Origin: a virus
Strand: one strand, 5' to 3'
Virus record (IMG/VR): IMGVR_UViG_3300031658_000080
Span: 1-27,899 of that record
DNA length: 27,899 nucleotides
The first letter of the stretch is position 1; each line of letters starts with the position of its first letter. Shown here in pieces: positions 1-27,899 of this stretch. Under the pieces are notes generated by a model. That model saw only the letters and a list, made by a program, of their open reading frames with translations. It searched no databases and was not told the DNA's origin. The position numbers and the translations under genes were made by a program.

Positions 1-1584
1 ATCAGGAAGACCAGAGCCGTAATCTAGTTTCCTTTGTTTTATTCTTTCACTCATTCCAAATTGAGTACCTTTTAATAACTTATCCAAAGGATAACTCTCA
101 CCGTTTCCTTTTAATACATCTCCAGAGATACTATGTCTATAGTTACCGGGTTTATCAGGGTCGGGCATCCACTCGTTTGATGTTTTCCAGTCATATATAG
201 CTTCACCATTTGTAGCCGCATCAAGTACCATATCTTGTGATTCCCAAGACATATAAGTTCCTAGCACAATACTTTGTTGATCCGCTAGTGGTGTGGATTT
301 ATCGCTTGCTTTCTTTGTTTTATTGAATGCAGTGTCGTAACGACCTTTATTGATTTTACCTAAATAAGCTCCTAACATAGGAGCGGATAAACCTATATCA
401 AATGCAGGGTGGTGAACATTTGTAAGGGCATCAATCAACGCGTCTAGGTTTTGTTCAAAAGCAGAGTCTCCTTGTCCCGCGGCTATATCCCCCGCGTCAA
501 TAATTCCATCATCTTCTTTACTACCCGCTATATTTAATTGCTCCACCAAAACATCCATGTCGTTGATCCCATCGCCATTATCGTCAAAATACATACTTGA
601 TAGCATTGTAAGTGGAATGCTAAGTTCTTTTTCTAAACTCACCTTAAATGACTCTTTGATCTCGTGTACTCCTTTGATTTTTGAAGTTGCAAAGTTTTTA
701 AACTTATCCTCAGTATCAACATGACTTGTAAACAAAGCATTATACTCTTCTTCATTATAAGTATTCTCGGGGTTCAGCTTACCCCCTTCATCAATAGCAA
801 CTTTAGTAGAATTGTTATAATCTTCTAACAAAGAAATATGCCCTTCGATGTTTATTGGTTCAAAATTTTCTTTAAAAGAAGCTAGTGTCACAGTCACATT
901 TTCCCCAGAATAACCTCCTGCTGTAGCAAACTTACCATCCTTAGGCATCATACCGCTAAAACTAGAATTTTCTCTATCATAATTATTAGTGGTTATCTCT
1001 ATACCATTTTTACCATATTCAACTGATATCTTACCATCAGCCACCAATTGATCGTAGTCTGCAAAATTAAACGCTTGCGCATAAGCAGCGATGTTACGCC
1101 CGTCTACGCTTCCAGGATCCACGTCTTTAAGAGCATCTAAAGATATCTCCGTACCAGATCTAAAGTTTTTGGCTTGGTTTGTAACTCTTTTCAACTCCCC
1201 CATTATCCTAGCTCTAGCCATACTGTTTTCAGATGTATCTCCTTTGCCATAAGTGTTATAGAGTTCAAATTCATCCTGTAGACTTGCTATCTTACCTCTA
1301 AAAGCATTGATGAACACGTCATGTAATGGTTCGTCTTGAGCATACATACCGCTCACAAGAGCATCAGCATCTTTTTGAAACCCTACCATTTGTTTTCTTA
1401 CCCCAGCTCTGCCTATTTCCTTTTTAGCCACATACTTATCCATAGCGCTATTAATAGCTCCGAATACCTTGTTACCAATGCTTGCTGTACTATCATACAG
1501 CGGTTTCATATTCGGAACATCTGCTCCGGCTCTAGATGCTGCCTCTTTAAAAGCCGCGTTTATTAATACACTATCTGCTCCCAT
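1..1584 (-). CDS. Large probable internal virion protein, 3' end cut by window
   Basis: The frame runs from ATG at 1584 to the window edge, 528 codons without a stop, so the protein is truncated here and its full length is unknown. I recognise no family with certainty. The visible part is hydrophilic and helical at its start (MGADSVLINAAF), with many Lys/Asp/Glu residues and no signal peptide or membrane segment. Residues 334-344 (DDNGDGINDMD) and 358-366 (DDGIIDAGD) look like two consecutive EF-hand or dockerin-type calcium loops. It follows the Gln/Ala-rich ejection-type protein by 16 bases. In podoviruses, very large late proteins at this place are often internal or ejected virion proteins, and in crAss-like phages the comparable region carries giant virion proteins. 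That role is inference; the open frame is certain. Confidence 0.8.
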   Translation of the reverse strand, partial: MGADSVLINAAFKEAASRAGADVPNMKPLYDSTASIGNKVFGAINSAMDKYVAKKEIGRAGVRKQMVGFQKDADALVSGMYAQDEPLHDVFINAFRGKIASLQDEFELYNTYGKGDTSENSMARARIMGELKRVTNQAKNFRSGTEISLDALKDVDPGSVDGRNIAAYAQAFNFADYDQLVADGKISVEYGKNGIEITTNNYDRENSSFSGMMPKDGKFATAGGYSGENVTVTLASFKENFEPINIEGHISLLEDYNNSTKVAIDEGGKLNPENTYNEEEYNALFTSHVDTEDKFKNFATSKIKGVHEIKESFKVSLEKELSIPLTMLSSMYFDDNGDGINDMDVLVEQLNIAGSKEDDGIIDAGDIAAGQGDSAFEQNLDALIDALTNVHHPAFDIGLSAPMLGAYLGKINKGRYDTAFNKTKKASDKSTPLADQQSIVLGTYMSWESQDMVLDAATNGEAIYDWKTSNEWMPDPDKPGNYRHSISGDVLKGNGESYPLDKLLKGTQFGMSERIKQRKLDYGSGLPD

Positions 1585-1600
1585 ATTATTTTTTGTTTTA

Positions 1601-2320
1601 TTATTGCTGTTGCCAAGCAAACATATCTTCTGAACCAGCGCTAATCGCTGTTGAAGCCACATTGCTTAAACCATCTGTTAAAGCTTTGTCTTGAGCTATC
1701 TGAGCATTCATTTGATTTGCTTGTGCTTGTTGGCTCGCTAAGTTGGCACCCGTTGTTTGGGCCATCTGCATTCCAAGTAAAGTCGCCTGCCTATCCATTC
1801 CAGCTTGTTGTACCCACTGATCACCTTGTCTCTGCGCATTTTGTACAGCCGCTTCACCCGCTTGTGATTGCTGTGCGCCCTTGGCTTTTAGCCTTTGGTT
1901 CACGGATTCCTGCTGGCCTATGTTCGCTGAGATTTTTTGGGTTTGTATTTGGCCTTGGTTGGCCATTGCTTGTGCTAACCCAGCTATACCACTAGAACCA
2001 GCCGCGCCTTTCATACCTTGCATGATATTTGCTCTTTGCTGATTACCTTGTTGGGACTGGAACTGTGCTTGTTGTTGATTAACCGTTATGTCTTCAAACG
2101 GATTTTCAGCATAAGCATTATCCATGTTTTCGAACGGATTTTTAAACTTCATAGCCTTATACTCGTCTTTCTGCTTGTTTAAGAGCTTCTCCTGTTTTTC
2201 TCTCTCTGCCCTAGCCTCACCAGCTATCCCCTTAGCATCTTGCTTTGCTTGGTTTGATTGATACATACCGACTCCAGTGCTTACCACTGTCGCTGCGACA
2301 GCTATAATTCCCATGCTCAT
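1601..2320 (-). CDS. Gln/Ala-rich probable ejection (internal virion) protein
   Basis: This 239-residue protein starts with a short hydrophobic, Gly/Ala/Val-rich segment (about residues 4-19, IIAVAATVVSTGVGM). A charged helical stretch follows (25-60), then a motif repeated twice with Asn-Pro-Phe-Glu (61-64 and 73-76). A long Gln/Ala/Gly-rich region (82-215) completes it. A membrane-active N-terminus plus a Gln/Ala-rich helical body is the usual look of small podovirus ejection proteins such as T7 gp14 or P22 gp7. The assignment rests on composition and position only. It lies between the cupin-like gene and the large truncated virion protein, 16 bases before the latter. A second Met at residue 3 is an alternative start. 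Confidence 0.7.
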   Translation of the reverse strand: MSMGIIAVAATVVSTGVGMYQSNQAKQDAKGIAGEARAEREKQEKLLNKQKDEYKAMKFKNPFENMDNAYAENPFEDITVNQQQAQFQSQQGNQQRANIMQGMKGAAGSSGIAGLAQAMANQGQIQTQKISANIGQQESVNQRLKAKGAQQSQAGEAAVQNAQRQGDQWVQQAGMDRQATLLGMQMAQTTGANLASQQAQANQMNAQIAQDKALTDGLSNVASTAISAGSEDMFAWQQQ

Positions 2321-2345
2321 AGTATATGTGTTTTAATTATTTTTT

Positions 2346-2840
2346 TCATAATTTTCCTTTTAAATATTTGTCGTACTCTTCCCAGCTAAAAACAACATTT
2401 ATAGCCTCTATCTTACTTAGATCCTCAGTGTTAGTTGGGTTAGCATGTACAGTTGTTATAACACAGTCTTCTATCGCATACACAACTCTCTTTGCTCCTC
2501 TTGGCGAAACTATGTAACAAGGACCAATAAACTCCTCTATCACTTCCTCGCTTGTCGATGCTAGCACTCCTGATAGTAGGAAGAAAGCGTAGCTATGCTT
2601 GTGAATTGCTGAAAATCCTAATTGACCCTGCTTCATTGTCATCTCTCTAATATAAATACCATCTGCAAAAGAGTGTTTATATCCCCACATACCTGGGTAT
2701 ATTAATTCATTTCCGTCTCCAACAACTATATCTATACCATCAGCAACACTAACTAGATATTCCTCTATTTGTGTTATTTTATCTTTATAAGATTTTGCTG
2801 GTGTATTATCAAGCAAAGTTTGTAATTCATTTTTAGACAT
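2346..2840 (-). CDS. Cupin-like phage protein
   Basis: The 164-residue product has an N-terminal helical lead (1-45) and then a double-stranded beta-helix (cupin) pattern. Residues 71-91 contain the metal-site-like His80 and His82 (IHKHSYAFFLLSG). Residues 111-122 give the second cupin motif, with Arg118 where many cupins have His (VSPRGAKRVVYA). His132 lies in VITTVHANP. From memory, the 'SPxGxKRxxYAxED' pattern is shared with a family of small cupin proteins found among tail genes of many phages; their function is unknown. Loss of the motif-2 His suggests the metal site may be incomplete. It ends in TGA and starts after an A/T-only leader with AATTT repeats. The fold is fairly secure; role and ligand are unknown. 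Confidence 0.75.
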   Translation of the reverse strand: MSKNELQTLLDNTPAKSYKDKITQIEEYLVSVADGIDIVVGDGNELIYPGMWGYKHSFADGIYIREMTMKQGQLGFSAIHKHSYAFFLLSGVLASTSEEVIEEFIGPCYIVSPRGAKRVVYAIEDCVITTVHANPTNTEDLSKIEAINVVFSWEEYDKYLKGKL

Positions 2841-2860
2841 AATTTAATTTAATTTATATC
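2841..2860 (-). promoter_or_regulatory. AATTT-repeat translation leader
   Basis: The leader of the cupin-like gene consists of tandem AATTT pentamers (read on the plus strand) ending directly at the start codon. No Shine-Dalgarno sequence is present. A/T-only unstructured leaders are normal translation initiation regions in Bacteroidetes; the tandem repetition is what stands out. Confidence 0.4.
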
Positions 2861-2894
2861 TATAATAGTCACAGTTTTGCCTGTTATTTTACTA

Positions 2895-4493
2895 TTAAGT
2901 AATAGAAAGCAACTTATTCACATCAAATCTCAATGTTTGACTTGCAGTCCCCGCTTTTAGTACTTGTATATTACCAGTTATAGTCGCTGTCTGTCCCGCG
3001 TTAGCAAAAGTAAGCGTTATGCCACTCTCCAGCGATTGAACAGCGTCTAAAACTATTGTTCCTGCCCCACTTACCGCACCCGCACCCGTATCCACTAATG
3101 GACTTGCTAAAGCTGAATTTATACCAATACCACTTACAGTACTAACATCATCTAATATACCATTTCTCGAAGCAACAACAACACTAGCGCTAGAGCCACC
3201 AGCTGACGCGGCAGTAGTTTTGGTGGTCACTGGTGTTAAGGCTATAACTAAATCAGAGAATATCACATCATAACCATAAACGCGTAATATCTCGCTTTTT
3301 CCATATCCACCTACTTTTAAAGTATCACCAACTAAAGCCAAAACTTGTTGCTTATCAAAAACAACCGCTCCTTCTTGGGTTGATATATCACCCCTTGTAA
3401 TCACTGGTTTTATTGCTAACGTGCTTGTAGGTTGAACTTCTTTTTTAACGATTATCTCCTCATCTTTAGTGTTTGGAAATATTGTTATTGTATCCTTATA
3501 CGCCCCTATAGAAGAACTAGCTGTAATATTAGTGTTGGGAACCAATATCATACCTTCTTTTATTACGTGCGCAAAGTTATCGATTGGCCATTGGTAATTC
3601 ACTTGATTACTAAAGCTTAGCGGTAAATCATCCGCTATTGAAATTGCTTCGGATATAGTAAATATATTCCCACCACTCACAGTGGCTACGGTTACAGTTG
3701 CAGCGGCTAAAGCAGCATTACCAAGCACCCTATCACCCACGGTAGCTATTGTTGCGGAGGCGACATGCGTTGTTACTGTTGTGCCGCTACTAGCTCCATT
3801 TACAGTCGTACCACCTTCTGATGTACCGTCTAGAGCGGTAGTGATCAATGGGTATATATTTTCCCCATGAATTGTTATCGGTGCATCCCCAATAACAGGC
3901 TCTATGAAGGATATTACATCACTACTCAATGGTTGTTTTATTATCTGATAACACTTTGTAGCTGAAGTAACAGCACAGGATATTGAAAATGCTTGCTTTG
4001 CCGCCGTTAAACCCCTGGACAATGTTATAGTGTCATTTACCAAGGATCCAACCTCAATAGTCCCACCCACAGAGTAAGGGGATATTGTTAGGGTTTGATC
4101 TAAGTATTGGTAAATGACTTTAGTCATCAAAAGCGAGTTAGATCCTGTTGATGAGTTTATATCTAAACTACCGTCTCCAAACCTAACCTCATTATAATCA
4201 GTGTGAGAAGTTGTAATGGGTTGTGCAGATAATGATATATCATACTGATCATTATCCGTTACTGCTGGGAAGAATATATCCCCCTCAAAAAACCTACCAT
4301 TAATAATCTCATCATACAAACCTGATTTTAATACCTGAAAACTCCGCGTAATAAAGTTGTAGTAATAACCATCTTCATTCTTGATCTCAAGAGTAAAAAC
4401 AGCTCCATCATCACCTATTACTGAAAACCGTCTAACGGTTATTTCAGCGGGTAACACCGATAGATCTAAATCAAATTCTTTTATTACTTTCAT
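2895..4493 (-). CDS. Beta-rich tail/virion structural protein
   Basis: The 532-residue protein is rich in Thr, Ser, Val, Ala and Gly with almost no predicted helix, as in phage tail fibres and appendages. Residues 1-60 form a charged N-terminal domain. Residues 250-297 (TVGDRVLGNAALAAATVTV onward) resemble the 'VGDxVTGxGIxPGTTV' module at the N-terminus of the 1082-residue protein nearby. A second Gly/Ser/Val-rich stretch at 425-480 leads into a C-terminal domain (485-532) with ITLTFANAGQTATITGNI. It sits between two other appendage-type genes, with gaps of 13 and 54 bases. I infer a structural tail protein; no enzymatic motif is visible. Confidence 0.75.
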   Translation of the reverse strand: MKVIKEFDLDLSVLPAEITVRRFSVIGDDGAVFTLEIKNEDGYYYNFITRSFQVLKSGLYDEIINGRFFEGDIFFPAVTDNDQYDISLSAQPITTSHTDYNEVRFGDGSLDINSSTGSNSLLMTKVIYQYLDQTLTISPYSVGGTIEVGSLVNDTITLSRGLTAAKQAFSISCAVTSATKCYQIIKQPLSSDVISFIEPVIGDAPITIHGENIYPLITTALDGTSEGGTTVNGASSGTTVTTHVASATIATVGDRVLGNAALAAATVTVATVSGGNIFTISEAISIADDLPLSFSNQVNYQWPIDNFAHVIKEGMILVPNTNITASSSIGAYKDTITIFPNTKDEEIIVKKEVQPTSTLAIKPVITRGDISTQEGAVVFDKQQVLALVGDTLKVGGYGKSEILRVYGYDVIFSDLVIALTPVTTKTTAASAGGSSASVVVASRNGILDDVSTVSGIGINSALASPLVDTGAGAVSGAGTIVLDAVQSLESGITLTFANAGQTATITGNIQVLKAGTASQTLRFDVNKLLSIT

Positions 4494-4506
4494 TTTATAA
4501 ATTTAT

Positions 4507-4920
4507 TTATTTACTACTCTCAGAAACATTTGCCGCCACTGAAAATAGTTCCGCTTTACCCCTAGAGTCATTAACAAAGTCTACACTAGCATAATACCCT
4601 GTTAAATCATTGTTATTGACAACGTTGCTTTTAGCAAAGGATATGTAAGACCCGGGCGGAGGGGTTGTCGTAGCTAAACACCCTCCAACACCAGCCACGC
4701 AGGGTTGTCCCGTGTCATCCACATGGTAACTAAGTACTACTACCGTCCACGGGTCGTAACTTATATCCGTAACCGTGCCGATATGTATCGTATTTGAAGT
4801 TCCATTGTGCGAGAAACCACCATATTCAACTAGTGTGTTGTAGTAAACATCATCCCCTATCTGAAGCGACGTATTTAACTCATGGCTAAAAGCCATTACA
4901 AATGAAAATGAACTTGGCAT
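4507..4920 (-). CDS. Conserved-looking small virion protein, unknown function
   Basis: This 137-residue protein opens with SFVMAFSHELNTSLQIGDDV and ends with a Lys/Ser-rich tail (AELFSVAANVSESSK). The middle is beta-rich, with a short Cys-bracketed loop (Cys76 and Cys82) and a Pro-rich TTTPPPGS segment. I recall similar small proteins with a 'GYYAxVxFVNxSxxKAELFSV' end in marine phage tail regions, but I know no function for them. It is placed between the receptor-binding-type protein and the 532-residue tail protein. A minor tail or appendage protein is the simplest reading. The start is fixed by the ATG directly after an A/T repeat leader. Confidence 0.7.
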   Translation of the reverse strand: MPSSFSFVMAFSHELNTSLQIGDDVYYNTLVEYGGFSHNGTSNTIHIGTVTDISYDPWTVVVLSYHVDDTGQPCVAGVGGCLATTTPPPGSYISFAKSNVVNNNDLTGYYASVDFVNDSRGKAELFSVAANVSESSK

Positions 4921-4948
4921 GTTTTATATTTTATATTTATATTTATAT
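4921..4948 (-). promoter_or_regulatory. ATATTT-repeat translation leader
   Basis: The whole gap between the 1082-residue gene and the 137-residue gene is A/T, with an imperfect ATATTT hexamer repeat that continues into the upstream stop codon. It lacks any Shine-Dalgarno motif. It is probably the Bacteroidetes-type initiation region of the downstream gene. Confidence 0.4.
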
Positions 4949-7900
4949 TTATACCTGGTAAGCATAAGTTATATTTCTAAAAGCTCGGTAACTAGTAGCT
5001 TGCCCATTAATTACCGTTAAGTCTTTAGTCACATTTTGGGCAGCTGAAATCCCTGCTGTTGCTTGGAAAACATAGCCATAGTAAGCACCTGCTTCGTTAG
5101 AAGCCCAATAGTATTTATTTAGTTCAAAGTTTGCAGCGTTTAGGTTTGATGTGCCGTTACTATTTACTGTTGTTATCGCAATATTAAGTCCTATTATATT
5201 TAAAGCATCCATTAATTCCCCATAAGAAGGAAGGTGCCATCCTGTGATAGTATTTGTACTTGCATCATATGGATCAGTTGCTATAACTTCTAAGTCGTTA
5301 GCTAATTTCGCAGCTATAAAAGCTTCTGAACAACTAGCTAATATATCAATCGTGTTTTGAGCTCCATGCCCGGTCCAGAACCCTAGATTTGTAATTGCAG
5401 TACCTTCACAACCCCACGATGGAGAGGAAGTGTCTATTTCTGGCGAAACTGTTATTCCTGTTCCCGTACCTGAATCCAAGTAGTAAACAACACCCCCTTC
5501 GTATGTATCTCCTATTTGTAAAGTATAATTACAAGAACCATCATCAGCAGTTGCTAGTGAATTATAATTATAAGCGGGAGTACCAGCATTATTGCCTGTG
5601 AAAAAAGAACCTGTGGTTATTGAACCTGAATTGCCATTACCATTATTAGTGTAGCTACTATCCATATTTCCATCATCCATACAGCCCGCAACTGCTGGTG
5701 GAAGTGTGGTAGTCGTTATGGAAACTACTGGTCCGTAAGCCCCAACAGCTCCACTATTTCCTTGAGATACTCCTGAATTAAAACAAACCCCTTGTAGGGT
5801 GAAAGTATACGGGGTATTTGGTGTTAAACCTAGGTAGGTTAATCCTGAGCCAGAACCTCCTGGAACGCTTCCTCCACCGTTGTAAGCTGTGTAGTCCCAA
5901 TGGGTATTATTAGCGTAAAGTGGGTCGTTGCCATTATCGAAAGGCGCAACAAAATTCATACCCAATTCAACATCAGTTATATTGTCAAAGATGAATGTCT
6001 CCGCCCCGTCGTTATTATTCCAGGAAGTCGCACAGTATCGACACGTTCCGTTATCCCCATGAGTAGCATCAGCGTCAAATTCCCAATTATTCGCGGTGCC
6101 ATCTGTACATCCCATAAAAGGTAGAGTTATACAAAGTGACGGGTCATTAGCTACCCAAGCACCACCACTACCATCTGTAACAACTACTTGATTTACGGCA
6201 TCCCAACAATCATCACAACCCTCAAGGTAAGTCATGTCAGTACACCCAACACAAGTGTCAAATACACAAGATCCGTCATCTGTATTTGCTAGGGCGTTGA
6301 AATTACAAGCACCATAAGCCTCACCATATAAAGTACCATCATCATCAGTACACCCAAGCAATATTGATGGTGGTAAAGTCAACACACTTGCTGCAGGTGC
6401 TGAGCTTGTCGCACCACACTGGCTTGTGATTGTTAGGTTTATATTTTGACTTGAAGAACCAGTTACCGGTGTTATACCCGTTATGTTGTAAGTTATAGTT
6501 CCAGTACCCCACCCTGAATAACCAGCTGTTGTCCCGTTGGAAGCGTTAACATTCCAAATTGAACTTCCATTTGAATTACTTATTGCAGGTTGTATCCAAA
6601 AGTCTATTACTGGCGCCGCGGGACTTACTGGTTCATCAAAAACCATAGTGAATGACGTGTCGGTTTCGTTACTAAATACTATATTTGTGGGTGGCATACA
6701 ATAAATACATGCATCATTACAGGTACCCGCATCATAGTTTTGTGCTAACAAGTCACCACAGTAAGTACAAGAACCATCATCAATAGTTGCAGAAGCATCA
6801 TAATTACACGCGGGTATACCGGTATTCGGACTGTCATATGCATCTCCACTAGCAAGAACTAAAAATCCACTATCCATGCAGCCCCCATATCCACATGATC
6901 CATCATCAGTATTTGCAAGAGAATCGTAATTATTTGCAAGAGGATCAATACATCCAAAAGCATAAGTAGCACAACCATTGGGGTTGGTGGCTGCATCATA
7001 AACACCAGAACCACTAACATTTGCGCTGGGATTATAATTATACATGTTAATATCAGTGCAACCAATAATAGTTGGAATACATGAACCATCATCTACAGTA
7101 GCTGTAGCATCATAGTTAAATGCAGTTGGATCAAGACAACCTAAGTAATAACAACTTCCATCATCAAAAGTAGCCAACGGGTCATAGTTCGATGCAGGTG
7201 CATCCATACATCCATCTACAAATGCAATACAATTACCATCACTAAAGGTAGCTGAAGGATTGTAGTTTTCAAAAACCTCATCCATACAGCCATAAATAAC
7301 CGCCGTCGATACACTTGTTAATCCTCCTATACCTTGCACGCTGAAATCAGCTGTGTTGTAATTATCAATAACAAGAGCAGAACTATTTATGTTAGCATCA
7401 ATACCGGTGAAATAACCAAACCACTTACCCTCTTTTTCTATAAACTCACTAATACCACCACTCTCTAAGTTAGTAAAGGTTGAGTTAACAAACCAACCAT
7501 CTACTTGTGTTAAGTTGTAGTATTCCCCATCCTCAACAATAACTCCATGTTCTCTATTCTCTAATATCCTAGCTTGAGAGCCTTCATAATTAAGCGCTCT
7601 AAATGACTTGACACTACCTGGTATTTCGTTGAAAATAACAGAAACTAAAGATGGTGTATAAACGTTATAAAAAGTGTTCCTATTCACCGCCTCATCATGA
7701 TGTATCCACAAGCCTTTGTCATTATTAATAGCTGATGAAGTGAAGGAATAATATTCATTTGCACAACTAATAGTGTTGTCCGGAGTAAAGGATTTAAAAC
7801 TAACCCAACCCTTTATGTCTTCCCTAAAGGATAGTGTTGAGCCACTTAAATAAATAATTGGGTCTGGTTCCGTTACCGGCTCTAATCGCGAGAAACTCAA

Positions 7901-8197
7901 GGTTGATGACCAACCCCCATAATCAAGACCAGTGACCGCACTTGTCATAACATTATAATTATGATTGTTAACCCCTGCATCTCCAGTTGAAATAAGTTGG
8001 TTAAGCGTTATCTTTATATACGTTGATGTGATTGAATATCCATTCCAAGGACCAGCAGCCGCTATAACTATACTTACAGTATCAACTGTCGTACCAGGCA
8101 AAATACCCGCACCAGTAACCGTGTCTCCAACCTGAACATCGGTACCGGGTGGAAGGTGGTATTCTCCTACTTGAACGTATGATGGGGGTGTAGGCAT
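4949..8197 (-). CDS. Receptor-binding-type tail protein with DDGSC repeats and C-type-lectin-like end
   Basis: This is a 1082-residue modular protein. Residues 1-90 hold a beta module (VQVGDTVTGAGILPGTTV) shared in style with the 532-residue neighbour, and 91-300 a beta-rich domain. Residues 303-480 carry tandem cysteine repeats of the form GCxD...NYxxxAxxDDGSC, with further copies near 615-645, 696-722 and 839-889. Two Fn3-like segments lie at about 500-610 and 722-835. Residues 892-1082 look like a DUF1566/C-type-lectin fold: GWHLPS at 986-991, YYWASNE at 1029-1035, YRAFRN at 1070-1075. The DDGSC repeat is known from surface proteins of marine Bacteroidetes and some viruses; its function is not settled. 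I infer a host-recognition fibre or adhesin. No signal peptide is present, as expected for a virion part. Confidence 0.8.
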   Translation of the reverse strand: MPTPPSYVQVGEYHLPPGTDVQVGDTVTGAGILPGTTVDTVSIVIAAAGPWNGYSITSTYIKITLNQLISTGDAGVNNHNYNVMTSAVTGLDYGGWSSTLSFSRLEPVTEPDPIIYLSGSTLSFREDIKGWVSFKSFTPDNTISCANEYYSFTSSAINNDKGLWIHHDEAVNRNTFYNVYTPSLVSVIFNEIPGSVKSFRALNYEGSQARILENREHGVIVEDGEYYNLTQVDGWFVNSTFTNLESGGISEFIEKEGKWFGYFTGIDANINSSALVIDNYNTADFSVQGIGGLTSVSTAVIYGCMDEVFENYNPSATFSDGNCIAFVDGCMDAPASNYDPLATFDDGSCYYLGCLDPTAFNYDATATVDDGSCIPTIIGCTDINMYNYNPSANVSGSGVYDAATNPNGCATYAFGCIDPLANNYDSLANTDDGSCGYGGCMDSGFLVLASGDAYDSPNTGIPACNYDASATIDDGSCTYCGDLLAQNYDAGTCNDACIYCMPPTNIVFSNETDTSFTMVFDEPVSPAAPVIDFWIQPAISNSNGSSIWNVNASNGTTAGYSGWGTGTITYNITGITPVTGSSSQNINLTITSQCGATSSAPAASVLTLPPSILLGCTDDDGTLYGEAYGACNFNALANTDDGSCVFDTCVGCTDMTYLEGCDDCWDAVNQVVVTDGSGGAWVANDPSLCITLPFMGCTDGTANNWEFDADATHGDNGTCRYCATSWNNNDGAETFIFDNITDVELGMNFVAPFDNGNDPLYANNTHWDYTAYNGGGSVPGGSGSGLTYLGLTPNTPYTFTLQGVCFNSGVSQGNSGAVGAYGPVVSITTTTLPPAVAGCMDDGNMDSSYTNNGNGNSGSITTGSFFTGNNAGTPAYNYNSLATADDGSCNYTLQIGDTYEGGVVYYLDSGTGTGITVSPEIDTSSPSWGCEGTAITNLGFWTGHGAQNTIDILASCSEAFIAAKLANDLEVIATDPYDASTNTITGWHLPSYGELMDALNIIGLNIAITTVNSNGTSNLNAANFELNKYYWASNEAGAYYGYVFQATAGISAAQNVTKDLTVINGQATSYRAFRNITYAYQV
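5531..5683 (-). repeat. Last, expanded DDGSC repeat unit
   Basis: Residues 839-889 of the 1082-residue protein form one DDGSC unit, with the first Cys at 839 and the DDGSC at 885-889. A long Asn/Gly/Ser-rich insertion (about 846-875) lies between its two halves. It directly precedes the lectin-like C-terminal domain and probably acts as the hinge or stalk cap. It belongs to the same repeat family as the main array. Confidence 0.6.
6758..7291 (-). repeat. Tandem cysteine-rich DDGSC repeat array
   Basis: Residues 303-480 of the 1082-residue protein contain six or seven consecutive units. Each starts with Gly-Cys-x-Asp, has Asn-Tyr in the middle and ends with Asp-Asp-Gly-Ser-Cys or a variant. 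First cysteines lie at residues 304, 330, 354, 380, 416 and 440. The unit starting at 380 is degenerate (ends NPNGC at 405-409) and the one at 440 has a roughly 14-residue insertion. Spacing of two Cys per unit suggests one intra-unit disulfide each, and the acidic loop could bind calcium; both are inferences. Confidence 0.8.
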
Positions 8198-8257
8198 TTT
8201 ATTTTATTTTTTTATTGTTGATTTATTGTTGTTTGTAGCTAAAAATTTATTAATATA

Positions 8258-11200
8258 TTATGCTAATACACTTGGTATTAAAACTATAATAGTGCTTTTT
8301 ACCACTAACTCATCACTAATGGTAAAAGTTTGTACTTCTCTCGGTGATAACGTGAGGTTGTACTCATCTTTCTTGTCATCGTATCCACCGACTAGTTTAT
8401 GTGATAATTTCAAATTATCTCTAAACCAATCCTTCATTCCGTGGTCTGATATTGGTGTTAATCCATCTTTAGACAAACGCATTACTGTACCCCTGACTTT
8501 ATCTGTAAAGTAAGCCCTATAGGATTCCGCTACAAATGATTCGGGGTTTTTAGATATACCATACTCCCCAGCAAATGGGATGGTTTGCCCTAACACATTT
8601 TCACTCGCTATTAACTGTGGATTTCCGTCGGCATTATATATCGCATCTCTGTCCGCTAGGATCTTCAACACCCTATCCTCACACAAAGCTATCAAATCAC
8701 CATCAGCCGTAGATCTTGTGTGTAATTTTTGGATGCTACCATACGCTGGGTTTATATCCTTCGTGATCTTCTCTGCTGCAATAAATTGGTTTAAATTATT
8801 AACCCCAGGTGTTGAATTGTATATACCGGAGTATATTAAACCATATCTTCTGGTCTCTTCTATATATTCTTTATCTAAAGTGGAAGATGCCTTTGGTCCG
8901 TTTGACAAATAGGGTTTATTATAAGTATCTCCTATTCTATTAGACTCAACTCCATTCCCAAAAGACCAACAATTAAACCAGTTTAAACCAACTTTATTAA
9001 TAGTCTCAACCTCGAAACCTACAATCATAGTATAGTCGTCATTGAACTTAGCGCCAACAAACCTAACGTAAGAAGTACCCCCCGAAATATTGTCAAAAAC
9101 TAAAATTGGGGGCGGAGCATTGACAGGTTTTATCAAAAAATATTGAGCAAAAGTAATAGCTGGCGTGATAAATAAGAGATTTTGTTGAAAAATTCCTAAA
9201 GCACCAATTCCACCCCATCCATTAGCAGTTATACTTCCATCAAAACTATCTTCAATTTCTGGTTCAAGCCGCAGGGTGGAGCCAATAGGTATTAACATCT
9301 CTCCATCACCACTATCGATTGAAGTCGGTATCTTACCACTCGCTTCGTAATATATATCTAAATCCGCGTCCTTTCTTGGCTCTGTTTCAAATACCGCTGG
9401 ATAAGTGCTAATAGGTTCAACCCTATCAGTATCATATGTTTCTATAAACTGAAGGTCCCCTGTATTAAAAGCATCTGCTCCAGTAACCCCTGCGTTAGTA
9501 AGTAGGTCATTTAGAACATCACCCCCATCAATAGTGTAGACTATATGATAGGCTAATCTCCTGTTATTTGGTCTAGCAAAATCCTTCAAAAATTTAGCCT
9601 TACTCCAATCGGGATTCCCATGGAGGTCATACGACCCATTATAAGGCTCTGGCAATGCCGCCCTATGGTTATATACACGCTCTTTAGACACACTAACAAT
9701 AGTGTATGTTTTAGTGTGATCAGCTCCCATCCGAAACTTACTACCCGTTTTTATTTGATCAGCGAAATCTTTTTGTGCCACCTCATGTGAATTACTAGTA
9801 TCACCAACAGCCCACTTATCATCCGTTTGCTTACCTATGTGTGGTTCTATCGCTGAGTAAGATAGTGTTAACCTGTACTCAACACCACTTGCTGCACTCG
9901 ACGAACTCCAACTTGATATACCATGTTGAAACGCTGTACCTAAACTCGATCCAGTTCCATAACTATCTGTAACACTACCATCACCACCCCAAAACCCATT
10001 ATCATAAAGATAAGTTTGAGTGGTGCTAAGGTCTGTCATATTACTATTTGTTACCGCATCCGCGAAAAGGGCTGAGGTTAGAGGTTGTGTTCCCGCATAA
10101 GATGCTTGGTCAATAAACCACCTCCCCTGCATATTGCTTCCCCCAAACTTTAATAGAGATTTCCAATGGGATTTTTTGTATGAGCTACTTGATATACCAC
10201 TCACTGCGTTTGTAGTGGAATTATTTCCAACTGGAGTGCCGACGTTAAGTTCTATCTGATCAGCATTGTAATCTCGCAGGTAATATATGTCTGCGCTAGC
10301 GGTTATTCTCCAGTTTATATCAACGCTTTGTGGTGTTGATAAATAATGCTTTGCGTGTTCGTCATTTCTTATTTTAACAAAAAACCTGCCATCAAACTCA
10401 GGTTTATTCTTTACCTCCTTTTTATGTATTACGGGTCTATAATCGGTGTTAGCAATTAATACCCCAGGGGTGTCGCTAATCCAACTATCACTACTTGTTA
10501 TAGGTTTTGATAAAAACACCTCGTACACAGCATTATCAGTCCCAATAGCATTTGTAGCGTCGATAGAAACCACTTTTGTTATTAAGTACTTTTCACTTTG
10601 AACAGCACCTCCATCAATATCACCTATAAAAGAAACGTATAACTCGCTATTACCCTTTTCATCCCACTGTTCCTCTAAATCCGGCATTCCTAATTGATTT
10701 GCAGTTGCAACATCACCTGACCACCACACCAAGTCAATATAAAAAGAACTACCACCTGTAACTGGTTCTTTTGGCTCATTACCCCCACCAGATCCACCAA
10801 AAATCGCGTCCGTACTTAAACCAGGCCATGCAACAGGTCTAGCTATAGTGGTAAAAGTTGTTTTAATATACTCTGGTGCTTCATTTTTTATGGCTACAAT
10901 TTTATATCTAGCCTCTTCAACAACAACCTCATTATTTTCTACCCCTTTCTTTAAAATCAAGTAGGTATCTTCATCAACCTTGTTTCTATCAACAGACGGA
11001 AAAGCTAACCAAACATTACCATCCTCAGCATCATATATTCTGCCTAACGCTAAGTTGTAATACTCATTTGATGTCTCTTTTACAAAGAATTTATAATACT
11101 TCGCCCACAATGGGTGTGGAGTATTAATCTCAGCATTTATTAAAGTAGACGATCCAGCCATATCCTTTGTAACCGTTTGGTTTGAGCTATTATTAGTAAA

Positions 11201-13066
11201 TACTGGAGTCTCCCTTCCGTACTGATCCCCATACACAACACCAACATTATATGTTCTAAGTGACTTTATAGACTTTTTCCCAGCGCCGCTCCTACCTGAT
11301 GTTGCTCTAACACCAATATTAGCTAACACCCCTGGGAGAGTATCTATATTGTAGTTTTGTAAATAATTAGCATATACGATTCTATTACCAATAACCTCTT
11401 GAGCTAAAGCTGATCTAGGCACGTTATCCCAAGTGCGAAGTGATTGGTTGGATGGCAATACAGCATAAATGTTTTCGGTGGTAATTTCGTAGGAACCAAA
11501 AGATCCGGGGAAAGTACCAGCGGCTAACCATGCTATATCAGATGGTTTTATACTACTTACGGTATATATAACGGGTGATGCCTCATCTTTGTACAGTAAG
11601 TCAACCTGTACGACGTCCTTAGGTATATCATAAGATATAAAATCCTTTAATTTTAATGATTTTAAGTTATTAACCATACCTTTGTTATATGCCTCGGTTG
11701 GGTGGTAGCTGAAGTGACCAGCTACAAATGCTACTTCTGAAAAAGGACCAATTGAGGAGTATTCACCATCCTCATATTTATATCTACATGCAAATCTAGG
11801 AAATTTATGCTCAAATAAATTTTGTCCAACCTCTGAAACGGCGACAAAATAACCAGTGGAATACATTGGGGTGTTTGGTGAAATTGATACTATCGTTATA
11901 CCAAACTCCACTTCAACACCGACATGTGTAATTACGTTTACCACCGCTCTCACCATATAATTCTCGGGTGGGTGGGTGTTTGAAGCCATACTATTAAGTA
12001 GTATCACATCCCCAATTTGTATATCAGGCGGGTTTACCCCCGTAGAAGCACCAATGGTTATTATTAAGTTATCACCTTCTAATTTCAACGTGGGAGATGT
12101 GGTTGCTCCATCAGTGAAATTAACGTTATACGCCACGCCACTAACTCCATCCTCCCTGAGAGATGTTAGTGATTTTAGTGTTGGAGCTCTTGAAGGAGCT
12201 TTTTTAATAACTGTTATGTGTTTTTCTGCAACATTTATACCGGAACTAACGGTTATGTTTTGATCTTTATTGATTAACAAGGTTCGCACTTGACCATCTT
12301 GTTGTGTGCCCTCTATACTACGTTGTAGGTTTATTTTTTTTGGCTCAGTAACCCCATCCGTCCAAAACAACATGTCATCAATTATATTTATACCGGTGAT
12401 ACTACGATCAGCGTCAAGGTTCAAACACCCTGACCTTAAGAATAAATAACACTCAGTGTTGGCTCCAAACGCTACATCTAGATTGTCAAACACCATGAAC
12501 TCAGGGTCTCCAGTAAACTGAGCCACATGGGTGTGTATAACAGTGTTAGCCGCTACTTTTACTTCATCAGTATTGATGTTGATTATTTTCTCTAACACAT
12601 CCCCAACTGAAACACTAGCAACCCAACCTGGTGGAGTATATATAGTATTTGTAGCGTAATCAAACGCCGGTAAAGAATCTAAAGCCTCTGATTTGGATAC
12701 CACTAATTTAGTATCAGTAAAAACAACTTCCACAACATTGTCTTTCAGCTTTATAATATAATCCCAGCTAAATACACCAGGCAAAAGTACTGCTCTACCA
12801 TAGTTAAACCTAGGCCCCGCTAAGAAGAAATAAACACTATCCATCTTTTCATCAGAAATACTACCGACACATACTTGTTTAGTTATATCGAATGGTATAT
12901 TTATTTTAGAATTACCAAGTACATTTTGGATAGTTCCAACGTCAGATCCCTCTGAGGTTGAAACCTGTACGTTCATCGCATGTCTATATTCTCCGTTGGG
13001 AACAAGTCTTTCATCAACATCCTTGTTCATTTTACCACCGGTAAACTGATGTTTAATCTCTGGCAT
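8258..13066 (-). CDS. Large tail stabilization (tail accessory) protein, crAss-like type
   Basis: At 1602 residues this is the longest gene in the window. The N-terminus has the hallmark FTGGKMNKDVDERLVPNGEY followed by NVQVSTSEGSDVG (about residues 8-42). From memory this marks the tail stabilization proteins of crAss-like and other Bacteroidetes podophages, which are likened to P22 gp10. The C-terminal region has AYFTDKVRGTVMRLSKDG (from 1518) and a GGYDDKKDEYNLTL strand motif, also seen in that family. The rest is beta-rich with no membrane segment. It follows the connector-type gene by three bases and precedes the receptor-binding-type gene. I infer that it builds the tail hub or nozzle to which fibres attach. 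The family link is fairly sure; the exact place in the virion is inferred. Confidence 0.8.
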   Translation of the reverse strand: MPEIKHQFTGGKMNKDVDERLVPNGEYRHAMNVQVSTSEGSDVGTIQNVLGNSKINIPFDITKQVCVGSISDEKMDSVYFFLAGPRFNYGRAVLLPGVFSWDYIIKLKDNVVEVVFTDTKLVVSKSEALDSLPAFDYATNTIYTPPGWVASVSVGDVLEKIININTDEVKVAANTVIHTHVAQFTGDPEFMVFDNLDVAFGANTECYLFLRSGCLNLDADRSITGINIIDDMLFWTDGVTEPKKINLQRSIEGTQQDGQVRTLLINKDQNITVSSGINVAEKHITVIKKAPSRAPTLKSLTSLREDGVSGVAYNVNFTDGATTSPTLKLEGDNLIITIGASTGVNPPDIQIGDVILLNSMASNTHPPENYMVRAVVNVITHVGVEVEFGITIVSISPNTPMYSTGYFVAVSEVGQNLFEHKFPRFACRYKYEDGEYSSIGPFSEVAFVAGHFSYHPTEAYNKGMVNNLKSLKLKDFISYDIPKDVVQVDLLYKDEASPVIYTVSSIKPSDIAWLAAGTFPGSFGSYEITTENIYAVLPSNQSLRTWDNVPRSALAQEVIGNRIVYANYLQNYNIDTLPGVLANIGVRATSGRSGAGKKSIKSLRTYNVGVVYGDQYGRETPVFTNNSSNQTVTKDMAGSSTLINAEINTPHPLWAKYYKFFVKETSNEYYNLALGRIYDAEDGNVWLAFPSVDRNKVDEDTYLILKKGVENNEVVVEEARYKIVAIKNEAPEYIKTTFTTIARPVAWPGLSTDAIFGGSGGGNEPKEPVTGGSSFYIDLVWWSGDVATANQLGMPDLEEQWDEKGNSELYVSFIGDIDGGAVQSEKYLITKVVSIDATNAIGTDNAVYEVFLSKPITSSDSWISDTPGVLIANTDYRPVIHKKEVKNKPEFDGRFFVKIRNDEHAKHYLSTPQSVDINWRITASADIYYLRDYNADQIELNVGTPVGNNSTTNAVSGISSSSYKKSHWKSLLKFGGSNMQGRWFIDQASYAGTQPLTSALFADAVTNSNMTDLSTTQTYLYDNGFWGGDGSVTDSYGTGSSLGTAFQHGISSWSSSSAASGVEYRLTLSYSAIEPHIGKQTDDKWAVGDTSNSHEVAQKDFADQIKTGSKFRMGADHTKTYTIVSVSKERVYNHRAALPEPYNGSYDLHGNPDWSKAKFLKDFARPNNRRLAYHIVYTIDGGDVLNDLLTNAGVTGADAFNTGDLQFIETYDTDRVEPISTYPAVFETEPRKDADLDIYYEASGKIPTSIDSGDGEMLIPIGSTLRLEPEIEDSFDGSITANGWGGIGALGIFQQNLLFITPAITFAQYFLIKPVNAPPPILVFDNISGGTSYVRFVGAKFNDDYTMIVGFEVETINKVGLNWFNCWSFGNGVESNRIGDTYNKPYLSNGPKASSTLDKEYIEETRRYGLIYSGIYNSTPGVNNLNQFIAAEKITKDINPAYGSIQKLHTRSTADGDLIALCEDRVLKILADRDAIYNADGNPQLIASENVLGQTIPFAGEYGISKNPESFVAESYRAYFTDKVRGTVMRLSKDGLTPISDHGMKDWFRDNLKLSHKLVGGYDDKKDEYNLTLSPREVQTFTISDELVVKSTIIVLIPSVLA

Positions 13067-13069
13067 GTA

Positions 13070-13948
13070 CTAGTGTTTTATTTGTTTCGATTTACCTCTT
13101 AAAATTTGAGTGATTTCTTCTAGTTTAAGATTTGATAATCTTAATTTCGCAGTTCTAACAGCGGCAAATCTTTCTTTCTTAAGTCTATTTACTTGGTACT
13201 CTGGTATATTTGATTTCCCAGAGAGAATACCATGAGACATCCATTTGTACATAGCTTCTTCTGCGAACTTATGAACCTTCATTTCTCCTGGCGTACCAAG
13301 ACTATCGCTTATGTAATCTAAGATCACAGTTTTTCCACTAATATTAGAGCTAAAATGTATTTTACCACTGCTGATATCTATATAAAAAGAACCGTTGGCC
13401 TGTGCGTGTTGAGGGTCAAGTCCATACCTACTACCATCTAACGGCCAGTAAGTATCATCTTGATAGTCGTCTTGATTTCCAGATGTAGTACTGGATTTAT
13501 AGTTAGCCCAAGTTGTTGATTCCGAGTTCTCTAGAGCTGCTCCGCCGTCGGCAGTGCTATGAAAACTATATGCTCCAGCTGAATCTTGTAATAAACTTCT
13601 AGGATTTGAGGTTTTGCTAGCTGGGTATAACAAATGTTTTATCCCAGCTGAATCCACCCAACTAATTTTAGTGTAGTTAACATAGTCCTGTGGTAAAGTC
13701 ATGGTTAGCGTTGCTGGAACCACTATTTCTATTCCCTTAACAGACTTAAGCGTGTCGAATGACATTTCAGCTAGACCTCTTTGTGCATGGAAAGCCACAT
13801 CTGTCCTACTAGCTTTAGATATTAATTTGTCTTCACCCACGTATACGATCATAAATTGATTTATGATATCCTCTAAAGAAGCAAATTGGTAATCTCCAGG
13901 TTGTGCGTGTGCATAGTACTCACTTTCTGATACGTCTAATAATCCCAT
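13070..13948 (-). CDS. Head-tail connector / tail accessory protein
   Basis: The 292-residue product has an N-terminal region (YQFASLEDIINQFMIVYVG, about 20-38) followed by a helical stretch with HAQRGLAEMSFDTLKSV, then a beta-rich core (70-215). It ends in a basic helical tail (VNRLKKERFAAVRTAKLRL, ending in GKSKQIKH). This layout and the place between the 240-residue protein and the stabilization protein match the connector or ring proteins of crAss-like phages and, more loosely, P22 gp4-type accessory factors. The middle has a low-complexity Ser/Thr/Asp segment near 140-165. The gene ends in TAG and the next ATG follows after three bases, so the two are probably translationally coupled. 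The exact ring assignment is uncertain. Confidence 0.7.
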   Translation of the reverse strand: MGLLDVSESEYYAHAQPGDYQFASLEDIINQFMIVYVGEDKLISKASRTDVAFHAQRGLAEMSFDTLKSVKGIEIVVPATLTMTLPQDYVNYTKISWVDSAGIKHLLYPASKTSNPRSLLQDSAGAYSFHSTADGGAALENSESTTWANYKSSTTSGNQDDYQDDTYWPLDGSRYGLDPQHAQANGSFYIDISSGKIHFSSNISGKTVILDYISDSLGTPGEMKVHKFAEEAMYKWMSHGILSGKSNIPEYQVNRLKKERFAAVRTAKLRLSNLKLEEITQILRGKSKQIKH

Positions 13949-13951
13949 GTG

Positions 13952-14674
13952 TTATATTTTTGATTGTTGTTGTTTAATCATACTTTCCATAGCACCACCT
14001 GCCCTCATAACATCAACTTGTTGTGTGGCTAACCCTGCTAATCGCAATATCTTATTTACTAATTGTATCTCCTCGGATGGGTGCAATTCGAAGTGTGCGG
14101 TTGTAGGGGTGGCATTATACATTGCTCTTTTGTTAATAACAGCATATGTCCAGTTAACCTTATTAGGTGTTCTTATATAAGTTACATTAAAAGGTGGTAA
14201 ATCACTACTACCGCCATCATTACATTTTAACACCTTGCCCTGAAGATTTGCTATTGGTCTAGCTACACTAGGACTTGTTAGTGGGCTTTTTTTATTGTTT
14301 ATATAATCTCTAGTGTTCAGCATCTCACATTCCCCAGAGGAGTTCTTTAACCCAACATGGGAAATTCTATGTACCTCGTTAGGGATAACTTTCCCCCCAC
14401 CTGGAGCATTAATCCAAGTAGCAATTATTGTTGATTTTGGCGAGCTTTCGAATATACGTAGTTTATCTTCTAGTATATCATCAATATCAGCAATAACCGT
14501 GTCATTACCCTGCGACTTCCTAGCTTGATTTATGTCATAAAAATATTGTTCAAATATTTCTAATTGAGCTTGGTTAGCGAATAAATTAAAGTCTTGAGGG
14601 GTTATATATCCTCGCTGTTCCTTATTAGCTAAAGCCAAAACCTTCTGATATACTGTATCTATATTTACCGCCAT
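13952..14674 (-). CDS. Conserved connector/ring-type virion protein
   Basis: The 240-residue protein begins with IDTVYQKVLALANKEQRGYI, then TPQDFNLFANQAQLEIFEQY. From memory, this 'NKEQRGYITPxxFNxxAxxAQxEIFExYF' start is highly characteristic of a conserved structural protein next to the connector in crAss-like and flavobacterial podophages. The middle is beta-rich with Pro/Gly loops, and the C-terminus is helical and Gln-rich (MESMIKQQQSKI). It lies three bases upstream of the connector gene and nine bases downstream of the 53-residue gene. A role in the neck or ring stack below the portal is inferred from position. Confidence 0.7.
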   Translation of the reverse strand: MAVNIDTVYQKVLALANKEQRGYITPQDFNLFANQAQLEIFEQYFYDINQARKSQGNDTVIADIDDILEDKLRIFESSPKSTIIATWINAPGGGKVIPNEVHRISHVGLKNSSGECEMLNTRDYINNKKSPLTSPSVARPIANLQGKVLKCNDGGSSDLPPFNVTYIRTPNKVNWTYAVINKRAMYNATPTTAHFELHPSEEIQLVNKILRLAGLATQQVDVMRAGGAMESMIKQQQSKI

Positions 14675-14683
14675 AATTTCTTT

Positions 14684-14845
14684 TTATTTATTATATGGGA
14701 ACAATCTATTTAAAATATCTCTTCTCTCCCCACATCCACAATCTTTTTTAACAACTTTGCTAACTGTATCTACAACCTTCTTTATTCCAGTTGCTTTTAT
14801 TATCTTCTCTATCGTATCTCCTAATCCTTTAGATTTTTCTTTCAT
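14684..14845 (-). CDS. 53-residue Cys-Gly-Cys miniprotein
   Basis: A short frame from ATG at 14845 to TAA at 14684 gives 53 residues, beginning MKEKSKGLGDTIEKIIKATG and ending RRDILNRLFPYNK. It has a helical amphipathic first half (7-33), then a Cys-Gly-Cys motif at 36-38 followed by Gly-Glu-Arg-Arg and a conserved-looking LNRLFPY end. I recall very similar small proteins with 'GLGDTIEK..KATGIKKVVD...DCGC' in marine Bacteroidetes phages, with no known function. It fills the gap between two structural genes, so it is probably real. Two cysteines alone are too few for a zinc site in a monomer; a dimer could form one. Confidence 0.75.
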   Translation of the reverse strand: MKEKSKGLGDTIEKIIKATGIKKVVDTVSKVVKKDCGCGERRDILNRLFPYNK

Positions 14846-14864
14846 ATAATTAAATTTAGTAGTT

Positions 14865-14890
14865 TACGATCGCCCCGAAGAGCGACCGCA
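14865..14890 (-). other. UUCG-capped intergenic RNA hairpin
   Basis: On the minus strand, an 11-base arm (14890-14880) and its partner (14875-14865) enclose the loop TTCG, closed by a C-G pair, forming the extra-stable cUUCGg tetraloop. The stem has three G-U wobbles and no mismatch. It lies between the stop of the 285-residue gene (14903) and the start of the 53-residue gene (14845). It is strikingly GC-rich for its surroundings. No long U tract follows, so a classical terminator is less likely than an RNA stability or processing element or a weak attenuator. Confidence 0.6.
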
Positions 14891-14902
14891 TCTACAGTTA
14901 GA

Positions 14903-15760
14903 TTAATTTAATCTTTTTTCAATATTGGAGTAAATCTCCATTCCTTCATCTGTTTTGAACCAGTGCGCTAAAGCGGTGTAAGGATGCTCGTCAAATGGTA
15001 TAACCATTAGTTTTCTCCCGTTACTACCCCACATAAAGTTTCTTTGATCAGAAGATAGTCTTAGCACCCCAGCTTCAACAGCTTTTATACCAAAGTTTCT
15101 TAGCATTACATTTTCGTCATCCGCTAACTCTAAGAAGAGTTTAGGGTTGTTACGAGCAAATACTAATAAATCTCTTTTAAGTTCCTTAGAACTCAAGTTA
15201 GATACATCAGATCCTTTCTCTACACGCATGATAGCTTCCGCCATGTCTATGTCTATATTTCTAGCTGCTACTAATGCATCGACTTGCATGTTTAACACGT
15301 CAATTTCGTCAGCCGCTTTGACTGCTGGCTTGTACTCCTCGTAAACATTTCCCATGTGTGGGTGGTATAAACTTAAAAGTTTCTGCAATACCGTTTCATT
15401 TTTTGGAACAAATAAATTTCCACTTCTAAAAATTATATGCTCTAATCTTTGATCGCCCTTCATTTCATCTACAAAAGAAGTTGTTTGGTTTTTACAATAC
15501 TTAAGTTCTCTTTCGTATCCTTTTTCTTCATCAAAGTAGTATATATCCGCCGCTTTAATAGTTCTTGAAAGTGGTTTTTTACCGCCTCTTAGCATATAGA
15601 CTCTATCTTTAATTTCCCACTCATTAGCGGGTTTTAATCTTTCTCTTGCTTTTGGTTCTGCAACTACAGTTTCTTCAAAAAATTCTGTAACTACTTCTTC
15701 CATTGTTTCAATTTGAGGTTGTACCTCAACTTTCTTTGTTGTGTTAGCTTTTTTAGCCAT
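14903..15760 (-). CDS. Conserved phage structural protein of unknown role
   Basis: The 285-residue protein starts with a Lys-rich and then acidic, disordered-looking N-terminus (1-45). A beta domain follows (RVYMLRGGKKPLSRTI at 53-68, YYFDEEKGYERELKYCKNQT at 74-93), then a helical C-terminal half (150-285). That half includes ELADDENVMLRNFGIKAVEA and the conserved-looking VIPFDEHPYTALAHWFKTDE (253-272). I recall this C-terminal pattern in unrelated marine myo- and podophages near capsid genes, but with no assigned function. It comes directly after the capsid gene and its terminator. A head-completion or capsid-associated role is inference from place only. Confidence 0.75.
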   Translation of the reverse strand: MAKKANTTKKVEVQPQIETMEEVVTEFFEETVVAEPKARERLKPANEWEIKDRVYMLRGGKKPLSRTIKAADIYYFDEEKGYERELKYCKNQTTSFVDEMKGDQRLEHIIFRSGNLFVPKNETVLQKLLSLYHPHMGNVYEEYKPAVKAADEIDVLNMQVDALVAARNIDIDMAEAIMRVEKGSDVSNLSSKELKRDLLVFARNNPKLFLELADDENVMLRNFGIKAVEAGVLRLSSDQRNFMWGSNGRKLMVIPFDEHPYTALAHWFKTDEGMEIYSNIEKRLN

Positions 15761-15780
15761 AATATAATATAATATAAATT
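15761..15780 (-). promoter_or_regulatory. AATAT-repeat translation leader
   Basis: Directly before the ATG of the 285-residue gene the leader is a tandem AATAT pentamer repeat (plus-strand reading). The same pentamer occurs in the leader of the scaffold gene at 18513. There is no Shine-Dalgarno motif. It lies just past the U tract of the capsid terminator. I do not see a clear Bacteroidetes TTG/TAnnTTTG promoter here. Confidence 0.4.
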
Positions 15781-15822
15781 AATAAAAATAAAAGGGGTTG
15801 GGGAATTACCCCCAACCTCTTT
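15778..15822 (-). terminator. Rho-independent terminator after the capsid gene
   Basis: On the minus strand two 13-base arms (15822-15810 and 15803-15791) form a stem around a six-base loop. The core is GGTTGGGG paired with CCCCAACC, extended past one A/C mismatch by a G-C and three A-U pairs. The 3' arm runs straight into a T-rich tract. This is a textbook intrinsic terminator, 15 bases beyond the TAG of the capsid gene. Since the next gene has no clear promoter, it may be partial and so raise capsid messenger over downstream genes. Confidence 0.9.
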
Positions 15823-15836
15823 AATGTAAATAATGC

Positions 15837-17336
15837 CTATTTCATTAACATGAAATTGTTAGCACCTTGAGTAATTAAACATCTTTCTGATAACATATGA
15901 ATTTGCATTGCATCTAAAGCAGATGTAGCAGCTCCAACAGAACCAGTAACCCATGATTTCATTTTTCTATCATCAGTTTGTGAAGCTCTATAACGAACAT
16001 GTAAGAAAGGACGTTTCATGTTTTGACCTAATTGTTGGTCATAAACAGAAGAAGTACCAGCTGGAATAATAACCCCTCTAATAGCGTTAGCAGCGTTAGC
16101 AGCATTAATACCACCTCTTGTTGCTAGATCATTTAAATATCTAAAGTCAGACTTGTAGAAGTCATAAGAACCTCTTCTGAAACCAGAGAAACCTAAGTTT
16201 AATGCCATATCTTCAGAGTTGTCGAATACTCCGTAAGAAGTACCACCAGCTCCATAAGAATTCATAGAAGCTAACATGTCATCCATTGCTAACGAAGTAG
16301 CTCTGTTTACAAACATCATGTTTTCTTCAATAGCACCTTGCTTATCAAACTCAGCTAAAATAGCGTCAAACTCAGCTAAATCAGTAGCAGCGTTAACACC
16401 AGTAACACCTGAAGTTAAATTACCTCTATCTTCAATAGCAGCAAATAAACCCTCAGTACCAACGTGTCCAGCGCCAGCAGTAGAACCAGCAACTATAGCA
16501 CCACCATCAATAGTAGAAGCAGCAAGATTTAATTGCCCTTCAAGCATTGACATTTCTAAGTGATCGGTAAAACGAGCTCTTGTGTCAGACTCAGCTTTTA
16601 AATACCATAAGTAACCTGATCCACCTTCTTCTGAAGAAGTTTCAACCCAACCAATTCTAGACGCATCAGAACCTGATACTTCGTAGAAATCTTTTAAGAT
16701 AATTGGTTTGTTTTGGAAAGTCTTGAAAGATGGCTCATTAGCTCCTCTAGTGTCAGTGTTAAGAAGACCAGTAGTATCTCTGTAGCTCATACCTTTTCCA
16801 AACTCAGAACCATAAACTAGTATAGTAGTAGTTTCAGTTCCACCTGTAGTTGATAAACCAGCAGTGTTTAAAGAAGCAAAGTCATAAGGCTGAACATCAA
16901 TTACAGAACCTGTATCAACAGCCTCTACGATACATTTTGTAACGCCCTCAGAGTTTGCTATAATAACAGTGTCATTCACTCTAATACCGTGAGCCGCCGC
17001 CACATCGTTTCCATCAATATCAGTTTCAATTTCGATTTGTCCACCTGATAAAGTACCACCAGCGTTTGATTCAACATGCCCTTTGTAAGACAAGTGTAGT
17101 CTACCTTGCTCTGACCAAATAACTTGATCAGCAGTCATAGACTCTTCAGCTCCTACTTGTGCAAGAAATCCTGATATAGTTCTCGGTCCGAAAACTTCAG
17201 CTTCTTTTTCCATAAGGTCTGGTAAATATTGTTGTGCCCAACCCGTTGAAGAGTTTAGGTCTAAATAATTTGAAGATAGCGCTTGTGGCAATGGAGCCGG
17301 TACGCTATTCAAATTAGTTGTTGCAGTAATTGCCAT
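15837..17336 (-). CDS. Major capsid protein
   Basis: The 499-residue length, the place after portal and scaffold, and the dedicated terminator all fit a major capsid protein; tailed phages use the HK97 fold. The N-terminal part has SSNYLDLNSSTGWAQQYLPD (21-40) and VFGPRTISGFLAQVG. A beta-rich insertion (about 100-152, IRVNDTVIIANSEG) suggests a surface or E-loop-side subdomain. The C-terminus carries RPFLHVRYRASQTDDR and ends SERCLITQGANNFMLMK, which I recall as typical of crAss-like capsid proteins. Codons look more uniform (GAA, GCA/GCT, GTA-type) than in the tail genes, as expected for high expression. The stop is TAG, followed by 27 in-frame sense codons before the next TAA. Self-assembly on the scaffold around the portal is the known role of the family. 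Confidence 0.85.
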   Translation of the reverse strand: MAITATTNLNSVPAPLPQALSSNYLDLNSSTGWAQQYLPDLMEKEAEVFGPRTISGFLAQVGAEESMTADQVIWSEQGRLHLSYKGHVESNAGGTLSGGQIEIETDIDGNDVAAAHGIRVNDTVIIANSEGVTKCIVEAVDTGSVIDVQPYDFASLNTAGLSTTGGTETTTILVYGSEFGKGMSYRDTTGLLNTDTRGANEPSFKTFQNKPIILKDFYEVSGSDASRIGWVETSSEEGGSGYLWYLKAESDTRARFTDHLEMSMLEGQLNLAASTIDGGAIVAGSTAGAGHVGTEGLFAAIEDRGNLTSGVTGVNAATDLAEFDAILAEFDKQGAIEENMMFVNRATSLAMDDMLASMNSYGAGGTSYGVFDNSEDMALNLGFSGFRRGSYDFYKSDFRYLNDLATRGGINAANAANAIRGVIIPAGTSSVYDQQLGQNMKRPFLHVRYRASQTDDRKMKSWVTGSVGAATSALDAMQIHMLSERCLITQGANNFMLMK

Positions 17337-17348
17337 AATTTTGTTTTT

Positions 17349-18512
17349 TTAATTTTTAAATTTATTGTTTTTAATTTTAAACTTAAAATCAGAAGAATCT
17401 TGTCCTAGCACTTTATACGTTGTACCACCTGCTTCGATTTTCCCATGACTTTGTCTTGGATTCATATCCACATTCTTAGCTTTAGCGATACTACTTTTCA
17501 TAGCGTCTGCCCTGCCTTGGTCGTAAAAGTGTTTTGCAACAGCATCAGCATTCATAGCTGTGTAAAGAGATTTATGATAACCCTTAGCATCTGATAACGT
17601 GTTATTTTTATCCAAAAACTTTTTGGTAAAATTATTTATATCACTTTGGGTATTCTTAACCTCGTTAGCATTGTTAACGTTAAACCTATATTTTTTGTCC
17701 CCGACATTATATTCAAAACCTTTGAACTTGTCATTGAAAACCTGCTCGGTTTTCTGAGTAAAAACATCTGTGTTTTGTTTAGCTGCTTTTTGAGTTACTT
17801 CTGACTCCTTGTTGTACCTATCAAAGAAATTAACAGCTTTCTGTTGCTCAGTTGTGAGCTTCGATCCAGCTTTAATCTCTTCATAGTATTTAGACTTTTG
17901 CCCGTCTAGGTGGCTTTTAGCGCTGGCAACTTGCTCTTTAAGCGCTAATTTCTTTCTACGTATATCTCTATCGTCGTCTATATCTTCGTCGTAAGAGAAT
18001 GTATCTTCCATAAGGAAGTTAATTTCTTCATTATCTAAATGAGGTTTTGTTTGGTTATAAAACTCTCTTAATAAGCTATTGTCATCTAGTTTGCTGTAAT
18101 CTTGATTCAACTTAACATAGTCACTAATGTCACCACCAGTCTCTTCCATAAAATCAACTAGTTTTTGCACATTCTCGGGTAATGCTTCCCCGGTAGCCTC
18201 AGCCGTGGCTATAGCTTCTTCAACTTGTTCTTCAACCTCTACAACTTCCTCCTCAGTAATTTCTTCTAATACTGGAGCTTCTTGTGCTTGAACTTCCGGT
18301 TGTACTTCTTCTTGTTCCTGTGTGGTGTCGGCATCTTCAATGCCATCAACCACTCCGCTGTCGTCAGCGTTACTTTCTTGAGTTTCATTTTCTACTGGTT
18401 TTGGGGGTTTAGATAAATCAACCTTCATCACGCTGTCATCTCCAGCGGATTCAAATTGTGTTTCTTCTACTTGTATAGTCTCATCGACTACTTTTTCTTT
18501 TTGTTCTTCCAT
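17349..18512 (-). CDS. Capsid scaffolding protein
   Basis: The 387-residue protein begins with a very acidic, disordered region (1-105; runs such as EEITEEEVVEVEEQVEEA). It then shows a conserved-looking helical block with FMEETGGDISDYVKLNQDYS (121-140), FSYDEDIDDDRDIRRKKLAL (172-191) and an AKSHLDGQKSKYYEEIK helix. The C-terminus is basic (KFKIKNNKFKN). An acidic, helical protein with a basic end directly between portal and capsid genes is the usual scaffold design, the basic end binding coat protein. No protease motif is seen in it or beside it, so it may be recycled or cleaved by a protein outside the window. The start follows an AATAT-repeat leader. Confidence 0.75.
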   Translation of the reverse strand: MEEQKEKVVDETIQVEETQFESAGDDSVMKVDLSKPPKPVENETQESNADDSGVVDGIEDADTTQEQEEVQPEVQAQEAPVLEEITEEEVVEVEEQVEEAIATAEATGEALPENVQKLVDFMEETGGDISDYVKLNQDYSKLDDNSLLREFYNQTKPHLDNEEINFLMEDTFSYDEDIDDDRDIRRKKLALKEQVASAKSHLDGQKSKYYEEIKAGSKLTTEQQKAVNFFDRYNKESEVTQKAAKQNTDVFTQKTEQVFNDKFKGFEYNVGDKKYRFNVNNANEVKNTQSDINNFTKKFLDKNNTLSDAKGYHKSLYTAMNADAVAKHFYDQGRADAMKSSIAKAKNVDMNPRQSHGKIEAGGTTYKVLGQDSSDFKFKIKNNKFKN

Positions 18513-18539
18513 AATATAATATAATAATAATTAATAAAC
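18513..18539 (-). promoter_or_regulatory. AATAT-repeat translation leader
   Basis: The full gap between the portal stop and scaffold start is A/T apart from its last base, with AATAT and AAT repeats on the plus strand. It resembles the leader at 15761. No Shine-Dalgarno motif is present. It is probably the initiation region of the scaffold gene. Confidence 0.4.
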
Positions 18540-20957
18540 TTACCTAGGGTCAAACGCACCTAAATCAAATCCGCCACCCAGTATATCATTACCTGATGAC
18601 TCAAAGTTTTTAGGTGGTTTACCACTATTTCTTTGATCAATCAACTCACTTTGCTGAGATGCTTGAATTTTTGTTCTCTCGTCTTTACGATCTTCTTTTT
18701 CTTTTTCCCCAGTTTTTTTGCCCTCAACCTCCATTCCCTTTAACTGCATGTTCATTTGGAATTCTAATTGCATTAGTTCTTTTTTGTGTTGAACCTCTTG
18801 CATCATTTTTTGAGAAGCTAACTGGGCTTTTAATTGCTCCAACTCTCCTTGACTAGCTGTTAATGCTTGGTTTTTTTGAACTTCACTCTGTGCCGCCATT
18901 TGAGCCGCTTGTTGATTCATTTGACTTTGCATCTGCATATTCTTCTCTTGCACCAGTTGATCTTTGTCTAACTTTTTCTTTCTACGTAATTTCAGAAGTT
19001 GATTAGCTAACTTGATATTTTTAATGTCTCTTACGTCGATAGCATCAGCAAGTTCAATAACTTGTTGTTGTAATGCCATTTGGATATTGTTTTCTAACAT
19101 CATTCTTTCCTCTTCGTCTGGCTGTAAGTCTATAAAAATGCCAAAATCATATAAGTGTAATTCTTTAATCTCCTCTAGGACAGCCGCGTTGTGTACGCCG
19201 ATAGCTTGTATGAAAGCATCTTTTGTTGGTGAATACTCTATGATATCCGATACCCTTAGGGATAAAGCCTCACAAACTTCTGAGGTTAAAAATAGACCTG
19301 ATTGTAGAATATGTCTTGTTGCTGTGTTCGAATTCGCTGCGGCCATTTTCTGAACACCAACCAAAGCATTTTTATCTGGAGTACTACCGTCCGATGCTTC
19401 GTTTAAACCAGTAACATCCCTTATCATTTGTAAATAATAATTGTATGTACCAATTAAAGCCTGCATCTTATTACCGCCAGATCCAGATGTAATCTCTTGA
19501 ATAGGTACCTTACCTGGATTCATATCACCATCAGAAGTAAAACTTCTTCCTATAACAGATCCAGTTTGGAAGAACATGTTTAACGCTTCTTGCGGGTTGT
19601 AGTTTGTTCCATTACCTAAATCTATTTCAGCCAAACCATCAGCGTCTAAATAGACACCGTCTGGAACCATTCTTGATAATATTTGTTGTAATTTTAAGTG
19701 TGTCAACTGAATCATATCAGCAAAACCGGTAATTCTTTTGACTAATGAATCGATCCTACCATTATACATCCTTGGAGCGACAATAGCATAGTTCATTTTA
19801 ACCTTAGTATAATCGCTCTTAGGTCGCATCATGTTTTTTGCTAATTCCCATTTGAGTAGCTTTTCGGTACCTAAAATCATAGCTCCTTCGTAAAGGCACT
19901 CTATAGATCTTAACATTCTACCGTATCCACCTTCTTTCTCCCCTGGTGGATTATATTGGTCATCTCTTGGTATGATCTTGTCTCCTCCTGTTGCTGTTTC
20001 TTTAACTTTATAAACCTCGTTCATATAGGTTTTGTAATTAAAGTATACGACTTGAATAGTGTTGTTGTCCTCTTGGTCTGTTGAATACCTAGAATTTTGG
20101 TTAGATCTATTGCTGGACTTGTTTTTCATTATATCCTCAAGATCTTCTTCTGACAAATGAGGGAATTGCTTTGCTAATTCATTTGCTGGGATGGATTTAA
20201 CTTCACCCACGTAGTATATGTCCTCGAAATAAGGTGAGTCAGTATAAGAATAAACAAGGTTAGCTGGGTCTACGTAATCTACAGTCACACCCTCTGATGT
20301 GTTGAAGTTTGTTTTAACAGCCCCAATCCCAAGTACAGTAAGGTCATAATAGAATTGCTTTTTAGTCAACTCATATCTATTACCCTCTAGTAAGGTGTTT
20401 ATTGCCTGTTCTTCAGCTATCTCAATAGATTGCTTATATGTTAATTGCATATGAAGTTCCAATTCCTCTTGAGTCTCTGGTAGCTCTTCAATTTGACTTT
20501 TCCTAACATCTAAACCTAAATCTTGCTTTACAGCTGCGTTAAACTCCTTCAACCTCATATCTTTTAAGATATCCTCCATATAAGCAGTTCTCTTTGAAAT
20601 ACCGTTTGGATCTTGAGAATAAGCCTTCACATCATAAGTTCTTTCGGCTATACCATTGACAACTATGTCTACAAACTTAGATATAATCGGAACAGGCTTC
20701 CAATCTAAATTAAGATAGGACAAATCACCGTTTATCGATAACTCATCCTTATACTTTTGAACAGACTGTTCGCCCCGAGCATACAATCTTAAATTATGAA
20801 AATCATTGTGGTTAGATTTATACCTACTAGAATTACCATCATTAAACCATTCTTGCTCTATAGCTTTACCTACTTTCAACCCATACTCATAGCTTAGCTT
20901 CTCAGCATCGCTAACCGTTTGACTTGGGAAATAACTTTTAATGCCAGACTCTGCCAT
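18540..20957 (-). CDS. Portal protein
   Basis: This 805-residue protein follows the large terminase by five bases, the standard place of a portal. Motifs I recall from portals of crAss-like and flavobacterial podophages are LRLYARGEQSVQKYKDELS and NGDLSYLNLDWKPVPIISKF in the first 100 residues (clip and wing region). A conserved-looking MRPKSDYTKVKMNYAIVAPR lies mid-protein. The stem and crown region includes a segment with VPDGVYLDADGLAEIDLGNG. From about 674 to 770 it turns into a Gln/Met/Lys-rich helical tail (MQMQSQMNQQAAQMAAQSEV), probably a barrel-like coiled coil inside the head, and it ends with a Gly/Asp-rich tip. The portal forms the dodecameric DNA channel at one vertex and docks terminase and neck proteins. 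Confidence 0.85.
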   Translation of the reverse strand: MAESGIKSYFPSQTVSDAEKLSYEYGLKVGKAIEQEWFNDGNSSRYKSNHNDFHNLRLYARGEQSVQKYKDELSINGDLSYLNLDWKPVPIISKFVDIVVNGIAERTYDVKAYSQDPNGISKRTAYMEDILKDMRLKEFNAAVKQDLGLDVRKSQIEELPETQEELELHMQLTYKQSIEIAEEQAINTLLEGNRYELTKKQFYYDLTVLGIGAVKTNFNTSEGVTVDYVDPANLVYSYTDSPYFEDIYYVGEVKSIPANELAKQFPHLSEEDLEDIMKNKSSNRSNQNSRYSTDQEDNNTIQVVYFNYKTYMNEVYKVKETATGGDKIIPRDDQYNPPGEKEGGYGRMLRSIECLYEGAMILGTEKLLKWELAKNMMRPKSDYTKVKMNYAIVAPRMYNGRIDSLVKRITGFADMIQLTHLKLQQILSRMVPDGVYLDADGLAEIDLGNGTNYNPQEALNMFFQTGSVIGRSFTSDGDMNPGKVPIQEITSGSGGNKMQALIGTYNYYLQMIRDVTGLNEASDGSTPDKNALVGVQKMAAANSNTATRHILQSGLFLTSEVCEALSLRVSDIIEYSPTKDAFIQAIGVHNAAVLEEIKELHLYDFGIFIDLQPDEEERMMLENNIQMALQQQVIELADAIDVRDIKNIKLANQLLKLRRKKKLDKDQLVQEKNMQMQSQMNQQAAQMAAQSEVQKNQALTASQGELEQLKAQLASQKMMQEVQHKKELMQLEFQMNMQLKGMEVEGKKTGEKEKEDRKDERTKIQASQQSELIDQRNSGKPPKNFESSGNDILGGGFDLGAFDPR

Positions 20958-20962
20958 ATTTA

Positions 20963-23176
20963 TTACTTGATTATTTGTGAATTACTTCCAGTGTTTGAGT
21001 ATCTGGAAACGTTTATATTTAACTTAGGTTTTTCAACCAGTGCATTTGGTCTATATAGATGCCTATTATTAGCCATAATAGCTAAGCCAGAGCTTATAGA
21101 TGCATCATGCTTTGTTCTTTTATTTATATCGAACTTTGTCCAATCATTCAGGAGTTCATTGAAATAACAATCCCCGTGAGTTCCATCTTGCTTAATACCT
21201 ACGTGATCTTGTATGTACATCTCAATCGCAGCAGCATGTGCTTGCTTTATATCTTCACTTGAATTGGGTATTCCACCAACTTCTTTTTCTGCTACAGATA
21301 ATTTGTTCCATAACTTGTCCGGTCTGTTCATGCTAAACCCTCTATATCCTCTCCGTCTTAAATAGTACAATAAGCGAGGTTTGTTATTCTCTGCTAATAT
21401 TGGCATTCCGTAAAACACTAAAGCCATTAGAACGTCTTCAAAGAACATCTCAGCTGTAGGAGGTCTTGATAAGTATTCTAAAAAGAAACTGTTAGCTGGA
21501 GCATCTTCCATCGAGAATCTAGTTAAACCATGTAGAGCTCCTTTGGATCCAACTCCATCTACCGTCCCTGATATATCATAACTATCACAACCAAAAGCTC
21601 CCATGTGTTCGTTTCCTGGGTATTTTACACCATTCTTTAAAACAACATTATTTTGAATTTGTTGAGGTGGAACCCAACTAACTTTAAACCTGCCTTTTGG
21701 GTTTGGAGAAAACACTACTTGTGAATCCTTAACCCCGTTGACCCATTGGAAATTACCTTGAGTAACTCCCAAAGTGTTTTTCATTTCCTCGTTATAATCT
21801 ATTTGCTCATATAGCTTAACAAGATTAAATATACTGCCTTTTGTCTCGTCTCTAAATGCATGCTCTGTTGTTCTTGGGAACTGACGGTAGAATTCATTTA
21901 ATCCGTCTGAATCGTCTTTTAAACCATCTACTTCATTCTGCCAGTTATCTATTACACCTACATCTATTAATTCACCGTTTGGGTCGAATCTATCGACACT
22001 AGGAGTAGTGAAAACTGGAACTCCGTACTCATCAATAAATCCTTCGTAGTTCCATTCCATTGGGATAAACAAAGAGTATAAACCAGACTTTGTCTGACCG
22101 TTTCTATTTCTTTTTGTAACATCTGAGGAGTTGTATAGTTTTTTAAAATTCTCACCACCTTTATCCAAAGCGTTTGAGGTTGATCCCATCATACATTTAC
22201 CGATAATCCGACTACCTAATCTTAAACAAGTTTTTGTAACTCTCCAGTTATTTAATATATTGTCTGGTCTTTCCCACTTACCACTCTCATCATGTACTAG
22301 CAAAGCTAATTTTTCACCATCATAACTATTGTCTCCAGTATTCTTCCAGTCAATCGTTGTGTCTAATCCTTGTATGTCTTCGAGCTTCTCATTTGCTGTA
22401 ATCTTTTTCCTAGTAAATTTACTAGCGGGTACACGATAAGCAAGCTCGGACTTTGGACGATCCATACCATCTTGGACAGGCTTAAAAAAGAATGGGTAGT
22501 TAATTGATATAGGGACGACTTTGTCGGTAAACATTTTTTTAGCATCTGCTCCAGATTTAGATAGTATTCCATATCTACTATCACTCGCGAGAGTGGCTAA
22601 GTTAACGGTTTCTGCGGAAGACATAAAAGAAAATCCAGATCTTCTATTCTTGAGGTAGCACATTCCATAACATCTTTTATCTGCCTTACAGGCTTCCCAA
22701 AATATAAAGAACAATCTATTTGCTTCTCTAAAGTCTGGTGCTCCAACATCAATCTTACTCCATTGCAGGTACATATATTGAGTACCTGTTATCCAAACTG
22801 GTTTACCGTCATTCGTAAACCAAAATCCGTCTTCTCTCCTTCTGAACTCCTCGTCTATATAGTCGTGCCATTGGTCCTTCTGATCCTCTGGGTAAGCACG
22901 CCAGTCAAAGATGTTCTTTAAGCACTCTAATTCCTTTGGTTGAGTAAACTTAACCCATTTATCTTTCGGGTCTTTATATACGTCCTTAGGTACCTTAGGT
23001 AGAGCGATGACCAGGTTTTGTATCTCTATGATTTCTCCAATCTGACCATTACGAGATAGAACAATAAGATCGTGTTCTTTGTCATATCCGTACCTCCACT
23101 TCTTACCCTTATTCATCCTGTGGATAGTAGTGTTTTTTATTGGTTCAACCGTTTTAACTAAACTTTGCTCGTACAT
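20963..23176 (-). CDS. terL: Terminase large subunit
   Basis: The 737-residue protein has the ATPase and nuclease order of large terminases. A deviant Walker-A-like loop, LKNRRSGFSFMSSAE, lies at 175-189. Walker B with the catalytic pair Asp296-Glu297 is in LALLVHDESGKW. The coupling motif follows at 331-341 (GSTSNALDKGG). The nuclease half has FGCDSYDISGT at 528-538 (Asp531, Asp534), Glu596 and Asp691 (KHDASISSG) as candidate metal ligands. It pumps DNA into the prohead through the portal and cuts the concatemer. The N-terminus (1-110) is longer than in lambda- or T4-type enzymes, and the phage Walker A lacks the classical GxxxxGKT, which is common in divergent terminases. The ATG overlaps the stop of the upstream 91-residue gene (TAATG), so the two are coupled. 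Confidence 0.9.
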   Translation of the reverse strand: MYEQSLVKTVEPIKNTTIHRMNKGKKWRYGYDKEHDLIVLSRNGQIGEIIEIQNLVIALPKVPKDVYKDPKDKWVKFTQPKELECLKNIFDWRAYPEDQKDQWHDYIDEEFRRREDGFWFTNDGKPVWITGTQYMYLQWSKIDVGAPDFREANRLFFIFWEACKADKRCYGMCYLKNRRSGFSFMSSAETVNLATLASDSRYGILSKSGADAKKMFTDKVVPISINYPFFFKPVQDGMDRPKSELAYRVPASKFTRKKITANEKLEDIQGLDTTIDWKNTGDNSYDGEKLALLVHDESGKWERPDNILNNWRVTKTCLRLGSRIIGKCMMGSTSNALDKGGENFKKLYNSSDVTKRNRNGQTKSGLYSLFIPMEWNYEGFIDEYGVPVFTTPSVDRFDPNGELIDVGVIDNWQNEVDGLKDDSDGLNEFYRQFPRTTEHAFRDETKGSIFNLVKLYEQIDYNEEMKNTLGVTQGNFQWVNGVKDSQVVFSPNPKGRFKVSWVPPQQIQNNVVLKNGVKYPGNEHMGAFGCDSYDISGTVDGVGSKGALHGLTRFSMEDAPANSFFLEYLSRPPTAEMFFEDVLMALVFYGMPILAENNKPRLLYYLRRRGYRGFSMNRPDKLWNKLSVAEKEVGGIPNSSEDIKQAHAAAIEMYIQDHVGIKQDGTHGDCYFNELLNDWTKFDINKRTKHDASISSGLAIMANNRHLYRPNALVEKPKLNINVSRYSNTGSNSQIIK

Positions 23177-23451
23177 TACTTAGATCTACCTTCTGCGAAT
23201 CCCTTAAAAGTTTTTTCCTTTGCCTCTTCAGGTGTTTTACCCTCAAGCAAGTCTTCTTCTTCTTGTATTCTGTTAAGTATCTCAAATGCGTCAAATATAG
23301 CTAGTTTTTTAGTTGCCGCTGCATTCTTTAGTTTATCAGCCGTTAAATCATCATCTGAATCAACAATGGCTTCCTTCGCTACTTTAATAAGTTCCTCAAC
23401 TGCTTTGTGCCCAGCCTGGATTATATTCCTCTTCGTTTCCTTGATGTTCAT
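23176..23451 (-). CDS. Small helical protein in small-terminase position
   Basis: I choose the ATG at 23451 (91 residues, starting MNIKETKRNIIQAGHKAVEE), not the further upstream ATG at 23520. The extra 23 residues lie wholly inside the preceding gene and look like random overlap. The protein is helical and charged (VEELIKVAKEAIVDSDDD, then NAAATKKLAIFDAFEILNRI) with no DNA-binding helix-turn-helix that I can see. It still overlaps the GroES-like gene by 56 bases. Its place directly before the large terminase, with overlapping stop and start, suggests a small terminase or packaging accessory. It is shorter than usual small terminases, so this stays a hypothesis. Confidence 0.65.
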   Translation of the reverse strand: MNIKETKRNIIQAGHKAVEELIKVAKEAIVDSDDDLTADKLKNAAATKKLAIFDAFEILNRIQEEEDLLEGKTPEEAKEKTFKGFAEGRSK

Positions 23452-23986
23452 ACTTGATTGTAATAAAATTAGATAAAACTCGATATAGTCTCTCGCCATC
23501 AACGATAAACTCGTATTCACTACTTGGACGAAATCCGACTAAGTCGTTTTTCTTAACCGTACCGTCAGTGTATTTAACGATACCTTGTAGTGGTTTTTCG
23601 GATTCGATATTAAATTGGTCTGTAGCTTTTAATGGTGCTACGAAACAATATCCTTTAGGACAAATCCATTTGTCGTCTCTTTTGTATAAAAAGATCTGAT
23701 CTTTTCCTATGAAGTAAGTTGATTCGTTAAAATAGCTTCTACTATTCTTTTCAACTCCTTTTACGTTATGCCATCGTCTAAAGACATTATGGTGTACTAA
23801 AACCGTATCACCAGGTTTAATTTCTGTGTGACCAACAATCGGGGTTGATACTACAACAGCTTCTCTATTAACATACTCGTGATTATAAATCTCTGTATTT
23901 AGAATAAGCTCTCCACCATCTAGTTTCTTGGTGTTATTGTATCTCTCTCCTTTTGGCGTTACAACAAAGTCGTAAACGCTTTTCAT
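23396..23986 (-). CDS. Tandem GroES-like (double co-chaperonin) protein
   Basis: The 196-residue protein reads as two GroES-like beta barrels in a row. The first half (4-102) has FVVTPK at the start, GGELILNTE, VNREAVVVST, EIKPGDTVLVHH (55-66) and a closing strand with KDQIFLYK. The second half (111-180) repeats the order: GYCFVAPLKATD, KPLQGIVKYTDG, KKNDLVGFRPSSEYEF, VDGERLYRVLSNFITIKYE. These mimic GroES elements 'RVLVKRL', 'GxVVAVG', 'VKVGDxVLF', 'xDGEEYLI' and 'DILAVI'. It lies in the packaging/head cluster. T4 gp31 shows that phages can supply their own co-chaperonin for capsid folding. The likeness is by eye; a non-chaperone structural barrel is the alternative. It overlaps the next gene by 56 bases. 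Confidence 0.65.
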   Translation of the reverse strand: MKSVYDFVVTPKGERYNNTKKLDGGELILNTEIYNHEYVNREAVVVSTPIVGHTEIKPGDTVLVHHNVFRRWHNVKGVEKNSRSYFNESTYFIGKDQIFLYKRDDKWICPKGYCFVAPLKATDQFNIESEKPLQGIVKYTDGTVKKNDLVGFRPSSEYEFIVDGERLYRVLSNFITIKYEHQGNEEEYNPGWAQSS

Positions 23987-24207
23987 TAGTATTCGAGGTT
24001 GTATTCAACCGATACCGCCATATTCTTGTTAAAATCCTTCCAAGGCAAAACGTCTTTTTTCTTTTTAATGTAGATGGAGAACTTTGTCTCTTCTTCTACT
24101 ATATCGCAGATAGTGTGCCCACCATACACTTCTTGCCCCACGGCATAGTGCATAGCGTCACTCTTGTAATCTTTACCGATACTAATCTTACGAATTAACT
24201 TTGCCAT
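23986..24207 (-). CDS. Small conserved-looking protein of unknown function
   Basis: The 73-residue product starts MAKLIRKISIGKDYKSDAMH and has VGQEVYGGHTICDIV, a Lys-rich beta strand (FSIYIKKKKDVLPWKDF) and an acidic/aromatic end (VSVEYNLEY). It appears to be a compact beta protein without cysteine pairs or membrane segments. I recall like-patterned small proteins next to terminase genes of Bacteroidetes phages, with no function. The stop overlaps the start of the GroES-like gene and the start lies 20 bases inside the upstream gene, so the three are translationally coupled. Confidence 0.7.
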   Translation of the reverse strand: MAKLIRKISIGKDYKSDAMHYAVGQEVYGGHTICDIVEEETKFSIYIKKKKDVLPWKDFNKNMAVSVEYNLEY

Positions 24208-24490
24208 TCTCTGGATAGTTTATCATTCCGTCTTGAATGTTGATGTCAAAAGTACCATATTCTTTTTCAAATTCACTTTGCAAAAAAGTAAGCTCATCTC
24301 TAAGCCCAGCGATACCATGCATCATTTCATGTTTTTTAATCTCTAAAGATCCAATTTCTAATTGAGTTCTATTAATGCCATTCACGGTATCTTGAACTTT
24401 CTTTAATTGCTCTTCGGTAATTCTTTCAGGCTTGATACTCTTTAGTTCTTTGATCTTTGCATTTGTGCCCTTCGTTTTTGTTGTTGCCAT
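24188..24490 (-). CDS. Small coiled-coil protein of unknown function
   Basis: The 100-residue protein has a Lys/Thr-rich start and then one long helix (about 20-78, with EEQLKKVQDTVNGINRTQLE) of heptad character. It ends in FDINIQDGMINYPENGKVNS, a short beta or disordered tail. It looks like an oligomeric coiled coil. It leads the small-gene group before the terminase and is preceded by an A/T-only AATTT leader. A packaging or assembly accessory is possible but not shown. Confidence 0.7.
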   Translation of the reverse strand: MATTKTKGTNAKIKELKSIKPERITEEQLKKVQDTVNGINRTQLEIGSLEIKKHEMMHGIAGLRDELTFLQSEFEKEYGTFDINIQDGMINYPENGKVNS

Positions 24491-24514
24491 AATTTAATTT
24501 AAGTTAATTTAATT
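24491..24514 (-). promoter_or_regulatory. AATTT-repeat translation leader
   Basis: The leader of the 100-residue gene is built of AATTT pentamers with one interruption (plus-strand reading), like the leader at 2841. It sits in a 34-base gap after a TAG stop. No Shine-Dalgarno motif and no clear Bacteroidetes promoter are seen. Confidence 0.4.
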
Positions 24515-24524
24515 GTTATTTGTT

Positions 24525-24776
24525 CTATATATCCTCTTCGTGACGATCATCGTTAGTCCAATCGGTTCCAGCTAAAATAGTGCGTATCTCGCTGTGCGTA
24601 TACGTTGTTTTGCCATTTAAAAAGCTTGGGGTATCTCCATCAAACTTTACAAAGGTTTTAGTACCGTCAAGCGAATAGCTTAAGGTGTTTTGTGAATCTT
24701 CATTAACCTGTGAAAAGTCAACCAAGTCAACTTCTGAAGAATTTATTATTACGTACTTTCTATTTTCCCGTGTCAT
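24525..24776 (-). CDS. Small protein of unknown function in the surface-protein block
   Basis: The 83-residue product begins MTRENRKYVIINSSEVDLVD and contains YSLDGTKTFVKFDGDTPSFL followed by YTHSEIRTILAG. It is a small mixed alpha/beta protein with an acidic end (DDRHEEDI). I recall similar short proteins next to LamG-type and fibre-type genes in marine phages, without a function. It starts 11 bases after the LamG gene and ends in TAG. It is probably virion-associated or an assembly factor by context. Confidence 0.65.
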   Translation of the reverse strand: MTRENRKYVIINSSEVDLVDFSQVNEDSQNTLSYSLDGTKTFVKFDGDTPSFLNGKTTYTHSEIRTILAGTDWTNDDRHEEDI

Positions 24777-24787
24777 TTTTTTTTATT

Positions 24788-25600
24788 TTAAGGTACGTCT
24801 GTTACTATGTCCCCACTAGTCATGTTAGTCATGGTACCGTTATTAGATCCTGAATGATCTACGATAGTGGGATAAGTATCTCCGTCACCCATTTTCCAGT
24901 ATCCTATTAAATCACTAGCACTACTATAATTACCGGTATTAACCTTTAGGTCAGTTGGTGCTCCAGAATTATAAATCTCAACAACCTCCGCTGTCGATAA
25001 CTGATCTTGCCAAACAGCTACGTCATTTATATTACCTGCTATAGATCCTTGTCCACTATTAGGATGCCTATAGCCCATACCAAATTCAGCTGTCGCAGAG
25101 TTTTTATTCAGGTTATAATTTGCAGTGTTCTTTCTTAATACACCATCAACCCACACGAAAATATCCACTATATCATCGTCCGCATCGTCACCCCCCACCA
25201 TAAATACTACATGGTGCCAATTCCCATCAGCAATATTAAAGCCAGTAATAACTGAACTGTAAGAACCAGAACCATCTCCTATCCTAATCCATAATCCCCC
25301 GCTAAACCAAGTATCTAATTTTAGTATATCACCCCTACCTATGGTCATATCTCCTAATATCCCTGCGTTGTATTCAGCAGTATCTTGCTTCACCCAACAT
25401 GACATTGTAACGTTTCTATTAACAAACTCAAGGTCTGTTAAAACATGATCATCTGAACCATCAAAATCTAAGGACTTAGCATCTGTAAAACCAGCAGCTG
25501 GAGCTAATTTCCCATGGATTTTACGTAAATTAGCCTTTTCTCTACCTAAGACCTTAGCCATATTAGCGTTTGTTATACTATTTATTTTTGCGTATGCCAT
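24788..25600 (-). CDS. LamG-domain (concanavalin-like) virion surface protein
   Basis: The 270-residue protein has an N-terminal adapter with two near repeats (NANMAKVLGREKA, NLRKIHGK; residues 11-31) and then a LamG/Laminin_G_3 jelly-roll (about 43-215). Hallmarks are SLDFDGSDDHV (43-53), VTMSCWVKQ, the DGNWHHVVFMV strand (125-135), VDIFVWVDGVL and NDVAVWQDQLSTAEVVEIYN (192-211). The C-terminus (231-270) has LIGYWKMGDGD and a DHSGSNNGTMTN motif, the usual end of phage LamG proteins. LamG domains bind carbohydrate or protein, often with calcium. It lies in a block of surface-like proteins before the terminase rather than with the tail, so it may decorate the capsid or form head fibres. That placement is inference. 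Confidence 0.85.
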   Translation of the reverse strand: MAYAKINSITNANMAKVLGREKANLRKIHGKLAPAAGFTDAKSLDFDGSDDHVLTDLEFVNRNVTMSCWVKQDTAEYNAGILGDMTIGRGDILKLDTWFSGGLWIRIGDGSGSYSSVITGFNIADGNWHHVVFMVGGDDADDDIVDIFVWVDGVLRKNTANYNLNKNSATAEFGMGYRHPNSGQGSIAGNINDVAVWQDQLSTAEVVEIYNSGAPTDLKVNTGNYSSASDLIGYWKMGDGDTYPTIVDHSGSNNGTMTNMTSGDIVTDVP

Positions 25601-25601
25601 A

Positions 25602-26102
25602 TTATGCTATTTCTACGTAAGTGCTATCTGGATTAAACCAAATCTGATCGTCAGTAGTTAAACAATATCCTATAATTCTAACTATATCTCCAGAGCCAGC
25701 GGGAGCCGCAGAGTCAGCTGCTCCGGTTGCAGTTTCAGATAGATATAAAACATCACCCACCGCTTCAGTTCCTTGAATGTCAATAAGAGTAACCATTCCT
25801 CTTAATAGCATTCCAACGGCAGATGCCGTTCCACTAGCTATAGCGACACCTAATAAACCATCGCAATTAGCCACGGTATTAGCATCAGCTAATTCCCAAG
25901 ATGCATCTGATTTATAATGATATATTTTACCTACTACCACTGTACCCGTTCCAAAATAAACTATATCTCCATGGGCATCTCCATCCGTAGTAGTTGAAAC
26001 CTCCATTACTCTTTGCTCTACATAAAGTTTACCCCAATTCTTCGCTGAAGTTCCTAATCCCCCTTCGTCTGTTGCTCTGGGTACTATATTTGGTGTTGCC
26101 AT
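25602..26102 (-). CDS. Beta-rich virion surface or decoration protein
   Basis: The 166-residue protein starts with a fibre-like segment, TDEGGLGTSAKNWGKLYVEQ, of the kind that ends many phage tail fibre stalks. A compact domain follows with LLGVAIASGTASAVGMLLRG, GDVLYLSETATGA and IWFNPDSTYVEI. This 'GLLG...LLRG...GDxLYLS...GYxL...IWFxPDxTxVE' pattern resembles capsid decoration or fibre-tip domains of marine phages. It reads straight into the LamG gene with a one-base gap. No enzyme motif is present. A surface role is inferred; decoration protein and fibre are equally possible. Confidence 0.7.
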   Translation of the reverse strand: MATPNIVPRATDEGGLGTSAKNWGKLYVEQRVMEVSTTTDGDAHGDIVYFGTGTVVVGKIYHYKSDASWELADANTVANCDGLLGVAIASGTASAVGMLLRGMVTLIDIQGTEAVGDVLYLSETATGAADSAAPAGSGDIVRIIGYCLTTDDQIWFNPDSTYVEIA

Positions 26103-26123
26103 ATTTTCTTTTTTATTTTTTTA

Positions 26124-26369
26124 TTAAACGTCCAATGGACGTATATCTGTTCCATCTAGATCCCAATAACCTTCAGCTCCATGGGTTGCTGAAGCCTGAG
26201 GCATATAATCAGTACCATCTAAATCCCACGTATCATGGGAATCACTAACAGCCCCAGCTGCAAATGGTCTTAGTTCACCAGCGGTAGCATTTTCCCACAT
26301 GAAATCCTCCGCGAACATAGCAGCATATCCAGTAGGATTGCTACTTATCACCATGCCTAAACCTAACAC
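26124..26369 (-). CDS. Small protein with WDLDGTD duplication
   Basis: The 81-residue protein has an N-terminal hydrophobic start (MLGLGMVISSNPTGYAAMFA) and then two copies of Trp-Asp-Leu-Asp-Gly-Thr-Asp, one mid-protein and one near the C-terminus. The copies match a 21-base duplication in the DNA. The function is unknown. Its ATG overlaps the stop of the upstream gene by one base, so it is coupled to it. It belongs to the small surface-protein block. Confidence 0.65.
   Translation of the reverse strand: MLGLGMVISSNPTGYAAMFAEDFMWENATAGELRPFAAGAVSDSHDTWDLDGTDYMPQASATHGAEGYWDLDGTDIRPLDV
26145..26228 (-). repeat. 21-base coding direct repeat (WDLDGTD)
   Basis: Two 21-base segments, 26145-26165 and 26208-26228, differ at only three positions and encode the same seven residues. 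They are 42 bases apart in the same frame inside the 81-residue gene. This is an internal duplication, not a mobile element. Confidence 0.7.
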
Positions 26370-26776
26370 TATATACCGTAGTAAAGAATCATACCACTAG
26401 CATGCGTTGCTGTGTTTTGTATAGATATTTCTGTCCACCTACCATATATAGTCAGACCTGCTGGGAATTTAACCGTGGCAGCAACAGCAACACTAATAGC
26501 TTGGTTAAAGCCACCAGCTAAACCATCACCACCGTTAGCAGCAACTTGAGGTCCTGTTCCGAAGAAAGCTGTGTCATCTGGCCCATTATCTGTATCTGCT
26601 GCACCAGTGCTGTAGCTAGTATCAGCAACTAATTTATCTAAGTATGTATCATCTAAAAACGTTACTGCAACTATTACTTTTCCTTTTGGAGCGAAGATAT
26701 CAGTTGCATGAGCAACTATGTGCCCACTACCCATTTGTCCCATTACATAATCTACTACCTGACTATTTGATCCCAT
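26369..26776 (-). CDS. Gly/Ala-rich virion-type protein of unknown function
   Basis: The 135-residue protein starts MGSNSQVVDYVMGQMGSGHI and has a hydrophobic beta strand (GKVIVAVTFLDDTYLDKLV), a Gly/Asp/Asn-rich loop in the middle (about 52-85) and a strand-rich end (FPAGLTIYGRWTEISIQNTA) closing with MILYYGI. Low charge and Gly/Ala richness fit a beta-sandwich virion protein. I recall proteins with 'FPxGxTIYGRWxxI' in marine phage structural clusters without a defined role. It lies four bases after the holin gene and overlaps the next start. Confidence 0.65.
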   Translation of the reverse strand: MGSNSQVVDYVMGQMGSGHIVAHATDIFAPKGKVIVAVTFLDDTYLDKLVADTSYSTGAADTDNGPDDTAFFGTGPQVAANGGDGLAGGFNQAISVAVAATVKFPAGLTIYGRWTEISIQNTATHASGMILYYGI

Positions 26777-26780
26777 AATT

Positions 26781-27173
26781 TTATTTTTTTACTTTTTCTA
26801 ATGATCGTCCACCGAAGTAGGCGCCGATCACGGTTATTAATACTAATTGTAATAAGTCTGTCCATTTGTCTTCAACTACAAAGTGAATCGTACCAGCATC
26901 AATGAATATCATCAAAACTGTAGATACTACTAAGAAGACTAAAACTAATGGTCTTATATTTTTACTAAGCCATGAATCGGATTGCATATCCATTTTCCAA
27001 CGCTCAGTTACTTGTTTTTGCATTTCTGCTTCATAACCCATCACTAGGTCTTTGATTTTTGCTTCAGCCGCTAACTTCTCGTCTTTTGATGTATGTAGGT
27101 TATCTAAAACTCCACCTACACTTTCTACGAGTTTTGCTGCTCCACCTGATAATAAGTTTGTTAATATACTCAT
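26781..27173 (-). CDS. Holin, GTA_holin_3TM type
   Basis: The 130-residue protein has an amphipathic N-terminal helix (about 3-25), a charged helix (30-62), then SDSWLSKNIRPLVLVFLVVS leading a first membrane segment (73-92) and a second at 104-121. It ends AYFGGRSLEKVKK. The pattern 'SDSWLSKNIRP...AYFGGRSLEK' is what I recall for the holin family of gene transfer agents and many marine phages (Pfam GTA_holin_3TM). It permeabilises the inner membrane at lysis. The gene abuts the HExxH protein gene without gap, consistent with a lysis cassette. The fold is clear; timing and lysis partners are inferred. Confidence 0.85.
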   Translation of the reverse strand: MSILTNLLSGGAAKLVESVGGVLDNLHTSKDEKLAAEAKIKDLVMGYEAEMQKQVTERWKMDMQSDSWLSKNIRPLVLVFLVVSTVLMIFIDAGTIHFVVEDKWTDLLQLVLITVIGAYFGGRSLEKVKK

Positions 27174-27623
27174 TTATTTATTTCCATTATTTGCATCATT
27201 CTCCCAAGGAAAACCAGTATCTCCGGCCTCCTTCCATTTTCCGTCCACCATTATAGAATCTACTCCATCTATATCTTTTCTTTCAAATCTATCTCCATTG
27301 TACATGATATGATCATCGTCATAAGACAATTTACCAAGCTTTATGTCTGTTGCATGTCTCATCTCATGATTAAGTGTTTCGTTATATTCTGGGCTTCCAG
27401 GGGTTAACTTATCACTCATATATATACTTCCATCCATATTAGCTTCCCCTAATATTCTATATCTATCGGTATCCGGTAGTGGGGTTGGTATAATAGGTGT
27501 TCCGGGAATAGTGGTCTGCTCTTCACGCTTGAAACTAAGTTTAGTCTTAATCTCACCGTTACCAGCTTGAAAACCCATTTCTTTTCCTAGTTTAAACCCA
27601 GTACTTTTCTTGAAATTTGGCAT
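27174..27623 (-). CDS. HExxH metallopeptidase-like protein, probable lysis or virion factor
   Basis: The 149-residue protein carries the zinc-binding motif His86-Glu87-x-x-His90 (NETLNHEMRHATD). Glu141 in FPWENDAN is a possible third ligand, as in gluzincins. Residues 1-35 are basic and unstructured. A Thr/Pro linker (TTIPGTPIIPTPLP) precedes the catalytic half (52-149). No signal peptide is seen. It lies directly next to the holin with no gap, which suggests a role in lysis, but a virion-associated protease is equally possible. Proteins with 'HEMxHATD...FPWExxA' occur, as I recall, in other Bacteroidetes phages, with no characterised member known to me. Confidence 0.7.
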   Translation of the reverse strand: MPNFKKSTGFKLGKEMGFQAGNGEIKTKLSFKREEQTTIPGTPIIPTPLPDTDRYRILGEANMDGSIYMSDKLTPGSPEYNETLNHEMRHATDIKLGKLSYDDDHIMYNGDRFERKDIDGVDSIMVDGKWKEAGDTGFPWENDANNGNK

Positions 27624-27624
27624 A

Positions 27625-27891
27625 TTACCTGTCTTTATCTTTTATCATATCATCTATAGATTTATTAAAAACCTTGTCAGAATATGTTTTATTATTATAG
27701 AAAACACTTCTCTCGGAAGTAGGTAAATCTTCTTCACCCAGTAGAACTCTATATATTCTACTTATTATTTGCGAGCATTTAAACGATGTCTTAAATACAG
27801 AGTACTTTATAGTTGTTCTGTTTCTGTGTCTCCACGTTTCAATCCATCCTTCTCGCCTTAATCTTTCCCAACGGTTTTTATCCCAACTCAT
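27625..27891 (-). CDS. Small basic protein of unknown function
   Basis: The 88-residue product starts MSWDKNRWERLRREGWIETW and is rich in Arg, Lys, Trp and Tyr in the first half. An Asp/Lys-rich end (FNKSIDDMIKDKDR) follows a variable middle. No signal peptide, membrane segment or zinc site is visible. Basic charge suggests nucleic-acid or membrane contact, but nothing specific. It ends one base before the metallopeptidase-like gene starts. The upstream leader is cut after eight bases by the window edge, so a promoter cannot be judged. Confidence 0.65.
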   Translation of the reverse strand: MSWDKNRWERLRREGWIETWRHRNRTTIKYSVFKTSFKCSQIISRIYRVLLGEEDLPTSERSVFYNNKTYSDKVFNKSIDDMIKDKDR

Positions 27892-27899
27892 GGTATAAA

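Follow-up and report, generated by a model that had tools for sequence, protein, structure and literature searches.

Near the right edge of a 27,899-base virus record, which was analysed at its full length and is called the window here, a small open reading frame (ORF) with an HExxH motif abuts a gene of a holin family. The question raised by this locus is whether the encoded protein stands in place of a classical endolysin, as the original prediction proposed, or contributes to the infection in some other way. The ORF placed by that prediction at 27174-27623 was recovered with exactly these ends, on the minus strand, as a protein of 149 residues (Table 1). Its start is separated by one base from the stop of the upstream ORF, and its stop codon is followed without a gap by the start of the 130-residue holin-family ORF. 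The upstream ORF has a winged-helix-like look by eye and found no family match in a profile search; an ORF that resembles it in MW202828 carries the annotation 'repressor protein'.

Table 1. Features of the locus, with positions counted from the first base of the window.
Feature	Position	Strand	Basis or remark
HExxH metallopeptidase-like protein	27174..27623	minus	149 aa, ATG start
HEMRH motif, residues 86-90	27354..27368	minus	kept in all rows of the 132-row and 8-row alignments
PWENDA, residues 139-144, with E141 as candidate third zinc ligand	27192..27209	minus	conservation and short C-terminal helix in model
N-terminal tail of low confidence (residues 1-38), containing FKLG and GEIKTKLSF	27510..27623	minus	pLDDT, tag statistics
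Upstream ORF, cut by window edge	27625..27899	minus	136-146 aa in relatives
Holin-family membrane protein, 130 aa	26781..27173	minus	phrog_3427 'holin' 5.1e-30

From composition, 0.0019 chance occurrences of HExxH are expected in a protein of this length, and 0.12 across all window ORFs of at least 60 residues. In an alignment of 132 rows, consisting of the window protein and 131 distinct relatives, H86, E87, H90 and E141 were each kept in 132/132 rows, and on this ground a chance origin for the HEMRH motif was set aside. D93 was kept in 131/132 rows; H105 was kept in only 40/132 and was therefore set aside as the third ligand. For four pairs of genes analysed by the NG86 method, the dN/dS values were 0.10/1.69, 0.14/1.13, 0.05/0.69 and 0.10/1.19, all well below 0.2, and silent changes greatly outnumbered replacements. 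The gene is under purifying selection, and the zincin-like residues are its most constant part. Sequence analysis of the protein revealed neither a signal peptide nor a membrane span, and it carries neither a wall-binding domain nor an attached DNA-binding domain. A second HExxH in the window, HEMMH, occurs in a coiled-coil-like ORF at 24188-24490, where the relatives show HELLH, HNLMH or HSLLH by eye; since the relatives are without HEMMH, it was set aside as probably a chance motif.

An AlphaFold2 model built from 83 rows had a mean pLDDT of 76.6, with residues ~60-135 averaging ~91, low values over the first 38 residues, and values below 50 for residues 1-21 and 24-36. In this model the HExxH lies in a helix (residues 78-96) that is followed by three strand pairs and then by a short helix (residues 139-144) carrying E141. 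An HExxH with a downstream conserved Glu in a helix is the sequence pattern of the gluzincins (clan MA(E)), and it is found here with E141 in 132/132 rows. Comparison with solved structures using VIA-align 2 placed PprI first (Z 5.3, rmsd 3.6, 85 residues aligned), followed by ArdC (4.8), SPRTN (4.7), selecase (4.2), abylysin (4.2) and VgrG2b (3.6); on the tool's own scale all of these scores are weak, and a 23-row model gave the same leaders. Nearly all of the rows at Z of 3 or more are HExxH proteins, mostly HExxH zincins, and the exceptions (GAR, frataxin and SH2) align with residues 98-149 only. Foldseek produced no row at E 0.001 or better against the PDB, where the top rows were unrelated, and one row at 3.5e-4 against BFVD (a 301-aa viral protein), with the following rows at 4e-3 or above and including SprT-like phage proteins. 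The absence of a family from such structure lists does not exclude that family. When PDB sequences were searched with profiles, profile A1 returned chance-like rows only, while profile A3 put NFAT rows first, ahead of selecase, SPRTN and IrrE (E 0.42-1.4), with no significant match. Judged by the weak structural scores together with the invariant residues, the protein looks like a minimal gluzincin-like zincin. The proposal of a small zincin-like protein with an HExxH and a conserved candidate third ligand at E141 is thus supported by both the 132 aligned rows and the HExxH proteins in the structure list.

The family to which the protein belongs was approached through a divergent short form, a 101-aa ORF on the minus strand of L197 (1453-1758), from a bacterial bin labelled Sphingobacteriales that also holds one long-form relative, L093. 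The short form is 33% identical to the window protein, and hhalign of the long-form profile (A2) against it gave a probability of 99.2 and an E value of 3e-19. Against PHROGs, the short form matched phrog_10499 (5.5e-10) and phrog_16532 (8.4e-10), and the window protein compared directly with phrog_10499 reached 0.012 only. In the phage collection, the short form matched proteins of Methylophilales phage Melnitz (2e-6), Ochrobactrum phage OC (8e-4) and Tenacibaculum phage pT24 (1e-3), with weaker rows in cyanophages. An alignment of eight superfamily proteins left M1, H86, E87, H90, G110, P139, W140, E141 and A144 invariant, so that the signature HExxH..G..PWExxA is common to the window protein and diverse phage members (8/8). 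The window protein thus has the invariant residues of the phage HExxH/PWExxA family (the phrog_10499/16532 kind) and, by way of the short form, its profile similarity. It is very probably a metallopeptidase of this family. By these sequence comparisons it represents a branch with a long tail within a phage family that is known but uncharacterised and that also occurs in T4-like phages, and for this reason its kind is not new. The window protein shares the HExxH and PWExxA with phrog_10499 and phrog_16532 but exceeds them in the length of its tail and of its C-terminal hairpins.

Against Pfam, the window protein scored 14.1 of the required 25 to Peptidase_M91 and 12.4 of 25.6 to SprT-like, with M78 not listed, and no score passed its curated cut-off. 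The same was true of the superfamily members when scored against SprT-like, M78 and DUF6782, where one relative reached 22.4 bits for SprT-like (cut-off 25.6). One record among the relatives is annotated as ImmA/IrrE family, and another notes PF06114. An NCBIfam search with the window protein returned nothing, and no match was obtained to known endolysin profiles (M15, amidase, muramidase). A metzincin was rejected, as the motif HExxHxxGxxH/D, in the form given in PMC8235301, is not present: the window reads HEMRHATDIKL, with D at the place of the G. None of the profile and structure searches made here names a function for the protein.

The neighbouring gene was examined by profile as well. 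In addition to its phrog_3427 match, the 130-aa ORF scored 22.0 bits to Pfam GTA_holin_3TM (PF11351), under the 24.8 cut-off, and it has one hydrophobic segment over threshold, starting from residue 69. Relatives of the HExxH gene were collected from IMG/VR: a scan with the window protein gave 27, a profile scan gave 564 confirmed stretches out of 588 (80 kept), a scan with a divergent member gave 249 confirmed out of 256 (80 kept), and a short-form scan gave 400 confirmed viral stretches. The gene is carried by marine phages related to those of Flavobacteriia. No match was found when the window protein and the L093 form were searched against the phage collection by tblastn. When 395 genomes from the phylum to which the L093 bin belongs were searched with a profile, the only matches were two in this bin and a further row, at E 0.008, that lacks the motif region.

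The ORFs around each HExxH gene, called with our own ORF caller, were then searched with an iterated profile built from the 130-aa ORF. A holin-family member lay downstream at 24/27, 61/65, 70/80 and 72/76 loci in four partly overlapping sets, of which the L002-L028 and L029-L093 sets share contigs and the last is the short form. The median gaps between the two genes were 250, 225, 1 and -1 bp, respectively, and 54 of the 72 short-form matches were within 1 kb of the HExxH gene. The short-form set came from 80 fetched stretches, from which L254, L258 and L267 were dropped because a regular expression found no HExxH, and one more for a short flank. A protein search found a holin-family ORF in 11/11 records tested, including L005 and L019; since both had been scored as misses, the misses in the pair counts are upper bounds. 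The short form on L197 also adjoins a holin-family ORF (3.3e-19 to phrog_3427). A holin-family ORF thus abuts the HExxH gene, in line with the original prediction, and the pair is conserved in many relatives. At two loci (L053:10407-10628 and L094:9532-9816) the two genes are separated by an additional small membrane ORF with a sub-cut-off TssN match (1e-4). Elsewhere among phages the family has different neighbours, namely baseplate genes in pT24, the tail region in S-SM2 and, by a weak match, a DNA methyltransferase in CRP-9; in Melnitz, a T4-like relative, the copy is ~0.8 kb past a GH108 gene, one short ORF beyond the two that come after that gene. The holin link is consequently a trait of this phage group and not of the whole family, and because relatives adjoin tail, baseplate or DNA-metabolism genes, the fold of the family is not tied to lysis.

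The position of the pair was compared with that of lysis genes in sister phages. A search with the window's terminase matched 87 phage records, led by MW202828 (62%) and then Elemovirus (45%); a profile search for the HExxH gene did not find it in either. In the interval between GroEL/GroES and the terminase, MW202828 has Phage_holin_4_1 (6.5e-9), a membrane-anchored ORF and M15_3 (4.4e-15), and in the same chaperonin-terminase interval Elemovirus has M15_4 (1.2e-15). Because both phages hold an M15 lysis gene in the matching interval, the HExxH-holin pair sits in a syntenic lysis slot. The Peptidase_M15_3/M15_4 endolysins that fill it differ from the window protein in motif and fold and show no match to it.

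In the window itself, PF08291 (M15_3) and PF01510 (Amidase_2) were looked for and no match was found. Of 39 long-form virus records, a set that includes the window, 5 contained M15_3. Four of these have it 40-48 kb downstream of the HExxH gene; the fifth, G035, has its M15 ~21.6 kb upstream and was left out of the downstream count; a bacterial bin was also left out since its M15 rows are on contigs other than that of the HExxH gene. Most of the other long-form records, including the window, end before the 40-48 kb point; G025 and G028 stop at the slot or short of it. The slot is also reached by two further long records, in which it holds DUF5675 (6.4e-27, G031) or a phrog_33083 'endolysin'-like protein (2e-13, G038), and in G020 the M15 is accompanied by an SLT-domain protein. 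Wherever this separate late locus is visible, a wall enzyme or a candidate for one is thus the rule, so that the HExxH protein would be no more than a supplement to the main endolysin. With M15 or another wall-enzyme candidate in the six long-form records that reach the slot and M15_3 in 13 of 20 short-form records, the idea of a substitute for the classical endolysin was not upheld. Nor do relatives have lysis genes beyond the right edge, where the original prediction had proposed to look for them; they have a regulator-like ORF, small proteins, GroES and GroEL there, and the wall-enzyme slot lies past the left edge. The alternative suggestion of a scaffold-type protease found no supporting neighbour or profile, and a prohead or scaffold protease was set aside on these grounds.

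Other features of the late region were observed in the same records. Immediately upstream of the HExxH gene, four relatives (L061, L053, L071 and L093; for example L053:7287-9093) encode a GroEL (phrog_5725, 7e-134) and a GroES (3.8e-13) of their own; another GroES-like protein, longer than the first, comes before the terminase (23396-23986 in the window; phrog_13932, 1e-18). A PAP2-superfamily protein is found in the late region of L096 (5408-5950; 1.2e-8) and L187 (9271-9813; 3.4e-7), and L053:6333-6647 encodes a small secreted-looking protein with a match at the cut-off (2.4e-6) to DUF2279, a predicted periplasmic lipoprotein. Positions 4949-8197 of the window encode a 1082-aa protein with repeats of the form GCMD..A.NYD..A..DDGSC, and similar repeats occur in late genes of relatives, for example L096:6610-9084.

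The low-confidence tail of the window protein opens with FKLG, and a tag of the pattern F[KRNQ][LM][KRGSMN] within the first 25 residues was counted around the long-form genes. The tag was present in 60/65 and 59/67 HExxH ORFs and in 41/992 and 38/738 other distinct ORFs, compared with a background of 9/6059 and 5/3307 internal 25-residue blocks. All 79 tagged neighbours share the strand of the HExxH gene. Around the short form, 5/855 other ORFs carry the tag, and 1/114 in two sister phages. The narrower form FK[LM][KRG] is common to otherwise dissimilar small late proteins, with many ORFs in L002-L182, far above the internal background. A packaging signal, a targeting signal or a cleavage tag are our guesses at its nature.

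Several known systems resemble the window protein in part. The ImmA/IrrE-like (M78, PF06114), SprT-like (PF10263) and DUF6782 proteins share the HExxH helix and, in some cases, a third Glu; remote superfamily members come close to them in score, and PprI and SPRTN are among the leading structural rows, at Z 5.3 and 4.7 only. The minigluzincins selecase and abylysin have a minimal size and a similar core, and selecase is also a weak profile match (0.42); unlike the window protein, both are archaeal and have no phage or holin context, and their scores are weak. The C-terminal gluzincin of VgrG2b of P. aeruginosa, as described in PMC6899460, has an HExxH with a third Glu ligand and acts in the periplasm; in contrast to the window protein it is fused to a T6SS spike, and its structural score is low. 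According to PMC8235301, Mtz-Tim of Listeria consists of a phage-derived secreted metzincin and its partner, is often found downstream of the holin-lysin genes in prophages, much as the HExxH gene adjoins a holin-family gene in the window, and has accessory lysis functions; it has a metzincin motif and a Sec signal, whereas the window protein has neither. Mtz-Tim and VgrG2b may serve as precedents by analogy.

The chief rival to a role in lysis is an IrrE/ImmA- or SprT-like protease with a regulatory or repair function, which would act in the cytoplasm on phage or host DNA-bound proteins, the holin neighbourhood being an operon habit of the lineage. It is consistent with PprI, ArdC and SPRTN as leading structural rows, with the superfamily relative that approaches the SprT-like cut-off, with the ImmA/IrrE and PF06114 annotations, and with the lack of an export signal next to a gene that may encode a DNA-binding regulator. 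However, every profile score is under its curated cut-off, no DNA-binding domain is attached, and the linkage to the holin family recurs across wide divergence; we regard this explanation as somewhat unlikely. A new peptidoglycan endopeptidase that acts as the main endolysin would fit a gene that abuts a holin-family gene and fills the interval in which sister phages have M15, and M15/M23-like lysins are likewise zinc enzymes. This reading was set aside, as wall enzymes or candidates for them are encoded elsewhere in the long-form records that reach the slot and M15 in 13 of the 20 short-form records; the lack of a wall-binding domain and the occurrence of family members outside lysis cassettes in other phages also make it decidedly improbable.

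The enrichment of the tag in neighbouring ORFs over internal blocks, and its presence in most of the HExxH ORFs, could point instead to a virion cargo or maturation protease, one of several N-terminally tagged late proteins packaged in the particle, that possibly cuts the tag from itself and others. The tag is nearly absent from the other short-form phage ORFs even though the HExxH gene is present there, and we consider this candidate quite unlikely. Because similarity to solved enzymes is weak and enzyme activity is predicted only, a pseudo-enzyme or structural protein that keeps only the fold was also weighed, but in such a protein the catalytic Glu would be free to drift, and H86, E87, H90 and E141 are invariant in 132/132 and 8/8 diverse members; this is very improbable indeed.

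Given the gene and its constraint, the lack of a membrane span and the recurring holin-family link, our best explanation, to which we assign a probability of roughly 0.42, is a small soluble zinc metallopeptidase of the HExxH/PWExxA family that is made late, is translationally linked to the holin-like protein and is accessory to the main endolysin. In this mechanism, H86, H90 and E141 would hold a zinc ion and E87 would act as the base in cleavage. The protein, translated in linkage with the holin-like membrane protein late in infection, would remain cytoplasmic until the putative holin permeabilises the inner membrane; since it has neither a signal peptide nor a membrane span, its export would depend on the putative holin. 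Once released, it may cleave an envelope target, either a protein or a peptide, and so assist a main endolysin (M15 or a replacement) encoded elsewhere. Against this explanation, only a profile match identifies the putative holin, whose Pfam score is below the cut-off, the best structural Z is just 5.3, and in other phages the family has neighbours unrelated to lysis. The accessory lysis role taken by itself is tentative, at a little under even odds. In a more elaborate version, which appears unlikely, the two genes would form a late module in which a minimal zinc protease co-translated with a holin acts on the envelope or on the holin to time lysis, the N-terminal tag, also present on many small late proteins, marks common targets or cargo, and the whole is conserved across a large uncultured phage group.

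Under the preferred accessory reading, the HExxH protein probably helps at the end of infection and does not replace the normal wall-cutting enzyme. The gene occurs beside a holin-family gene in at least several hundred contigs of uncultured marine phages, and the small size and clear active-site residues of the protein make it directly testable. Mtz-Tim (PMC8235301) indicates that accessory lysis roles for such proteases exist. If the protein is an accessory lysis protease, it would represent a third enzyme kind in phage lysis, a gluzincin, beside endolysins and spanins.
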